From contig JAFYCM010000093.1 in the NCBI GenBank assembly GCA_017539645.1, positions 17,772 to 81,771 on the forward strand: DNA of 64,000 bases. Direction: 5' to 3'. The notes below the pieces were generated by a model. It saw nothing but the letters and a program-made list of their open reading frames with translations. It did no database searches and was not told the origin of the DNA. Positions 1-64,000 of this stretch are shown here, one piece after another. A program made the translations under genes and the position numbers. Each line of letters opens with the position of its first letter. Position 1 is the stretch's first letter. The DNA is from Bacteroidales bacterium. Lineage in GTDB: Bacteria; Bacteroidota; Bacteroidia; Bacteroidales; Marinilabiliaceae.

Positions 1-1671
1 GGTCACATGAATTTCCACGAGCAGCTACAGTGCTTTCTCTTCACCACCGACTACGTGCAGCAGACACTCTCCTGCCCTGGCGGTCTTGCCGACCTCGTGG
101 CGCGCTACTTCACGCAATTCTACTATTACGATTGGGCCGGCGGATTCGTCATCGCTGCATTCATAGTAGGCATACAGCTATTTACTTGGCAAACTATCAA
201 CAAAATAGCAATAAACGAAAGCAGCTATACTCTTTCGTTCTTGCCAGCATTGGCCGCACTCTTTTTCTATGCCGACGTAAATAATATGCTTTGCGCCATA
301 ATTGCCATTTTTCTTGGTTTGGCTACGGCTTGGGGCATATCATTCTTGCGCAAGAGACCATTGCTATTCATAATTATAGCCATCGTACTTACGCCAATTC
401 TCTACGCATTGCTCGGCACACTTGGCGCTGTGGCATTTGTAGCCACATTTGCCGCAACTCTCTTCTTCACCGACATCGACATCAGCCTAAGCAAGAAAAT
501 ATCTACAATCTTAGCGTGCATTGTGGCTATAATTATAGCCATTGGCGTTGCACGTCAAATCACTAATTATCAACTCATTCACTTAGCAAAAGGAATAAGC
601 TACAGTCGTTTCCCGCTGGAGTTTGCCACAAGTGCATACGTATCGGCAGCATTGATATTTATTAGCGCAGTATGTACGTATGTAGCACGAGCCAAAAATC
701 TCCGCATTAACCCACTGATAAGCAATGTAATAGCACTCATATTGCTATTCGTCACAATGATGAGCTACAACATTGAGCAAGACCGCGCAATGCGTTACGA
801 TAAATATGTACGTAATAAAGATTGGAAATCGATTATAGAAGCAGCAAACCGCGATATGCCTACGCAACCCATAGTGCTCAACTACGTCAATCTGGCTCTT
901 GGCATGACGGGGCAACTTGCCGACAAAACCTTTTATTACCCTCAGCATGGCGTCAATTGTCTGTTTATGCCATTTATACGCAACTTGGTAAGCATAACGC
1001 CAGCAAGCGAAGTATTCTATTACGTAGGCCTAACAAACCTTTCGCAGCGCTACTCATTCGAGGCAATGATGGCTATTCCCGATGGTCAGTTGAGCTGCCG
1101 ATTTATAAAACGCCTTGCCGAAATAGAAATCATCAACGAGCAATATGCCGTTGCGCGTAAATATCTGATAATGTTGAGCCACACAATGTTTTACGACGAT
1201 TGGGCGCGCGAAAACTTGGCAATGATAAATAGCGGCAAGCCCTACACCGACAACTCCGAAATAGCCCGTCTGCGCCGCTATGGCGTGAAGGACGATTACC
1301 TATGCTCCGAAGACGAAATAGACAAGATGTTGATGAAAATCTTCTTGAATTGCACCGACAACAAAATGGCATACGAATATGCCACAGTGATGCAACTTCT
1401 CAATAAAGACCTCAATTCTTTCTTGAAATATCTACCCTTTGGCAGCCGAGCAAAATATCACAACGTACCATACTCATTCCAAGAGGCTATTGTATATAAT
1501 TGGAGTCAAACGCACAACGACTTCAATAACATGCCATACAAGGTGTCGCCAATGATAAAGGAGTCGCTGGTTAGTTTTATACGTACTTATATGCAAAACA
1601 AAAATAATATTGACGCGATGCAGCCATTTGTGCATTCATATTGGTATTACTATATGTTTTCGCAGAAATAA
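1..1671 (+). CDS. DUF6057 family multi-pass membrane protein, probably 5'-truncated by the window edge
   Basis: Function is unknown. The first half of the protein holds about eight to ten hydrophobic segments (roughly residues 40-260 counted from the Met at position 7). The second half is soluble, with helical, TPR-like spacing, and ends in an aromatic-rich tail. The frame is open from base 1 with no stop before the Met at position 7. As I recall the family, members have one more N-terminal membrane helix before the equivalent of this Met, so the true start is probably outside the window. The gene ends at TAA and is followed by about 100 bp and the promoter of the SiaC-like pair, so it is not obviously co-transcribed with it. 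The family assignment rests on overall sequence character, not on a catalytic motif. Confidence 0.75.
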   Translation, partial: GHMNFHEQLQCFLFTTDYVQQTLSCPGGLADLVARYFTQFYYYDWAGGFVIAAFIVGIQLFTWQTINKIAINESSYTLSFLPALAALFFYADVNNMLCAIIAIFLGLATAWGISFLRKRPLLFIIIAIVLTPILYALLGTLGAVAFVATFAATLFFTDIDISLSKKISTILACIVAIIIAIGVARQITNYQLIHLAKGISYSRFPLEFATSAYVSAALIFISAVCTYVARAKNLRINPLISNVIALILLFVTMMSYNIEQDRAMRYDKYVRNKDWKSIIEAANRDMPTQPIVLNYVNLALGMTGQLADKTFYYPQHGVNCLFMPFIRNLVSITPASEVFYYVGLTNLSQRYSFEAMMAIPDGQLSCRFIKRLAEIEIINEQYAVARKYLIMLSHTMFYDDWARENLAMINSGKPYTDNSEIARLRRYGVKDDYLCSEDEIDKMLMKIFLNCTDNKMAYEYATVMQLLNKDLNSFLKYLPFGSRAKYHNVPYSFQEAIVYNWSQTHNDFNNMPYKVSPMIKESLVSFIRTYMQNKNNIDAMQPFVHSYWYYYMFSQK

Positions 1672-1773
1672 GCCATCACGTTTATTATTTGTTTACAATA
1701 CGCAGAATAGTATTAATAATTACAAAAACGGGCGAATAGGCATGAATATTTACTGCTAATTGGCGAAAAAACT

Positions 1774-1781
1774 TAACTTTG
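1774..1781 (+). promoter_or_regulatory. -7 promoter element (TAACTTTG) of the SiaC-like pair
   Basis: TAACTTTG matches the Bacteroidetes -7 consensus TAnnTTTG exactly. It lies 28 bp before the ATG at 1809. It overlaps an upstream in-frame TTG (1779), which argues against that TTG as the start codon. I see no clear -33 TTG. Confidence 0.6.
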
Positions 1782-1808
1782 CAGGACAATTGCATTTTTG
1801 TCGAACAA

Positions 1809-2171
1809 ATGAATACAATGATTCCGGGTACAGACCGCACACCTACAATATCATTTCAAGATGGGTCGTTTAGCATTTCGGGGCGTTCATATATGGAGAA
1901 CGCCGCAGAATTTTACGCACCTATAAAAAAGATGATAGAAGAATATTCTGGGCCACTAAATGTTTGGGTAAACCTCGACTTCTTCAACACAAGTAGTTCA
2001 AAGTGTATCATGGACTTAATGTTTCTCATCGACAAGAAGAGCGCATTTGGAGAACCTTGCCACATAAAATGGTCGTTCAAGATGGACGATGATGATATGC
2101 GCGACTCGGCAGAAGAATTCCGCGATTTGCTCAAGCACGTGCAAGTGGAGCTTGAAGAAGTCGACGATTAA
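1809..2171 (+). CDS. SiaC-like (DUF1987) regulatory phosphoprotein, copy 1
   Basis: This small acidic protein of 120 residues belongs to the DUF1987/SiaC family. In Pseudomonas aeruginosa, SiaC is a phospho-switch protein controlled by a kinase (SiaB) and a PP2C phosphatase (SiaA). Here the family core is visible: an SGRSYM motif near residue 24 and an FFNTSSSK motif near residue 58. Thr61 sits at the place of the phosphorylated Thr of SiaC. I chose the ATG at 1809 because an upstream TTG overlaps a perfect -7 box. A related gene follows 42 bp downstream. No SiaB-like kinase or SiaA phosphatase is in the window, so any partner is elsewhere. Confidence 0.8.
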   Translation: MNTMIPGTDRTPTISFQDGSFSISGRSYMENAAEFYAPIKKMIEEYSGPLNVWVNLDFFNTSSSKCIMDLMFLIDKKSAFGEPCHIKWSFKMDDDDMRDSAEEFRDLLKHVQVELEEVDD

Positions 2172-2213
2172 GCACCTACAACTACCAACAATCCCGAAAA
2201 AACGAAAAATCTG

Positions 2214-2573
2214 ATGGAAGTTATAACATCTAAAACAGACAATAGTCCACTTATCACGTTAGAGGACAATACGTTGCGCATTTCAGGTCGCTCGTATATG
2301 AACAATGCTGGCGACTTCTACCATAATATTATAGATTGGTTGGAGTTTCGTCAGTTGAACAATTTGAACGTGGTAGTCGATTTGGAATACTTCAACACAA
2401 GTAGTTCAAAAAGCCTTTTGGAATTCTTTCGTTGGATGGAGAAGAAAGCCATCGATGGCAAGGATATGAAAGTTCATTGGCAAGTGAAACCACAATTCTT
2501 CGAAATGTATGAAGCTGGCGAAGATTATTACGATTTGCTTCCGAACCTCGATTTCGAAATTGTAGAAATGTAA
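2214..2573 (+). CDS. SiaC-like (DUF1987) regulatory phosphoprotein, copy 2
   Basis: This 119-residue paralogue of the preceding gene shares SGRSYM (residues 24-29) and YFNTSSSK (residues 59-66), with Thr62 as the likely phospho-site. The N- and C-terminal segments differ, so this is an old duplication rather than a recent copy. The two genes are 42 bp apart in the same direction and share one upstream promoter and one downstream terminator (2597-2628). They are therefore likely one transcript. Two different SiaC-type switches in one operon could answer to the same or to competing kinases. That is inference. Confidence 0.8.
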   Translation: MEVITSKTDNSPLITLEDNTLRISGRSYMNNAGDFYHNIIDWLEFRQLNNLNVVVDLEYFNTSSSKSLLEFFRWMEKKAIDGKDMKVHWQVKPQFFEMYEAGEDYYDLLPNLDFEIVEM

Positions 2574-2596
2574 ATACATACATAAAACCATAAATG

Positions 2597-2628
2597 AGAG
2601 CGGCGCCAAGAAGGTTGTCGCTCTTTTT
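2597..2628 (+). terminator. Rho-independent terminator after the SiaC-like pair
   Basis: The stem AGAGCG/CGCTCT encloses a 16 nt loop and is followed by a run of T. It lies 24 bp after the stop codon of the second SiaC-like gene. Confidence 0.6.
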
Positions 2629-2723
2629 ATGTGTATATACAGCTTTTGTCCACCATTTAGCATAAGTATTTACACCATTAGGGAGAAGAGTAAGCGTACT
2701 TTAGCACCAAGAAAAAACGAATC

Positions 2724-3746
2724 ATGAAAACCACAAAAACTCTAATCTCACTATTCGTTATCGTTGCCACATTGGCAGCGTGCAACAAACCTAACACACA
2801 AGAGCATAAACGCCCAAAACTTGGCGACACATTTGACAATCCAATAGTTCACGACCCTGTGATGGCCGTTACCGATAGCACCTGCTACCTATTCAGCACC
2901 GGAATGGGCATCTCCGTGCTAAAATCGAACGACTTGCAATCGTGGACGATTCAAAAACCGTGTTTCGACACAGTTCCGGAGTGGATAAAACAACGCATAC
3001 CACAAGCCACACTGCACTTCTGGGCTCCCGACATAATATTCCACAATGGCAAATGGCATCTTTTCTACGCATGCTCAGTTTTCGGTAAAAACACGTCGGT
3101 TATCGGTCATGCTACGAACATTACTCTCGACTACGAAAGCGAAGGCTACGAATGGAAAGACGAGGGCTGCATCTTGCAATCTATTCCACACCGCGACAAT
3201 TGGAACGCCATCGACCCTAACATATTTATAGACAAAGACAGCACTGCTTGGATGTCGTTCGGCTCGTTTTGGGGTGGCATAAAACTCGTGAAACTTACGC
3301 CCGACCTCAGTGCAATAGCCGAGCCGCAGGAATGGTACACGCTCAATAGTCGCAAACAACAAGAGTTCGTAGAAGACCAATTTGCAGGCGATGGCGCAGT
3401 GGAAGCCCCTTTCATCTACTATCACGATGATTATTACTATCTATTTACGTCGTTCGACTACTGCTGCCAAGGCAAGAACAGTACGTACAAAGTAGTTGTT
3501 GGTCGTTCAAAAAATATCACTGGTCCATACGTAGATAAAAACGGCGTCCGAATGGATTTGGGCGGCGGCAGCCTGCTAATCGAGGGTGACAAGGTAAAAT
3601 TTGAGGCTATCGGTCACTGTGCCGTAGTTCGCTATGGCGACGAAGATCTATTTATTGCACACGGCTACGAGGCCGAGAAAGGTACATCACGTCTATTTAT
3701 CCGCGCCATCGAATGGATTGACGGTTGGCCGAATGTGACACTATAA
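2724..3746 (+). CDS. GH43 family glycosidase lipoprotein (arabinan endo-1,5-alpha-L-arabinosidase-like)
   Basis: This is a secreted five-bladed beta-propeller glycoside hydrolase. An N-terminal signal ends in a lipobox (TLAAC, Cys20), so the enzyme is probably membrane-anchored. The GH43 catalytic triad can be placed in VHDPVM (Asp, base), AIDPNIF (Asp, pKa modulator) and GAVEAPFI (Glu, acid). The FWAPDI and FGSFWGGIKL segments resemble the arabinan-acting branch of GH43. Substrate is less certain, since other GH43 branches cleave arabinofuranosyl side chains, including those of xyloglucan. A near-match -7 element TACTTTAG lies at 2697-2704. It is transcribed toward, and separated by 6 bp from, the end of the AAA-ATPase gene on the other strand. 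Confidence 0.85.
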   Translation: MKTTKTLISLFVIVATLAACNKPNTQEHKRPKLGDTFDNPIVHDPVMAVTDSTCYLFSTGMGISVLKSNDLQSWTIQKPCFDTVPEWIKQRIPQATLHFWAPDIIFHNGKWHLFYACSVFGKNTSVIGHATNITLDYESEGYEWKDEGCILQSIPHRDNWNAIDPNIFIDKDSTAWMSFGSFWGGIKLVKLTPDLSAIAEPQEWYTLNSRKQQEFVEDQFAGDGAVEAPFIYYHDDYYYLFTSFDYCCQGKNSTYKVVVGRSKNITGPYVDKNGVRMDLGGGSLLIEGDKVKFEAIGHCAVVRYGDEDLFIAHGYEAEKGTSRLFIRAIEWIDGWPNVTL

Positions 3747-3752
3747 ATAGTG

Positions 3753-5363
3753 TTATTTCTCAACCTTCCACTCAGTGATGTTACGCTTACGTCGGCCGAA
3801 ATTCACGCCTACACATATCACTTCGCGCTTGTCAGCAGTATAGCGAGTGGCATATTCGTGCTCTTTTATCTGCTGAAGCGCTTCGTCGGCTGAGGACTCA
3901 ACTTTGAATTCGAATAGGTATACATACCTATTCGTCTCTACAATACAATCGGCACGGCCAAGATTGTTTTGTACTTCTGAGAATGTAGGTTGCCCCATAA
4001 GTAGGAAGAATATGTATATAACATTCTGGAAATCACGCTCTATGTACTTATTCAGCACATCTTGGCGGTCCTCCTCGTCCATATCCTCGCGATAGACGGG
4101 TTTTATGTATGGAAGCGATGCGTAGACCGATTTCAACACAAGCATCATAGCATCGACATTGCCGTCATCGAGCGCATCTTGCATGTCGGTGAGCAAACCT
4201 GCGTTGTCGACCTGCTTAGTTACTGCAGGAGCAAGCGAATTAAGCATACCATACTCCACTTCTTTATTAGGGTAGGCAAGCGTATATATAGCTCGTAGCG
4301 CGTTATACTTCTTTATAGTCAAATAGCCACTTTGATAAAGCAATGGTATGATGTTCTGATTCTCGGGGCGATAATCTGTTATCTCGCCAACAGAAATAGA
4401 GACACCCGAAGAGAGCTTCTTGAAGTCGAATGCAGAATCAATTGCAGTAAGCCGTTTTACGAGGAATGTTGGCGTACCTGTAGCGAACCAATAATAGCCA
4501 AATCGTTGTGACGATAACGCACTCAGTATGCTAAATGGATTGAACATATCTGTCATCTGCTCCGAGAAATGGTAACCATCGTAATTCCTCGTAAGTAGAG
4601 CAACACATTCATCGTATGAGACTTTATTGTGCTCAGCCATAGCCGAGATGTGCTCCTGAAAATCTTTCAGAAGTTCATCTTTAGATATGCCACAAATTGT
4701 TTCGTATTTAGGCACAAGCGAGATGTCGTATAGTTGGTTCAAATCGCTAAATATGGAGACTTTCGAGAATTTTGTTACGCCTGTGAAGAATACAAATTTC
4801 AGATGCTCATCGAGTTTTTTGAGGTTGCCAAAGAAACCTTTGAAAAGCTCTCGATTCTGCTCTTGCGCTTCTTGATTTTCAAGCGATTCGAGCAGTGGTT
4901 TGTCATATTCATCAACGATAACAACCACACGTTTGCCCGTCTGCTCGTGAGCCGCTACAATTACTCGTTTGAAACGCTCTGCATAATCTTCCGCCATATC
5001 GGCAGACAATTCGCCACTGCAATATTTAGCCTCTGCATCTTTCAAATGAGAATCGAGTGCTCGCTGCAAGCCAAGCTTATCACTATAAATCTGACCATTG
5101 AAATCGAAATAAAGCACGGGGTACGATTCCCACGCCGTTTCTAATTTCTCTATTGCTAAGCCTTTGAAGAGTTCTTTTTTACCTTCGAAATACGCCTTCA
5201 AAGTGCTACACAACAAACTTTTACCAAATCGGCGCGGACGACTAAGAAAGTAGACTGTAGCATCGCGCACAAGGTTGTAGATAGTCTCTGTTTTATCTAC
5301 ATATAGTGCATCTGATTGGCGCAACTTTTCAAAACTTTGTATTCCGATAGGTAGTTTCAGCAT
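3753..5363 (-). CDS. AAA-ATPase-like protein with C-terminal PD-(D/E)XK nuclease-like domain (DUF1703 type)
   Basis: The N-terminal AAA-ATPase-like domain (about residues 1-280) carries a Walker A variant PRRFGKSLL near residue 42 and a Walker B VVVIVDEYDKPLL near residue 145. The C-terminal PD-(D/E)XK_9 domain has its acidic residue in GRADCIVE and the E-x-K in LFEFKVES. Both halves look intact at 536 residues. The family is abundant and often multi-copy in Bacteroidales and its role is not known. Suggestions include mobile or defence functions, but nothing here proves either. The gene sits alone between a GH43 gene and the GH3-GH31 operon and reads from its own likely -7 element (TAATTTCG, 5385-5392). 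Confidence 0.85.
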   Translation of the reverse strand: MLKLPIGIQSFEKLRQSDALYVDKTETIYNLVRDATVYFLSRPRRFGKSLLCSTLKAYFEGKKELFKGLAIEKLETAWESYPVLYFDFNGQIYSDKLGLQRALDSHLKDAEAKYCSGELSADMAEDYAERFKRVIVAAHEQTGKRVVVIVDEYDKPLLESLENQEAQEQNRELFKGFFGNLKKLDEHLKFVFFTGVTKFSKVSIFSDLNQLYDISLVPKYETICGISKDELLKDFQEHISAMAEHNKVSYDECVALLTRNYDGYHFSEQMTDMFNPFSILSALSSQRFGYYWFATGTPTFLVKRLTAIDSAFDFKKLSSGVSISVGEITDYRPENQNIIPLLYQSGYLTIKKYNALRAIYTLAYPNKEVEYGMLNSLAPAVTKQVDNAGLLTDMQDALDDGNVDAMMLVLKSVYASLPYIKPVYREDMDEEDRQDVLNKYIERDFQNVIYIFFLLMGQPTFSEVQNNLGRADCIVETNRYVYLFEFKVESSADEALQQIKEHEYATRYTADKREVICVGVNFGRRKRNITEWKVEK

Positions 5364-5393
5364 GGCGTTGTGAGTTGATTAGCGCGAAATTAC

Positions 5394-5426
5394 AAAAAAC
5401 GCTCACCATCTGGCTGACAATGAGCG
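5394..5426 (-). terminator. Second terminator of the GH31-GH2-GH3 operon
   Basis: Read on the minus strand, CGCTCA/TGAGCG forms a stem followed by six T. It lies between the GH3 stop and the AAA-ATPase start, downstream of the stronger hairpin at 5441-5480. Confidence 0.55.
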
Positions 5427-5440
5427 ATAATTAATTATGC

Positions 5441-5480
5441 AAAAAAAACGAGCCTGCCCCAATTAATTGGGCAAGCCCGT
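5441..5480 (-). terminator. Strong terminator directly after the GH3 gene
   Basis: On the minus strand an interrupted stem built around TTGCCCAATT and AATTGGGGCA, extended by ACG and CGT at the base, is followed by eight T. It starts about 22 bp after the GH3 stop codon. Confidence 0.75.
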
Positions 5481-5501
5481 TCGTAACTATTTATAAACCT
5501 A

Positions 5502-7694
5502 CTATTTCACAGAAATAGTCAATTCTTGCGCGATATTGTCGGATGCTGTACCTACATAAACAGTATAATCACCAGGTTCAACCTCCCAAGCATGTTTATC
5601 TGCATTGAAGAATGCGAGATTTTCTACTGGTATGTTTATCTCAACCTTCTCAGCAGCACCACGTTTAACGGCAACTTTCTGGAAACCACGAAGTTCCTTC
5701 TTTGCACGTTCTATATTCGAGTTTGGTTTACCAACGTAAACTTGAACAACCTCAGCGCCATCAACTGCACCAGTATTCTTAACCGATGCGGTAACGGTGA
5801 TATTCTTGCCATTGTTATTAGCAGCGATATTACTCAACTCGAAGTTTGTATACGAAAGACCATAGCCGAAAGCATACAAAGGTTTGATGTCTTTAGTATC
5901 GAACCAACGGTAGCCAACAAGAATATCCTCTTTGTAAACCTGCTTGTGGTCAACACCAGGATAGCTCTCTGCACCGAAGCTTATAGCGCCATTATCCTCC
6001 AAACGAACTGGAATAGAGAATGGCAACTTGCCCGAAGGACAAACATCGCCAGAAACAACATCGGCAATGGCGTGACCAGTTTCAGAGCCAAGATACCATA
6101 TCCACGAAATAGACTTAACGCTATCTTTCCAAGGCATAGCTACAGGGTTACCACCGAAGAGGAACACAGCCACATTCGGGTTAACTTTAGCCAACTCTGC
6201 TATGAGTTCGTTCTGTCCCCATGGCAAATCGTAGGTTTGACGGTCGCTGTCTTCGTGGTCTTGCTTGAAATTCTTGTTCAAGCCACCGAAATAGAGCACC
6301 ACATCGGCATCGCGAACAGCTTCAATGGCAGCATTCTTGAGACTATCGGCATTGAGACGCGAAGGCATCACAAAGCCATAAATAGACGGACCAGCATCGT
6401 AGCCGGCAGAATATACAATCTCGGCATTTGGAAAACGCTCTTGCAAACCTTGAAGCGGCGATATTTCGTTGCGAGCTTTCAACTCCGAAGAACCACCACC
6501 GATGCACTGCTTGCGAGTAGCATTTTCGCCAATCACAGCAATCTTCATCTTCTTGTCGGCTGCAAGTGGGAGAATGTTGTCGTTGTTTTGCAAAAGTACA
6601 ATACCCTCGTCTGCCACTTTTCTTCCAAGTGCAAGATGCTCCTCGTTGCCAACTTTGCCATAATTATTATGATAATGAGTACGATAGATAAGACGAAGTA
6701 CACGACGAACCTTGTCGTCGAGGAATTTCTCGTCTATCTTGCCAGCCTTGATAGAGTCGCGGAGTGGATATGCGAGGTAATAATCATCGTATGCATTAGC
6801 ACGTCCTGACGAAAGACCGTTGGTGTGCGAGCCCATCTCCACGTCGAGACCATTCTCGGCAGCTTGCTTGGTGTCGTGAGTGCCGCCCCAGTCGGAAACC
6901 ACCACTCCATCATAGTTCCACTCACCTTTGAGTATATCTACGAGTAGACGATGGTTGTGGCAACAATGCTCGCCACGATATTTATTATACGCACCCATAA
7001 CAGTCCACGAATTAGCCTCCAAGATAGAGGCTTTGAAGGCCGGAAGATAGATTTCGTATAGCGCGCGATCGGAAACTTCTACATCAACTCCAAAACGATC
7101 GGTCTCTTGGTTGTTGAGCGCAAAGTGCTTTACACTGGCTGCCACACCTTGGCTCTGTACACCTTTGATATAAGGCACGGCCATGCGTGCAGCAAGTAAC
7201 GGATCTTCGCCGAAATTTTCAAAATTGCGACCATTCACAGGCACACGATTGATATTGATAGTTGGGCCGAGAATAACGTGTTTGCCACGATAGAGACACT
7301 CTTCGCCAAGGGCAACACCATACTCGTAAGCCAAATCGGGATTGAAGGTGGCAGCAAGAGCCGTAAGATTGGGGAATGCTGTTATGGAGTCGTTGGTATG
7401 TTTTGCATAAAGCCAACTATCCCATTCAAATTCAGCACGAACGCCGTGAGGGCCATCGCTCCACCAGAGTTCTGGCACGCCAAGACGTGGCACACCTGGA
7501 GTGCTAAATTTCGATTGAGCATGAACTAATGCTACTTTCTCTTCAAGCGTCAGCCGAGGCATCACACTTTCGATGCGCTGTTCTATTTCGGCATCGCTAA
7601 GCCCATCTGTCGTCTTTTGCGGCGCAGGCTGACTACACGAAGCCAACACAAATGCAAGGGTAAAAGCCGATGCATATAAAAATTTGTTTTTCAT
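5502..7694 (-). CDS. GH3 beta-glucosidase (or beta-xylosidase) lipoprotein
   Basis: This 730-residue GH3 hydrolase removes terminal beta-glucosyl or related residues with retention. The signal peptide ends in LASC (Cys20), so it is a lipoprotein, probably periplasm-facing. The (beta/alpha)8 domain spans about residues 35-330, with the nucleophile Asp268 in GVVVSDWGG. The alpha/beta sandwich follows, and a fibronectin-III-like C-terminal domain starts near residue 620. Upstream in the same direction are DUF4250, GH2 and GH31, so this is the last gene of an operon ending at two terminators. With GH31 and GH2 it fits the beta-glucosidase that finishes trimmed xyloglucan oligosaccharides. That substrate is inferred from context. 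Confidence 0.9.
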   Translation of the reverse strand: MKNKFLYASAFTLAFVLASCSQPAPQKTTDGLSDAEIEQRIESVMPRLTLEEKVALVHAQSKFSTPGVPRLGVPELWWSDGPHGVRAEFEWDSWLYAKHTNDSITAFPNLTALAATFNPDLAYEYGVALGEECLYRGKHVILGPTININRVPVNGRNFENFGEDPLLAARMAVPYIKGVQSQGVAASVKHFALNNQETDRFGVDVEVSDRALYEIYLPAFKASILEANSWTVMGAYNKYRGEHCCHNHRLLVDILKGEWNYDGVVVSDWGGTHDTKQAAENGLDVEMGSHTNGLSSGRANAYDDYYLAYPLRDSIKAGKIDEKFLDDKVRRVLRLIYRTHYHNNYGKVGNEEHLALGRKVADEGIVLLQNNDNILPLAADKKMKIAVIGENATRKQCIGGGSSELKARNEISPLQGLQERFPNAEIVYSAGYDAGPSIYGFVMPSRLNADSLKNAAIEAVRDADVVLYFGGLNKNFKQDHEDSDRQTYDLPWGQNELIAELAKVNPNVAVFLFGGNPVAMPWKDSVKSISWIWYLGSETGHAIADVVSGDVCPSGKLPFSIPVRLEDNGAISFGAESYPGVDHKQVYKEDILVGYRWFDTKDIKPLYAFGYGLSYTNFELSNIAANNNGKNITVTASVKNTGAVDGAEVVQVYVGKPNSNIERAKKELRGFQKVAVKRGAAEKVEINIPVENLAFFNADKHAWEVEPGDYTVYVGTASDNIAQELTISVK

Positions 7695-7717
7695 AAAATC
7701 AGAATTAATTGTGTTAA

Positions 7718-7897
7718 CTATCTAAATTGATTAATCTCAGGCATATAATCGAACCCTGCAGCTGAGAGCTTTGCTTCCAAATCTGCTCGACTAACATCGA
7801 GCGACGAGCAGAATTCATCAAGTGAAGCATAATTATCTCTAAGTTGAGTGTTTACGTAGCTCAACAGCATTACAGGTTTTTGTGGTAAATTGTTCAT
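7718..7897 (-). CDS. DUF4250-like small protein (59 aa)
   Basis: A short open frame lies between GH2 and GH3. It starts with ATG at 7897, ends with TAG at 7718-7720 and encodes 59 residues. The protein begins MNNLPQKPVMLLSYVNTQLR, followed by an acidic, helical stretch (SLDEFCSSLDVSRADLEAKL) and a GFDYMPEINQF tail. This pattern is what I recall of the DUF4250 family of about 60-residue proteins of unknown function, probably a small helical domain. It starts 7 bp after the GH2 stop and ends 23 bp before the GH3 start, so it is co-transcribed with both. Why a conserved small cytoplasmic protein sits inside a glycosidase operon is not clear. Confidence 0.8.
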   Translation of the reverse strand: MNNLPQKPVMLLSYVNTQLRDNYASLDEFCSSLDVSRADLEAKLSAAGFDYMPEINQFR

Positions 7898-7904
7898 TTG
7901 TATA

Positions 7905-10415
7905 TCAATATAAATTAGAAGGTAAGCAGTTTATAGTTACTTCGGCCGACTTCAAGTGCTCCGACGTAGCTATTAGGCGAACGTTGCCCGGAGTCTCTTT
8001 GCTCTGAAGCACCACCAAAGCTTTGCCGTAGAACACTTTACGATGATTGTCTTTGAATCGTTCTTGCGAAATTGGCGATCCATTATCTACACCAGCAATC
8101 GCTGCAACGCCCTCAATATCAAAGTGAATATCGTTCTCAGCATTAGGACAAAGATTTCCATCACGGTCGAGCACTTCAACAGTGATGAAACTCAAGTCTT
8201 CACCATCTGCCTTAATTCGACTTCTATCGGCAGTGAGACGAATTTGCGCCGGACGACCAGAAGTTTTTATTACCTCTTGCGCAACTATGACGCCATCTTT
8301 GCGACTAACAGCCTTCACTTCGCCTGGCTCATACTCTACACTCCAAGCCACATGAAGCGCCCCTGGACCTTTACGCTGTGCACCAAGCGACTTGCCATTT
8401 ACGTATAGTTCAACTTCGTCGGCGTTATTATAGTAGCACCAAAGATCGACCAAATCGCCATCTTTCCAGTTCCAATGTGGGAAGAGGTGAAGCACAGTCT
8501 CGTCGCTCCAGACACTCTTATATAAGTAGTAGATATCTTTAGGGAAGCCAGCCAAATCGACAATTCCGAAATACGACGAACGCGCAGGCCACCAATATGG
8601 AGTTGGCTCACCCAAATAGTCGAAACCAGTCCAAATGAACTGACCGCAAATGAACTTATTGTCCATCACTTTTTTGAGCGTGCGCTCGTGCGTGTTGCCC
8701 CAAGGTGCACGGCAGTTGTCGTATGAAGAGCAAGAGAACGAAGGATCGTTGAATGGCAAATCCCAACGTTCTGGCCAAATATATTCATGGTCGGATGGCA
8801 TGAGGTAGTAGCCTCGCGTCATCAATGCAGAAACGCTTTCGGTAACTATGAATGGCATACCTGGAAAGAGCGTAGGAACGTCTTCGAAATAAGAATCGTG
8901 GTAGTTGTAGCCAATCAAATCGAGCGCATTTGCACGGAAGAGATGGTTGGCAGGGTCGGGCTCGTTATTGCCACTCGTCACGGGACGTGTTGGATCGAGC
9001 GAATGAACGATATTGGCTAATTTCTTACATAGCAACGAGTTAACGCTCATCTGTTCATCGTTAGCAAGCGAACTACGATCGCGCTGCATATTAAGTATAA
9101 GATTAGCCGTTTGAATATCGAGCGTGTCGGCGTCGGCATGAGTCCACTGTTCAAGCACTTCGTTACCTATGCTCCAGATAAATATTGATGGGTGATTTCT
9201 ATCGCGAAGCACCATATCGGTAAGGTCGCGCTCGTGCCATTCGTTGAAATATGTAGAATAGTCGTAGTCGGTCTTACGTTTGCGCCACATATCGAATGCC
9301 TCGTCCATAACTATGAAACCCATCGAGTCGCAAAGTTGAAGGAACTCAGGCGCAGGCGGATTGTGCGAGCAACGAATGGCGTTGCAACCCATATCTTTCA
9401 TTATCTGGAGTTGGCGTTCCATAGCACGTCTATTTATGGCAGCGCCCAAGCAACCAAGGTCGTGATGCAAACATACTCCGTTTATTTTCAACGATTTACC
9501 ATTGAGCAAAAAGCCCTCTTCACTATCGAAATAGGCATTACGAATACCTATTTTAGTTGTGCAGCGATCTTGTAGTACGCCATGTACGTAGAATTCTGTT
9601 ACCAAAGAATATAAATACGGATCATCTACCGACCAAAGATGCGGATTATCAAGTCGAATCTGCTGTGTATTAGAACCTTTCGAATCGGCCAATACATCTT
9701 GATGCGCACTCTCTTCAACCACTTTCAGACCCATTTTATCGTAAATAGTATGTACGATCTTAACTGTCATGTCGTCGAAAGTAGTGTTCTCGTATGAGGT
9801 GTTAATCTTCACCATAGCCTTGTCGTCGCTGACGAGCGGAGTGGTTACGTATATTCCCCAATTATTTATGTGAAGCTTGCCAACCTTCGTTAACCATACG
9901 TTACGATAGATACCGCTACCACTATACCAGCGCGAATTCGGCTGCTTGCTATTGTCCACGCGCACGGCAATGACATTAGATCCTCTATTTAGGTACTTAG
10001 TTATGTCGTAGTTGAACGAGATATAGCCATAAGGTCGATAGCCGACCTTTTTGCCGTTTACGTATACCGTAGAATTCATATATACGCCATCGAACGTGAT
10101 GTATACATGGCCTCGCAAATCGTTGGCGCTGACATTGAAATGCTTTCTGTACCAACCTATTCCGCCAGGCAAAGCGCCACCGCCACAACCAGCAGGATTA
10201 TCTTCGGCAAAGTCGCCTTCGATAGACCAATCGTGAGGCAGATTGAGTTGTCGCCAATCATCATCATCGAAATTTTCTGACGAATATGCCGACGAGTCGC
10301 CCAACATGAAGAGCCAATTTTTTGTGAATTTTTCTACTACGCGCGGCGATTCTTGTTCGGCACACGACATAAGTATTATGCTTACAATAAGCAATAAGAG
10401 TGTTCGCTTCGTCAT
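7905..10415 (-). CDS. GH2 beta-galactosidase-type lipoprotein with DUF4982 region
   Basis: This GH2 retaining glycosidase of 836 residues most likely releases terminal beta-galactose. The signal peptide MTKRTLLLLI ends in a lipobox (ILMSC, Cys18). Domain order is sugar-binding jelly roll (about 30-180), immunoglobulin-like domain, TIM barrel (about 300-600), then C-terminal modules including a DUF4982-like segment. The acid/base is Glu419 in WSIGNEV and the nucleophile Glu526 in IVTESVS. I start at the ATG at 10415. A longer frame would begin with a TTG at 10484 that lies in the promoter. Two related 10-bp palindromes lie between promoter and start. It is the second gene of the GH31-GH2-DUF4250-GH3 operon but has its own promoter-like element. 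Confidence 0.9.
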   Translation of the reverse strand: MTKRTLLLLIVSIILMSCAEQESPRVVEKFTKNWLFMLGDSSAYSSENFDDDDWRQLNLPHDWSIEGDFAEDNPAGCGGGALPGGIGWYRKHFNVSANDLRGHVYITFDGVYMNSTVYVNGKKVGYRPYGYISFNYDITKYLNRGSNVIAVRVDNSKQPNSRWYSGSGIYRNVWLTKVGKLHINNWGIYVTTPLVSDDKAMVKINTSYENTTFDDMTVKIVHTIYDKMGLKVVEESAHQDVLADSKGSNTQQIRLDNPHLWSVDDPYLYSLVTEFYVHGVLQDRCTTKIGIRNAYFDSEEGFLLNGKSLKINGVCLHHDLGCLGAAINRRAMERQLQIMKDMGCNAIRCSHNPPAPEFLQLCDSMGFIVMDEAFDMWRKRKTDYDYSTYFNEWHERDLTDMVLRDRNHPSIFIWSIGNEVLEQWTHADADTLDIQTANLILNMQRDRSSLANDEQMSVNSLLCKKLANIVHSLDPTRPVTSGNNEPDPANHLFRANALDLIGYNYHDSYFEDVPTLFPGMPFIVTESVSALMTRGYYLMPSDHEYIWPERWDLPFNDPSFSCSSYDNCRAPWGNTHERTLKKVMDNKFICGQFIWTGFDYLGEPTPYWWPARSSYFGIVDLAGFPKDIYYLYKSVWSDETVLHLFPHWNWKDGDLVDLWCYYNNADEVELYVNGKSLGAQRKGPGALHVAWSVEYEPGEVKAVSRKDGVIVAQEVIKTSGRPAQIRLTADRSRIKADGEDLSFITVEVLDRDGNLCPNAENDIHFDIEGVAAIAGVDNGSPISQERFKDNHRKVFYGKALVVLQSKETPGNVRLIATSEHLKSAEVTINCLPSNLY

Positions 10416-10440
10416 ATTTATTGGTTTACATACAAAAAAT

Positions 10441-10489
10441 TGAACGTTCACTCTTACATACATATAGGTGGACGTCCAATTCAAAATTA
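10441..10489 (-). promoter_or_regulatory. Internal promoter with two candidate operator palindromes before GH2
   Basis: On the minus strand a perfect -7 element TAATTTTG lies at 10489-10482. The 10-bp palindrome TGGACGTCCA (10469-10478) overlaps the expected transcription start and a second, TGAACGTTCA (10441-10450), follows in the leader. Both fit TGRACGTYCA, with the central CG seen in many LacI-family operators. Centre-to-centre distance is 28 bp. No regulator gene is adjacent. Confidence 0.5.
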
Positions 10490-10550
10490 TATTAATTCAA
10501 TTATTCGCACGAATATTCATGACATTATTATCGTGAAAGGTTCGTGTTAT

Positions 10551-13421
10551 CTACAGATTTTTCACAAGTTTATCTCCATTATAATCAACCACTTCGCCTT
10601 CAGCATGAGCGTCGAACGGACGCGGCGAATTCTTGTCGACATACACGATATTGAACTTTCGCGAGCGTGGCATTCCTTCAAATTCGCCATTGCGTTCACT
10701 AATTGTGAGCGTCTTGGTAGCTTCGACGTATGAAAATTCTATAGTTGAGTATTTACCTTGCTCGTAGTTATAGTTTACTCCCTCATCTTCGTAGAGGGTG
10801 AAATGAGCATCGGCACCGGCATACACATAAATAGTCAAATCGTTTTGTGTTTCGACAGTGCTTTGCACATCGGCACCAACTGGAACTATGCTTCCGGCAC
10901 GAACGAAGAGTGGAATATGCTCGTATGGCGCGTCAACTTTGGCGCATTTGCCTCCACTGATATACTTGCCTGTGTAAAAATCGAACCAACCTGTGTTTTG
11001 TGGGAAATAGACTTCACGTTCACGAGCTTTGTACGTATATACAGGACAAACCATGAATGCAGAACCGAACATATATTGGTCGCTGATATTATAAACGCCA
11101 GTATCGCTTGTGAAATCCATCACAAGAGGACGCATGATAGTATAGTCGTTGAAATATGTATTGCCAGCGAGTGAGTATATGTATGGCATCAAATTATAGC
11201 GTAGCTTGGTATAATAGAGTATCGACTGGAAAGCAGCATGATTCTCAGGTGCAATATTCCATGGCTCGCGCAAAGGCCACTGTCCGTGAGCACGATAGAG
11301 CGGGCAGAATGCACCAAACTGGAACCAACGAGTGTTGAGTTCGCGCCACTCTTTGAGATCTTCGTTTTCGTAGTGGAAACGGTCGTAGGTAGCCTGAGCC
11401 GCCATGTAGCGGTCTTCGACGCAGAAACCACCAATATCCATAGTCCAATAAGGCACGCCGCATATGGCAAAGTTGAGTCCGGCAGAGATTTGTGCCTTCA
11501 TATCCTCCCAACGCGTAGCTATGTCGCCGCTCCATGTAGCAGTAGAATAGCGTTGTAAGCCAGCAAAACCCGAACGCGTAAGCAAGAACACACGCTGATT
11601 GGGGTTCACGCTGCGCTGACCATCATAGATTGCTTCGGCATTCATTAGTGCATACGCATTGAAATAGCGAGCCGAAGAACCGAGAGCCGTTGGTCCACAG
11701 AGAAGTTTGCGATATTCGAGGTCGGTGCAGTCGCGAATGTTGGGTTCTGAAGCGTCCATCCACCATGCATCGAAGCCAAGTGTGTATAGATGCTCGTTCA
11801 TCTGCTTCCAGAAGAGTTTGCGAGCATCAGCAGAATAGGCATCGTAGAACGAGCCGAGATAGCCCTGACCTATCCAGTCGCGAATGCTATCAGTGATAGC
11901 TTGACGATACATCCAACCATTTTGGTCGAACTCCTTGAAGTGCTCTGTATTTACGTAGAACTTAGGCCAAACTGAAATCATCACACGACCATTGAGCGCG
12001 TGAATGGAATCGACCATTTGCTTTGGATTGGGGAAACGCTGTGCGTCAAACTCGTGGCTGCCCCAACAATCTTCGGGCCAATAGCTCCAATCTTGCACTA
12101 TATTGTCGATAGGTATCTGACGTTTGCGAAATTCAGCCAACGTAGAAACAATCTCATCTTGAGTCTTATATCGCTCGCGACTTTGCCAATAGCCCATTGC
12201 CCATTTTGGCATCACAGGTGCTTTACCTGTCAATTGTCGATAGCCACTAACCACTCCATCTATATCATCACCATAGATAAAATAATAGTCGACGGCATCG
12301 GCAACTTCGCTCCAGAATGCTGGTTTGTCTTGCTCCTTAGCATCGACGGGCGAAAGCACGCGCAAGCCGTGATACGACACGCCGCCATCGGGTTGCCAAT
12401 CGATGTGTATAGGCACTCGTTTGCCTGCTTGAAGTTCTACAGCAAACTTATAACTATTTGGATTCCACGAAGTTCTCCATCGTTCGGGAACCACCGTCTT
12501 GCCATCGATAGTAACTTTGGTATAACCTGCATAATATAGTATGAAGCGGAACAGACCACTCTCTTTAGGCTCAATTTCGCCCTCGTAGGTAACGTGAGCG
12601 CCCTTGAATTCGAAGTTGTCTATCATATTTATGACTTTCGATAGATGCGCATCGCGGTCGAGATATTCGAAGTAGAGTGAATCTTCGCGACGCACAATGG
12701 TCTCGCGCGGATTTTTTGAGCGTGGTATATACGTACCTGTTAGCGCGCCAGCTTCGCCATTCTTATCATAGAGATTGAACACGGCGCCAAGTTGGCTGTA
12801 GTCGCGTTCATCGCCATATTTACTATACGAATAATTATCCCAAAGTATGCCGTAGTGCTTGCTCGACACTATCATTGGTATCGAGACTTTAGTATTATAC
12901 TGATACAACTCCTCGTTTTTGCCACGATAGTTGAATTCGTCTGCCTGATGCTGACCGAGTCCATAATATGCTTCGTTATCATCGGCATTCCACTTCTGAC
13001 GCACACTAAGCGCAGGTTTACCCGAATCGTCGAATGGCTTATACGAGCGGCCGTCTTCGCCAAGAATCACATTGCCATCTTTATCCTTGAACGTGACTTT
13101 ACCATCGTCGCTATTTACCACCACATCGAGCGCTTTGGTGTGAAGCGTAATGTATGCATCGTTCTCATCTACAGAGAATTTCGTCTTATTCTGTTGAGGC
13201 ACTATAATGAGGCTCTCGTTAGGTTTTATCTCATTGCTATTCACCGCTGTGACGCGCACAATTCGGTCCGACATCACTTGCAAGCGAACTGTTTCGCCAG
13301 TTTTGGTCGTTTTTACCTCTATTCCACCTTCGACGCTCTTGTAGCCACTGCTACATGCCGTCAAACACAATGCAGCCACTATAGCTTGCATAGTTACCTT
13401 TTTAGTCTTTTTGATACTCAT
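10551..13421 (-). CDS. GH31 alpha-xylosidase-type lipoprotein with inserted PA14 domain
   Basis: This GH31 enzyme of 956 residues carries a lipobox (LTAC, Cys23). An N-terminal beta-sandwich is interrupted by a PA14-like domain at about residues 230-365, followed by the TIM barrel with nucleophile Asp556 (WWMDASEP) and acid/base Asp633 (WSGDIATRW), then C-terminal beta domains. The insertion of PA14 within the N-terminal domain is the architecture known for the xyloglucan alpha-xylosidase of Bacteroides ovatus, so alpha-xylosidase is my preferred activity; alpha-glucosidase is the alternative. It is the first gene of the leftward operon. A promoter with TTG (13472-13474), 16 bp spacing and TACTTTCG (13448-13455) lies upstream on the minus strand. 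Confidence 0.88.
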   Translation of the reverse strand: MSIKKTKKVTMQAIVAALCLTACSSGYKSVEGGIEVKTTKTGETVRLQVMSDRIVRVTAVNSNEIKPNESLIIVPQQNKTKFSVDENDAYITLHTKALDVVVNSDDGKVTFKDKDGNVILGEDGRSYKPFDDSGKPALSVRQKWNADDNEAYYGLGQHQADEFNYRGKNEELYQYNTKVSIPMIVSSKHYGILWDNYSYSKYGDERDYSQLGAVFNLYDKNGEAGALTGTYIPRSKNPRETIVRREDSLYFEYLDRDAHLSKVINMIDNFEFKGAHVTYEGEIEPKESGLFRFILYYAGYTKVTIDGKTVVPERWRTSWNPNSYKFAVELQAGKRVPIHIDWQPDGGVSYHGLRVLSPVDAKEQDKPAFWSEVADAVDYYFIYGDDIDGVVSGYRQLTGKAPVMPKWAMGYWQSRERYKTQDEIVSTLAEFRKRQIPIDNIVQDWSYWPEDCWGSHEFDAQRFPNPKQMVDSIHALNGRVMISVWPKFYVNTEHFKEFDQNGWMYRQAITDSIRDWIGQGYLGSFYDAYSADARKLFWKQMNEHLYTLGFDAWWMDASEPNIRDCTDLEYRKLLCGPTALGSSARYFNAYALMNAEAIYDGQRSVNPNQRVFLLTRSGFAGLQRYSTATWSGDIATRWEDMKAQISAGLNFAICGVPYWTMDIGGFCVEDRYMAAQATYDRFHYENEDLKEWRELNTRWFQFGAFCPLYRAHGQWPLREPWNIAPENHAAFQSILYYTKLRYNLMPYIYSLAGNTYFNDYTIMRPLVMDFTSDTGVYNISDQYMFGSAFMVCPVYTYKAREREVYFPQNTGWFDFYTGKYISGGKCAKVDAPYEHIPLFVRAGSIVPVGADVQSTVETQNDLTIYVYAGADAHFTLYEDEGVNYNYEQGKYSTIEFSYVEATKTLTISERNGEFEGMPRSRKFNIVYVDKNSPRPFDAHAEGEVVDYNGDKLVKNL

Positions 13422-13447
13422 GTTGTTTCATAATTATAATGGCGTAG

Positions 13448-13474
13448 CGAAAGTAAAATAGAATATGTTAACAA
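13448..13474 (-). promoter_or_regulatory. Promoter of the GH31 operon
   Basis: On the minus strand a -33 TTG (13474-13472) is separated by 16 bp from TACTTTCG (13455-13448). The -7 element has C in place of the third T of TTTG. The same TACTTTCG is found before the GH28 gene. Confidence 0.5.
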
Positions 13475-13593
13475 GTGTTTCTCCGTGTTACATAATCGCA
13501 AATCATATGTTAGATATGCCATTCAGTTGTTTTATTTTGGGTATGTTTTTGTAAATCGCACTCTGAAATTTTTTCATACGTAATATTATAAAT

Positions 13594-14232
13594 ATGCACA
13601 ATACTAAGCACTTAGCAGCTCTATTCGACCTCGATGGTGTGATAATCGACACCGAAAGTCAGTATTCTCAAATATGGGGCGCAATAGGCAGCACGTTTCG
13701 CTCCGACATCGAAAACTTCAGTGAGATTATAAAAGGTCAAACTCTCACCGCCATTCTCAGCAAATGGTTTCCCAACAAAGATACGCAAAACAAGGTAGTT
13801 GATATGCTCAACGAATATGAGAGCCGCATGAATTATACATACATAGCTGGAGCTGAAGCCTACCTTCGCGAACTCCGTTCTAAAGGCATTCAAACGGCGC
13901 TTGTAACCAGTTCGAACGAAATCAAAATGCAGAATGTTCGTCGCGCACACGAGGGTTTCGACCGCTTTTTCGATGCCATAGTTACAGCCGATAGCATCAC
14001 GCATTCTAAGCCTCACCCCGAATGTTTTCTCAAAGCAGCTGAGATGCTTGGCGTAGAGCCCCGAAACTGCGTAGTTTTCGAAGATTCGTTCAATGGCTTA
14101 GCTGCTGGTCGCGCCGCCGAAATGATGGTCGTAGGACTTGCCACCACAAACCCACGCGAAGCCATAGCCGACAAAGCCGACATCGTCGTCAGCAACTTCT
14201 GCGATGAACGCTGCCTCAACATTTTTGCATAG
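13594..14232 (+). CDS. HAD-superfamily phosphatase, beta-phosphoglucomutase-like
   Basis: This 212-residue haloacid-dehalogenase-type hydrolase or phosphomutase has motif I FDLDGVIIDTE (nucleophile Asp and general-acid Asp), motif II in ALVTSSN, a conserved Lys in HSKPHPECF and motif IV VVFEDSFNG. A helical cap inserted after motif I classes it with beta-phosphoglucomutase-like and phosphatase members (subfamily I cap). The substrate, likely a sugar phosphate, cannot be read from sequence. The gene is divergent from the GH31 operon and is followed 9 bp later by a sodium/solute symporter, so the two probably form a transcript linked to use of the released sugars. That link is inference from position. 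Confidence 0.85.
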   Translation: MHNTKHLAALFDLDGVIIDTESQYSQIWGAIGSTFRSDIENFSEIIKGQTLTAILSKWFPNKDTQNKVVDMLNEYESRMNYTYIAGAEAYLRELRSKGIQTALVTSSNEIKMQNVRRAHEGFDRFFDAIVTADSITHSKPHPECFLKAAEMLGVEPRNCVVFEDSFNGLAAGRAAEMMVVGLATTNPREAIADKADIVVSNFCDERCLNIFA

Positions 14233-14241
14233 TCTTCGACG

Positions 14242-15591
14242 ATGATTCTACTTCTTGTTCTCTACCTCATCGTAATGATGGGCATAGCTATATACGACCT
14301 CTCGCGCATAAAAAATTTTGAAGATTATGCCGTAGCAGGCAAAAAACAGCGCACCTATGCCGTGGTGATGACAATGCTGGCCACCATCATTGGCGCATCG
14401 TCAACAGTGGGACTAATCGACACCACCTACAACATTGGCTTTCCGGCCATTTGGTGGCTTCTGTTTGGCGCTTTAGGCTTGCTGCTGCAGTCGATATTTA
14501 TATCGAAAAAGATTCGCAACCTCAATGCCGACACTCTTCCGCAAGCCGCAGGAATAATGGTTGCACCCATTGCCGAACGCGTCATTGCAGCCGTCATCGT
14601 CATCTCGTGGATTGGCGTGGTGGCTGGGCAACTTGTGGCGCTGAGCAGCATAGTGTCGTACATAGTTGGCAGTGCAAGCAAATGGATTTTCATCGGCGTG
14701 GCTATTATAGTTATTCTCTACACCACACTTGGCGGACAACTCTCGGTAGTTCGCACCGACAGACTTCAGTTCATAATTATATTGAGCGGCTTGGTCATCT
14801 GTTGTGCGTATCTATACTTTTTCGCTGGGCAAGACAGCCAAACACCGTTGCAAAGCGTGGAATTTATCAATAGCGACTACCGCCCCATAGACCTCGTGAC
14901 GCAGTTTTTCGTCATAGGTGGTGTATACTTATTAGGTCCCGATATGCTGTCGCGCAACCTCATTTCACGCGATTCACAAACAGCCAAGCGTTCGGCCATT
15001 GGGGCTGGCATCTCTTTAGTTATTATAGCAATAGTTATTGTGGGCATAGGTATGTGGGCACGCACCAATGTTGCCGCTGGAGAATCGGGAAGTGCTAAAA
15101 TGCTTATGTACCTCATCGACCAAAAAATTCCGCGACCGATTGGCATTCTGCTAACCTTCGCGCTACTCTCTTCGATACTCTCATCTACCGACACTTGCTT
15201 GATAAACGCCTCATCGATATTTGTAAAAGATTTGCTTCAGAGAGACAGTGTACGGCTCATTCGCATCACCGTATGCACCATAGGCGCAATGGCCACAGTG
15301 ATTGCCGTTGCTGGTCGTGGCGACATAATAGCACTCCTCAGCGGCGCATACTCCATTTACACCTCGGGCGTAATTTTTCCGCTCTTCATAGCTATTTATT
15401 TCTATGGCAAACGCCAACTGCGCACAAACATCTGGATTGCAGCCGTTTCTGTTGGTGGCATCTGCGGTTTGATAGGCGTATATATGCCCAACACTTCAGT
15501 AAATTTCGCGCTAATAGGCATGGCACTATCGCTGGTTATTGCGGTGCTGGCGATAAATAAACAACAAAGGCGACCCAACGATCGCCTTTGA
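14242..15591 (+). CDS. Sodium:solute symporter (SSS family)
   Basis: This inner-membrane symporter of 449 residues has about 13 hydrophobic helices and couples uptake of an organic solute to sodium. Family marks include the RIKNFEDYAVAGK segment after the first helix, the ATIIGASSTVGL stretch in helix 2 and RTDRLQFII near residue 173. The solute is not predictable; sugars, amino acids and carboxylates are all carried by this family. It follows the HAD gene by 9 bp and is probably co-transcribed with it, beside the glycosidase operon, which makes a monosaccharide a reasonable guess. The last codons overlap an 8-bp inverted repeat that may serve as a terminator. Confidence 0.85.
   Translation: MILLLVLYLIVMMGIAIYDLSRIKNFEDYAVAGKKQRTYAVVMTMLATIIGASSTVGLIDTTYNIGFPAIWWLLFGALGLLLQSIFISKKIRNLNADTLPQAAGIMVAPIAERVIAAVIVISWIGVVAGQLVALSSIVSYIVGSASKWIFIGVAIIVILYTTLGGQLSVVRTDRLQFIIILSGLVICCAYLYFFAGQDSQTPLQSVEFINSDYRPIDLVTQFFVIGGVYLLGPDMLSRNLISRDSQTAKRSAIGAGISLVIIAIVIVGIGMWARTNVAAGESGSAKMLMYLIDQKIPRPIGILLTFALLSSILSSTDTCLINASSIFVKDLLQRDSVRLIRITVCTIGAMATVIAVAGRGDIIALLSGAYSIYTSGVIFPLFIAIYFYGKRQLRTNIWIAAVSVGGICGLIGVYMPNTSVNFALIGMALSLVIAVLAINKQQRRPNDRL
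15566..15589. terminator. Hairpin between convergent symporter and TonB receptor genes
   Basis: AAAGGCGA and TCGCCTTT form a perfect 8-bp stem with an 8 nt loop over the last codons of the symporter gene. There is no long T run, so termination activity is uncertain. Confidence 0.35.
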
Positions 15592-15650
15592 AGTTTGCTC
15601 ATTCACTTATGGTTATTATTAATTATGAATTTTGAAATCCGAATTTTCAA

Positions 15651-17702
15651 TTAGAACACTTTCACTTTCAGCCCCAATTTCAGCCAAATGCCAGGCTGCG
15701 GAATGTTGCCTAAATCGTAATACTCTACGTTGAAAAGGTTGTTAGCACTTGCATAAACCGACCAATGTTTTTGCGTCCACGTGAGGCGCATATCTACAAG
15801 CGAATATGGCTTATAGGCAACCAATTCACCCGTCGATTTGTGGTTTGCATCGTATTTTATGTATGAGCCGTTTCTGTCCTGAAAGCGGAAATTCACGTTT
15901 GCCGATAGGTTTGCCACTATATTGGCATCAATGCTGGCTGTGAACTTGTTGCGTAGATATTCCAGAGCATAATTAGACTTATAAATCACCACATCGTCGT
16001 GGCGTTTCTGATAGATATGCGCATAGCCCAAGGCAATCTTACGTATGCGAAACTGATTGCCCCACAGCTCGCGCGGGAGGAGCGTCGCGTTGCACTCAGC
16101 GCCAATATTATCGAGCTCAAAATCGGCTGAGTGGAAAATGTCGTCGGCCGTATACATAACCCAATCCATCATATTTTTTCCACGCTGATAATATGCCGAA
16201 GCTGATGCTTCGATGCCCGAAATGCGATAGCGCGCACCCACATCGACTGCCGAAGTCTCCTCGGGCTTGAGGTTCACATTACCCTCATTTGTTGGACTTT
16301 TATAGTATAAATCGAGAAACGATGGCAGGCGCGTTGCCATATTCCACGAAGCGGTCAGTTTCCAATGCTCGCTCGGACGGAATGCCACGTCGATGCCAGG
16401 ATAGAGACGCATTGAATTGTTGGAATTGGTCACACGATAGGCCATTGCACCAAGCGAAAGTGTCCATCTGTCGTTTATAAAATCCTGTTCCACATAATAG
16501 GAAATATTGTCGCGCGCATCTTTTTTGTTGTAATACACATTGTCATTACCGCGCACAGGAATAGAATCGGCTGTGATGAGACCAAGGTTGTTCGAGACTA
16601 TATTTTCGCTACGCAGTTCCGCGCCAAATGCGGTTTTACCTATAGCATAACCAATCCAACCATTGATATTTACGCCATATACATCGACGCGATGAAAATT
16701 TTCGCCAGTATGAGAATCTTTTATCAATTGGAAATGATCTTTCTGCCTATTCCAATAGATAGATGGCGAGAAATGCACTGCGCCTTTCGTTTCGGCTTTC
16801 ACTGCCGTTTGCCAATTTGTAGTCTCTTCCCACTGATTAGGATAAGCAGCAGAATAGAATGTATTTGCTCCAAATTTTTGCACACTCACACCCGATTGCC
16901 AACTGACATCGAGCGCGGGCGAAGAATAGATACCTTGATAGAAAAATTTTGTTTGATCGAAATTGCTATTAGGTTGGTCGCCATCGGCACGGCGGAAGCT
17001 ACCAGAAATCTGCTGACGCACATGCTTATAAGTATAATTACCAGAAATTTCGGCACCTACGTAGCCATAACTACCACCGAAGAGATGCGCAGCAACGTGG
17101 CTCACGGTGTCGCATTTAGTAACGACATTGATGGCGCCATTGAACGCCGAAGTACCTAAAATACGCGATGCTGGACCTTCAAGAATTTCTACACGCTCTA
17201 CTTCATCGAGCGAAACGGGGAAATCGGCACTCAGATGCCCGCAATAGGGCGAAGTAATATTTATGCCATTGAGTAGAACAGTGATTTGTGCGAAAGTGCC
17301 CCCACGGAGCGAGATGTCTGTCTGGACGCCCATTTCGCCGCGTTGTCGCACATCGACGCTTGGCGAATATTCGAGCACATCGTTAATACTATGAACGGCT
17401 GCCGCTTGGACATCTGTCTTGGTCATAACCGCAACCACACGGGGCATCAGCGACACCGAAAGAGGCACGCGTTCGCCTGTCACCTCTACGTCGTCGAGCT
17501 CGTAGTTTAGCTCAGCCGTATCGCGCTCGGAGGTTTGTGCAAGCATTACAGTCTGCGCCTTTAGGTCGGCTGTAGAGAGCGTTGCTACACTCAGCACGCC
17601 CACAGCTATCACCTTATGTAAGCTCATAAATGCTGAATATGAGCGTCGCATAAACTTATGCCACACAATGACTCGAGGTGAATTGATCTTGATTTGTTTC
17701 AT
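15651..17702 (-). CDS. TonB-dependent outer-membrane receptor (BtuB/FepA-like)
   Basis: This 683-residue outer-membrane receptor imports a ligand using TonB energy. The plug domain follows a Ton-box-like region (LDDVEVTGERVP, about residues 68-80) and contains VDVRQRGEMGVQTDISLRGG. The rest is a 22-strand barrel pattern ending in an aromatic C-terminus. It is a single-protein receptor, not a SusC type, since it lacks the SusC N-terminal carboxypeptidase-like extension and size. An ATG at 17627 would give a more typical signal peptide (MSLHKVIAVGVLSVATL); the longer start at 17702 adds 25 residues, so the start is open. Ligand could be a cobalamin or siderophore. I found no cobalamin riboswitch upstream, only intergenic repeats. 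Confidence 0.88.
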   Translation of the reverse strand: MKQIKINSPRVIVWHKFMRRSYSAFMSLHKVIAVGVLSVATLSTADLKAQTVMLAQTSERDTAELNYELDDVEVTGERVPLSVSLMPRVVAVMTKTDVQAAAVHSINDVLEYSPSVDVRQRGEMGVQTDISLRGGTFAQITVLLNGINITSPYCGHLSADFPVSLDEVERVEILEGPASRILGTSAFNGAINVVTKCDTVSHVAAHLFGGSYGYVGAEISGNYTYKHVRQQISGSFRRADGDQPNSNFDQTKFFYQGIYSSPALDVSWQSGVSVQKFGANTFYSAAYPNQWEETTNWQTAVKAETKGAVHFSPSIYWNRQKDHFQLIKDSHTGENFHRVDVYGVNINGWIGYAIGKTAFGAELRSENIVSNNLGLITADSIPVRGNDNVYYNKKDARDNISYYVEQDFINDRWTLSLGAMAYRVTNSNNSMRLYPGIDVAFRPSEHWKLTASWNMATRLPSFLDLYYKSPTNEGNVNLKPEETSAVDVGARYRISGIEASASAYYQRGKNMMDWVMYTADDIFHSADFELDNIGAECNATLLPRELWGNQFRIRKIALGYAHIYQKRHDDVVIYKSNYALEYLRNKFTASIDANIVANLSANVNFRFQDRNGSYIKYDANHKSTGELVAYKPYSLVDMRLTWTQKHWSVYASANNLFNVEYYDLGNIPQPGIWLKLGLKVKVF

Positions 17703-17751
17703 TTTTATATGTCATTATTACGTGAATGAGTCTATTAATTGAGAATTATGT

Positions 17752-17932
17752 ATCACCCAATTGAACGAATTAATACTAAACTAAGATTCGTTTCATTCGT
17801 ACCGATGTTGCCTCCCTTGCGAATTTACACGAAACATGTTTTGTTCAATTCGTATTAATTCGGTGACGTTTTTTCTAGTATCACCCAATTGAACGAATTA
17901 ATACGAAATACGTTTTCGTTCAACTCGTAATT
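17752..17932. repeat. Intergenic palindromic repeat (family A), two copies
   Basis: A long copy (17752-17866) and a degraded copy (17880-17932) begin with ATCACCCAATTGAACG; the long one ends with AATTCGGTGA. The termini are inverted relative to each other and the interior has several GAATTAAnACGAA-like words. They fill the gap between the MFS and TonB-receptor genes. Further copies are at 19179-19448, 21965-22158 and, in altered form, 26041-26120 and 61261-61308. Confidence 0.8.
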
Positions 17933-17951
17933 CATAACTCGTAACTCGTAC

Positions 17952-19130
17952 TTACCTAAGTTTATGCGCATTGTAGTGATTCTTTATAAGTATGAAGAAT
18001 ATCAACACGCCCACCAAATTGACAAATGCCGCTACGAGGAACGCTGCCATATAACTAACATACTGCGCCACCACACCGCCAATGAGCGTACCGAGACCAA
18101 TGCCAACGTCCCACGACACAAGCAACGACGAATTGGCTGTGCCACGACGCGAGTTGGGCGCAAGATTTATAAACATGGTCTGATAGGCTGGATACATGTG
18201 CCCGTTGCCCAATCCGACAATAAAAGCCGCGCCATAATAGCCAATCTCGTTGGGCACGAGCGCAAAGAGGAAATAGCCGCATAGCGATATGCTCATGCCT
18301 ACTGCCGCATTGCGCGTCACAAGACCTTGACGTAGCTTGCGGCCACCCGTCAATCGCGAGATTATCAAACCTATGGCAAGCAATAGGAAGAAGAATCCCG
18401 AACCTCCTTCGATGCCCAGTTTCTGTCGGCCATATATAGCTACGTATGTAGATACTACACCATAGGATAGCGAGAAGCACATCATAGATAGTGCTTGACG
18501 CCAACCATCGAGGAGGAAGAATCGGTCGAACGAGAGCGGGGCTTTGTCGCGAATGAGTTCGCGCTTAGGCATCTTCACCGTGGCATCTATCACCATGCCG
18601 ACTGCCGCAACGAGCATAGATATGAGAAACAGCACGTTGAAATCGCCCGTTTCGTTGTATATCCATAATGCCACCGATGGGCTGATGGCTGTTGCAACGT
18701 TGTTGCTGAGCCCATAATAGCCAATACCTTCGGCACGTCGCTCGGGGTGTAGCACATCTATTGCCACGGTGCTATTGGCCACCGTCACCGAGCCAAAGGG
18801 CGCTCCATGAAGCGTACGTACTATGGCAAAGAGCAACAGCGAACCTGCCACTATGTAGCCAGCAAAAAAGGCGAAGAAGAGCGCAAAACTGACTATTAGC
18901 ACTACCCTACGTGGAAAACTATCCACAAGATAGCCACTGAACATACGCGTAATGAGCGCCATAATGATATAGCCACTTAGCACTATACCTATGGTATGTT
19001 TATCGGCTCCAAACGTATCGTGCAAATACAACGGCAGTAGCGGCGTGAGCAACATGAATGAAAAGAATATCATAAAGTTGCCAAGCCAAATCTTGGTGTA
19101 GTTGCTATTCCACAAGCGCGGCATTTGCAT
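17952..19130 (-). CDS. Major facilitator superfamily transporter
   Basis: This inner-membrane protein of 392 residues shows 12 hydrophobic helices. The MFS loop motif between helices 2 and 3 appears as RMFSGYLVDSFPRR, and a matching motif is seen between helices 8 and 9 (SRLTGGRKLRQG). Such short MFS proteins are usually drug or small-metabolite exporters, but nothing identifies the substrate here. Both flanks are intergenic regions filled with family A repeats, so it is probably transcribed alone. The first two Met codons are close together (MQMPRLW), and either may be used. Confidence 0.85.
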   Translation of the reverse strand: MQMPRLWNSNYTKIWLGNFMIFFSFMLLTPLLPLYLHDTFGADKHTIGIVLSGYIIMALITRMFSGYLVDSFPRRVVLIVSFALFFAFFAGYIVAGSLLLFAIVRTLHGAPFGSVTVANSTVAIDVLHPERRAEGIGYYGLSNNVATAISPSVALWIYNETGDFNVLFLISMLVAAVGMVIDATVKMPKRELIRDKAPLSFDRFFLLDGWRQALSMMCFSLSYGVVSTYVAIYGRQKLGIEGGSGFFFLLLAIGLIISRLTGGRKLRQGLVTRNAAVGMSISLCGYFLFALVPNEIGYYGAAFIVGLGNGHMYPAYQTMFINLAPNSRRGTANSSLLVSWDVGIGLGTLIGGVVAQYVSYMAAFLVAAFVNLVGVLIFFILIKNHYNAHKLR

Positions 19131-19176
19131 AATTAATAATTACGAATTACGAGTTATGAATTACGAGTTACGTTAT
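19131..19176. repeat. Short direct-repeat run (AATTACGAATTACGAGTTATG-like words)
   Basis: Tandem words of the type AATTACGA, GAGTTATG and GAGTTACG fill about 45 bp. Similar runs lie at 17925-17950 (reverse orientation) and 59524-59578. They appear next to family A repeats or in operon gaps and have no coding content. Confidence 0.6.
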
Positions 19177-19178
19177 GT

Positions 19179-19448
19179 ATCACCGAATTGAACGAATTAA
19201 TACGAACTAAGATTCGTTTCATTCGTACCGATGTTGACTTCTTTACGAATTAACACGAAACGTATTGGTTCAATTCGTATTCATTCGGTGATGATTATCA
19301 ATATTTATGCATCACCGGATTGAACGAATTAATACTAACAGAAATTCTCTCAATTCGTATTAATTCGGTGATGGTTTATTTTGTAGTATCACCGAATTGA
19401 ACGAATTAATACAAAACGCATTGGTTCAATTCGTATTCATTCGGTGAT
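19179..19448. repeat. Family A repeat array, three copies
   Basis: One long copy (19179-19292, about 114 bp) and two short copies (19311-19372 and 19388-19448, about 61 bp) lie in tandem. Each begins ATCACCG and ends CGGTGAT. The linker ATGATTATCAATATTTATG between long and short copy recurs in the array at 21965-22158. The short copy at 19388 differs from the one at 22098 by a single base over 61 bp. They occupy the gap of about 340 bp between nadA and the MFS gene. Confidence 0.85.
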
Positions 19449-19467
19449 AACCTGGAATTCGTAATTA

Positions 19468-20400
19468 TTATCTGCTCATTTCAAGCATTCGCTTTATCGG
19501 GCGAACTGCCTTCTTGCTGAGTTCGGGATCGACAATAATCTCGTTGCACTCTTCGTCGAGGCATTTGTAGAGTTTCTCGAGCGTATTGAGGCGCATGAAG
19601 TTGCATTCGTTGCAAGCGCATGTGCTGTCTTCGGGCGGAACGGGAATGAACTGTTTCTGCGGATTGCGTTTCTGCATCTCGTGAAGTATGCCGCTCTCTG
19701 TAGCCACAAGGAATTGCGTATCTGCGCTATCGGTAGCATAATTGAGCAGAGCTTGCGTAGAGCCCACCACATCGGCAAGTTTCACAAGTGCTCCACGGCA
19801 TTCGGGATGAGCGAGCACCTTGGCGCCAGGATATTGATGCTTGAGCGCAACAAGTTTCTCCACCGAGAACTTCTCGTGCACGTGGCAAGCGCCATTCCAC
19901 AGCACCATATTGCGACCCGTAATACTATTTATGTAGTTACCAAGGTTATAGTCTGGTCCAAAAATAATCTTCTCGTCCTTAGGAAACATCTCCACAATCT
20001 TGCGAGCATTGGTACTCGTAACCACCACATCGGTGAGGGCTTTCACGGCAGCCGTGGTATTTACGTAACTAATCACCGTATGACCCGGATGCTCGGCAAT
20101 AAACTTTGCGAAATCGTCGGCTGGGCAACTATCGGCAAGCGAACAACCCGCGTTCATGTCGGGCACAAGCACCTTCTTGTCGGGGCAGAGAATTTTGGCC
20201 GTCTCGCCCATAAAATGCACGCCGCAGAGCACTATTATGTCGGCATCGGTCTGAGCAGCCTTCTGTGCAAGCGCCAAACTATCGCCAATAACATCTGCTA
20301 TATCTTGAATATCACCAGTTTGATAGTAGTGTGCCATTATAACAGCATTCTTCTGCTTACGTAGCCTGTTTATGCCTTCGATGAGTTGTTCTTTAGTCAT
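19468..20400 (-). CDS. nadA: Quinolinate synthase NadA
   Basis: NadA condenses iminoaspartate with dihydroxyacetone phosphate to quinolinate in de novo NAD synthesis, using a [4Fe-4S] cluster in the cytoplasm. The 310-residue protein has the family signatures MAHYYQTGDIQDIADVIGDS, LCGVHFMGETAKIL, a central GACHVHE and the C-terminal Cys-rich STCACNECNFM. The expected cluster cysteines are therefore present. I start at the ATG at 20400: a longer frame to 20439 would begin inside a perfect -7 box (TAATTTTG, 20444-20437). No nadB or nadC is adjacent. NAD synthetase (nadE) lies 3.7 kb away on the same strand, separated by other genes. Confidence 0.95.
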   Translation of the reverse strand: MTKEQLIEGINRLRKQKNAVIMAHYYQTGDIQDIADVIGDSLALAQKAAQTDADIIVLCGVHFMGETAKILCPDKKVLVPDMNAGCSLADSCPADDFAKFIAEHPGHTVISYVNTTAAVKALTDVVVTSTNARKIVEMFPKDEKIIFGPDYNLGNYINSITGRNMVLWNGACHVHEKFSVEKLVALKHQYPGAKVLAHPECRGALVKLADVVGSTQALLNYATDSADTQFLVATESGILHEMQKRNPQKQFIPVPPEDSTCACNECNFMRLNTLEKLYKCLDEECNEIIVDPELSKKAVRPIKRMLEMSR

Positions 20401-20436
20401 GGTTATGCCTTTTTCTTTTGTTATTGCTATGGGCTG

Positions 20437-20444
20437 CAAAATTA
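20437..20444 (-). promoter_or_regulatory. -7 promoter element of nadA (TAATTTTG)
   Basis: It is an exact TAnnTTTG match on the minus strand, 36 bp before the ATG at 20400. It overlaps the first codon of the longer open frame, which decides the start. Confidence 0.6.
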
Positions 20445-20496
20445 TCCAACAGTTATATATATGTACATAGGAAGAGCTAAAAAGTTTGGCAGACCG

Positions 20497-20757
20497 ACCT
20501 CCGCGACTGCGAAAACTATGTTTCCGTTGCTCATTGGCACTTGCCGAGCCTCGAAGAAACTATGTTGCAGCAGGTGCTTGGGAGTTTCGCAACGCGCGAA
20601 ACCCATTTCCGCGACTGCTTGGGGGTTGCGCAACGTGCGAAACTATGCTGCAGCAGTTGCATGGGACTTTCGCAACGCGCGAAACCCATTTCCGCGGCTG
20701 CTTGGGGGTTGCGCAACTTGCGAAACTATGCTGCAGCAGCTGCAGCAAATTTTCCGA
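20497..20757. repeat. Tandem 41-42 bp GC-rich repeat field (family B, first locus)
   Basis: About six units follow one another. They alternate between a form starting CGAAACTATG, carrying CTGCAGCAG, and a form starting CGAAACCCATTTCCGCG; both end with TTGCGCAAC or TTTCGCAAC. Short open frames cross it in most frames, as expected for a repeat with a length near a multiple of 3, and none has a recognisable protein. A diverged field of the same unit lies at 56896-57290. It occupies most of the 500 bp gap between nadA and the cyclophilin gene. Confidence 0.8.
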
Positions 20758-20766
20758 CGTTGAAAT

Positions 20767-20870
20767 AGAGACATTTAGCACACAGATTTGCACAGATTAT
20801 AACTGATTTACGCAAATAATTAATTCCGAAAATCCTTACAATCTGTGTCATCCGTGTTCTCCGTGCGATA
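20767..20870. repeat. CACAGATT-type dispersed repeat upstream of the cyclophilin gene
   Basis: Words such as CACAGATTTGCACAGATT and AATCTGTGTCATCCGTGTTC form an imperfect inverted repeat of about 100 bp. This resembles a dispersed intergenic element that I recall from many Bacteroidetes genomes. A decayed relative lies at 27540-27645. Confidence 0.55.
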
Positions 20871-20901
20871 AATTTGCGCCGGAATAAAAAACGAGACAAC
20901 C

Positions 20902-21630
20902 ATGAAAGTAAAAATAGAGACAAAGTTGGGTGACATCGTCGTTCGCCTTTATGACGAGACGCCCATTCACCGCGACAATTTTATAAAACTTGCACGCGAA
21001 GGCTACTACGACGGCACGCTGTTCCACAGAGTGATTAAGAATTTTATGATTCAAGGTGGCGATCCCGATTCTAAAGGCGCACCAGCTGGCAAGATGCTTG
21101 GCGTAGGCGGCCCCGACTACACTCTCGAAGCCGAGATAAAAGATGACCTCTTCCACAAACGCGGTGCTTTGGCTGCTGCACGTCAAGGCGACGAGGTGAA
21201 CCCTGAGCGCCGTAGCAGCGGCTCACAATTCTACATCGTTTGGGGTCAGGTGTACAACGAAGGCCAACTCAAGCAGCTATCCAAGCAGCTCAAGATGCAA
21301 CAGATTCAGCAAGCCTTCAACGCCCTCGCGGCGAGCCACCGCACCGAGATAATGCAGATGCGCCGCAATAGAGATCAAGCCGGTCTTCAAGCTTTACAAG
21401 ACAAGTTGATTGCTGAAGCTGAGGCACAAGTGAAAGGCGACGGACTGACGAGCGAACAACAGAAAATATACACCACCATTGGCGGCACGCCTCATCTCGA
21501 TGGACAGTACACCGTGTTTGGCGAGGTGGAAGATGGTCTCGATGTCGTAGAGATGATACAAAACTCAGCTACTGCCCGTGGTGACAGACCCGTCGACGAC
21601 ATCGATATGCGCATTTCGGTAATTGAATAA
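20902..21630 (+). CDS. Cyclophilin-type peptidyl-prolyl cis-trans isomerase
   Basis: This folding enzyme of 242 residues isomerises Xaa-Pro bonds. The cyclophilin core is clear: FHRVIKNFMIQGGDP (catalytic Arg and the Phe/Met/Gln pocket), then RRSSGSQFYIV and LDGQYTVFGEVEDGLDVVE. Between the last two segments is a charged helical insertion of about 75 residues (roughly 115-190), which I recall from other Bacteroidales cyclophilins. There is no signal peptide, so it is probably cytoplasmic. A small conserved gene follows 21 bp downstream in the same direction and is likely co-transcribed. Confidence 0.92.
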   Translation: MKVKIETKLGDIVVRLYDETPIHRDNFIKLAREGYYDGTLFHRVIKNFMIQGGDPDSKGAPAGKMLGVGGPDYTLEAEIKDDLFHKRGALAAARQGDEVNPERRSSGSQFYIVWGQVYNEGQLKQLSKQLKMQQIQQAFNALAASHRTEIMQMRRNRDQAGLQALQDKLIAEAEAQVKGDGLTSEQQKIYTTIGGTPHLDGQYTVFGEVEDGLDVVEMIQNSATARGDRPVDDIDMRISVIE

Positions 21631-21651
21631 CAGACTGCCTTTTACGTACGT

Positions 21652-21957
21652 ATGAAACTCCCAAAATTCATCATAACTATGGATGGCACATTCCGTATGG
21701 GTATGGTGGGACAACATAAGGAGCTACTCGTGCCAGGCGAACAATGCATCGGTGGCGGCTATTTCTTCGTCGATAGTGACAACAAAAGCATCATTCTCGA
21801 CAGAGAATCATACGATTTTGGCCGTCCACTGTGGCATTTGTTGCAAACGCTGAAAGTGCCATCGGTCTTCCGCGACTATCATATTGTATATAAATATGGC
21901 GATGGCTTCCACGACGATTTATGCCTCAACGACGAAATGCGTATCGTGTACTATTGA
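21652..21957 (+). CDS. Conserved Bacteroidales hypothetical protein (101 aa)
   Basis: The product is unrecognised in function. It is a soluble, beta-rich protein with no signal peptide and no membrane helix. It begins MKLPKFIITMDGTFRMGMV and has a Gly-rich CIGGGYFFVD turn and a SYDFGRPLWHLLQTLKVP segment. I recall similar small proteins in other Bacteroidales, which supports that it is a real gene. It starts 21 bp after the cyclophilin stop in the same direction. The stop is followed directly by a family A repeat. Confidence 0.7.
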   Translation: MKLPKFIITMDGTFRMGMVGQHKELLVPGEQCIGGGYFFVDSDNKSIILDRESYDFGRPLWHLLQTLKVPSVFRDYHIVYKYGDGFHDDLCLNDEMRIVYY

Positions 21958-21964
21958 CAAGGGA

Positions 21965-22158
21965 ACACCGAATTGAACGAATTAATACAAACAATTATTC
22001 GTTGCATTCGTGGCGAGGTTGCCTTCCATACGAATTAACGACAAATTGGAATTCGTTCAATTCGTGTTAATTCGGTAATGATTATCAATATTTATGTATC
22101 ACCGAATTGAACGAATTAATACAAAACGCATTGGTTCAATTCGTATTAATTCGGTGAT
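21965..22158. repeat. Family A repeat array overlapping the end of the BASS transporter gene
   Basis: A long copy (21965-22079) and a short copy (22098-22158) are joined by the same 19 bp linker as in the 19179-19448 array. The right end of the short copy runs 13 bp into the coding region that ends at 22146, and the 12 bp word TTCGGTGATGAT is then duplicated once. The C-terminal residues of the transporter are therefore repeat-derived. Confidence 0.8.
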
Positions 22159-23084
22159 GATTTCGGTGATGATTTGGCATACATACGAGCAACCAAAGCA
22201 CCGCTGATGTTGTGCCACACACTGAAAATTGCACCAGGAATGGTAGCCAACGGATATGCAGCAAAATGCAACGTGGCCAAACTGCTTGCCAAGCCAGAAT
22301 TTTGCATACCAACCTCAATACTTATAGCTACGCTCTTGTGTTTTGGCAGATGCAGCGCGCGCCCAATCAAGAAGCCCGTGGTGAGGCCTAACACATTATG
22401 AATCATCACTACTACTATCACCAATAAGCCACCTACAAGCAAACGGTCGGCATTGTGTGCCACTATGATGCCCACAACTATGGCTATCACTACAGACGAA
22501 AACGCTGGCAGGTACGGCACAAGGCTCGCAGTGATTCGTGGCAAAAATCGTTGACACAACAAGCCAACAACAATGGGGGCAATAACTACATAGACGATGC
22601 TCAGCAACATGCCTACGGTATCCACTTCTACCATGGTGCCAGCCATAAGCCACACAAGCAGCGGAGTAAGTATGGGCGCAAGCAGCGTTGAAGTAGCAGT
22701 CATACCTACGGAGAGCGCCAAATCGCCTTTTGCAAGATATGTAATTACGTTCGACGCCGTGCCACCTGGACAGCAACCAACAAGTATAACGCCAAGCGCC
22801 AACTCCTTTGGTAGCGAAAACGCCCACGTGAGAGCCCAAGCCAATAGCGGCATCACAGTAAACTGAGCCAAGCAACCGATGAGAATATCTTTTGGTCTAC
22901 TCAGCACAATACGGAAGTCACGCGGCGACAAAGTCAGACCCATACCAAACATAATTATGCCCAACATGGGGTTGATATACCACGCGTCAATCCACGCAAA
23001 CGAGGCTGGTGCCCATAGCGCTACACACGCTACCAACAGCACCAACACTCCGATGTATTCCGATATGTATTTGATGATTTTCAT
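22146..23084 (-). CDS. Bile acid:sodium symporter (BASS) family transporter
   Basis: This inner-membrane protein of 312 residues has about nine to ten helices. Family features include NPMLGIIMFGMGLTLSPRDF near residue 40, the GCCPGGTASNVITYLAKGD loop and the late EVGMQNSGLASSLA motif that contributes sodium and substrate sites. In bacteria the family carries bile acids, pantoate, pyruvate or other organic anions, so the substrate stays open. The last residues (KSSPKSSPN) are encoded by the arm of an intergenic repeat. A -7 element TACCTTTG (23100-23093) lies so close to the ATG that the mRNA may have almost no leader. Confidence 0.88.
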   Translation of the reverse strand: MKIIKYISEYIGVLVLLVACVALWAPASFAWIDAWYINPMLGIIMFGMGLTLSPRDFRIVLSRPKDILIGCLAQFTVMPLLAWALTWAFSLPKELALGVILVGCCPGGTASNVITYLAKGDLALSVGMTATSTLLAPILTPLLVWLMAGTMVEVDTVGMLLSIVYVVIAPIVVGLLCQRFLPRITASLVPYLPAFSSVVIAIVVGIIVAHNADRLLVGGLLVIVVVMIHNVLGLTTGFLIGRALHLPKHKSVAISIEVGMQNSGLASSLATLHFAAYPLATIPGAIFSVWHNISGALVARMYAKSSPKSSPN

Positions 23085-23092
23085 TGCGAGCG

Positions 23093-23100
23093 CAAAGGTA
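23093..23100 (-). promoter_or_regulatory. -7 promoter element just before the BASS gene
   Basis: TACCTTTG on the minus strand is an exact TAnnTTTG match and ends 8 bp before the first base of the start codon. The predicted transcription start is within a few bases of the ATG. Confidence 0.45.
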
Positions 23101-23122
23101 CTACACGCTCCGCAGCCATTGT

Positions 23123-24076
23123 CTATCTACGACGATTGTGGCGCGATTTTTTGCTTTTGCGCGATGATTTAGCATCATCTTGCCACTCGCGTTTTTTCTT
23201 CTCGCGATTCTTTTTTATGCGGCGTTGGCGAGCTGAATCTTCGTCAGTTTGTGGGGCTGGCACGCGTTCTTCGTCATCATCGTCGAGAGCCTGCGTTTCG
23301 AGAGTTTCAACTTCTTGAGCCTTTTTGCCCATGTGCACAATGGCTTTCAACCTACCATCGCGCATCTGCTTGACGGTGAGCGGAAACATCTCTACCCAGA
23401 GGCTCGAAAATTCATCTATGAATTTATGCACGATGGTGTAGTTGGTCGTAACCACAAGGTTTTCTTGGTTGTAGGCCTTTGCCGTGTAGGTCCAATTATA
23501 TGAGCCAGTGAAGGCAATACGCCCATCGATGATGCCGAACTTATTGTGCATGTGGTAGCGCGAATTGTCCACACGCACCTCAACCCCAGCACGCGCAAGA
23601 GCTTTTACCTGCGAACCGTGGTCACGCATCTTATTATTATCGGTTATTAGGCGAACTTTTACGCCACGAGCCACAGCTGCCAAGAGCGCACGACTGAGAA
23701 GTTCATCACTAATAGTGAATACGCATATTTCTATGCTCTGCTTGGCATTGCTGAGATAGAAAACGATGTTTTCTGGAATATCCTGCCCCGGACTGAAAAG
23801 CACGTCGTGGAGGCGAAACGAATACTTCTCAATTTGGTCGAACGACGTCTCGAGCCAAGTAATAGCTTTTGTAGCATCGCCGCCTTGACCTAATCGCTTA
23901 GCAACGTTGAAAAGTTTCGACTTCAACTCGCCTCGCTGAACTCTATCGAGCCTATTCAGCGCATTAACTATATTGAGTGGCAACTCATATTGAGTCGACA
24001 GATGAAATATATCCGAAAAGTATCTAATTATCTCGTCCACAATAGTTATATCTATATCACCTAAATGACAAATCAA
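23123..24076 (-). CDS. Phospholipase D-like protein with one HKD motif
   Basis: This 317-residue protein carries a PLD-like domain at about residues 95-235. A single HKD motif is seen, HMHNKFGIIDGRIAFTGSYN, like the one-motif nuclease and mitochondrial-type PLDs that act as dimers. The N-terminal 90 residues are helical and the last 70 are strongly charged and basic (KKNREKKKREW and an Arg/Lys-rich end), which suggests nucleic-acid or membrane binding. There is no signal peptide. The start is a TTG that overlaps the stop of nadE (TTGA), so translation is probably coupled; no other start fits. Whether it cleaves phospholipid or nucleic acid is unknown. Confidence 0.82.
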   Translation of the reverse strand: MICHLGDIDITIVDEIIRYFSDIFHLSTQYELPLNIVNALNRLDRVQRGELKSKLFNVAKRLGQGGDATKAITWLETSFDQIEKYSFRLHDVLFSPGQDIPENIVFYLSNAKQSIEICVFTISDELLSRALLAAVARGVKVRLITDNNKMRDHGSQVKALARAGVEVRVDNSRYHMHNKFGIIDGRIAFTGSYNWTYTAKAYNQENLVVTTNYTIVHKFIDEFSSLWVEMFPLTVKQMRDGRLKAIVHMGKKAQEVETLETQALDDDDEERVPAPQTDEDSARQRRIKKNREKKKREWQDDAKSSRKSKKSRHNRRR

Positions 24077-26004
24077 TCGTCTTGAAGTTGGCTAAGCCAA
24101 AGGTTTGCCGACGCATCGGAAGGCATACGCCAATCGCCTCGCGGAGAAAGGCTTACAGAACCAACTTTTGGTCCATCAGGCAATGCCGAACGCTTGAACT
24201 GCTGCGCAAAGAAGCGTTTGAAGAATACCTTCAACCATTTGGCAGCCACCTCCTCGGAATATTTACCATCGAACGCACGAAGCGCCATAAATATCAATCG
24301 CTTAGGCGAATAACCAAAACGAACAAAATTGTATAGATAGAAATCGTGCAATTCGTACGGTCCCACAAGGTTCTCGGTCTTTTGTGCGATGTTGCCATTT
24401 TTGTCGGCAGGAAGAAGTTCAGGCGAGATGGGCGTATCTATAATATCGAGCAGAATTTTGCGCGTGGCTTCATCAACGCCATTGTCGGCAACGAACTGAA
24501 CGAGGTAACGCACGAGTGTTTTGGGCACACCGCCATTCACGCCATACATCGACATGTGATCGCCGTTGTATGTTGCCCAGCCGAGCGCAAGTTCCGACAA
24601 ATCGCCCGTACCTATTACTATGCCGCCTTCCTTATTGGCAATATCCATAAGAATCTGCGTACGTTCGCGAGCTTGCGAATTTTCGTACGTAACGCTACGA
24701 GCGTTCGCTGGCAGCCCGATGTCCTTGAAATGGTGTTCGCAAGCACTACGTATGCTCACCGCGCGGAACTCAGCGCCGAGCGATTTTATAAGTCCAACAG
24801 CATTATTATAAGTACGATCGGTGGTGCCAAAGCCAGGCATAGTTACGCCGATAATCTGTTTGCGCGGCAGATTGAGTTTATCCATTGTCTTTACTGCCAC
24901 GAGCAGCGCAAGCGTAGAGTCAAGTCCGCCTGAGATGCCCACCACGGCACAACGCGAATGCGACGCCAGATAGCGCTGCGCAAGACCATTTGTCTGTATA
25001 TTGAAAATCTCGGCACAGTTTTCTGCCATCTTGCGATCGTCTGACGGAATGAACGGATGCGGGTCGAACGTGCGCGAAATCTCTTCTTCGCTATGCTCGG
25101 TGTTCAACTCAACTTCGATAGTGGTATACTTATGCTCAACATTGTCGGAATGGTTGCGGAAGGTGTTTACACGCAAACGCTGCGACTGTAGCTTATCAAT
25201 ATCAATCTCAGTAACAACGTTTTGCGGCGTCATAGAAAAGCGATTCGACTGAGCGAGAAGCGTACCATTTTCGGCAATCATGGCCGCACCAGCAAATACA
25301 ATGTCGGTTGTCGATTCGCCAAAGCCGCTCGAGCTATATACGTATGCAGCTATGCAGCGCGCACTCTGCCCCTTCACGAGGTCGGTGCGGTAGGCGTGTT
25401 TGCCAACCATATCGTTGGATGCAGAGAGGTTCAGAATGACATTCGCTCCAGCCAAAGCCAAATACGACGACGGCGGAATGGGGCTCCACATATCTTCGCA
25501 GATCTCTATGCCGAAGCAAACTTCGCCACTGCGAAAAAGCAGATTTGTATCTATGGGCACATCTTGCCCACAAAGTTTAATCGTCTTGCCGTGAGGAAGT
25601 TCGCGTGCCGAAGTAAACCAACGCGCTTCGTAGAATTCATTATAATTAGGAAGATAAGTCTTAGGCACAGCGCCAAAAATCTGACCTTCACGAATCACCA
25701 CAGCGCAGTTGAAAAGTCGACCATCAATATGTATAGGCATACCTACAACGGCCATAACTTTCATAGTATGGCTGAGCGAAAGAATGTCGTCGAGAGCCGA
25801 TTCGGCTGCGGCAATGAAATATGGCTGACCGAACAAATCGCCGCACGTATAACCAGTGATACAAAGTTCGGGAAGCACACAAAGTGCCACGCCATCGTCC
25901 TCGGCAGCTGCCATACGGTCGATAATCTGCTGCACATTATATTGGCAATCGGCAATGCGCAATCCGGGAACTGCCGCTGCCACCTTCAAAAATCCTGATA
26001 CCAT
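24073..26004 (-). CDS. nadE: Glutamine-dependent NAD+ synthetase NadE
   Basis: NadE amidates deamido-NAD to NAD using ammonia from glutamine, in the cytoplasm. The 643-residue form has an N-terminal nitrilase-like glutaminase (about residues 1-280) with the catalytic Cys in FGIEICEDMW, and a C-terminal ATP pyrophosphatase domain with the PP-loop GISGGLDSTLALLV and the GTGDLSELALGW motif. The length agrees with the two-domain glutamine-using type. The downstream PLD-like gene overlaps it by 4 bp. A decayed family A repeat lies upstream (26041-26120). Confidence 0.95.
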   Translation of the reverse strand: MVSGFLKVAAAVPGLRIADCQYNVQQIIDRMAAAEDDGVALCVLPELCITGYTCGDLFGQPYFIAAAESALDDILSLSHTMKVMAVVGMPIHIDGRLFNCAVVIREGQIFGAVPKTYLPNYNEFYEARWFTSARELPHGKTIKLCGQDVPIDTNLLFRSGEVCFGIEICEDMWSPIPPSSYLALAGANVILNLSASNDMVGKHAYRTDLVKGQSARCIAAYVYSSSGFGESTTDIVFAGAAMIAENGTLLAQSNRFSMTPQNVVTEIDIDKLQSQRLRVNTFRNHSDNVEHKYTTIEVELNTEHSEEEISRTFDPHPFIPSDDRKMAENCAEIFNIQTNGLAQRYLASHSRCAVVGISGGLDSTLALLVAVKTMDKLNLPRKQIIGVTMPGFGTTDRTYNNAVGLIKSLGAEFRAVSIRSACEHHFKDIGLPANARSVTYENSQARERTQILMDIANKEGGIVIGTGDLSELALGWATYNGDHMSMYGVNGGVPKTLVRYLVQFVADNGVDEATRKILLDIIDTPISPELLPADKNGNIAQKTENLVGPYELHDFYLYNFVRFGYSPKRLIFMALRAFDGKYSEEVAAKWLKVFFKRFFAQQFKRSALPDGPKVGSVSLSPRGDWRMPSDASANLWLSQLQDD

Positions 26005-26040
26005 TCTTTATAAGTTTTACGTGAGTGTTTACTACATACA

Positions 26041-26120
26041 TATAAACGAATAGAACGAAGATAAGCTATCTTTCATTCGTTGCTACCGACTTTTTGCGTA
26101 TCAAAACGAAATTCGGTGTA
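26041..26120. repeat. Decayed family A-like repeat between nadE and GH28
   Basis: The stretch holds AACGAATAGAACGAAGATA and its imperfect complement TCTTTCATTCGTT, then CGAAATTCGGTG. Only fragments match the consensus. The remaining 140 bp gap shows nothing else. Confidence 0.45.
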
Positions 26121-26143
26121 TATACGTATGCACAGCAAATGGG

Positions 26144-27448
26144 CTACAATTTTTTCACATTAACCTTTTTCTGAACGAAATTTTTCACACTCGACGCATC
26201 GCAAGCATCGTTTGTAGCATTGATATTGAGATTCTCGAACGTGAAATTCGTCAATGTATATTGATCGGCTTGCGGTGTGACGTTGAAATAGGTAGTGCAA
26301 GTGCAATTGCAGTTGCGCATAACAATATGGTCGGCAGCCGACATTGGAACGTCTTTGCGGCCTTTGAGGTCGTAGAACTGCGTCCAAGGTTTCACGGTGA
26401 TGAAGTTCTTTATTGAGCCCGTAATACTCTCAACGGTAATGTATTCGTAGAGTTGAGGCGTATCGGGGCGCATCTTTAGCCAAAGAAGATTCTGACCCGT
26501 AGTTACATTTATGCGGCGCAAAATAATATTTCTATTATGCACCGACTCCGAGCCGCACGTTAGGCAGCCGTGGCAAAAGCCATACGTACAATCTTCAATG
26601 ATTATGCGTTCGTTAGCGCCATTTTCTGGAGCGGTGTCGGCCCATGGTCCTTTGCCACCTTTCAGAACCACTGCGTCGTCGTTCACCTCCATATAGCAAT
26701 TCTTTACGAGTACATCGGTGCATACGTCAATGTCGATAGCATCGGTGCTTGGAGCTTTCACAGGCGAAGCAGGCGAGAAGATACGGCAGCCGATGAACTT
26801 CACACGTTCACATTTGTATATATGATTAGTCCAGAACTGCGAGTTTTGCAAGTTGAGCTGAGCCACAGTGACGTTTTTACTATTAGAGACGAAAACCAAA
26901 CGTGCACGCTGCTCGTCTTTGTTAGTGCACTTAGGATTCCACGAACGGCGTTGCCAAAAGGCTTTCCACGAGCGAAGTCCGTTGCCATCGATAGTGCCAG
27001 GGCCACACATAGTAAAGCCGTCGATGCCATCTACATTAATGAGCGCGGGATAATATTTGCACGATTCGCCTTCGATGCGCGTATCCATAACAGGATAATC
27101 GGCCGGATCGTCACTGCCCATAAGTACGCCGCCTTCAGCCACATACAAATTTACGCCCTGACGAAAGAAGAGCGCTCCTGTTTTATATACTCCGGCAGGC
27201 ACCACCACTACCCCACCGCCAGCTTGGGCAGCATCGTCGATAAGAGCCTGAATCTCTTTTGTATGTATGTTGCCATCGCTAAGAATTCCGTGGGCAGTAA
27301 GCACATATTGCTTACCCAGCGACGACAGTTCAGGAACAGTATAGTCAGCAAACCAAGCATCTACTGGAGTTCCATCAGGGAAAATATCTGCTGCCAAAGC
27401 ATTGGCAGACAAAACCATAGCACATAGTGCTGCAGAGAATAATTTCAT
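26144..27448 (-). CDS. GH28 family glycoside hydrolase (polygalacturonase-like)
   Basis: This secreted right-handed beta-helix enzyme of 434 residues inverts alpha-linked galacturonic acid bonds in pectin. The signal peptide MKLFSAALCAMVLSANALA ends in a typical AxA site, so it is periplasmic or exported rather than a lipoprotein. GH28 motifs are present in order: STDAIDID (for NTD), VNDDAVVLK (for DD), CHGCLTCGSE (for GHG, with the first Gly replaced by Cys) and WLKMRPD (for RIK). I start at 27448 because the longer frame to 27643 puts 65 residues before the signal peptide. A promoter with CTTTTGG-type -33 and TACTTTCG lies at 27477-27509. It stands alone, not in a pectin cluster. Confidence 0.88.
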   Translation of the reverse strand: MKLFSAALCAMVLSANALAADIFPDGTPVDAWFADYTVPELSSLGKQYVLTAHGILSDGNIHTKEIQALIDDAAQAGGGVVVVPAGVYKTGALFFRQGVNLYVAEGGVLMGSDDPADYPVMDTRIEGESCKYYPALINVDGIDGFTMCGPGTIDGNGLRSWKAFWQRRSWNPKCTNKDEQRARLVFVSNSKNVTVAQLNLQNSQFWTNHIYKCERVKFIGCRIFSPASPVKAPSTDAIDIDVCTDVLVKNCYMEVNDDAVVLKGGKGPWADTAPENGANERIIIEDCTYGFCHGCLTCGSESVHNRNIILRRINVTTGQNLLWLKMRPDTPQLYEYITVESITGSIKNFITVKPWTQFYDLKGRKDVPMSAADHIVMRNCNCTCTTYFNVTPQADQYTLTNFTFENLNINATNDACDASSVKNFVQKKVNVKKL

Positions 27449-27476
27449 GATATATAAAAATACGTTAGAACACGTG

Positions 27477-27509
27477 CGAAAGTAAGAAAGTAGGCCCGTT
27501 TGCCCAAAA
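27477..27509 (-). promoter_or_regulatory. Promoter of the GH28 gene
   Basis: On the minus strand TTTTG (27509-27505), 20 bp spacing and TACTTTCG (27484-27477) precede the ATG by 28 bp. The -7 variant equals that of the GH31 operon. Confidence 0.5.
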
Positions 27510-27539
27510 CAAGAGCTCAGTTTTCGCAGGTAGTTTTCA

Positions 27540-27645
27540 TTCGCGCAGATTGTTGCGAGATAACACAGATTTACTGGGATAATATCTACAGAAAAGCACA
27601 GAATATACAGAATATTTGGTTCTGTCTCTTCCGTGCTTCCCAAGG
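27540..27645. repeat. Decayed CACAGAT-type repeat
   Basis: Words such as CGCAGATTGTTGCGAGATAA, CACAGATTTACTGGGAT and TCTTCCGTGCTTCC match the element at 20767-20870 in order but with many changes. It lies between GH28 and the ABC ATPase gene. Confidence 0.4.
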
Positions 27646-27673
27646 TTACGTGACGAATCAGTAGCGCACCAAG

Positions 27674-28375
27674 CTATCTGTTCTCAAAATAATTATTGAT
27701 GAGAGCAAAGGCTTCGCCATTATCATTTCTTACATCGTTGATTATGCTACCTTTTTCCATAAGTAGAATGCGGCTCGAAACGTCTGCAATGTGGTCGAGA
27801 TTGTGGCTCGACACAAGTAATGTCGTCCCTTTCTCTTTGTTGTATTCTTTCAGAAGTCGTTTTATTTCTATCTGCGACGAAGGATCCAAGAAATTGAATG
27901 GCTCATCGAGAATAATTATATCCGGATCGGCCAAAAGTGTAGCTATGATGCCTATCTTCTGCTTGTTTCCCGATGAGAAGTTGCGTATATATTTCTTCTG
28001 ACCCAAAATCTCGTCATTCATAAATTTCTCGAACCTCACCAACCGCGATTTCACCTCATCTCGATCTATGCCACGAGCTTCGCCATAGAAATTGAAATAC
28101 TCTTCTGGCGTGAGAAAATCAATCAGAAAGCTGCTATCGATGTACGCCGCAGTAAGCGATTTCCACTCCTCGCCTTTGGCTACATTTTCTCCGTGATTGA
28201 ACACTTCGCCAGTGGTAGCTTGGTATAGATCTAAAATCAATCGGAAAAGAGTGGTTTTGCCAGCGCCGTTATTACCAACAAGGCCAACGGCTTCACCACG
28301 ATTAATGTGAAGCGAAGGAATATTTACAGCTTCTTTATCGCCGAATAGTTTAGTAAGATTATTTATTTGTATCAT
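27674..28375 (-). CDS. ABC transporter ATP-binding protein
   Basis: This ATPase subunit of 233 residues has Walker A GNNGAGKTT (about residue 35), a variant signature NFSSGNKQKIGI in place of LSGGQ, Walker B DIIILDEPFNFLD and the H-loop VSSHNLDH. It is the energy subunit for the membrane protein encoded 21 bp upstream in the same direction. Pairing of this ATPase with a DUF5687 permease is a recurrent Bacteroidetes arrangement, likely an ABC exporter. The substrate is unknown. No accessory protein is next to the pair. Confidence 0.9.
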   Translation of the reverse strand: MIQINNLTKLFGDKEAVNIPSLHINRGEAVGLVGNNGAGKTTLFRLILDLYQATTGEVFNHGENVAKGEEWKSLTAAYIDSSFLIDFLTPEEYFNFYGEARGIDRDEVKSRLVRFEKFMNDEILGQKKYIRNFSSGNKQKIGIIATLLADPDIIILDEPFNFLDPSSQIEIKRLLKEYNKEKGTTLLVSSHNLDHIADVSSRILLMEKGSIINDVRNDNGEAFALINNYFENR

Positions 28376-28396
28376 ATTGATTGTAAATACGTAATG

Positions 28397-29707
28397 TTAA
28401 TTGGAAAGTCTATCTGCTATTTGATAGCGATTCTTGCGATAAATGGAGTAAAATACATTGAATATTTTCTCTTTGAATATTAAGCATAAAATGCCCAATC
28501 CGAAGAATATGATGTATTCTGCAGTGTAGTTGCCAGAATGTTCAAAGAACTGAAATAAGAAACACAAAATTGCTATTAGCGCTATATATACAAAAAAAGC
28601 AGTCATATTACTACCTTGGTAGTTGAATAATGTAGAGCCCCATAAGTCAAACCTCTTGGCTATCATGAATAACATAAATTGTATCATGTTGACGAATGTG
28701 GCAGAAAAAAAGTTTATGGCGATAATGCTTGTTAATGATATGTCATCATGTAGGAATATTAGAGGTATACATGTAGGCATAACTATCATTTGTAGCCAAA
28801 AGATAAGTTTGAATTTCCTATAGAATATCATCTTCACACCATTGGGTTGAGTTCTCAAGAAGTTCCAATAATTGGCTTCTATAGCAAAATGCCATTGTGT
28901 TATTAGTGCTGTACCAGCTAATACATACAAGAATAGCCATAAATCAAACATCATTCGTTGTGTATATAACATTACCAAAATATATAGAATAGGTATGAGC
29001 TGAATTCTAAGTCGTCGTGACCTTACAAAAGGGAGAAAATCTATGCTGTATTTTGACCAACTCAAATCTATTACTCTTGACTTTTTGTTCCGTTCTTCCT
29101 CATACGTTTTTATTCTTAACGATATATATACAAACGCAATAGCAATGAGCAATTGGATGCCGCAAACGGTCCAGATATTTATAGAGAAGCCATTTTGCCA
29201 AATGAGCAACGCATAATAGGCTGGCAGCAAAATCAATGCTATTCGTATGGCTACAGATTGTGTTTTTTCCCAAACGCGCAAGGCAAAACAGTTAGTATAC
29301 GATGCCGCAAGAATCAGCACAATAGCGCCCCAAGCCACACTTGCACTATCTATTAGCATCAGAATTGGAAGAAAAATGAGCAGCAAATAATAATTCCAGA
29401 GACTAATTGCCGATTGCTCAAATTCATACAAATATCTCTCGCGCTTCGGTATTGGCAATGTAATTATGTACGACGGATAGCCAACAATCCTCTTCTGCAG
29501 GAATAATTTCACGAATATGTCGGCAAGGCTGGAATACAATATAACTTTCAATAGCCCAAAATCTGCTATGCTTATATTGCCCTTAACTACAAATAGTTGC
29601 ACTAAGCCAACACAATACAGCAGCAGTATTACAATAGGAATTAATTTGAGAAAAGAGAAAGAACGTCTATACCGAACTGACTCTAAGCGGAAAAGATTTG
29701 CACACAT
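28397..29707 (-). CDS. DUF5687 family ABC permease-like membrane protein
   Basis: This integral membrane protein of 436 residues with about 12 hydrophobic helices begins MCANLFRLESVRYRRS, which matches what I recall of the DUF5687 N-terminus. I chose the ATG at 29707; the longer frame to 29830 adds a Lys/Asn-rich stretch that does not fit the family. It precedes the ATPase gene by 21 bp and is its likely membrane partner. The region is A+T-rich and less codon-biased than the neighbours. A 200 bp divergent intergenic region separates it from the histidine kinase gene. Confidence 0.82.
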   Translation of the reverse strand: MCANLFRLESVRYRRSFSFLKLIPIVILLLYCVGLVQLFVVKGNISIADFGLLKVILYSSLADIFVKLFLQKRIVGYPSYIITLPIPKRERYLYEFEQSAISLWNYYLLLIFLPILMLIDSASVAWGAIVLILAASYTNCFALRVWEKTQSVAIRIALILLPAYYALLIWQNGFSINIWTVCGIQLLIAIAFVYISLRIKTYEEERNKKSRVIDLSWSKYSIDFLPFVRSRRLRIQLIPILYILVMLYTQRMMFDLWLFLYVLAGTALITQWHFAIEANYWNFLRTQPNGVKMIFYRKFKLIFWLQMIVMPTCIPLIFLHDDISLTSIIAINFFSATFVNMIQFMLFMIAKRFDLWGSTLFNYQGSNMTAFFVYIALIAILCFLFQFFEHSGNYTAEYIIFFGLGILCLIFKEKIFNVFYSIYRKNRYQIADRLSN

Positions 29708-29873
29708 TTTATAGAAATAGAGAGAATAATATTTTCGATTCGGATTGCAAATCAAAAATAATAAAAAAACGAAAGTCCAATTATATAGAAATATTTTTTT
29801 GCCTACTTTTTTTACACAAGAAGAATTCACAATTCCAAGTCTTAATTTTCAAGCCTCGGTTTCCAATTAATGT

Positions 29874-29881
29874 TATATTTG
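29874..29881 (+). promoter_or_regulatory. -7 promoter element of the kinase pair (TATATTTG)
   Basis: It is an exact TAnnTTTG match 29 bp before the ATG at 29911. It lies inside the longer open frame that begins at 29698, which supports the internal start. Confidence 0.5.
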
Positions 29882-29910
29882 TAAGATTTAGAACAAAGAA
29901 ACCGGCGAAC

Positions 29911-31887
29911 ATGATAAACAATATATACTTACGCATAACACACCGATTGTTAACAGTCTTGCTGCTGTCTATTTTTGCATTAGCTGCAGAAGCTGAACCT
30001 CAGCACCTTACAAGCGAGCAAAGGACAGACAGGATACTCATAATTACATCTTACGACCAAATTGGTCTCGAATCGTCGTACAGCATATCCAACAACGTAA
30101 GTTCGTTCATAACTAAGTACAAAGAACTTGGCGGCAAAACGTCAATAATCATGGAGAGTCTTGCTTGTCAGGGACTTAGCGAAGTGCGCGAATGGACAAA
30201 AAGGCTAAAATCGATATTCCAAAAGTATAGTCACGAAGACATTCGACCCAACATCATACTTATTATCGGTCAAGAGGCGTATGCTACTTACCTGAACCTC
30301 AGCAAAGAAGAGACGCTCGGAGTGCCAGTTTTGTGTGGCATGGTGAGCCGCAACTTCGTAGAGATGCCCGACAGCGTAACGCCTATCGACCAATGGTTTC
30401 CTGCCTCGCACGATGTAAGCGAACGCATTGAAAGTCACAATATTGTGGGTGGCTATTTCTACGAATACAACCTCGAGAAAAATATCGAGTTGATAAAAGA
30501 GCTCCTTCCTGGCACACATAACATAGCCACACTGACCGACAATACTTACGGCGGCGTGACGTTGCTCTCGTTCATACGTAAGGAGATGCTGAAATTCGGC
30601 GAAATGAATGTCATATCACTCGATGGTCGCACAATGACTATCTACGACGTGATAGAGCACCTCCAGCAAGTGCCCGAAAACACTGTGCTTCTGCTCGGCA
30701 CATGGCGAGTAGACAAGACGAATAACTTCACCGTAAGGTCGACCATCTCGTCCATTCACGACTCCAACCCCGAACTGCCAACGTTCACCATTTCGTCGCT
30801 TGGCATGGGTACATGGACCATAGGCGGCTACTTCCCTACGTTCCCAATAGAGGGCACCGAATTGGCTATGATAGCCTATAACTACCTGAACAAGAACTTA
30901 GACATGTCGGATCGCTCGCGCACGCTACGCAACGTGAAAAATGAATATCGCTTCGATGACCGAGTTGTTACATTCTACGAGTTGGACGAGAAAAAACTTC
31001 CCAAAGAGGCCATACACATGCATGCACAGCCAAATTTGTGGGAGCGCCATCATAGCATTGTAGTAAAAATTATAGCTGCATTCGTCATACTTATAGTCAT
31101 AATAATACTGATGTCCATTTCGACCATACGTATGCGCAGCTTGAAGAAACGACTCGAAATAGCGCAAGAAGACCTCGAAAAGGCACGCTTGACTGCCGAG
31201 AAACAGAGCGGACTGAAGACAAAATTCTTGGCCAACATGAGCCACGAAATTCGCGCCCCGATGAACGCCATTGTAGGTTTTTCGGATTTGCTCGCAACGG
31301 ACGACACGTTGAGCGACAACGACCGCAAGATGTTTGCAAACATCATCAAGCAAAACTCCAACATTCTGCTTAGCCTCATCAACGACATTTTGGATATGAC
31401 GCGCATCGAAAGCGGCAACACAAAATACGTTGACGAAGAGTGCAATATGTACGAATTGTGCCAAGCTGCATTCGAATCGGTGAAGATGGTATCGGACAAA
31501 GCAGATATTGAATTCGCATTCGAATCTACTGTAAATAAGGAGAATAGCAACATCATAGCCGACTCGAAACGCATACAACAAGTGATGCTCAACTTGCTTA
31601 CTAACGCCTCGAAATTCACCGATAAGGGTAGCATAACTATGAAACTCGAAAGCAACAAATACGACTTCATAGTTTCTATATCCGACACGGGCATTGGCAT
31701 TCCAGCCGATATGCATCGAAAGGTGTTCGAGCCATACATAAAGATAAACGAGCTCGCACTCGGTGCTGGTTTGGGGCTATCGCTATGCAAGAAAATTGTG
31801 GAGCACTACAAAGGTCGCATCTGGATTGATCCAGAGTACACCGGCGGTTCGCGCTTCATATTCACCATACCTAAAACGCGTGAATAA
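29911..31887 (+). CDS. Membrane sensor histidine kinase with periplasmic ABC-substrate-binding-like domain
   Basis: The 658-residue protein has a signal-like first helix and a periplasmic domain of about 350 residues, with RILIITSYDQIGLESSYSIS and later IILIIGQEA and TVLLLGTWR. That pattern is like the substrate-binding-protein domains fused to some kinases. A membrane helix follows near residue 400. The cytoplasmic kinase core is intact: His445 in NMSHEIRAP, N-box LLTNASKF, G1 DTGIGIP and G2 GAGLGLSL. It lacks a REC domain and no response regulator is adjacent. The next gene, 48 bp downstream, is a kinase-like protein without the His. A longer frame to 29698 exists but contains the promoter. 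Confidence 0.88.
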   Translation: MINNIYLRITHRLLTVLLLSIFALAAEAEPQHLTSEQRTDRILIITSYDQIGLESSYSISNNVSSFITKYKELGGKTSIIMESLACQGLSEVREWTKRLKSIFQKYSHEDIRPNIILIIGQEAYATYLNLSKEETLGVPVLCGMVSRNFVEMPDSVTPIDQWFPASHDVSERIESHNIVGGYFYEYNLEKNIELIKELLPGTHNIATLTDNTYGGVTLLSFIRKEMLKFGEMNVISLDGRTMTIYDVIEHLQQVPENTVLLLGTWRVDKTNNFTVRSTISSIHDSNPELPTFTISSLGMGTWTIGGYFPTFPIEGTELAMIAYNYLNKNLDMSDRSRTLRNVKNEYRFDDRVVTFYELDEKKLPKEAIHMHAQPNLWERHHSIVVKIIAAFVILIVIIILMSISTIRMRSLKKRLEIAQEDLEKARLTAEKQSGLKTKFLANMSHEIRAPMNAIVGFSDLLATDDTLSDNDRKMFANIIKQNSNILLSLINDILDMTRIESGNTKYVDEECNMYELCQAAFESVKMVSDKADIEFAFESTVNKENSNIIADSKRIQQVMLNLLTNASKFTDKGSITMKLESNKYDFIVSISDTGIGIPADMHRKVFEPYIKINELALGAGLGLSLCKKIVEHYKGRIWIDPEYTGGSRFIFTIPKTRE

Positions 31888-31935
31888 CTAAAAACTCACA
31901 ACACAAAAGACTCAACAACCAACCATAAACTACAC

Positions 31936-33891
31936 GTGAAAACACTTTTAACATACATAGTTTGCCTACTAACTATAAGTACGACAACGTATGCCCAAGA
32001 CGACACAGAAAGTGACTTAGGTATAAAGATGTCGTCGCAGATAGATAATATCGACAGCAAACTTATGGAGGCGATACATAATTTCGAAGTTGCCATTCAA
32101 AGCGAAGAGAGAGTGTCGCCCGACAGCCTCGAAATACTCTACAACAAAGCTCGTACGTATGCAAAATACGCCAATAAATACGACATCTATTTCCGTCTTT
32201 GGAACGAGTATGTCAGTGCCACATGTATACGTACAAGCAACATACAAACTATGCTCATAGAGAGTGCGCAGTGCATAGTAGAGGCCGAACAACTGAAAAA
32301 TCCAATCGGGCATATCTACGCGCTACATTGCCAAGCCTACGCCTACGCTTACAGCAACAATCCAGAAATAGCGGTCAAGAGCATCAATCAGTGCTTGATA
32401 ATTATGCAAGATCTGACGGAAGAGGAACGCAAAGTTGTCGACGTAAACATAAATACTACGCACCTCAACGTAGACAAAGTTCGCTATTTGCTATATATGG
32501 GCGTAACAGATGGTGTTGAGGAATTGATAAAGGCTGCCGAGAATAAAAATATTACCAATCAGTCGAAAAACGAAATCAAAGTTGCAAAAGCTATCTACAT
32601 TGCTGCTACCGAACACGATACTACAACGGCTATTCAACTAATAGAATCGGCCTACAATGCGCCAGAAAACGAATTGCCTATGTATCCCAAAGTGGAGTTC
32701 TATATCAATGCATACAAAGCGTCGGGCAACTACCAACGCTGTTTGGATTATATTAACAACTTCGAAGGGCTGAAAGATGATGGTATATATACACGTAAAT
32801 ACATACTACAAGAACAAGCCCAAATATTAGAACACTTGGGTAACAACAAGAAAGCGCTCCTAAGCACACTCATAGAATTGAACCACACCAACGACCGCAT
32901 AAAGAAATTGGAATCGCAAAATGCGTCCAAAACATTCGCCGAAAAGATGCGCCAAAAGGACGTAATATGGAAACACAACCTGTTGCAAAATCAGCTCTAC
33001 GAACAAAAAACGCAAACTTCAAGACGACTGCTTGTGTTGCTGATAATTACGGCTGCAATATTACTGCTTTTCGTTACATATATCTCGCGTAGAAACCGCA
33101 AGTTGAAGAACTACAAGAGTGTGCTGAACTCACAAAACGCCGAGCTGCGCGACACAGAGTTGCAACTGACAAACGACATTCGCAACATAAACGCGCTCAA
33201 CAACCTGAAATCTACCTTCTTGAAGAATATGACGCAGAACGTGCGCCAGCCTCTCGACGAGATTTTGAAATCGTGCGAACGCCTCGACACCTTGACGGCT
33301 GACGACACTGAGCTCAACACGTTCATGAAACTTATTAACTCGCAAAACACTCTGCTCGAGAAGATTGTCAACGATGTAATAACAATATCGGAACTCGATA
33401 GTTCGGACAAAATTGCCAAGAAAGAATTATCATCGCTCAACGCGCTGTGTAAGAGCATAATAGACGAAGTTCGAAAGGGGTTATCTAACGATGTTGTGCT
33501 AACATTCAACGAATGGAAAGAAGAGAAACCTCTGATGACGTCGGAGCAATATTTACACATAATTATAAAGAACTTGCTTCAAAATGCGCTGAAGTTCACT
33601 CCGCACGGCACGATAACCATGTCGATAGTCACCAACCACGACAAAAAACAGGTCGAGATTGTTGTACAAGACACTGGCATAGGTATACCAGAAAACAGGC
33701 AACGTGAAATTTTCGACCGATTCGCCAAGATTTCCGAATTCTCGCAAGGCGTTGGTTTAGGCCTATCAATATGCGCCAAAGCCGCCGAACTTATCGATGC
33801 AAAATTGACACTCGTCTCGTCTACATCGGCTGAAAATGCTACAGTTTATACGCCTTCTGGCTCGATATTTATGCTGTCGATAGCACTGTAG
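31936..33891 (+). CDS. Histidine pseudo-kinase: TPR sensor with HATPase domain but no phospho-acceptor His
   Basis: The 651-residue protein starts with GTG at 31936, supported by the signal peptide MKTLLTYIVCLLTISTTTYA. A periplasmic helical, TPR-like domain (about 30-350) precedes a membrane helix (near 365-385) and a coiled coil. In the H-box the sequence is FLKNMTQNVRQPL: Gln434 replaces His and Gln replaces Thr before Pro. The ATP-binding domain keeps N-box IIKNLLQNALKF, G1 DTGIGIP and G2 GVGLGLSI. It can probably bind ATP but not autophosphorylate. Its place 48 bp after an intact kinase suggests a partner or modulator of it. That role is inference. Confidence 0.85.
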   Translation: MKTLLTYIVCLLTISTTTYAQDDTESDLGIKMSSQIDNIDSKLMEAIHNFEVAIQSEERVSPDSLEILYNKARTYAKYANKYDIYFRLWNEYVSATCIRTSNIQTMLIESAQCIVEAEQLKNPIGHIYALHCQAYAYAYSNNPEIAVKSINQCLIIMQDLTEEERKVVDVNINTTHLNVDKVRYLLYMGVTDGVEELIKAAENKNITNQSKNEIKVAKAIYIAATEHDTTTAIQLIESAYNAPENELPMYPKVEFYINAYKASGNYQRCLDYINNFEGLKDDGIYTRKYILQEQAQILEHLGNNKKALLSTLIELNHTNDRIKKLESQNASKTFAEKMRQKDVIWKHNLLQNQLYEQKTQTSRRLLVLLIITAAILLLFVTYISRRNRKLKNYKSVLNSQNAELRDTELQLTNDIRNINALNNLKSTFLKNMTQNVRQPLDEILKSCERLDTLTADDTELNTFMKLINSQNTLLEKIVNDVITISELDSSDKIAKKELSSLNALCKSIIDEVRKGLSNDVVLTFNEWKEEKPLMTSEQYLHIIIKNLLQNALKFTPHGTITMSIVTNHDKKQVEIVVQDTGIGIPENRQREIFDRFAKISEFSQGVGLGLSICAKAAELIDAKLTLVSSTSAENATVYTPSGSIFMLSIAL

Positions 33892-33917
33892 AAAGAATAG
33901 ATCTTCGAATACAAACA

Positions 33918-33959
33918 AAATCGCGCCGAAACGTAGCAAAACGAATCAGCGCGATTTTT
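33918..33959. terminator. Bidirectional terminator between the kinase pair and DUF2059
   Basis: AAATCGCGC and GCGCGATTT form a 9-bp stem with T-rich flanks on both strands. It sits between convergent genes ending at 33891 and 33979. Confidence 0.7.
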
Positions 33960-33978
33960 ATTGTGAAATTATGCCTAA

Positions 33979-34425
33979 TTACTGGGGCATAAGATGCTTC
34001 ATTGTAATCTCTTGAATTTTCTTCATTACTTCTGGGTCGGCTGCAACTTGAAGTGCTGAGCTGCTGAATGTTACAGCGAGTTTCAAAGTTTTTTGACCAA
34101 CTGCCGAAGCATAGAATTTGTTCAGTTCTTTCAGCTCTTCAAGCGTGTAATACTCTTTGTAGAGCTTTTTCTGAATTTCGAGGCATTTAGGCACCATCAC
34201 ATCGGCACATTCTTCAGCCATAGTTTTTGCCTTGGCTTCGGCGATTTGCCCCATCTTTACTAATGCTTGAAACTGCGTAGACATGGCATCAATCATTGTT
34301 TGACGCACATCTTGTAGCGATAATAATTTGTCAATCTCGTTATCGATGTCCGATTGAGCGGAAGCGCCCACACATACGAGCGCCATTGCCATGATGGCAA
34401 ATAGTTTTTGGATCTGGTTTTTCAT
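33979..34425 (-). CDS. DUF2059 domain secreted protein
   Basis: This 148-residue protein begins with a signal peptide ending in VGASAQ, so it is exported to the periplasm. The rest is all-helical and matches the DUF2059 pattern: paired amphipathic helices, the central YYTLEELKELNKFYAS segment and a GQKTLK turn. The domain is widespread and its role is unknown. The gene stands alone, with a terminator on each side (33918-33959 and 34443-34483). Confidence 0.85.
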   Translation of the reverse strand: MKNQIQKLFAIMAMALVCVGASAQSDIDNEIDKLLSLQDVRQTMIDAMSTQFQALVKMGQIAEAKAKTMAEECADVMVPKCLEIQKKLYKEYYTLEELKELNKFYASAVGQKTLKLAVTFSSSALQVAADPEVMKKIQEITMKHLMPQ

Positions 34426-34442
34426 TTGTTTTTATAATTAGA

Positions 34443-34483
34443 AAAGAGTCGTAACACTCGATAATCGGGTATTGCGACTCTTT
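34443..34483 (-). terminator. Terminator after the nucleotidyltransferase gene
   Basis: AAAGAGTCG and CGACTCTTT form a perfect 9-bp stem, followed on the minus strand by TTC. It separates the nucleotidyltransferase from DUF2059. Confidence 0.55.
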
Positions 34484-34507
34484 AGGTTAATTCTTCTTAG
34501 GTAGGTA

Positions 34508-35458
34508 TTAGAAAAGTTTTTGTGGATATTCGCCAGCGTCGATGAGCGCTTGTATTTTATCCACAACACCTTGACGATCGGCAGAATATGTAACGCCAAA
34601 CCACTTGCTGGTGGTATCGAGAACCTCAACCGTAGAACGACTTTCGGTAATCAACTTGTTGACTACGAGCGGAATGAAGTATTCTGCTTTGATATTCGAG
34701 ATATTTGCCTTCAAGAAATCGATGAAGAAATCTTCCGAATATGTAAAGTAGTCTGGAGTGAAGCCCCACATATTCATTGAAACTGGCGTATTAGCCTGAA
34801 TGCCAGTCCACTTACCTTGCTCATCTTTATAAGCAACAGGCTTTTGTTCGCCAGCATCTTCAGAATCGAATTTAGCAACCTCGGCTTTGTCTACGCGCAT
34901 AATTTCGGTGCGTTCAACAACCGTTTGAAGATGTTTAGAAGCATCAGTTGAGCAGATGCCGCGAGCTACCGAACCACTCTCAGAGAGCGTGTTGCCAACG
35001 CGGAAACCAACCATGCAATATTTATTCTTGCTGCCTTCTGGAAGGTTGCTGAGGTATTTGCCAAGCACTGCAAAACTATCGCGGCCGTAGAAGTCGTCGG
35101 CATTGATAACAGCAAATGGTTCGCGAATGACGTCTTTACCCATGAGCACAGCGTGGTTAGTACCCCAAGGTTTGGTGCGCTCAGCTGGACAAGTGAAGCC
35201 TGCGGGAAGGTCGTTTATATCTTGAAAAACCAATTCAACTGGAATGTGGTTTTCATATTTAGAAATAATTTTTTCACGGAATTCTTCCTCGAAAGTCTTT
35301 CTGATTACGAAAACTATCTTGCCGAATCCGCCTCGAATAGCATCAAAAATAGAGTAATCCATGATGGTCTCGCCGTTTGGACCGAGTCCGTCGAGCTGCT
35401 TCAAACCGCCATAGCGGCTACCCATTCCTGCAGCTAATACAAAAAGTGTAGGTTTCAT
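34508..35458 (-). CDS. Sugar-phosphate nucleotidyltransferase-like protein
   Basis: This Rossmann-type nucleotidyltransferase of 316 residues probably transfers an NMP group to a sugar phosphate. The N-terminal signature LAAGMGSRYGGLKQLD carries the nucleotide-binding Gly-rich loop and Lys. AVINADDFYG provides the metal-binding Asp. The C-terminal part is longer than in simple sugar-1-phosphate enzymes and the exact sugar cannot be named. A -7 element TACCTTTG lies at 35495-35488 on the minus strand, giving a leader of about 20-25 nt. It has no sugar-pathway neighbours. Confidence 0.85.
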   Translation of the reverse strand: MKPTLFVLAAGMGSRYGGLKQLDGLGPNGETIMDYSIFDAIRGGFGKIVFVIRKTFEEEFREKIISKYENHIPVELVFQDINDLPAGFTCPAERTKPWGTNHAVLMGKDVIREPFAVINADDFYGRDSFAVLGKYLSNLPEGSKNKYCMVGFRVGNTLSESGSVARGICSTDASKHLQTVVERTEIMRVDKAEVAKFDSEDAGEQKPVAYKDEQGKWTGIQANTPVSMNMWGFTPDYFTYSEDFFIDFLKANISNIKAEYFIPLVVNKLITESRSTVEVLDTTSKWFGVTYSADRQGVVDKIQALIDAGEYPQKLF

Positions 35459-35614
35459 TTTGCTTGTTTTGTTTTTTATAACTTCGGCAAAGGTAGTTAT
35501 AATGTGATAAGGAAAAAGTAATAAGTGAAGAGTTAAGCGCTGTCAAACATCACCGGAATCTGATGCTCGGCCATAATTTTTTACGATTATTAATCTTTTT
35601 GACACTTACAGCGC

Positions 35615-35643
35615 TTGCAAATTAACATTTATTAGTACGTTTG
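35615..35643 (+). promoter_or_regulatory. Promoter of the methyl-accepting protein gene
   Basis: TTG (35615-35617), 18 bp spacing and TACGTTTG (35636-35643) give one of the best -33/-7 pairs in the window, 24 bp before the ATG. Confidence 0.6.
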
Positions 35644-35667
35644 CAGAACAAAACAACAGGCTAACTT

Positions 35668-37506
35668 ATGAAACTAATTCCTACCAAAATTTTCGTAAAC
35701 CCGAAGATTGACTACATCTTCACATCGATTATTATAACTATTTGCGTAGCCATTTGCGTAACTCTCACTGTAACAACAAGTAGCATGAGCCGCAAGGCAA
35801 TAAATAACGAAACTTTGCAATCGCTCATTCGTGAGGCTGAGTGCGTAAGTAACGAGATTAACCAAATTGTGCTTCTGCGCAAAAAACAAGTTTCCACTTT
35901 GGCTTCGGCTACATATTTTGCAGATTTAGAGAATCTGGACAACGTACAAGAGGAATCGTTCACACCAACTGTGACAATTTTCAAAGATATTCTCAAAGGC
36001 GACAAAGACATAAACCGTTTCGTGATTGTCAACCCTGAAGGCCTTGGCATAACTACCGAATACAACCCCGTCGACCTACACGAGCGTCTATATTTCTTGC
36101 AATATAAATATGGGCGTCAACCCGAACCGGACTGCATAATTAGTAAGACATCGGGCAAGCAGACCGTAATGTATACCACTCCCATAATTAATGGTAACGG
36201 TCAAAACATCGGCTTGCTATGTACGGGCGTAGATGCTCACGTATTCTCGGACATAGTGAACAATATAAAAGTAGGTACGGAGCATCCCATAATTATAAAA
36301 AAGAACGGTCAGTTTATAGCCCACGAAGACGCTGAGCTCGTTATGGCAGGCGCCAACTTGTTCGAAACAAGCGAAAACGGCGAGCTATTCAAAGGTTTGC
36401 TAAGTAGCGGCGCGGCTCAGAGAGGTCCAGTATCGTGCAATATTGAAGAGAAAGGCATAAAGAAGATGTGCGTATTTACGCCGATTGTAGGCACGCCGTG
36501 GTTCGTGGGCATCAGCGTAAGAGAAGACGAAGCCAACGCAGGCTATGTAAGTATGTCGCGCCGCAATATTTGGCTTTGCATAGGTTTGATATTGGTTTCT
36601 ATAATTATAGCTATATACGTAGGCAAAACCATCGGACAGCCTATCGACGCCATCTCTAAAGCCATAGAGACACTCTCGCAAGGCGACATCAAGCGCGTGA
36701 AGCACCGCCGCAAGGTTCATTCGCTTGAACTGAAGAAACTCGACAAGTCGTATAAAGCTCTCATAGATATGCTTACCGACCTCATAAACGAGATAAAGGC
36801 AGCAAGCGAACTTGTGCAAGCAAGTGCCGAAAGCATCAAAGAGTCGAGCCACAAAGTAGCCAACGACGCTAATTATCAGGCAGAAACAACAAGAAACATT
36901 GCCAAGACGGTAGACGAAATTGCCAACAACATTCGCCAAAGCGCCAACAATGCCCGCGAGACGGAACAAATAGCCGCAAGCACTAAGCATAACGGCGCCG
37001 AGAGTTTCAAAGCTGTTCAAGGTTCTATAGATGTGATGAACGACATAGCCGAGAAGGTGTCGTTGGTGCAAAACATAGCTCAGCAGACCAACATTCTCGC
37101 CCTCAACGCCACTATAGAGGCATCGCGCGCAGGCGAGGCAGGCAAAGGTTTTGCCGTGGTGGCCAGCGAAGTGGGCAACTTGGCCGAGATGAGTAAAGAT
37201 GCGGCTCAGCAAATAACGATGCTCGTTAGAGAGAGCCTAAATTCTTCGGAAGAGTGCGGTCACAAGATGAACGACCTTCTGCCCGACATAGAAGAAACCG
37301 ACAAATTGGTAAAAGAAATATCGGCTGCCTGCCAGAAGCAAAACTCTGGTGCGCAGCAAATTACTTTGGCTATAAACCAAATGAACTCTATTACGCAAAA
37401 CAACGCTCAGGCAGCAGAAAAACTCACTGCCTTAGCAGAGGAACTAACTTTTCAATCGAACAAACTAAGTAAGACGATTGAGTTTATAAAAATTGGTAAA
37501 AGTTAG
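35668..37506 (+). CDS. Orphan methyl-accepting chemotaxis-type receptor with dCache-like sensor
   Basis: The 612-residue receptor has a membrane helix near residues 13-35, a periplasmic region of about 250 residues with dCache-like pattern, a second helix near 295-315, a HAMP-like linker and a long signalling coiled coil. The tip IEASRAGEAGKGFAVVASEV contains the residues that contact CheA and CheW in known receptors. No cheA, cheW, cheR or flagellar gene is in the window, and most Bacteroidales are non-motile. It may therefore feed another output. Its promoter is at 35615-35643 and its terminator at 37577-37607, so it is a single-gene transcript. Confidence 0.88.
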   Translation: MKLIPTKIFVNPKIDYIFTSIIITICVAICVTLTVTTSSMSRKAINNETLQSLIREAECVSNEINQIVLLRKKQVSTLASATYFADLENLDNVQEESFTPTVTIFKDILKGDKDINRFVIVNPEGLGITTEYNPVDLHERLYFLQYKYGRQPEPDCIISKTSGKQTVMYTTPIINGNGQNIGLLCTGVDAHVFSDIVNNIKVGTEHPIIIKKNGQFIAHEDAELVMAGANLFETSENGELFKGLLSSGAAQRGPVSCNIEEKGIKKMCVFTPIVGTPWFVGISVREDEANAGYVSMSRRNIWLCIGLILVSIIIAIYVGKTIGQPIDAISKAIETLSQGDIKRVKHRRKVHSLELKKLDKSYKALIDMLTDLINEIKAASELVQASAESIKESSHKVANDANYQAETTRNIAKTVDEIANNIRQSANNARETEQIAASTKHNGAESFKAVQGSIDVMNDIAEKVSLVQNIAQQTNILALNATIEASRAGEAGKGFAVVASEVGNLAEMSKDAAQQITMLVRESLNSSEECGHKMNDLLPDIEETDKLVKEISAACQKQNSGAQQITLAINQMNSITQNNAQAAEKLTALAEELTFQSNKLSKTIEFIKIGKS

Positions 37507-37576
37507 TTCCGCTCCATTTCTATGAAAAAACTCGCACACAAATAAGAGAAACCTTTTTCATTTATACTATGTTAGA

Positions 37577-37607
37577 TTGAGCCGTCGAGAGATGGCTCAA
37601 TTTTTTT
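37577..37607 (+). terminator. Terminator of the methyl-accepting protein gene
   Basis: TTGAGCC and GGCTCAA form a 7-bp stem with a 10 nt loop, followed by seven T. Confidence 0.8.
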
Positions 37608-37624
37608 ATGAAATACGACAAAGG

Positions 37625-38143
37625 CTATGTGGCAGTTATTTGTTGAAGGTGGTGACGGAACCAACAAACGTTGCTATAATGTTGCCACGAGGGTTGATTG
37701 GGGCCGATAAAGTTGTAGGGTGCGATTGTGCGAGTGGAAGAGATAGATGAGTGATGCGAAAGCGCGAGTTGCAAAACGGCTAACATGTTAGCTTGTTGGC
37801 GATTGACTACAAGCTGAGACATACGTATTTTGAGTTTAGCCAAATAGTGAGCGCGAGCAAGTCCGCGGGCGGTTTTGTAGCGCGTTTGTTCGGATAGACG
37901 ACGAATCCAATACTGACGTTTACGAGGATTGGCAAAGTCGGCAGCAACAAGTTGATTGGCTTTGGCAAAGAGCGACCAATTTTTCTCTTGTTGTTCGGTG
38001 CGAGGCTGCACAGGGAGTGGCTTTCGCTGGGTGAATATTTTTCCATAACGTGTATTTATGGTGATGCGGCTATTGTCTCGCTGCAAGAGGCGACGAGTGC
38101 GTTTGATGGCAGCCGATGTATATGACGAAAGCATTATGCGCAT
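37625..38143 (-). CDS. Hypothetical basic protein (172 aa)
   Basis: I do not recognise a named family. The product is strongly basic, with no signal peptide or membrane helix. A Trp-containing helical core (EKNWSLFAKANQLVAADFAN, residues 53-72) is followed by RKRQYW and a run of basic residues. The last 40 residues are low-complexity, rich in Ser, Thr, Gln and aromatic residues. I have a weak memory of similar short proteins, sometimes phage- or transposon-linked, in Bacteroides. It has an ATG at 38143 and adjoins a gene-free 650 bp stretch with repeats and hairpins. It may be a remnant or a fast-evolving gene. Confidence 0.5.
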   Translation of the reverse strand: MRIMLSSYTSAAIKRTRRLLQRDNSRITINTRYGKIFTQRKPLPVQPRTEQQEKNWSLFAKANQLVAADFANPRKRQYWIRRLSEQTRYKTARGLARAHYLAKLKIRMSQLVVNRQQANMLAVLQLALSHHSSISSTRTIAPYNFIGPNQPSWQHYSNVCWFRHHLQQITAT

Positions 38144-38799
38144 ATTACTCGAGTATTACGTTGTGATTACAAACATACGACATTTTTATGGTTATATCCA
38201 AGATTGGCGATGATCATTTTGGGGGGGCGTTGACGGGATTAGGGAACAACGTACTTAGGAAATGACGAGATTAGGGGATTACGAACTAAACTTTGTGTGC
38301 TGAATGAGTTTGTAGAAACCAATAGTTTCGTTACTCATAATTCATTATTACATAATAATTTATATATTTGAACACATATTAACTCATATAAAATTTCACA
38401 GACTACACTAAAATTCTAACCGCCTTATAACCTCAGAGATGAAAGGCATAAAAACGATAAATTATGAAGAACCATCTACAATCGACGTATTTACAAGGCA
38501 GAAGCCTTATTTATAAAAACAACGTAGCAAAATGCTACGCCCAACTTGAGTTAATCGCAAGCGAGGACGCTTGCGTACCAATGAGCGACGTAGGCATTGC
38601 CGTATGCCGAACAAAAGGAGGACGGGATTAGGGGATAACGTACTTAGGGAATGACATACTAAGGACACACAAATTATTTCAAAAGAAAAAGCCGCCGAGA
38701 AGAGTGAATATAGATAAGCATCTTTTGTTTTGGGTTAATTTTTACTAATTTAGACGCCTGTCAAAGAAAAAATAAGGTTTCAATTCAATAATACTAAAA
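38144..38799. other. Gene-free 656 bp stretch with hairpins and a duplicated 35 bp segment
   Basis: A 35 bp segment starting GACGGGATTAGGG is present twice (38232-38266 and 38621-38655, 32 of 35 identical). Between the copies are three hairpins: CGTAGC/GCTACG (38523-38539), CGCAAGCG/CGCTTGCG with an AGGA loop (38556-38575) and GGCAT/ATGCC (38593-38608). A 25-codon frame (38439-38516) has no visible support. The last 80 bp hold a likely purT promoter. I see no tRNA or known ncRNA. Confidence 0.6.
38724..38753 (+). promoter_or_regulatory. Likely promoter of purT
   Basis: TTTG (38724-38727), 18 bp spacing and TAATTTAG (38746-38753, one mismatch to TAnnTTTG) lie 46 bp before the ATG. Confidence 0.4.
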
Positions 38800-39969
38800 A
38801 TGATAAAACGAATACTTCTTCTTGGATCTGGTGAACTTGGCAAAGAATTAGTCATAGCCTTCAAACGTTTAGGACAACATGTGGTCGCAGTAGATAGCTA
38901 CGATAATGCGCCAGCAATGCAGGTAGCCGACGAGAGAGAAGTCATAAATATGCTCGATGGCATGCAACTCGACGCGATAGTTGCCAAACACAAACCGGAC
39001 ATAATAGTTCCAGAAATAGAAGCTATTCGCACCGAACGCTTCTACGATTACGAAAAGCAAGGCATACAAGTAGTGCCATCGGCAAAAGGCGCCAACTTCA
39101 CTATGAACCGCCGCGCAATAAGAGACCTTGCTGCAAAAGAATTAGGATTGCGCACAGCTCGCTACACCTACGCATCGACCAAAGAGGAACTTCACAAAGC
39201 AGTGAAGGAAATTGGGCTACCGTGTGTAGTGAAGCCGCTAATGTCTTCGTCGGGCAAAGGACAATCGTACCTAAAAAAAGAGGAAGACATCGACACCGCT
39301 TGGACCAATGCAGCTGCCAAAGGTCGCGGCGACTCATCGGAAGTGATTGTAGAAGCATTTGTGCCGTTCAAGAGCGAGATTACACTGCTCACCGTCACAC
39401 AACAGAATGGCGACACTCTCTTCTGCAAACCAATTAGCCACCACCAAGAGCGAGGCGACTATCAAGAGAGTTGGCAGCCTGCCGAAATACCTGATGCGTT
39501 TGTAGAGCAAGCGCAAGATATGGCACGCAAGGTTACGAAAGCCCTCGGCGGTGCTGGTATCTTCGGCGTGGAATTCTTCATTTGCGACGATGGAGTGGTA
39601 TTCTCGGAACTCTCCCCTCGCCCACACGACACTGGTATGGTGACACTTGCAGGCACACAGAATTTGAATGAATTTGAGCTACACGCTCGCGCTATACTGG
39701 GATTATGCATACCAGAGATTGAGTTTATCCGTCCAGGAGCAAGTGCAGTGATACTTGCCAAAGAGCAATTCTTGAATCCCGACTATACGGGCGTCAACGA
39801 CGTATTATGTGACGTTCATGCCGACATTAGAATTTTTGGCAAACCAGAGGCTCGAGTAAACAGACGAATGGGCGTAGTGGTGGCATGGGATAAGCAAGGG
39901 ACGAAGGCCGAAGAGATAAAGAAACGTGCTCGCGAACTTGCCGACAAAGTAGCAGTCGTAAAACGCTAA
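38800..39969 (+). CDS. purT: Formate-dependent phosphoribosylglycinamide formyltransferase PurT
   Basis: PurT makes formyl-GAR from GAR, formate and ATP in purine synthesis, in the cytoplasm. The 389-residue ATP-grasp enzyme starts with a nucleotide-fold [15 protein letters not shown], then [10 protein letters not shown], the ATP-grasp loop [13 protein letters not shown] and [28 protein letters not shown], which holds the metal-binding Glu residues. Length and motif order match the Escherichia coli enzyme. The DUF349 gene follows 44 bp later in the same direction and may be co-transcribed. Confidence 0.95.
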
Positions 39970-40013
39970 AAATTGCACTTTTATACATTACACTATATCT
40001 ATAATATCAAATT

Positions 40014-41876
40014 ATGGAGAATACTATCGAAAACGCAGCTCAAGAAAAGCAGCTGACTCAAGGGAACTCAGTAGAATCTGAGAAAGAGACAATTACTAAT
40101 GTAGAACCAAGCGAAGAACCACAAGCGGAAGCTGAACAAGTGGAAACATTCGTTGCGAAGGACGTAAATACCCTCAATCGCGAAGAGTTGGTGAAATACC
40201 TACGACAAACAATTGAGAAGCAGCCCATCACAACCGTTTCGACAATAATAAAGGACGTTCGCGAACGATTCGACAAACTCTCGGCAGAAGAGCGTGAAGC
40301 ACGCCACGAGAAGTTTATCGCAGATGGTGGCTTGGAGCAAGATTTCGATAAGTCTCCTGATATTTTAGACCAAAATATGAAGTCGCTGCAAAATCTTTAT
40401 AACGATCGTTACAAAGCACACAATGCAGCGCTCGAAAAAGAGTATAAGCAAAATGCTCTCATAAAGAATAATATTATTGAGAACATTACAAACCTACTAC
40501 AACAAGGCGACAGCTACGAGAATAGCAAACAAATACGCGAACTCACGCAGCAATGGAAAGGCATCGGACGCGTTCCTGCCGACGAAGCTAACGACATCAA
40601 TTCGCGCTACAAACGTTGCTTGGAGCAGTATCACCAAAATATAGCTCTCAGCCGCGAGATGCGCGAAATTGACCATAAGCGTAACTATGAGCGCAAAATA
40701 GAATTGTGCGAGCAGGCTGAGAAACTCGCCGAACAGACTTCGGCAGCTAAAGCATTCCGCGCCATTCAGCAGTTGCACGCCGAGTGGAAGCAAGTGGGCG
40801 CAGTAGCACAAGAAGACCGCGACACCATTTGGCAACGTTTCAAAGCGGCTACTGCTGTCATCAACGACCGTTTCCATAAGTATGTAGAAGGCAACAAAGA
40901 ACAAGAGAAGAAGAACTTAGAAGCAAAACTTGCTCTTATAGAGGAGGCTAAGAAAATTCAAGAAGAGCCAGCCGAGAAAGCCAAAGAGATTGAAGGCGCA
41001 GTGAAGAAAATCACCGAGATTCAAGAACGTTGGCGCAAGATTGGTTTCGCTCCTAAAGAATATAACGACAAGATATACAGCGATTTCCGCCATATCTGCG
41101 AACAAATTTACGACCGTCGACGCAAATTCTTCCGTGCACAGAACACCGAATGGGCAAAGAACTTAGCCGAGAAAAATGCGCTCTGCGAAGAGGCCGAAAA
41201 ACTTCAAGACAGCACCGAATGGCGCGAAACGACTAACAAACTCATCGAACTTCAGAAACGCTGGAAAACCATTGGACCGGTTACACGCAAACAGTCGGAC
41301 GAAGTGTGGAAACGTTTCCGCGCGGCATGCGATAAATTCTTCGAAAATAAGGAGAAGAGCCTCAACGCTCCCGACCCTGAGCAGCAGAAGAACTTAGAAG
41401 CGAAACTCGCACTCTTGGCACAAATTGAGGCATCGGAAGAGCCCGAAGGCAACGAAGAGAAACTCAAGCAGATACAGCAATTCCGCCAGCAGTGGAATGC
41501 TATAGGTCATGTGCCCAAGGAGAATCGCAACGATGTAAATAAGAAATTCAGCAGCCTTATCTCGGCTCGCGTGGAGAAAATTTCGGGCGATAGCAATAGC
41601 CGCCAAATGTTGCTCTACAGAACCAAGATTGAAGATATGGCAGCAAGCGAAGACGGAGCAAACAAAGTGCAACGCGAACGCAACGACCTGATATTCAAGC
41701 TACGTCAGGCAGAACAAGAGACCACACAACTCGAAAACAACGTCGGTTTCTTCTCTAAATCGGCCAACAGCGAAGGCGTAGTGAAAGATATTATGAAAAA
41801 AATCGAAGCTTCGCGTAACCATATTCGTCTGATAAACGAAAAACTGGATATTATCGATAGCATCGATAAAGAATAG
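40014..41876 (+). CDS. DUF349 repeat coiled-coil protein
   Basis: This 620-residue, highly charged, almost all-helical protein has no signal peptide. The acidic N-terminus (residues 1-45, Glu-rich) is followed by at least five DUF349 repeats, each recognisable by a Trp-Lys-x-Ile/Val-Gly core: QQWKGIGRVP, AEWKQVGAVA, ERWRKIGFAP, KRWKTIGPVT, QQWNAIGHVP. The C-terminus is a coiled coil. In Bacteroidales the family is widespread and its function is not settled. It lies 44 bp after purT; a 12-bp inverted repeat follows the stop. Confidence 0.9.
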   Translation: MENTIENAAQEKQLTQGNSVESEKETITNVEPSEEPQAEAEQVETFVAKDVNTLNREELVKYLRQTIEKQPITTVSTIIKDVRERFDKLSAEEREARHEKFIADGGLEQDFDKSPDILDQNMKSLQNLYNDRYKAHNAALEKEYKQNALIKNNIIENITNLLQQGDSYENSKQIRELTQQWKGIGRVPADEANDINSRYKRCLEQYHQNIALSREMREIDHKRNYERKIELCEQAEKLAEQTSAAKAFRAIQQLHAEWKQVGAVAQEDRDTIWQRFKAATAVINDRFHKYVEGNKEQEKKNLEAKLALIEEAKKIQEEPAEKAKEIEGAVKKITEIQERWRKIGFAPKEYNDKIYSDFRHICEQIYDRRRKFFRAQNTEWAKNLAEKNALCEEAEKLQDSTEWRETTNKLIELQKRWKTIGPVTRKQSDEVWKRFRAACDKFFENKEKSLNAPDPEQQKNLEAKLALLAQIEASEEPEGNEEKLKQIQQFRQQWNAIGHVPKENRNDVNKKFSSLISARVEKISGDSNSRQMLLYRTKIEDMAASEDGANKVQRERNDLIFKLRQAEQETTQLENNVGFFSKSANSEGVVKDIMKKIEASRNHIRLINEKLDIIDSIDKE

Positions 41877-41914
41877 GAACACGTTTTCATCAATGTCACT
41901 AATACATAGTTACG

Positions 41915-41939
41915 AACAAGGAGGATAATCCTCCTTGTT
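41915..41939 (+). terminator. Perfect inverted repeat after the DUF349 gene
   Basis: AACAAGGAGGAT and ATCCTCCTTGTT form a 12-bp palindrome with a one-base centre, 38 bp after the stop codon. There is no T run, so a terminator role is likely but not certain. Confidence 0.45.
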
Positions 41940-42029
41940 GCAGTAGCTACAAGTATTAGATGGTATAAACATGCAAATGAAAACACTGTGAAGAAAAAGG
42001 TATAATCGTCGACATTCTCATCAATATCT

Positions 42030-43919
42030 ATGGTAATACATGATTGGTCATTGGAGAAAGTGTTGGATGGCATCAAAGAAGCGTTGCCTTTAGGCTTGTG
42101 GTGCATCAACTTGGACGATGACACAATTACTGGCTATGAAAAATTCCAGGAACTCGTTGGAATAAAACACCTCTCATGTTCCATCTCGGATTTCTGCAAA
42201 CACATACGCGAAGACTACCGCGACATTATAGCTAACCACATTAGCGAAATATACCGCAGCAACGAACTTGACGTCACATTCCCGACGAACAAGTATTGGC
42301 TAAATATGCACCTCACTCACTACGACGAGACGCATAACAAAGCCTACGGATACATCACCGAGACTTCGAAAGTGCGAAAATCGGCGAAAGATATGCTCCA
42401 AGACGAAGTGATAAAAGAGACTCAATTTATCAACCTCGTACTCAACAACATATCGCTATACAACATAGAAGACTCAGCCGAGAAGATTATCCAAGACTTG
42501 ATGATGGAGATTAACGCCGACCGCGTGAGCATTATTGCATACGACTTTGAGAGACAAACGCAATCGTGCACTCACAGCGTTCAACGCGATGGCATAGAAT
42601 CGAGAAAAAGAACTTTCAATGGCATACCATTCAACGTAACGCCGATAATAAACAAGTCGATGATTAGCGATGAAATCATAAGTATATATGACACATCGCA
42701 ACTCAACGACCGCGAGACCATCGAAGCCAACATCATATATTGCAACAAAAACAAATCGATACTGCTGTTGCCCCTAAAGCGCGCAGGCGAGACGTTTGGC
42801 TACATTGTGGTCGACTACATACGCGACAATAAGCACTTCACCCAATTTGAGCTCGATTGGATAAGGATAATCAGCCGATTCGTAGAGATTAGCATTATTA
42901 TTTACAAACGCGCTCAGAAAACTATAAATAGCGGCAAACAGTTTGCGAAATTCCTCGACATACTGCCGTTTGGCTATCTACAGTTAAGGATAAAGTTCGA
43001 CTCCATGGGCACCGCTACCGACCTTGTGATAGTGAACACCAACCAGCGTTTCGAATACTACATAGGCAAATCGGGCATTACGGACAAGATGGGAAGTTTC
43101 GTATTCGGCAAAGAGAATCGACACATATTAGCAAAATGCAATGAGGTGACACAAAACGGCTATCACCTACTCATAGACGACTTCTTGATTGTGAACGACA
43201 CGCCGCTCAGCGCCGACATATCTATGACCAACCTAAATGAATTTGTATGCATAGTTAGCCATAGCAACAAAGCACTGCGCGAAGCCGTAAATATAAATTT
43301 GCGAAAGAGTAATAATTATGAGCAAGAAAAAGCCGTAGAACTAAATCCAAATGTTGTATATTCGCAAAAAACTCAACTGAACACTATATTAGGTTTTTGT
43401 GAACTATTAAGTTCTGACAATAATATCGATAACCATAAAAAATATGTGGATATGATAAAGGAGAACGCAGACATGCTTAGGAACAGCGAAATCATGTCGG
43501 ACACGGACAACAATGCGAACAGCACAAGCGAAGCTACGGTGAACAACGGAAAAGGTAAGAAAGGTAATTACAAAATTCTTGTTGCCGAAGACACCGAAAG
43601 CAACTACATGCTGCTCACATATATATTGAAGGACAACTACACACTCTCATGGGCACACGACGGCATAGAAGCCATAGAAATGTATGAGCAAGAGAAGCCT
43701 GACCTCATTCTTATGGACGTACGTATGCCACGAATGAGTGGACTTGCGGCTACCATGCGTATTCGCGAGACCGATAAGGATATACCAATTATAGCACTTA
43801 CGGCCTTCGCCTTCGAGAGCGACAAAGCAAAAACACTCGAAGCCGGCTGCACCGATTTCATTCCGAAACCGATAAAAGCCGCTGCACTGAAAGAACTCTT
43901 TTCAAAATATTTGAAATAA
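42030..43919 (+). CDS. Sensor protein with PAS-like and GAF domains, eroded kinase core and C-terminal REC domain
   Basis: The 629-residue cytoplasmic protein has an N-terminal PAS-like region (about 1-115), a GAF domain (about 130-300), a further alpha/beta region (about 305-430), a short helical part and a REC domain (about 510-629). The phospho-acceptor Asp563 in LILMDVRMP and the acidic pocket in VAEDTES are intact. Before it, QLNTILGFCELL matches the end of a kinase H-box, but the His position is Tyr and no N, G1 or G2 box follows: the ATPase domain is missing. It looks like a hybrid kinase reduced to a phospho-receiver. No DNA-binding domain is present. Confidence 0.82.
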   Translation: MVIHDWSLEKVLDGIKEALPLGLWCINLDDDTITGYEKFQELVGIKHLSCSISDFCKHIREDYRDIIANHISEIYRSNELDVTFPTNKYWLNMHLTHYDETHNKAYGYITETSKVRKSAKDMLQDEVIKETQFINLVLNNISLYNIEDSAEKIIQDLMMEINADRVSIIAYDFERQTQSCTHSVQRDGIESRKRTFNGIPFNVTPIINKSMISDEIISIYDTSQLNDRETIEANIIYCNKNKSILLLPLKRAGETFGYIVVDYIRDNKHFTQFELDWIRIISRFVEISIIIYKRAQKTINSGKQFAKFLDILPFGYLQLRIKFDSMGTATDLVIVNTNQRFEYYIGKSGITDKMGSFVFGKENRHILAKCNEVTQNGYHLLIDDFLIVNDTPLSADISMTNLNEFVCIVSHSNKALREAVNINLRKSNNYEQEKAVELNPNVVYSQKTQLNTILGFCELLSSDNNIDNHKKYVDMIKENADMLRNSEIMSDTDNNANSTSEATVNNGKGKKGNYKILVAEDTESNYMLLTYILKDNYTLSWAHDGIEAIEMYEQEKPDLILMDVRMPRMSGLAATMRIRETDKDIPIIALTAFAFESDKAKTLEAGCTDFIPKPIKAAALKELFSKYLK

Positions 43920-43930
43920 TATACAACAAG

Positions 43931-43968
43931 CGCTACGTAGAATGCATAAATCTGCGTAGCGTTAATTT
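43931..43968 (+). terminator. Terminator after the GAF-REC gene
   Basis: CGCTACG-AGA and TCT-CGTAGCG pair with one bulge on each side; TTAATTTT follows. Confidence 0.6.
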
Positions 43969-44102
43969 TACCGCCCTGCAAAAGAGTTAAATTTATCTAA
44001 ATTTTAACTCATCAAGGTTAACAAATACATACAAATGCCCAATTTAGCATTGGACTTTTGTCCGAAATACCAACAATCATTAATTCCATTAATCAATACA
44101 AG

Positions 44103-46733
44103 ATGAAAAAAAATCTATTTTTATTAGGTGCGTTAGCAGTGGGGCTCGCTGCTTCGGCGCAGACCGCTACAACAAAGCGTTTGATTGACACGCAAACGTA
44201 CGACTACAAAGCGGTATATAATGATGTCACCAACAATCAGAAGATTGGCGAAAAGAATAAGAAAGGCAACCGCTTTGTTGTCAACTTAGGTTCTGGCAAA
44301 GAGGATAGAAAAGACGGCAATACTACAACCTATAAAAACTACAAGGGCACCAACATGCCTGCAAATGGTCAAGTATATATAGGTGATGAAAACAAAGTTG
44401 TAGAAGGTGGTCTTTCTGTTCCAAACGCAGGTCGCGGTTTTGTTATCGATAGTTTGGAAGTTGGTGATGTTATCACCATCGATTATACCACAAATACTGA
44501 AGGCGAGCTTTTGACTTACGCAATGGGCACATCGCTTGTAGATTCTATAGAATTTACAAAAGACGTTGATGGCACGCCAACAAAACTTGTGAGCGGCGAA
44601 ACCACAATCGCATCTGGCGAAGCAATCACCCTTGCTTCTAAAGGTAGCTTAACAACTCGCGCTCCATATTTTGCAGGTCTAACTCTCAAAGGCGCTATCA
44701 GCAAAGTAGTTATAACCCGTGGCGAGAATACCATTACTTATGACTACGCAGCAGAAGCTTCCTCAGTATTATCATTACAGTCATTTGCAACCAAGAACAA
44801 ATTGGGTAGCAACTCTAAGTTCTGGGCTAATTTGGGCGAAGGCAAAGAGCACCGTTGCGATGGCAACACTACTGGCTACAAAGAATACACTGGCACAATT
44901 CTTCCTAAAGCTATAGGCGACATCTATATTGGTGATGAAAACAAAGTTGACGCTAACGGCATGAAGATTCAAAACAAGAATCGCCAATTTGCAGTCGACA
45001 GCCTCAATGTTGGCGATAGCTTTATTGTAGAATATACTGCTAACGATGGCTCTGATATGGTATATGCAATGAGCCAAAATCTTGCTGACAGCATAATCTT
45101 TGTAAATGCAGCTGGCGACACATTGAAGAGTCAATCTTCAACAATAAAATCAGGTGAAGAGATAACATTGGTACATACTTGTAATTTAGATTCACTAAAG
45201 AAGGTATATGGAACTCGTGCACCATACTTCACAGCTATCGGTCTTCCTGGTTATATATCAAAGGTTACCATTTTGAAAAGAGAAGAGGTTACCCCTCTTA
45301 CTGTAACTGTAGCAGAGGGCATTGAGAATGGTGAGGTTAAGACCGCTTCTAAATATGAAATCGTAGCGGCTGGCGACGAAATCACCGTAACTACTACTCC
45401 TTCGGAAGGTTATGTTCTTGCAACGCTCACTGTTACCGATGCAGAAGGCAAAGAAGTAGAAGTTGCTGAGGGCAAGTTCACAATGCCTGCAAGCAATGTG
45501 ACTATTGCCGCAACATTTGCTAAAGAAGGCACTGGCGAGAAAGAAGTTTACATTGCATACGCTACCACCGAATCCGGCGTTACACATAACGCAGATTTCG
45601 CTGCTGTAGTTGACGATAAGAATGTAGCTACGAACGTAGCTGATGGCATGTCGAAAGTGACAACTACTGGCACGGCAAGCATCGAGCTTGTTGCTGTTGG
45701 CGGTACAACTCCTGCTGCTAACAAAGAAGAAGGTGGCGATTATATCGATAAAGATGGTAATGTAAGCCAATGGAACGAAATCAAGTGGGAACTCAAGAAC
45801 CAAGGCGACATCAATTTCAATTACCTCATTGGTACTGGTAATCCATACGTAGGCCTCGCAGCTGAAGAGATAGTAACCGATGGTCAACCAACCGGTACTT
45901 ATCGTGCTCAATATACATACTACGAAGAAGATGGTTCTAAGGGGCTTCCTTTGACTGGTTTGTATTATGAATTCAAAGCCAATGCTTCTGGTGCGCTCCG
46001 CGTAGGTATTTGGGCAAACAAGGGTGGCCGCATCACCTACGTAGTAGACAAAGAGACCGCTAAAGCTATGAACTATTTGGTTGAAGGCTATGTAAATGGT
46101 CAGAACAACGAAGACGGCACCAAGAAATATCTCACAAATGATGAAATCGTTGCTCTTCACAACGAAGCAGGCAAAGACAATAAATACATCATTGGTGCAG
46201 GTGGTCAGCCATTCTGGGGCTATGTAAGCTTCAACGTTGAGGCAGGCAAATCATACCTCTTGTTCCAACATAGTTCACAAGTTGGCTTCTCTGGCTACGA
46301 ATTCACCAAGGATTCTGTCATAGACATTCCTGAGACATTCAACGTGAAGATTGACGTTAGCAAACTTTCTGAAAAGGATGCAAAGAAGGTGTCAGTTTCG
46401 TCTACAGTAGTTAAGGTTGACGATAAAGTAACCCTCACCGCTAATATTCAAAATACCGATTCTGTAGTTGTTGCTACTGCAACAATTGGTGGCGAAGAGG
46501 TAGAAGTAACCAAGAACGAAGATGGTACCTTCACCGTAACCGCTACAGACAAGGGCGATATAGTATTTACAGTAGCACTTGCTAAGGAAGAAACCACTCC
46601 TACGCCAGTTAACAACATCATTGCCGACGAGCTCAATGGCGACAACACCATCTACGACCTCTCTGGCCGCAAGGTTGTTAACCCAACACGTGGTATCTAC
46701 ATCAAGAATGGCAAGAAGTTCGTGGTAAAATAA
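44103..46733 (+). CDS. Secreted protein with duplicated N-terminal module, InlB-B-like repeat and Bacteroidales C-terminal sorting-like tail
   Basis: The function is unknown. The 876-residue protein starts at the ATG at 44103, where a signal peptide (MKKNLFLLGALAVGLAASAQ) begins; a longer frame to 44058 is unlikely. Two homologous modules of about 170 residues follow, each with a VNLGSGKE/ANLGEGKE segment, a YIGDENKV word and a RAPYF segment near its end. Next is a divergent InlB B-repeat-like unit (about 400-480, TTTPSEGYVLATLTV), a jelly-roll-like domain and a second small beta domain. The C-terminus has TIYDLSGRKV and GIYIKNGKKFVVK, typical of Bacteroidales surface or secreted proteins. 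It is a single-gene unit ending at a strong terminator. Confidence 0.75.
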   Translation: MKKNLFLLGALAVGLAASAQTATTKRLIDTQTYDYKAVYNDVTNNQKIGEKNKKGNRFVVNLGSGKEDRKDGNTTTYKNYKGTNMPANGQVYIGDENKVVEGGLSVPNAGRGFVIDSLEVGDVITIDYTTNTEGELLTYAMGTSLVDSIEFTKDVDGTPTKLVSGETTIASGEAITLASKGSLTTRAPYFAGLTLKGAISKVVITRGENTITYDYAAEASSVLSLQSFATKNKLGSNSKFWANLGEGKEHRCDGNTTGYKEYTGTILPKAIGDIYIGDENKVDANGMKIQNKNRQFAVDSLNVGDSFIVEYTANDGSDMVYAMSQNLADSIIFVNAAGDTLKSQSSTIKSGEEITLVHTCNLDSLKKVYGTRAPYFTAIGLPGYISKVTILKREEVTPLTVTVAEGIENGEVKTASKYEIVAAGDEITVTTTPSEGYVLATLTVTDAEGKEVEVAEGKFTMPASNVTIAATFAKEGTGEKEVYIAYATTESGVTHNADFAAVVDDKNVATNVADGMSKVTTTGTASIELVAVGGTTPAANKEEGGDYIDKDGNVSQWNEIKWELKNQGDINFNYLIGTGNPYVGLAAEEIVTDGQPTGTYRAQYTYYEEDGSKGLPLTGLYYEFKANASGALRVGIWANKGGRITYVVDKETAKAMNYLVEGYVNGQNNEDGTKKYLTNDEIVALHNEAGKDNKYIIGAGGQPFWGYVSFNVEAGKSYLLFQHSSQVGFSGYEFTKDSVIDIPETFNVKIDVSKLSEKDAKKVSVSSTVVKVDDKVTLTANIQNTDSVVVATATIGGEEVEVTKNEDGTFTVTATDKGDIVFTVALAKEETTPTPVNNIIADELNGDNTIYDLSGRKVVNPTRGIYIKNGKKFVVK

Positions 46734-46802
46734 AAAGAACGTAGAGAGATTAATGTAGCTAACGATTCAATCTACACTAACACTCTACTCTAAAACAATG
46801 AT

Positions 46803-46834
46803 GGACTGTCACTTCGGTGGCAGTCCTTTTTTAT
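46803..46834 (+). terminator. Strong terminator with UUCG loop
   Basis: GGACTGTCAC and GTGGCAGTCC form a 10-bp stem around TTCG, followed by six T. It ends the secreted-protein transcript. The next 340 bp (to 47172) are A+T-rich and hold only the promoter at 47068-47098. Confidence 0.9.
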
Positions 46835-47067
46835 TTGCATTTGCGCACAACCCGGATAACGTCAATGAGGTAGATTAGGCGGATTTATGTCAATTATAAA
46901 ACTGTTTCTATCAGCATTTTTCGGCATTATGGGAATATTACATACAACTAAAAAAACTTCATTATTATACATATAGTATATACACAAATCGGCTTTATGA
47001 ATAATTATGTTAGTAGTAATACCCAAAATTCAGCATTTTTACCGCTAATAGTCAATAAAATAATACG

Positions 47068-47098
47068 TTGTAATCAATTTGATGGCATTGCAAATTTG
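47068..47098 (+). promoter_or_regulatory. Promoter of the ketosynthase-LolA operon
   Basis: TTG (47068-47070), 20 bp spacing and CAAATTTG (47091-47098, one mismatch to TAnnTTTG) lie 75 bp before the ketosynthase ATG. The rest of the 47099-47172 leader shows no obvious structure. Confidence 0.45.
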
Positions 47099-47172
47099 CA
47101 AGAAAAACGAGTTAGTAATAAATTCGCGACGATTTTACACGAGTAAAAATAGACAAGGATTAATCTATAAAA

Positions 47173-48393
47173 ATGGAAAGAAGAGTTGTAATTACTGGTA
47201 TGGGCATATATTCATGCCTTGGTAAAACGCTTGACGAAGTTAGAGACTCACTATATACAGGAAAGTCCGGTATTATATTCGACCCCGCTCGCAAAGAGAT
47301 GGGCTTCCGCTCTGCACTAACTGCAAAACTTGACATCCCCGATTTGAAAGGCGAGCTTTCGCGCAGTCAACGTGTATATATGCCAGAAGAGGCAAAATAT
47401 GCATACGTAGCTACCCGCGACGCATTGAAGCAAGCTCAACTTGACCAAGATTATCTCAACACCCATGAAGTGGGTTTGCTATATGGCAACGATAGTTCAG
47501 CTGACGCAGTGGTTAAGAGCGTAGATATTATGCGCGAGAAGAAAGACACCACCCTCGTTGGTTCGGGCGCTATCTTCCAATCGATGAACTCAACCGTGAC
47601 AATGAACCTCGGCTGCTTGTTCAAACTCAAAGGTATCAACCTCACCGTATCGGGTGCATGTGCCAGCGGTTCGCACGCAATTGGTCTTGGCGCACTGCTC
47701 ATCCGCGACGGTCTACAAGATATAGTAGTATGCGGTGGTGCACAAGAAGTCAATCCATTCTCTATTGGTAGCTTCGATGGTATCAGCGCATTCTCGGTTC
47801 GCGAAAACGAGCCTACAAAAGCGTCACGTCCATTCGACCGCGACAGAGATGGTCTCGTGCCAGGCGGTGGCGCTGCTACCGTAATTATTGAGAGCTACGA
47901 ATCGGCTGTTAAGCGTGGTGCTCCTATACTTGGCGAAATATTGAGCTATGGTTTCTCTGCAAATGGCGATCATATCTCTTCGCCAAACGTAGAAGGACCT
48001 TCGCGCTCACTCCAGATGGCTATCAAACGTTCAGGTTTGGACATCAAGGAGATTGGCTATGTGAACGCTCACGCGACATCTACCCACGTAGGCGATGCAA
48101 ACGAAGCAAAAGCAATTGCAGCAGTATTTGGCGACCACAAACCTGAGGTTACTTCAACCAAAGGTCAGACGGGACACGAGATGTGGATGGCAGGCGCAAG
48201 CGAGGTTATCTACTCAATGCTTATGATGAAGAACGACTTCATAGCAGCCAACCTCAACTTTGAGAATCCTGATGAAGATTCGATGCACCTCAATATTCCT
48301 GCAGAGCGCGTAAGTAAGCACTTCGATGTATTCCTCTCGAACTCATTCGGATTTGGCGGAACTAACTCTACGCTCATCGTAAAGAACTTGTAA
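47173..48393 (+). CDS. FabB-like beta-ketoacyl-ACP synthase
   Basis: This condensing enzyme of 406 residues elongates an acyl-ACP by two carbons. The catalytic set is intact: Cys163 in SGACASGSHAIG, His300 in NAHATSTHVGD, Lys330 and His335 in TKGQTGHE. Length and the Cys position match E. coli FabB. It is the first gene of a seven-gene operon with an ACP, two hotdog dehydratases, an exporter, an FAD enzyme and a LolA-like carrier. That company points to a dedicated polyene or unusual acyl product rather than to housekeeping fatty-acid synthesis. The usual paired chain-length factor or second synthase of aryl polyene clusters is absent here. Confidence 0.9.
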   Translation: MERRVVITGMGIYSCLGKTLDEVRDSLYTGKSGIIFDPARKEMGFRSALTAKLDIPDLKGELSRSQRVYMPEEAKYAYVATRDALKQAQLDQDYLNTHEVGLLYGNDSSADAVVKSVDIMREKKDTTLVGSGAIFQSMNSTVTMNLGCLFKLKGINLTVSGACASGSHAIGLGALLIRDGLQDIVVCGGAQEVNPFSIGSFDGISAFSVRENEPTKASRPFDRDRDGLVPGGGAATVIIESYESAVKRGAPILGEILSYGFSANGDHISSPNVEGPSRSLQMAIKRSGLDIKEIGYVNAHATSTHVGDANEAKAIAAVFGDHKPEVTSTKGQTGHEMWMAGASEVIYSMLMMKNDFIAANLNFENPDEDSMHLNIPAERVSKHFDVFLSNSFGFGGTNSTLIVKNL

Positions 48394-48430
48394 TCAATAG
48401 AATAAATCATCATAATAATAACGATAACAA

Positions 48431-48673
48431 ATGGAAAGAAGCGAACTTATTTCTAAAGTCAACAGCGTGTTGGCAGAGGAATTTGAAGTAGAAGAAAGCG
48501 TAATTACCCCAGATGCTAACATCAAGGAGACCCTTCAACTCGATAGTCTTAGCCTCGTTGATATGGTAGCACTTATTGAGAACACTTTTGGAGTAAAAAT
48601 CGTTGGTTCGGACATGCCTAAGATTCAAACATTCGGCATTCTCTACGATTACCTCGCTGAAAGAATGAAATAA
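48431..48673 (+). CDS. Acyl carrier protein
   Basis: This 80-residue acidic four-helix carrier holds the growing chain. Ser39 in LQLDSLSLVDMV is the phosphopantetheine site. It starts 37 bp after the ketosynthase stop and ends 1 bp before the next gene, so it is co-transcribed. No phosphopantetheinyl transferase is in the window, so a housekeeping one must act on it. Its sequence is not that of the general fatty-acid ACP (which reads DSLDTVE at this site in most Bacteroidales, from memory). Confidence 0.9.
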   Translation: MERSELISKVNSVLAEEFEVEESVITPDANIKETLQLDSLSLVDMVALIENTFGVKIVGSDMPKIQTFGILYDYLAERMK

Positions 48674-48674
48674 T

Positions 48675-49103
48675 ATGGAAACTCCACTTTATCAGGGAGA
48701 TTCGATAAAAAAGCTATTACTCCAGCGCGAGCCAATCTTAATGGTGGAGACACTCTATACTGCCACCGAAGATGAAGCAGAAACTGGACTCACCGTTGAC
48801 GCAGACAACATTTTCTGCGTAGATGGCGAACTTACAGAGCCGGGACTGATTGAGCACATAGCTCAGTCAGCATCGGCTTTTGCAAGTTATAAGACGTCTC
48901 TCGATGGCAACAATGAGGCGCTACTCGGCTACATAGGTGAGGTGAAAAAATTGACCATAACTGGCGATCTGCCACGCAGCGGACAAGAAGTTCGCACTAC
49001 GGTCAAAATTCAGCAAGTGGTAGGAAACATCACCCTTTTTCAAGCACAGACAACAGTTGACGGTGCACCTATCGCCAATTGTCAGATGAAACTTTCTGTA
49101 TAA
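48675..49103 (+). CDS. Hotdog-fold 3-hydroxyacyl-ACP dehydratase, FabZ/ApeP-like
   Basis: This 142-residue hotdog protein probably dehydrates or otherwise handles 3-hydroxyacyl-ACP. The family features are an N-terminal LLLQREPILMVETL (a variant of the PPMLLID stretch), the central PGLIEHIAQSASAFASY helix with the catalytic-type Glu, and a beta-sheet end. The His of the classical FabZ GHFPxxPxxPG loop is not seen, which is like the ApeP-type dehydratases of aryl polyene clusters. It starts one base after the ACP stop and is followed 6 bp later by a second hotdog gene. Confidence 0.78.
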   Translation: METPLYQGDSIKKLLLQREPILMVETLYTATEDEAETGLTVDADNIFCVDGELTEPGLIEHIAQSASAFASYKTSLDGNNEALLGYIGEVKKLTITGDLPRSGQEVRTTVKIQQVVGNITLFQAQTTVDGAPIANCQMKLSV

Positions 49104-49109
49104 CATATC

Positions 49110-49475
49110 ATGCTAAAGGATTCATACTTTCGCATAATTAGCAAAGAAGCTATTGAAAGCGGCTTTCGATTTGAAGTGAGTTTGATAGAAAGCCACCCCA
49201 TATATAACGGGCACTTCCCAGGCAACCCCGTTTCGCCTGGTGTTTGCTCCATTCAGATGATTAGAGAATGCGTCGAAGAGGCCTTGAACAAAAAGCTTAG
49301 TCTAAAGAGTATAAATGTTTGTAGATTTATAACACTGCTTACTCCACAAAAAGGAGTACATTTGCAACTCGAAATAAATTTAACAGACAATAATGACTCA
49401 GTTGACGCAAAGGCAACAATATCGGACGATGGAATTACTTACGTCAGCTACAAAGGAACCTTTGGGTTGAAATAG
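49110..49475 (+). CDS. Hotdog-fold dehydratase, FabZ/ApeI-like
   Basis: This second hotdog protein has 121 residues. It keeps the FabZ-type active-site loop YNGHFPGNPVSPG with His35, followed by a helix with VCSIQMIRECVEEAL, and a short C-terminal sheet. It is therefore complementary to the preceding protein, which lacks the His. Such a pair of unlike dehydratases is known in aryl polyene clusters, where they work as a heterodimer. That this pair does the same is inference. It is 6 bp from each neighbour. Confidence 0.78.
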   Translation: MLKDSYFRIISKEAIESGFRFEVSLIESHPIYNGHFPGNPVSPGVCSIQMIRECVEEALNKKLSLKSINVCRFITLLTPQKGVHLQLEINLTDNNDSVDAKATISDDGITYVSYKGTFGLK

Positions 49476-49481
49476 TAAGCA

Positions 49482-52004
49482 ATGATTACCAACATAGTAT
49501 TAAGGATATACCAATACTTAGCAAAGCATCGCAAAACTCGCATAACTGCCTTAGTTATAAGTAGTTTATTATTTATTGTTTTTGGTGTACAAATAGAGTA
49601 CGAAGAAGACATCACTAAACTTTTACCCTCGACGAGCGAGTCGGAAAGTGGAAGTTTGGCATTCACTAATCTGCGAGTAAAAGACAAAATTTTCTTGCTT
49701 GTAAGTTCGAAAAATAGCGAAACTGACCCTGACGAACTTGCAGAATTCACAGACACATTCGTTGCACGTCTGCGCGAAGCCGATACAGCAACGAAATACA
49801 TCGACGACATCCTCTACCAAATGGACGAGGAGACATTGCTCGATGCTATTGGCTACTTAAGTGAGAATTTCCCTTCATTCATCGATGCCGATTCGTATGA
49901 AGCAATCGACACCTTGCTGACAGACGAAAACATAGCAAGGATAATAGAGAGCAACTACAAAGCACTCACGTCGTCGTCGGCTATGGTGATGAAAGACTTA
50001 ATAGCATGTGACCCAATTGGCGTGCGCAACATACTCATAAACAAAGTAAAAGAAGTGCGCAATGGGCTCGGCAGCAACCAAACACTTTACAACAGCCACT
50101 TCTTTACGCCAGACACTACAATAGCATTGGCCTACATTTCGCCTGGCTTCAAATCGTTCGACTCGAAAAGTGGAAACAAACTAATTGAGATGCTCGAAAA
50201 CGAGATTGACAAATTCGGTGCAGAGTATCCAAACGTAAAAATACAATATCATGGTGCGCCAGTTCAGAGCGTATACAACTCGCGCCAAGTGAAGAAAGAC
50301 CTATCGCTCACGCTGTCGATTTCGCTGGTGATAATATTTATAGTGATATGGCTCTGCTTCAAAAACAAGTCGACCATACCTATGCTGCTCTTACCTGTTG
50401 GTTATGGAGCATTTTTCGCCTTAGCGATGATGTATTTCATCAAAGGCACGATGTCGCTGATGGCACTTGGCATTGGAGCCATTGTGCTCGGAGTGGCGCT
50501 AAGTTATTGTTTGCATATAATCACTCATTATAAGTATGTTAGCACCCCCGAACGCGTACTACAAGATCAAGCAAAGCCAATTTTCTTAGGCAGTCTGACA
50601 ACAGTAGGTTCGTTCTTGGGTTTGATGCTGACACAATCGGATTTGCTGCGAGATTTCGGTTTGTTTGCTTCATTCAGTTTGATAGGAACGACCACATTCT
50701 GTTTAGTCTTCCTACCTCACTTCTTCAACCCGCAGCGCAACCGCAAGTCGAAGAAAGCTTTCAAAGTTCTAGAGAGATTAAACTCGCACCCATTCGAACA
50801 ACATCGCTGGCTGATAGCATTGATAGTGATAGTTACAGGTGTGTGTCTGTATACGCAACGTTGGGTGTCGTTCGATGCTAATTTGAAGAATATAAGCTAC
50901 TACGAGCCTAAAATATCAGAGTCGGTTGAACTTCTTGCATCGAAAACGCAGCCAGGACAAGTAACGACATATTATGCAGCATCGTCGCACAACTTAGATA
51001 GTGCATTGCTCATAAGCCGCAAGATTAGTGCAACATGCGATTCGTTGAAAGCAAAGGGCTTGATAAAAGGCTACTCGAAAGCATCTTCATTATTCTTAAC
51101 AGAAGACGAAGCGCAAGAAAATATTGATGCGTGGAAAGAGTATTGGACGCCAGAGAGAATAACATACGTAAAAGGACGCATCGACAAAGAGTGCGCTAAA
51201 TACGGTCTCTCGCCAAAGTTCTATACGCCATTCTTCAATATGATAGAAGACGATATTGAGCCACAATCGCTCTACGAAGCTGAGATTATACCAAGCGGCA
51301 TAGTAGTCAACATTATTGAGCATACCGATAGTGTGTATATGGTATTTACCCCAGCGCAGATGCCCGAAGCCAACAAATCGGTTGTAGGCAAAGCCATCGA
51401 CAAAATACCAGGCTGCTTGGTAGTAGACCCAATGTTCTACACCGAAGCTATGGTTAATGCCATAAACGATGACTTCAACATAGCACTACGCTTCTCAATG
51501 GCGTTCGTATTTATAGTGCTACTCTTGTCGTACCGCAACATTTTGCTATCGCTCATAGCATTCTTGCCAGTGACGCTCAGTTGGTACATTGTGCTTGGCA
51601 TGATGGGCATGATGGGTATGCAATTCAACTTGGTAAACATCATCATATCTACGTTCATCTTTGGTATAGGCGTAGACTACAGCATATTCGTGATGGACGG
51701 TCTACTCTCTAAAGCACGTTCACAGTCGGAGCCACGACTACTGATTTATCACAAAACTGCGATATTCTTCTCGGTGCTCGTACTTATAATAAGTACAGGT
51801 TCGCTGCTCTTTGCTACGCACCCAGCACTCAAATCGATAGGCGTAGCAACGATAGTAGGCTTAGTTTCGGCATTGCTGTTAGCCTATACACTTCAGCCAT
51901 ACTTATACCATGCGTTGGTTCGACTAATGATACGCTACAAAATCAACGACAAGTGGCTACTCTCAAAACGAAAGAAAAAAGAGGAACGCGATGCCAAAAT
52001 TTGA
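49482..52004 (+). CDS. MMPL/RND family exporter
   Basis: This 840-residue inner-membrane protein has about 12 helices in two halves (first helix near 22, clusters at about 275-420 and 690-830) and two large periplasmic loops. It has the RND-like inverted-repeat plan of MMPL lipid transporters. The first half has GYGAFFALAMMYFIKG, the second FGIGVDYSIFVMDGL, with the acidic residue expected for proton coupling. In related clusters it is thought to move the finished lipid from the inner membrane. It overlaps the next gene by 14 bp, which suggests translational coupling. Confidence 0.88.
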   Translation: MITNIVLRIYQYLAKHRKTRITALVISSLLFIVFGVQIEYEEDITKLLPSTSESESGSLAFTNLRVKDKIFLLVSSKNSETDPDELAEFTDTFVARLREADTATKYIDDILYQMDEETLLDAIGYLSENFPSFIDADSYEAIDTLLTDENIARIIESNYKALTSSSAMVMKDLIACDPIGVRNILINKVKEVRNGLGSNQTLYNSHFFTPDTTIALAYISPGFKSFDSKSGNKLIEMLENEIDKFGAEYPNVKIQYHGAPVQSVYNSRQVKKDLSLTLSISLVIIFIVIWLCFKNKSTIPMLLLPVGYGAFFALAMMYFIKGTMSLMALGIGAIVLGVALSYCLHIITHYKYVSTPERVLQDQAKPIFLGSLTTVGSFLGLMLTQSDLLRDFGLFASFSLIGTTTFCLVFLPHFFNPQRNRKSKKAFKVLERLNSHPFEQHRWLIALIVIVTGVCLYTQRWVSFDANLKNISYYEPKISESVELLASKTQPGQVTTYYAASSHNLDSALLISRKISATCDSLKAKGLIKGYSKASSLFLTEDEAQENIDAWKEYWTPERITYVKGRIDKECAKYGLSPKFYTPFFNMIEDDIEPQSLYEAEIIPSGIVVNIIEHTDSVYMVFTPAQMPEANKSVVGKAIDKIPGCLVVDPMFYTEAMVNAINDDFNIALRFSMAFVFIVLLLSYRNILLSLIAFLPVTLSWYIVLGMMGMMGMQFNLVNIIISTFIFGIGVDYSIFVMDGLLSKARSQSEPRLLIYHKTAIFFSVLVLIISTGSLLFATHPALKSIGVATIVGLVSALLLAYTLQPYLYHALVRLMIRYKINDKWLLSKRKKKEERDAKI

Positions 52005-53478
52005 TACTGTAATTATAGGCGCTGGCTTAGGCGGCCTTGAATGCGGCCTGATACTCGCCAAGCACGGCAAACGTGTATGCGTAGTAGAAAAAGATGCGCT
52101 AATTGGTGGTTCGCTTCAGACGTTCCGCCGCAAAGGTTTGACGTTCGACACCGGTTTCCACTACGTAGGCGGTCTCGACGAAGGTCAGATGTTGCATACG
52201 CTCTTCGCCTATTTCGGCTTGATGGATCTGCCGTGGGTGAAGATGGATACCGACTTCTTCGACGAGGTAATTATCGATGGCAAGAGCTACAAATTTGCCA
52301 ATGGCTACGACCATTTCTGCGAGACACTCAGCGAAGCTTTCCCCGACCAAAAGGAGAACCTTCGTACGTATACAAATCTACTTCGCGAGGTTGGTCAGAA
52401 CACTATAAATAGCTTCGCACCTAAGGACGCCGATGTAGTGTATACGCAATCGCTCTTTGCGCAATCGGCATACGAATACTTATGTAAAACCATAAGTAAT
52501 CCGCTGCTTCGCAACGTACTATCTGGCACATCGCTAAAGATGGAGCTCAACCCAGCTCTTCCGCTATATACATTTGCTCAGATAAACAGTTCGTTCATTC
52601 AGAGCGCGTATCGATTGCGCGGCGGTGGTATGCAGATAGCCGAAGCGCTTCGCAAACAAATTGAAGCACTCGGTGGCGAAGTACGCCGCAATGCCGAAGT
52701 AACCGACTTCGTAGCTACGGAAGATGGCAAAATAGCGAGCGTAGTTATAAATGGTAGCGAGAGTATTGATGCCGACATGTTCATCTCGGACGTGCACCCA
52801 GCTACCACTATGAAGCTATTGCACAACAGCCATTTGGTTCGCAAAATATATAGCAAGCGCATAGAAAGTTTAGACAATACGTTCGGCATATTCACTGTGA
52901 ACATAGCTCTGAAGCCCAACATGGTGAAATATCTGAATAGAAATATTTACGCCTACCGCAACGAAGACATTTGGCAACTGCACGACAACTCGAAAAACGA
53001 TGCATCTGCCATACTTATTAGCTTCGCACCGCCTACCGATGGCACTGAATATACTCGCAACATCGACATTCTTACGCCGATGCGCTGGGAAACTGTGTCG
53101 CAATGGTATGGCACGAAAATTGGTAAACGCGGAGAAGACTATGAAAAGTTGAAACTTGAAATGGCTAAACTTTGCATAGCAGAAGCGTCGAAATACATTG
53201 ACAAGCTCGACGAAGCTATTGAGAATATATATTGTAGCACGCCTCTCACCTACGCCGACTACACCGCTACGGAACACGGCTCGGCTTACGGAATAAGAAA
53301 GGACTACAACAAACTTATGTTCACTCTGCTTACGCCTCGCACTCCAGTGGCAAACCTATTGCTGACGGGTCAAAGTTTGAACTTGCATGGCATTTTGGGC
53401 GTTTCGATGACTTCAATATTTACATGTGCTGAAATTTTAGGCATGCAAACTTTAGTTGATGACATTAAGCGACAATAA
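51991..53478 (+). CDS. FAD-dependent oxidoreductase, CrtI/phytoene desaturase-like
   Basis: This 495-residue flavoprotein has an N-terminal dinucleotide fold IIGAGLGGLECGLILAKHG with an acidic strand end (VVEKDALIGG), a middle substrate region and a C-terminal FAD motif near LLTGQSLNLHGILGVSM. It resembles carotenoid desaturases and retinol saturases, enzymes that alter conjugated double bonds. In this operon it might desaturate, isomerise or saturate a polyene chain. No other carotenoid gene (CrtB, CrtE) is in the window. It overlaps the MMPL gene by 14 bp and precedes the LolA-like gene by 9 bp. Confidence 0.85.
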   Translation: MPKFDTVIIGAGLGGLECGLILAKHGKRVCVVEKDALIGGSLQTFRRKGLTFDTGFHYVGGLDEGQMLHTLFAYFGLMDLPWVKMDTDFFDEVIIDGKSYKFANGYDHFCETLSEAFPDQKENLRTYTNLLREVGQNTINSFAPKDADVVYTQSLFAQSAYEYLCKTISNPLLRNVLSGTSLKMELNPALPLYTFAQINSSFIQSAYRLRGGGMQIAEALRKQIEALGGEVRRNAEVTDFVATEDGKIASVVINGSESIDADMFISDVHPATTMKLLHNSHLVRKIYSKRIESLDNTFGIFTVNIALKPNMVKYLNRNIYAYRNEDIWQLHDNSKNDASAILISFAPPTDGTEYTRNIDILTPMRWETVSQWYGTKIGKRGEDYEKLKLEMAKLCIAEASKYIDKLDEAIENIYCSTPLTYADYTATEHGSAYGIRKDYNKLMFTLLTPRTPVANLLLTGQSLNLHGILGVSMTSIFTCAEILGMQTLVDDIKRQ

Positions 53479-53487
53479 TTTATAACG

Positions 53488-54111
53488 ATGAAAAGAATAC
53501 TCATTTCCGCAGTAGCTCTATTAGCAACATTTTCCTCAATAGATGCACAGCTCAAAAACGCAGCTAACTCAAACGAACTTAGCACAATAAAGAGTGCTAA
53601 CGAAAAAGTACAAACCATCCAATGCCAGTTCAAAAGAACGCAAAAAATGTCGTATCTCAATTCTGACGTCACTTCGCAAGGTGACTTCTACTTTACTAAA
53701 GCCGACAAATTGAGTATGCTCTATAGCGATGGCGAGAAGATGGTGATAAACGGCGACAAAGTTGCTATTGGCAAAGATGGCAAGGTGCGCAACATGAAGT
53801 CGAAAAACCACCACGTGGAGGACCTCTCGGCTACCCTACTCTCATGTATGTCGGGCAATGTAGCAGAGCTGAATGGCACACTGAAATCGGCAAAGAAAGA
53901 GGCAAAAGAGTATGTAGTTGAGATTGCTGTAAACTTCAAAGTTGGCCGTAGCAAAATAAATGGTCTCGAACTGAAATACGACGCCAAAGATATGACGCTG
54001 AATGCGCTGAAAATGGTAGAAGAGGACGGTAGCTACACGCTATACGAACTTCAGAAAAAGACGTTGAACAAAGAGATAAACAATTCGGTTTACTCTACGG
54101 ATAAGAAATAA
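53488..54111 (+). CDS. LolA-like periplasmic carrier protein
   Basis: This 207-residue periplasmic protein has a signal peptide (ending FSSIDAQ) and a LolA-like half-barrel: VQTIQCQFKRTQKM near residue 40, SQGDFYFTKADKLSMLYSDG and GDKVAIGKDGKV. LolA carries lipoproteins from the inner to the outer membrane. This paralogue sits last in a lipid-synthesis operon, so it more likely carries the operon's product from the MMPL exporter to the outer membrane. That is inference from the co-occurrence known for aryl polyene clusters. A strong terminator follows at 54138-54175. Confidence 0.85.
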   Translation: MKRILISAVALLATFSSIDAQLKNAANSNELSTIKSANEKVQTIQCQFKRTQKMSYLNSDVTSQGDFYFTKADKLSMLYSDGEKMVINGDKVAIGKDGKVRNMKSKNHHVEDLSATLLSCMSGNVAELNGTLKSAKKEAKEYVVEIAVNFKVGRSKINGLELKYDAKDMTLNALKMVEEDGSYTLYELQKKTLNKEINNSVYSTDKK

Positions 54112-54137
54112 ATCGGCTGTTTTTAGCAAGAATATCA

Positions 54138-54175
54138 CAAGAGCTTTGGAGCAAATCTGAGGCTCTTGTTTTTTT
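54138..54175 (+). terminator. Terminator of the ketosynthase-LolA operon
   Basis: CAAGAGC and GCTCTTG form a 7-bp stem with a 17 nt loop followed by seven T. Its T run touches the stop codon of the convergent lipoprotein gene. Confidence 0.85.
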
Positions 54176-54731
54176 ATTGTCTATGCATATTTATAACTAT
54201 GGTATCGCCCACCGAAACTTGCATAACAGAATCGGAAAGCGACAATAAACGCATATCAGACACATTAGAAGAACGCAATCGCTCACACAAAACTTTAGCA
54301 ATGCTATTGTCCACTTCTTTGCGTAGGTAACGCACCATCGACTCTTCGGTGTAGTTATGCGCCGTTGAGTTTATGTATGTATATGAAAAGGTTGTGGTAT
54401 CGACATCTACCGATATGATGCTATCCTCAAAAGACCAATCGCCATCGATGCTAAGCTCATAATTGAGAGTGAGCGAAGGGAACTCAAAAAGACCATCGAA
54501 ATTAAACGTCAATGCGGTATTGGCTGATGTGGCTAAACCGAATGGTGTGAAATGCTGAAATGTATCGAAATGCGCATCACAAGAATATTCGCCACCCAGA
54601 TGTTCGTCTTGTTGCGTAGCGTATGTACCCATAATATCGAAAGTAGATGGCTTATCGACAATAACTGAGCACGAAGGAAGCAAAATGGCCAATAATATAT
54701 ATGCCTTTGAGTACAATATAGGAGTAATCAA
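54174..54731 (-). CDS. Hypothetical lipoprotein (185 aa)
   Basis: This product is not recognised beyond its export signal. A signal ending in LLPSC (Cys21) makes it a lipoprotein. The mature part is beta-rich, with alternating hydrophobic strands (ALTFNFDGLFEF, LTLNYELSIDGDWSFED, VDTTTFSYTYI) that resemble lipocalin-like Bacteroidales proteins, then a helix and a short last strand. The only usable start before the signal is a TTG at 54731. A -7 element TATTTTTG lies at 54751-54744, so the leader is very short. It is convergent with the preceding operon, and independent of it. Confidence 0.65.
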   Translation of the reverse strand: MITPILYSKAYILLAILLPSCSVIVDKPSTFDIMGTYATQQDEHLGGEYSCDAHFDTFQHFTPFGLATSANTALTFNFDGLFEFPSLTLNYELSIDGDWSFEDSIISVDVDTTTFSYTYINSTAHNYTEESMVRYLRKEVDNSIAKVLCERLRSSNVSDMRLLSLSDSVMQVSVGDTIVINMHRQ

Positions 54732-54743
54732 CGTTTAGCGAGT

Positions 54744-54751
54744 CAAAAATA
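54744..54751 (-). promoter_or_regulatory. -7 promoter element of the hypothetical lipoprotein gene
   Basis: TATTTTTG on the minus strand fits TAnnTTTG. It ends 13 bp before the TTG start, so the mRNA leader would be only about 5-8 nt. Confidence 0.4.
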
Positions 54752-54813
54752 GACATTTTATAGTTTAGGTTGAGAGTTAAAAGGGCTTAATAATAATTAG
54801 GATATGAAAAACC

Positions 54814-54848
54814 AAAACGCGCGACAAACTTGGTTGTTCGTCGCGCGT
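54814..54848 (-). terminator. Terminator of the TPR/beta-helix protein gene
   Basis: ACGCGCGAC and GTCGCGCGT form a perfect 9-bp stem with a 14 nt loop; on the minus strand TTTGGTTTTT follows. Confidence 0.7.
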
Positions 54849-54876
54849 AAATATTATAGAGTTAATAGATGACTTG

Positions 54877-56673
54877 CTACTCTTTTATCTTGCGTACTTC
54901 ACCGCTGTAGAGCACGTTACCCTTTATTTCACGCAGAGATTTTACGCCATCGTGAGGCACGAAGTATACATACTCATAACCTGGAGCAAGTTCTACCTTC
55001 GATTTTGCATCGAAAGTAATAGCAGCTTCTGCAGCCTCTGCCTTATCAAATCTACCACCTTGAAGAACTACTTGACTGCCATTTTGTGCATCGAGGCAAG
55101 CTCTTCTGGTTGACTTGAAATTGCCTTCAACTATTGTCATTTTCGCGCCATTGTCTAATGCTACTGGTATTGGCGCTTCTAATTCAGCAGACATATTGAT
55201 GGTAGTTTGACCGCCTGCGCAACGTATTACATTTTCAAAGCCAAGGCTAATACGACCATTACCAACCATGGTAAGAGTACCATCATATATTTGTATTAAC
55301 GTAACCATTCGTCCATAAACGCTCTGACCATTCAAATCGAATGTTACATTACCGCCATTGATACGTCCGTATGAATAATTTTCTTCGTTTACATACGATT
55401 TGCGAGCCTTTATATATACAGAAGTTGTAGAGCCCTCGGTGCGCGCATGCTCGTTGAATGCATCGATATAATGCTCATACTCATACATATCGCCATTAAC
55501 AGAGACCGTACATACAGGGTCTTTAGCCTTTACCTCTTTCTCGACCACTTTCTCGATAACGCGCTCAACAACAACAGGCTGTTGTGGTGCATCAACAACG
55601 TTATTCTCTGGCAAATCCTCTTTCACTTCTGGTGCTTTAGCTACAAAATGACGCGTTGTCACTTTATACTTATCCATAAGAGCCTTAACCTTCTTGACCT
55701 TATCGATTAAGTCTTCGCCATCTTCCTCGTTATATTGGTCTACCAACTTCTGAGCCCACTCTGCACATTTATCCAAATCGTCGAGCGTAAGATATATCTC
55801 GGCAATAGTAGCCATAAGATGAATCTTGGCTCTCTTCTGCTTGCGTTCGGTGTCGTTAAGCGTCTCTACGATTTGCTTATATCTTTCGATAATAGGCATC
55901 ACCTGAGATTTGTCTATTGGTCGACCTGACGTGCAATTAGAATAGATAGCCTTCAACGTTTCGGCATCTTTCACCTGCTCTTCGTAGTTAGGGTGCTTCT
56001 TCGAGTCGAGGTTGTAATACTCCACGCGAGCGTTGGTAGCGCCATAGCCATAGTTGCTCGTACCACTCTCGTTGACGCGTTTTAGCACATTATCTACATT
56101 AGTCTTAACAACTTCGGAAATGAATTTGGGTCTGTTGTTCTTTACATACTCAACGGCCGCTTTACGGCTTGGGAATTCTTTCTTTATGTGATATTCAATG
56201 CGCTTGTTGCCTTCGAACGACTCTCTATTTACATCAAAAGAGTTATTGGCAACAGGATTTTTGAACTCTACGTGTGCAGGGAAAGTATATATAAAGAAGG
56301 GCTCGAAACTTGGTTTGACATTTCCTTCTTTGTCCGTTGAACTTTTATCTACAACATCAATAGTCTCAATCATCAAATCGTTGAAGTGGACATTCACGCT
56401 CATATAGGCATTATCGCGCAAGTGCACTTGAGTCCAACCGCCAAATTTGACGCGCTCTGCAAGCTCTTCGGGACTAAATGTGTTGAACACACGTTCTTCA
56501 CCGCTAAAAGTGACAATAAAGGTTCGGTCTGCCTCATTTTCTACAAAGTAAGTAGGGAAATTAACTACCCTATACCACGACACATGACGATCGGTACTGT
56601 ACTGAGCCCAACTTGCAGACGAACACGAGAGCAAGCCTAACGTTGCAAACACAGCAAAAGTTCTGAGATTCAT
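54877..56673 (-). CDS. Secreted protein with helical-repeat and beta-helix-like regions, function unknown
   Basis: The 598-residue protein has a signal peptide ending SCSSASWAQ; the Cys is not placed as a clear lipobox. Residues 25-190 form a beta-rich region with a DRTFIVTFSGEERVFNTFSP segment. Residues 240-350 are helical with TPR-like spacing (IHLMATIAEIYLTLDDLDKC). A linker with VVVERVIEKVVEKEV joins them to residues 400-598, a run of short strands with Gly turns (GGNVTFDLNGQSVYGR, DGTLTMVGNGRI, GSQVVLQGGRF) typical of a right-handed beta-helix. I know no family with this combination. It is a single-gene unit with its own terminator; no promoter match is obvious. Confidence 0.7.
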   Translation of the reverse strand: MNLRTFAVFATLGLLSCSSASWAQYSTDRHVSWYRVVNFPTYFVENEADRTFIVTFSGEERVFNTFSPEELAERVKFGGWTQVHLRDNAYMSVNVHFNDLMIETIDVVDKSSTDKEGNVKPSFEPFFIYTFPAHVEFKNPVANNSFDVNRESFEGNKRIEYHIKKEFPSRKAAVEYVKNNRPKFISEVVKTNVDNVLKRVNESGTSNYGYGATNARVEYYNLDSKKHPNYEEQVKDAETLKAIYSNCTSGRPIDKSQVMPIIERYKQIVETLNDTERKQKRAKIHLMATIAEIYLTLDDLDKCAEWAQKLVDQYNEEDGEDLIDKVKKVKALMDKYKVTTRHFVAKAPEVKEDLPENNVVDAPQQPVVVERVIEKVVEKEVKAKDPVCTVSVNGDMYEYEHYIDAFNEHARTEGSTTSVYIKARKSYVNEENYSYGRINGGNVTFDLNGQSVYGRMVTLIQIYDGTLTMVGNGRISLGFENVIRCAGGQTTINMSAELEAPIPVALDNGAKMTIVEGNFKSTRRACLDAQNGSQVVLQGGRFDKAEAAEAAITFDAKSKVELAPGYEYVYFVPHDGVKSLREIKGNVLYSGEVRKIKE

Positions 56674-56895
56674 AAAATTTAGATTTGTTGTTAGTGAATA
56701 ATAACCTAATAATGCAGCGATAATGGCGGGTGTACACTATCCGCATACATAGTGGCACAAAATTGCCGATAAGCATCCATTATAGCAAGCAGTTTTATAA
56801 CATTTTTTAGCATTCAGGAATATATACTGCCTCCGAGCATCTCGAATAGCTTACTATTGCGCACAAATAATATTAACATATAAATCATTTTATGA

Positions 56896-57290
56896 CTCAT
56901 TGGGACTTGCGCAACTTGCGAAACTATGTTTTCGCAACTGATTGGCGGTTGCGCAGCGTGCGAAAGTCATTTTCACGATTGATTGGGAGTTCCGCAGCGT
57001 ACGAAAGTCATTTTCACGATTGATTGGGAGTTGCGCAGCGTGCGGAAGCCATTTTCACGACTGAATGGGACTTGCGCAACTTGCGAAACCATGATTTAAT
57101 CATAACAATGGATTTTGCGCAATGTGCAAAAATCCGTTTTTATGACTCAATGAAAATTTCTGCATACGTGCAAAAATCCATTTACGCGACTCAATGAAAA
57201 TTTCCGCACACATGCAAAAATCCATTTACGCGACTCAATGAAAATTTCTGCATTCGTGCAAAAAATCGTTTTCACGACTCAATGAAAACT
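56896..57290. repeat. Tandem 41-44 bp repeat field (family B, second locus)
   Basis: About nine units lie head to tail. The first five resemble the field at 20497-20757 (TTGCGCAACTTGCGAAACTATG and variants). The last four are more A-rich (CAAAAATCCATTTACGCGAC type) and 44 bp long, so the field grades from one version into another. No continuous open frame crosses it. It fills most of the 790 bp gap between the unknown secreted protein and SusG; the remaining parts show no further gene. Confidence 0.8.
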
Positions 57291-57401
57291 ACCAATCGAC
57301 GCTACAATACATACTTATAACTATGTTTTATTCTGCGGCGAAGCAATGTTTTGTCCCGTTCACCGCAAGTTATAAGCACATTTCTTCACTATCCTTATAC
57401 A

Positions 57402-57439
57402 TATAAAAAGAGGACCACCACTAATAGTGATAGTCCTCT
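57402..57439 (-). terminator. Terminator of the starch operon
   Basis: On the minus strand AGAGGAC and GTCCTCT with an inner CACTA/TAGTG pair form a long stem, followed by TTTTTATAT. It lies 27 bp after the SusG stop. Confidence 0.85.
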
Positions 57440-57465
57440 GTGTGCTATGAGTAGTGGGTGAGGTT

Positions 57466-59517
57466 CTACTTCAGCAAGAATACTACCGAGCTGAATGCGC
57501 CCATATTTAGCGTCAAAGCATCATCGGTGGTTTTGCTATCTACCGAGCCAAACACGCCAACGCATTTATCAATATTGTCGCTGATAGGCACTTCTACTGT
57601 CGATGCAGATATGTTGTGCACTACGAGCATCTTCTGGTCGGCTGTGGTGCGATACCAAGCTGCTATTTGATTGTATTTATCGTTGTTTTTGTTGTAGGTG
57701 CCGTGTGCTTGCATTGCACCTGTGGCAAGGGCTGGATAGGTATTGCGCAGCTTAGCCATCTTTTTGTAGGCCGATAGAAGCGATGCAGTGTCGGCTTCTT
57801 GAGTTGGCACGGTCTTTATGCCGCGCGCCACTTTGCTGTCGATCTTGTCGAAAGGAGCAGTGGTCGAAGCATCGCCCCAAAGCATTGGCGAGCGTACATA
57901 TTCATCGCCATTATCCTTGCTGCCAAAGAGGCCAAGTTCTTCGCCGTAGTATATGTATGGCTGACCAGCCGATGTGAGCAACACCATGCCAGCCATGCGC
58001 TCTTTGTCGGTGGACAAGCCGAGAGTTGAGGCGGTGCGCACTTCGTCGTGGTTGGAGAGCTTGGTGGCTTCGATGTAATCGGTGCGATAGGTGGCATAGA
58101 GCTGCTGATATTCCATAATATCGCTCGCAAAATAGCGTCCGGTGTAGTTATTTATAGCATAGCTCAATCGGTTCCAGAACGAGAATTCGAAGAGCGCAGG
58201 CAAACCAGCATAGTAGGGCGCAACCACATTGTATTCGTCGAACACTTCGCCAACCATATAGAAGTCGTTGGTGTGGGTTTGCTTGTAGTATTCATTCATC
58301 TCGTTGTAAAAAGCGTTGAGGAAACGAGGGTTTTCGTCGGACGAGCCATCGTGGTAGATATGCTTCACGGCATCGAGGCGCAGGCCGTCAACGCCCTTGT
58401 CTACCCAACCCTTGGCAGCAGCCACGAGGGCTTTGTAGGGAGCACTTTCGGTGCAGCTTTCTACCGCGCCATAATTAATATCGGCAAATGTGCCTGTCCA
58501 GAAATGGCTGTGATAATAATAAGTATCCATAGTATTGAATACGATATTAGCAGCCGTGGTATTGTCGAGTTTCAGCGGAGTGCCGAGCGTAAGTTTAGCC
58601 GACGAGGACGAAGCGCCATATTTAGTGCCGCCGTCCCACGAGGTATTGCTTGTGCGAATGAGGAAGCCCCACGTTGTGTTGATGTCGACAGTGAGTTCAT
58701 ATTTATTGTTGCCCTTATTGTAGAAGCGTTTGCAGACGCCGTCACCATAATAGAGATACATATTAGTATTGGTGTCGGTATTGTCGGCATCGACGGAGGT
58801 TCCTTCGGTAACGGTGACCGTCTGCGCATTCCAGTCGAGGGTGAAAGTATATATGCCAGTAAAAGCATCGCTTTCGTCGTCGGAGAACCATTGACCGCTG
58901 TCGTAGCCCGCAGAACCTTCGTTGGCAATCATAGCTATGTTGCCAGCAGCGATGTCGGCTTGCGGATCCTTAGAGAAGATATAGTAGTCGCGATAGGGGC
59001 TATCGGCGTTGCCTTTAGCATCGATGAACCAAGGGTGCTCAACGCTGGTGTGGTTCATCACATAGTCGAGATAGATTTTTATGTCGCGTTTATGCGCCTC
59101 GGCAACGAGGTTTTCGAAGTCGGCCATAGTGCCATAATCTGGATTGACTTCGGTATAGTCCTTCACGTCATAGCCATGATATGAAGCGGCAGGATGAATA
59201 GGCGAAAGCCAAATGGCGTTAGCACCAAGGCTACTTATATAGTCCAAATGTTGAGTTATGCCGTTGAAGTCGCCCATACCATCGCCATCGGAGTCGGCAA
59301 AAGAGTATACCAAGAGTTGGTATGTTATGTTGCCACGCTTCTGGTTGTCCCACGCATCGGGCGAAGCCACAAGAGCAGCAGTCTGCGTAGATGTAGTGTC
59401 GACGGGCACAGGCGTAGGCTCGTCGGGGTGTTTGCCCTCCTCCTCTTTGCAAGCAGAGAAGTTGAGCATAGCGAGCGCCATCAGCACCGCAAGAAGGTAT
59501 TTTTTTGTATTCATCAT
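57466..59517 (-). CDS. susG: SusG-like surface alpha-amylase (GH13) with inserted starch-binding domain
   Basis: This 683-residue lipoprotein (lipobox FSAC, Cys23) cleaves starch at the cell surface. The GH13 barrel carries Asp382 (GLRLDAVKH), Glu424 (MVGEVFDEY) and Asp491 (LSNHDEVRT), each 6-7 residues before the positions I recall for Bacteroides thetaiotaomicron SusG (388, 431, 498). Residues of about 210-335 interrupt the barrel at the place of the CBM58 module of SusG. It is the last gene of the leftward starch operon after SusE, SusF and a second GH13. The two starting Met codons are adjacent; either may be used. Confidence 0.92.
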   Translation of the reverse strand: MMNTKKYLLAVLMALAMLNFSACKEEEGKHPDEPTPVPVDTTSTQTAALVASPDAWDNQKRGNITYQLLVYSFADSDGDGMGDFNGITQHLDYISSLGANAIWLSPIHPAASYHGYDVKDYTEVNPDYGTMADFENLVAEAHKRDIKIYLDYVMNHTSVEHPWFIDAKGNADSPYRDYYIFSKDPQADIAAGNIAMIANEGSAGYDSGQWFSDDESDAFTGIYTFTLDWNAQTVTVTEGTSVDADNTDTNTNMYLYYGDGVCKRFYNKGNNKYELTVDINTTWGFLIRTSNTSWDGGTKYGASSSSAKLTLGTPLKLDNTTAANIVFNTMDTYYYHSHFWTGTFADINYGAVESCTESAPYKALVAAAKGWVDKGVDGLRLDAVKHIYHDGSSDENPRFLNAFYNEMNEYYKQTHTNDFYMVGEVFDEYNVVAPYYAGLPALFEFSFWNRLSYAINNYTGRYFASDIMEYQQLYATYRTDYIEATKLSNHDEVRTASTLGLSTDKERMAGMVLLTSAGQPYIYYGEELGLFGSKDNGDEYVRSPMLWGDASTTAPFDKIDSKVARGIKTVPTQEADTASLLSAYKKMAKLRNTYPALATGAMQAHGTYNKNNDKYNQIAAWYRTTADQKMLVVHNISASTVEVPISDNIDKCVGVFGSVDSKTTDDALTLNMGAFSSVVFLLK

Positions 59518-59523
59518 GTTGTT

Positions 59524-59600
59524 AGTTAGGAGTTACGAGTTATGAGTTACTAGTTACTAGTTACGAGTTATGAGTTATGGAAGGGGGCATGCCCCCTTGT
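59524..59600. repeat. Direct-repeat run and 18-bp palindrome between the two GH13 genes
   Basis: Words GAGTTACGAGTTATGAGTTAC repeat over 59524-59578, related to runs at 17925-17950 and 19131-19176. An exact palindrome AAGGGGGCATGCCCCCTT (59581-59598) follows. It may work as an intercistronic hairpin within the operon; there is no T run. Confidence 0.6.
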
Positions 59601-59613
59601 TGATTGTTGATTC

Positions 59614-61251
59614 TCAATTCTCAACCCAAATGCTATAGCCGCGAGCTTCAGCGCCGAGTTCTACCCTACCATCTGAGCCAACGGTAACCGTTTCATTGGT
59701 ATTACAAATATTTACGAGCGTCTTGCCCGACCAATCGCTAAAGCCATCGGCATTAACATCTACGGTGAGCGACTTAGCCTGGTAGTCATCATTATTTATA
59801 ACCACTATAGCGCCACTCTTAGTGCCATTGCCCTGACGACGTGCAACGTAGACATTTCGCAAATTCTCTTTAGGCTCGGGGTTGCCAACCTCGCTAAGCA
59901 CGGCTATCGTTCCGCCCAGATAAGTCTTACGTATATGTATGAGCTTGGTAATCTCTTCGCCAAGGTCGGCAGGCGGCATGAGCGTATAGTCGTTGTCTTG
60001 CGCATCGGTCATGATGTCGCCAAAGAAGTGCGAATAGAATATGCATGGCGTACCCTCGTGCGTAAGTATGTATGCATAGGCGAGCTTAATATCGCGCGTA
60101 ATCCACTTGTCGTACTCTTTGCCAGTGTCGTGATTCTCTACGAAGGTAACCACCGAACTGCTCGGAAGCGATGCGCCATATTGGTTGCGGACGAGTCCGG
60201 CGTGGTTGAGCCAAGCCATATTGAACTCGCTGCCATCCTTGTTGCACATGTCGGTGAGCATAAACTTGAGCGGGAAGTCGAACGCATGGACGCTAGCACC
60301 CTGCGCGGCAACCGCCTCGACCCACTCTTTGATGTATCGACAATCTTGAGCCCAATATTCACCAACGACAAACGGCTGCTGTCCATCTTGCTTAGGCAGA
60401 TTATTTACCCATTTAGCCACAAAATCCGTTGTCAATCCGCGGACGAAATCCATGCGGAAACCATCGAAACCAATCTTTTCCTTCAGCCACTTGCCCCAAT
60501 CGCAAAGGCGCTGAGCCACCTCGGCATCGTTAGTATTGAGGTCGTTGCCAAAGAATTTGGTATTTGGGCGCAACACATCGTCGGCAAAGTCGGTAAGCGA
60601 GTCGGTAGCCGACGACGGGTGGAAGTGGTTGTAGTGCCACTCGTAGTTGGGCTCGTTGGCATGAGTTGGATAGAAAATATTTGTGCGAGTATGCGCCGTA
60701 GAATCGTCGGACCAACGAATTTCGTCATCGGGGTAAGGTTCATATTTATAATTATGCTTAGCATAATCTGTCACCGCCGGATTAGCCTCGAAATTGTCGT
60801 CGCCACCGTAGAGATGGTTGAGCACCACATCGCTATATACATATATACCGTTCTGATGCATAGCGTCAATCATCTGCTGGAGCTCGGCGCGGCTGCCGTA
60901 GCGCGTCTCTACACTACCCTTCTGGTCGTACTCGCCGAGGTCGTAGTGGTCGTAAATGCCGTAGCCACTGTCGTAGATGCCCCAATTGCCTTTGGCGGGC
61001 ACAGGAGTCCACACGGCAGTGATGCCCGCTTCGCTGAGCTCGGGGGCAATCTGCGCAAGGTGATTCCACCAAGTGCCATTGAGATTAGCGTCGTCGACGG
61101 GCACGTCCCAATAGAAGGCCTGCATGAGCACGTCGTTATCGGGTGTCGGTTGAGACTCGGAACAACCGAAAAGCAGGCAACCCATAGGTATTGCCCATAG
61201 AGTGCCTGCTAATTTTGATGCTAAATGCATAAATAAGTATTTGTGTTTCAT
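59614..61251 (-). CDS. Second GH13 alpha-amylase lipoprotein of the starch locus
   Basis: This 545-residue alpha-amylase has a signal with lipobox LLFGC (Cys30; a Cys also occurs at 25). The N-terminal part (QAFYWDVP, YDSGYGIYDHYDLGEYDQKG) resembles the liquefying-type amylases of GH13 subfamily 5. Catalytic residues are Asp268 (GFRMDFV), Glu298 (VVGEYWAQ) and Asp375 (FVENHDTG). I start at the ATG at 61251; the longer frame to 61272 runs into a palindromic repeat. It lies between SusF and SusG genes, in the same direction, and probably adds a second amylase activity on starch. Confidence 0.88.
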   Translation of the reverse strand: MKHKYLFMHLASKLAGTLWAIPMGCLLFGCSESQPTPDNDVLMQAFYWDVPVDDANLNGTWWNHLAQIAPELSEAGITAVWTPVPAKGNWGIYDSGYGIYDHYDLGEYDQKGSVETRYGSRAELQQMIDAMHQNGIYVYSDVVLNHLYGGDDNFEANPAVTDYAKHNYKYEPYPDDEIRWSDDSTAHTRTNIFYPTHANEPNYEWHYNHFHPSSATDSLTDFADDVLRPNTKFFGNDLNTNDAEVAQRLCDWGKWLKEKIGFDGFRMDFVRGLTTDFVAKWVNNLPKQDGQQPFVVGEYWAQDCRYIKEWVEAVAAQGASVHAFDFPLKFMLTDMCNKDGSEFNMAWLNHAGLVRNQYGASLPSSSVVTFVENHDTGKEYDKWITRDIKLAYAYILTHEGTPCIFYSHFFGDIMTDAQDNDYTLMPPADLGEEITKLIHIRKTYLGGTIAVLSEVGNPEPKENLRNVYVARRQGNGTKSGAIVVINNDDYQAKSLTVDVNADGFSDWSGKTLVNICNTNETVTVGSDGRVELGAEARGYSIWVEN

Positions 61252-61260
61252 AATAATAAT

Positions 61261-61308
61261 ATCACCGAACAAAGCGAATTTACAAATTGGTTCGTTTCGT
61301 TCGGTGAT
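61261..61308. repeat. Palindromic repeat related to family A, before the second GH13 gene
   Basis: ATCACCGAAC and GTTCGGTGAT are inverted ends, with AAAGCGAA and TTCGTTTCG inside. The 48 bp element shares the outer ATCACCGAA/TTCGGTGAT with family A but has a different interior. It lies 10 bp before the ATG at 61251, so it would sit in the mRNA leader as a hairpin. Confidence 0.65.
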
Positions 61309-61317
61309 AAATATATG

Positions 61318-62721
61318 TTACTCTACCGTGGCGTAGATCTCGTCCTTGGTTGTGCGGCAAGGATAGAGTTTGATTGTGGTGCCAACTGCGCTAAGGTTGC
61401 CGCCATTGCCAACGAGGTCGGTGAGTGAGCCTCCGAGGTTGATAGCCCAATCGTTGTTAGCTGTAAACTTCCAACCAGCATCGGTTACTGTTGCGCCAGT
61501 AATCTCGTAGCAGAGGTCGGTAGCATTCCACGTCATCTGCTGAGCATCATCATCGGCTTTCCAACCGTTGAAATCGCCAACGAGGTTCATGTTGGTAATC
61601 TTGGTAGCCTTGAGGTTGCCATTTGCAACGTCAACTTCGAAGTAATAGAGACCAGCAGCGCTATTGATAATATTGCCACCATCACCTTTTTCGAGGCTGA
61701 AGCCTTCGCTTGCGGTGGTGAAGTTGCCTGCATTGTATTCAGAGCTCCAGTTGCGAGCGCGGGTAAACTTGAATTCGCCATCCATATAAGCAAAACCAGT
61801 GTAAACGCCATTGCCTTGATGCTTGAGTGCAGGTGCTGTTTCAGGGCTCCAGCCTTGAGCGTTGCCTGGCAAATAGATATACTCTTCGAAATTGAGAGCC
61901 TCTACGGTGAACGTGTAGTCTATCATATTTATAGAGACCTTAATCTTCTTAGCACCGGCAGCCACTTTGAACGAGTTATCGGCACCAAGCACCGAACGAC
62001 GGTCGAGGCTTCCGCTTGTAGATTCGCTATTGCCACCAACAACGCCGAAGAGTTGCGACCAATCATTGCTATTCGCAATAGCGTCGCAAGCCTTATCGTC
62101 GCCAATAGCAAACCAGGTGTCGCCTTCGGCAGCAGCATCGAAAGTGATGGTAAACACAGGGTCGTCGTATACATTGGTTTCGCTGTGGTTGAACTTCAAC
62201 TCTTTAGATGAAGCCGAAGCAGCCCAATCGAGCGGACCACCAACAATATAATATGCATTAGCGATGTCGGGCGTAACGAGCGTAGCCTTGATTTCGAGCT
62301 TAACAGTGTCGCTCTTCATAAACTGACCATCGCGATTGACGAGAGCTACAACGCTCGCAGGGAGTGTGCGCAATTCGGGCGCTTTGCCATAGAATGCTTC
62401 AACAACCGAAACGAGGTCGTCTACAAGCACATTACCATTAGCATCGGCACTGATGAGGGAGCCATCGGAGAAGAGTACGTTGAAGTTGTTCACGGTGGCA
62501 TTGTTGTCGGAGAGCGAAACAGAAGGATTGAAGACCTTCACAACATCGGCTTCTACGTCGGCAATGTTGATAGCATCAACGGCGGTAGCACTGAAAGAGA
62601 AGCTTTGCGAAGCCTCTTGTGCATTGGTTATAGGTTGTGCCCAATCGTCGTAGCTTTCGTCGTCGCACGAAGCGAAGCCGAGAGCCGCAAAAGCAAGGGC
62701 GCTGTATATTAACTTTTTCAT
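61318..62721 (-). CDS. susF: SusF-like outer-membrane starch-binding lipoprotein
   Basis: This 467-residue lipoprotein (lipobox GFASC, Cys19) binds starch at the outer surface and has no enzyme motif. The N-terminal immunoglobulin-like region (about 30-150) is followed by repeated CBM-like beta-sandwich modules. Conserved words include YYIVGGPLDW, EYIYLPGNAQGWSPETAPAL and MNLVGDFNGWKADDDAQQM, each with the Trp used for glucan stacking. Position after SusE and before the amylases agrees with the Sus locus of Bacteroides. SusE and SusF are hard to tell apart by sequence alone; the label rests on order. Confidence 0.85.
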   Translation of the reverse strand: MKKLIYSALAFAALGFASCDDESYDDWAQPITNAQEASQSFSFSATAVDAINIADVEADVVKVFNPSVSLSDNNATVNNFNVLFSDGSLISADANGNVLVDDLVSVVEAFYGKAPELRTLPASVVALVNRDGQFMKSDTVKLEIKATLVTPDIANAYYIVGGPLDWAASASSKELKFNHSETNVYDDPVFTITFDAAAEGDTWFAIGDDKACDAIANSNDWSQLFGVVGGNSESTSGSLDRRSVLGADNSFKVAAGAKKIKVSINMIDYTFTVEALNFEEYIYLPGNAQGWSPETAPALKHQGNGVYTGFAYMDGEFKFTRARNWSSEYNAGNFTTASEGFSLEKGDGGNIINSAAGLYYFEVDVANGNLKATKITNMNLVGDFNGWKADDDAQQMTWNATDLCYEITGATVTDAGWKFTANNDWAINLGGSLTDLVGNGGNLSAVGTTIKLYPCRTTKDEIYATVE

Positions 62722-62739
62722 TTTCGGAATCTTTTTAGA

Positions 62740-62778
62740 ATCGGATGCCGCCGCATGGCAAGCAAAACGGCATCCGAT
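62740..62778 (-). promoter_or_regulatory. Intercistronic hairpin between SusE and SusF
   Basis: ATCGGATGCCG and CGGCATCCGAT form a perfect 11-bp stem with a 17 nt loop in the 91 bp gap. On the minus strand it is followed by TCTAAAAAG, not a T run, so an mRNA-stability or processing role is more likely than termination. Confidence 0.55.
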
Positions 62779-62812
62779 ATTTATATAAATAAATGTTTAT
62801 ATAAACTGCTTT

Positions 62813-64000
62813 CTATTCTTGCGTTATAAAGGTGTAGTAACCAGTAATATCGTCGAAGATTATCAAGTATTTGCCAGCAGGAACCTTGATGTTTGCTCCA
62901 CCACCAACGCCCCAACCTGTTGGGAACGACTCGGTGCCCCAGTTGGTATCCCACGAGCCAGTAGTCTTGAACTTGAGCTCGACATCTTCCGTTGCCTGAA
63001 ATTCGTATTTCCAAAGGTGGTTGTGAGCCTTTTGGTCGTCGGTGAGCGAGAATACAGGAGTCATTGGTTGGTCGCCCCAGTCGTTGAAGCTGCCTGCGAT
63101 AGAGATTTCGCCAAGTTCTTTTACATCTTCTGCTTTAGAAATTTCGAGTACATCAGTAGCCGTGTTGAGCAACACTTTGTAGTAGCCAGCCGAAGGAACA
63201 GCGATGTTGCCTGCGCCGCCATCGTTCTTCTTGAATGAACCGAAGGCGTCGCCTTGTGCCCACTGAATTTCCCAGTTGCCAGGAACATTTATGAGTTTGA
63301 ATTCATCGTCGAAATATGCTGTTAGGGCTATTTCGCCACGACCAGTCTTCTTGTCGTATTCAGCATTCTGAACTGGTTCGAGAGGCACCAAGCCATTTCC
63401 GATTTGGTCGGCTCCGTTCGACCATGAAGCGCTACCAATATTTGCACCAACCAAATACCAGAGTTCGATAGGAGCTGGTGCAAGTTCTACGTAGTATGGA
63501 GCTACGTTGAGCGTAACTACGTTTGAGGTTACTGAATACTTAGCAGCCGACTGAGCCGAAGGACCATTCGAAGAGTTAGTGCTTGGCGTAGCAACTATAC
63601 GTACATATATCTTTTCAGAAGCAGGCACATCTTCGTCGCCTTCCCAACCATTGAGGTAGGTAAGAGCAATTGCCAAATCTTCAGGCAATATGGCCAAACT
63701 TGCCGAAGTGATAGGGTCGAGAGCGTAGTAATCGGCCTTAGTTTCGCCCGATTCGTCGGCATCGGCAGTTTCGTTAGATACTTTGTATTCGCCATTTAGC
63801 GACACTTGAGTTACGTAGTTCACGGCTGTCGGGAATCCCCATTCAGGCTGTGAGCAGTATAGATTTACACTATTCGAAGAAGCCAAATCGACCAACGAAG
63901 AAGCGTAAGCAGGAGTGTTGAGGACGAACTCAACATTGGCATTATCGCTGAGTGTAGGGTTGTCGTCGCGATCGTCGTCGCAAGCCACCCAAGCTCCTAC
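62813..64000 (-). CDS. susE: SusE-like outer-membrane starch-binding lipoprotein, 5' end beyond the window
   Basis: The protein is cut by the right edge; 395 codons are visible plus the stop. The apparent start at 63988 is a GTG inside the signal peptide: the in-frame residues before it read VGAW and the lipobox Cys of WVACDDDRDDN follows, so the true ATG is outside. The mature part has an N-terminal SusE-type immunoglobulin-like region (VEFVLNTPAYASSLVDL) and two CBM-like modules (LWYLVGANIGSASW and ISIAGSFNDWGDQPMTP). It is the upstream gene of the operon in this window; SusC and SusD are expected just beyond the edge. Confidence 0.85.
   Translation of the reverse strand, partial: VGAWVACDDDRDDNPTLSDNANVEFVLNTPAYASSLVDLASSNSVNLYCSQPEWGFPTAVNYVTQVSLNGEYKVSNETADADESGETKADYYALDPITSASLAILPEDLAIALTYLNGWEGDEDVPASEKIYVRIVATPSTNSSNGPSAQSAAKYSVTSNVVTLNVAPYYVELAPAPIELWYLVGANIGSASWSNGADQIGNGLVPLEPVQNAEYDKKTGRGEIALTAYFDDEFKLINVPGNWEIQWAQGDAFGSFKKNDGGAGNIAVPSAGYYKVLLNTATDVLEISKAEDVKELGEISIAGSFNDWGDQPMTPVFSLTDDQKAHNHLWKYEFQATEDVELKFKTTGSWDTNWGTESFPTGWGVGGGANIKVPAGKYLIIFDDITGYYTFITQE

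Follow-up and report, generated by a model that had tools for sequence, protein, structure and literature searches.

The seven-gene operon at positions 47173..54111 (forward strand) of the window, by which we mean the whole 64,000-nucleotide stretch of Bacteroidales DNA analysed here, would be the central part of a self-contained pathway that makes and exports an unsaturated acyl lipid. We put the probability of this reading at roughly 0.55. The pathway would derive from the polyene synthesis of the yellow-orange flexirubin pigments, having lost its aryl starter, its ketosynthase-chain length factor pair and its methyltransferase, and its product is probably a non-aryl polyene lipid. Four observations underlie this best reading: the gene set, the residues retained, a separate lineage of the ketosynthase (KS), and the occurrence of the module on its own in other genomes.

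The compact operon given in the preliminary description is real in its ORFs, their order and their families, and all starts and ends agree with it. The genes encode, from 5' to 3', a KS, an acyl carrier protein (ACP), two hotdog dehydratase subunits (DH1 and DH2), an MMPL exporter, a CrtI-like FAD enzyme and a LolA-like carrier, separated by 37, 1, 6, 6, −14 and 9 bp. The operon lies between two terminator-like hairpins on the same strand, at 46803..46826 (10-pair stem followed by TTTTTTATTT) and 54137..54169, 3' of the LolA gene (14-pair stem followed by TTTTTTATTG); both are consensus matches only, and the whole region has eight such sites compared with a shuffle mean of 7.2, which is no excess. 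No match to a Bacteroidales-type promoter motif was found upstream of the KS gene. The host of the operon is a gut bacterium. Using Pfam and NCBIfam profiles, we found among the seven genes no methyltransferase, acyltransferase or glycosyltransferase and no source of an aryl starter (FlxA lyase or ApeH-type ligase). The window operon also has neither a ketoreductase (ApeQ/FlxB) nor a thioesterase (TE), and its single KS leaves no ketosynthase-chain length factor pair. The earlier statement that a ketoreductase, a second synthase, a starter enzyme and acyl- or glycosyltransferases are missing thus holds inside the operon, but such genes are present elsewhere in the same genome.

The KS (47173..48393, +) is a FabB-like beta-ketoacyl synthase of the flexirubin lineage, matching both the N- and C-terminal ketoacyl-synt families of Pfam. 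It retains Cys163, His300 and His335, which we take to be the catalytic triad from their roles in FabB, and the ACP (48431..48673, +; PP-binding, 35.5 bits) has an LDSL motif whose Ser39 is presumably the phosphopantetheine site. The KS shares 39.6% identity and the triad with E. coli FabB and 35.1% identity with ApeR; its score of 365.7 bits against the FabB model NF005935 is below the curated cut-off of 630, and in trees it groups with flexirubin-type KSs. Median conservation among relatives was 82% for the KS versus 34-66% for its partners, computed over 30 loci with matches covering 70% or more of the query. The closer likeness to FabB than to ApeR and the far better conservation than that of the partners are what a fatty-acid enzyme might display, and count against our reading. 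Alignments A1 and A3 (20 rows each) and A2 (24 rows) are selections from the available loci.

The preliminary description had proposed an unlike pair of hotdog proteins, one with the active-site His and one without, and this is what the sequences contain. DH2 (49110..49475, +) is a FabA/FabZ-like hotdog protein by profile, and its GHFPG motif, with His35, is missing from DH1 (48675..49103, +); the His is present in 22 of 22 aligned rows. DH1 keeps Glu60 in the motif EHIAQ, and its own family match is weak (NCBIfam FabZ, 1.3e-5; no Pfam match at 1e-3). The adjacent His61 of DH1 is likewise invariant, an observation against our reading. DH2 matched ApeI (blastp, 5.9e-8; hhalign 92.7%, versus 0.7% for ApeP) and PDB 6qsr_A (phmmer, 0.0041), and the sequence of DH1 gave only chance-level rows against PDB. 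An unlike heterodimeric dehydratase pair, ApeI:ApeP, has been described (PMC8041823; PDB 6qsr). With one-to-one similarity and complementary residues, DH1 and DH2 match, at the level of sequence, the two halves of an ApeP:ApeI-type heterodimeric dehydratase.

The MMPL/RND-type exporter (49482..52004, +; 840 aa) matches PF03176 in two stretches with 78.8 bits and E. coli ApeM at 8e-11; the segments in its hydropathy plot overlap, and helices could not be counted cleanly. The LolA-like periplasmic carrier (53488..54111, +; PF03548, 36.4 bits) has an N-terminus that by eye resembles a signal peptide. It scored 112.8 bits against LolA2_flexi (NF053544), below the curated cut-off of 125, and blastp of ApeL against it gave no match at E 10. 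As in aryl polyene and flexirubin clusters, exporter and carrier are both in the operon. Neither is beside the module in some relatives (e.g. loci L054, L057, L058, L139 and L140).

The FAD enzyme (51991..53478, +), whose first 14 bp lie within the MMPL gene, belongs to the amine-oxidase/CrtI-type FAD family and shows the carotenoid-desaturase fold of the gamma-carotenoid desaturase PDB 4rep (CrtI/CrtD family), at an identity of only 19%. Both curated cut-offs were missed, with 121 bits for CrtD (549.7) and 88.5 bits for the CrtI family (238.1). The enzyme is absent from the E. coli ape cluster, and had been regarded as no standard part of such clusters; for Bacteroidales this does not stand. 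Three flexirubin-type clusters of this order have a CrtI-like gene inside, next to the MMPL gene in G179 (L152), beside KS, ACP and HAL genes in G009 (L088), and in two copies in G003 (L070). Among 34 sampled FlxJ genomes, a CrtI-like homologue in the flexirubin-type identity range was found in 27, one of module type only in five, and none in two, at search thresholds (1e-60, 1e-100, 1e-50) under which weaker homologues go unseen. Of the 34 FlxJ matches, 18 exceed the curated cut-off, and 17 of these 18 genomes have a FAD match. In the FAD tree, the module enzymes were split from six non-module FADs at 100/100. This tree has 45 rows, 42 of them different, and its ten non-module rows represent six genes: two of G003 and one each of G004, G009, G032 and G179, that of G004 being only a candidate member of a flexirubin cluster. 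In the literature searched, we found no explanation of what the CrtI-like enzyme does in the clusters of Bacteroidales.

Like the flexirubin (flx) clusters of Bacteroidota, the operon has a KS of that lineage, an ACP, ApeP/ApeI-like dehydratases, an MMPL exporter and a LolA2-like carrier, and it shares the CrtI-like enzyme with the Bacteroidales clusters of G003, G009 and G179. Unlike them, it has no FlxA, FlxJ, ketosynthase-CLF, ligase or glycosyltransferase, and only one KS. The aryl polyene (ape) cluster of E. coli CFT073 shares the ApeP/ApeI pair, the ApeM exporter and a FabB-like second KS, ApeR, and its ACP and LolA-like carrier (ApeL) also have counterparts; the operon differs in lacking ApeO-ApeC, ApeH, ApeB, ApeQ, ApeJ and ApeD and in having the CrtI-like enzyme. 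E. coli aryl polyenes are reported to protect from oxidative stress (PMC8253772).

We compared the gene order in relatives, as had been suggested. The identical seven-gene order is conserved in five other genomes of the genus, or 6/15 with the source genome; DH1 and DH2 are missing from the operon in two others, G002 and G003. Across 247 genomes, which are phylogenetically non-independent, KS (54% or more) and FAD enzyme occurred together in 61, the KS alone in three and the FAD enzyme alone in three. Identity alone was dropped as a marker of module KSs, as a KS at 73% in G088 sits in a full flexirubin-type cluster; module KSs were recognised by their genomic neighbours instead. The preliminary description would have been contradicted by finding this operon beside a complete set of aryl polyene genes. 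Homologues of HAL, FlxJ, KSb, KSc, CLF and ligase were found within the stretches of none of the 38 annotated module or part-module loci. Outside the genus, 12 module-bearing genomes were checked. Seven have some flexirubin-type genes as well, and in five (G092, G119, G149, G196 and G235; 95-99% complete) the module stands alone. These five yielded no FlxA or FlxJ and either no lyase or only HutH, and each has, besides the module KS, a single PF00109 protein, which scores as FabF-like. A FlxB-type ketoreductase is in the operon in all five, a TE is inside it or directly 3' in all five, and PlsC and the MMPL-LolA pair occur in four each. Outside the 12, G162 (L153) has module-type FAD and dehydratase genes, with no module-type KS found. 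We found no paper describing such a module on its own among titles and abstract beginnings of the open-licence literature.

The module KSs are a separate lineage. In a first tree, 25 of them formed one group a single branch apart from 19 flexirubin-type KSs (100/98), and distant outgroups placed the root on the flexirubin side, with long branches meeting there. Two of the rows labelled module, L134 and L142, have no FAD or dehydratase gene beside the KS. The tree was rebuilt without these, L087, L088, EcApeR and the genome's own FabF, leaving 23 and 17 rows and FabB as the only outgroup; the same split was obtained (100/99), again with the root on the flexirubin side. Module KSs probably descend from flexirubin-type KSs, a derived position that is likely rather than proved since the outgroup branches are very long in both trees.

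The source genome itself has flexirubin-type genes at four other loci, FlxA being on another contig, with FlxA, FlxB and FlxJ all over their NCBIfam cut-offs. C29 carries FlxA (788.7; cut-off 700), FlxB (396.2; 340), an ACP and an LpxL-like acyltransferase; C16 carries FlxJ (579.8; 560), an ApeP-like dehydratase, a TE, two KSs, an ACP, a CLF-like fragment and a polysaccharide deacetylase; C50 carries LolA2-like, ApeI-like and GT2 proteins; and C36 an MMPL-acyltransferase. The operon could instead belong to a single flexirubin-type aryl polyene pathway spread over five loci, to which it would supply the FabB-like KS and CrtI-like enzyme that the other four do not have; neither a second KS of module type nor a close FAD paralogue was found in the source genome (G000) or G001. 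We consider this unlikely: the other loci own ApeP-, ApeI-, LolA2- and MMPL-like proteins, the module KS is of a separate lineage, the module occurs with no flexirubin set found in five genomes, and G009 has a flexirubin-type KS and FAD enzyme alongside it. The idea of a simple missing half of a split cluster is likewise weakened by the separate ApeI-like, LolA2-like, GT2 and MMPL genes on C50 and C36. By sequence comparison the genome has two paralogous sets, the operon and the flexirubin-type genes, because the latter come with ApeI-, LolA2-, glycosyltransferase- and MMPL-like proteins of their own. The operon may also serve the aryl polyene in the source genome and G001, as in neither was a second such KS or a close FAD paralogue found. 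Still less probable is a role in tuning ordinary fatty acids, in which FabB-like KS, accessory dehydratase and FAD desaturase/isomerase would act with a transporter that recycles or exports membrane lipid: all five stand-alone genomes have a FabF-like KS besides, the module KS group adjoins flexirubin-type KSs in trees, the dehydratases are ApeP/ApeI-like, and the LolA is nearest LolA2_flexi, though under its cut-off.

In the self-contained pathway that we favour, we infer the catalytic steps, the product, its lack of an aryl group, the direction in which it is exported, and the descent from flexirubin genes. Some features of the module speak against this pathway: the window operon has no ketoreductase, TE or acyltransferase, DH1 and DH2 are missing in G002 and G003, exporter and carrier are not beside the module in some relatives, and seven of the 12 genomes checked also have some flexirubin-type genes. 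With malonyl units, the KS would elongate the acyl chain carried by the dedicated ACP. The keto group would be reduced by a FlxB-type or FabG reductase from elsewhere in the genome, such a gene being in the operon in many relatives, where it passes the FlxB cut-off. DH1 and DH2 would form one composite dehydratase site from Glu60 and His35, respectively, and double bonds would remain because the set has no enoyl reductase. Release or transfer would follow, for which many relatives have a thioesterase and a PlsC-type acyltransferase; next, the CrtI-like enzyme would desaturate or isomerise the chain, the MMPL protein would extract or flip the lipid, and LolA would shuttle it in the direction of the outer membrane. 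A KS of FabB/ApeR type acting alone probably makes a short polyene; ApeR is reported to form as many as four double bonds (PMC8358021). The exported polyene-like lipid first proposed for this DNA gains support as an inference, as the homologies fit extension, dehydration and export in the direction of the outer membrane and the module occurs alone in five genomes. Borrowing of the missing steps from fatty-acid synthesis survives as one option, but the genome has a FlxB-type reductase at another locus, and many relatives have a reductase, thioesterase or acyltransferase in the operon itself.

For annotation, the FlxB model will assign flexirubin biosynthesis to genomes in which neither FlxA nor FlxJ was found. 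With one KS, a composite dehydratase, the FAD enzyme and an export route, the naturally stripped module would be a small system for testing the roles of the FAD enzyme and of a pathway-specific LolA. More tentatively, the operon may represent a widespread, undescribed class in gut Bacteroidales of aryl-free, single-ketosynthase polyene lipids, in which an enzyme of the carotenoid-desaturase fold would have been recruited to a fatty-acid-type polyene with a dedicated MMPL-LolA route to the outer membrane.

The genome that holds the seven-gene operon (47173..54111, plus strand) contains a scattered flexirubin-type gene set and, separately, this operon, since FlxA/FlxB, FlxJ, a LolA2-like/ApeI-like/GT2 group and an MMPL gene were located on contigs C29, C16, C50 and C36, respectively. 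FlxA (788.7, cut-off 700) and FlxB (396.2, cut-off 340) passed the curated NCBIfam models and are accompanied by an ACP and an LpxL-like acyltransferase. FlxJ (579.8) passed the NCBIfam cut-off of 560 and lies among an ApeP-like hotdog protein, a thioesterase, two KSs, an ACP, a CLF-like (chain length factor) fragment and a polysaccharide deacetylase. C50 encodes the LolA2-like protein (112 bits, below the cut-off of 125), an ApeI-like hotdog protein and GT2, and the MMPL of C36 carries an acyltransferase domain. In the sister genome, G001, LolA-ApeI-GT-MMPL form one contiguous run. The CLF-like protein of C16 (L066 12192-12713) has 173 aa, about half of its G179 counterpart (318 aa). Because it is 99% identical to its G001 counterpart, the shortened protein may be functional. 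Neither a second KS of the operon's type nor a close second copy of the CrtI-like FAD enzyme was found in the scattered set. The flexirubin-type cluster of G003 (L070 8972-18223) has two CrtI-like genes in tandem and, among its KS genes, a 431-aa protein that is radical SAM-like by eye.

The FAD gene was present in all 15 genus genomes searched and FlxJ in 13, the window's own included in both counts. The seven-gene order was found in 6/15, in one case preceded by PlsC; DH1 and DH2 are missing from G002 and G003. The G006 locus ends at a contig end, and G014 was left out of mapping. Five of the 15 (G005, G010-G013) have a FAD-LolA pair without a preceding MMPL. The stretches examined around these pairs (L049, L050, L052, L053, L060) showed no KS, ACP or MMPL, with upstream coverage of 1.8 kb only in G012 (L052). 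Between a response-regulator-like gene (42030-43919) and the operon, the window encodes an 891-aa secreted-looking protein (44058-46733), whose C-terminal end we take to be sorting-domain-like; a PlsC acyltransferase occupies this place in the related genome of L043. Two adjoining minus-strand genes at 57466-61272 are alpha-amylase-like by eye, with more secreted-looking proteins from there to the window end, and the region from 57466 is probably a starch-use locus.

Twelve genomes that lie outside the genus and carry a module-type KS were checked. Five had exactly two PF00109 proteins, the module KS and one FabF-like by score (completeness: G092 and G196, 95%; G119, G149 and G235, 99%). FlxJ was not detected in any of the five at the threshold used. 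Aromatic lyase gave no match in G092 or G235, and the matches in G119, G149 and G196 were over the HutH cut-off and under that of FlxA. The module order is KR-TetR-PlsC-KS-ACP-DH1-TE-DH2-MMPL-FAD-KR-LolA in G092 (L062) and G196 (KR, ketoreductase; TE, thioesterase), PlsC-KS-ACP-DH1-TE-DH2-MMPL-FAD-KR-LolA in G149, PlsC-KS-ACP-DH1-TE-DH2-FAD-KR in G235 and KS-ACP-DH1-DH2-MMPL-FAD-KR-LolA-TE in G119. In all five, the KR on the FAD side was over the FlxB cut-off. In the remaining seven genomes (G017, G032, G048, G069, G125, G225, G243), additional KSs, FlxJ or a lyase that is FlxA-like by score were present. Two Paludibacteraceae MAGs have minimal TetR-KS-thioesterase-FAD operons (L057 5372-9184; L058 7638-11461), with ACP, dehydratases and exporter all absent within the stretch examined. 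No description of a stand-alone module was found in the literature searched. According to the portions consulted of the respective papers, five of the six Bacteroidetes classes are reported to contain flexirubin-type clusters (PMC9248904), and that of Chitinophaga includes LolA, deacetylase, acyltransferase, glycosyltransferase and exporter genes (PMC3992019).

In the KS tree, one branch (100/98) parts 25 module rows from 19 flexirubin-type rows, the latter being KSs adjoining HAL (aromatic lyase), KR, LPLAT or FlxJ. With FabB, ApeR and the genome's own FabF as outgroups, the root fell among the flexirubin-type rows, where long branches meet. For this reason the tree was rebuilt from 23 + 17 rows with FabB as sole outgroup; the split was kept (100/99), the root again lay on the flexirubin side, with the KS from the G088 flexirubin-type cluster adjoining the module group. 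Because both roots lie on that side, the module is likely, though not proved, to have descended from flexirubin genes. In the FAD tree, the split between the module FADs and six non-module ones has support of 100/100.

When the two dehydratases were compared with the ape proteins of E. coli CFT073 (gene table in the consulted part of PMC8253772), DH1 matched ApeP (2e-7, profile 95%; ApeI profile only 0.3%) and DH2 matched ApeI (5.9e-8, profile 92.7%; ApeP profile only 0.7%). The preliminary description had given the active-site His to one dehydratase only, and the alignments bear this out: the His of GHFP is present in 22/22 DH2-type rows, with a variable FabZ Glu position, while all 27 DH1-type rows, flexirubin-type ones included, have the Glu of EH(I/M)AQ and lack HFPG. 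His61, directly after the DH1 Glu, is invariant across 20 aligned rows. The dehydratase residues are thus split between the two subunits. Since ApeI/ApeP are described, in the section consulted of PMC8041823, as heterodimeric dehydratases with one active site, the putative DH1:DH2 heterodimer is an arrangement of known type.

The nearest model to the window LolA-like protein is LolA2_flexi. In F. johnsoniae work, as far as the excerpt consulted goes, lolA2 and lolB2 are always in flexirubin-type loci and pigment transport is proposed (PMC11885536); a LolA-like gene is also found with four of the five modules whose genomes yielded no FlxA or FlxJ. The KS triad and the ACP serine are present in the window operon, and the module's gene set includes no enoyl reductase. 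The FAD enzyme would act in desaturation, isomerisation or, alternatively, reduction. With its KS lineage, its polyene-type dehydratases and no enoyl reductase, the module would most likely make a conjugated acyl chain. Likeness to ApeR, said in the available part of PMC8358021 to form as many as four double bonds in vitro, suggests that this chain may be short.
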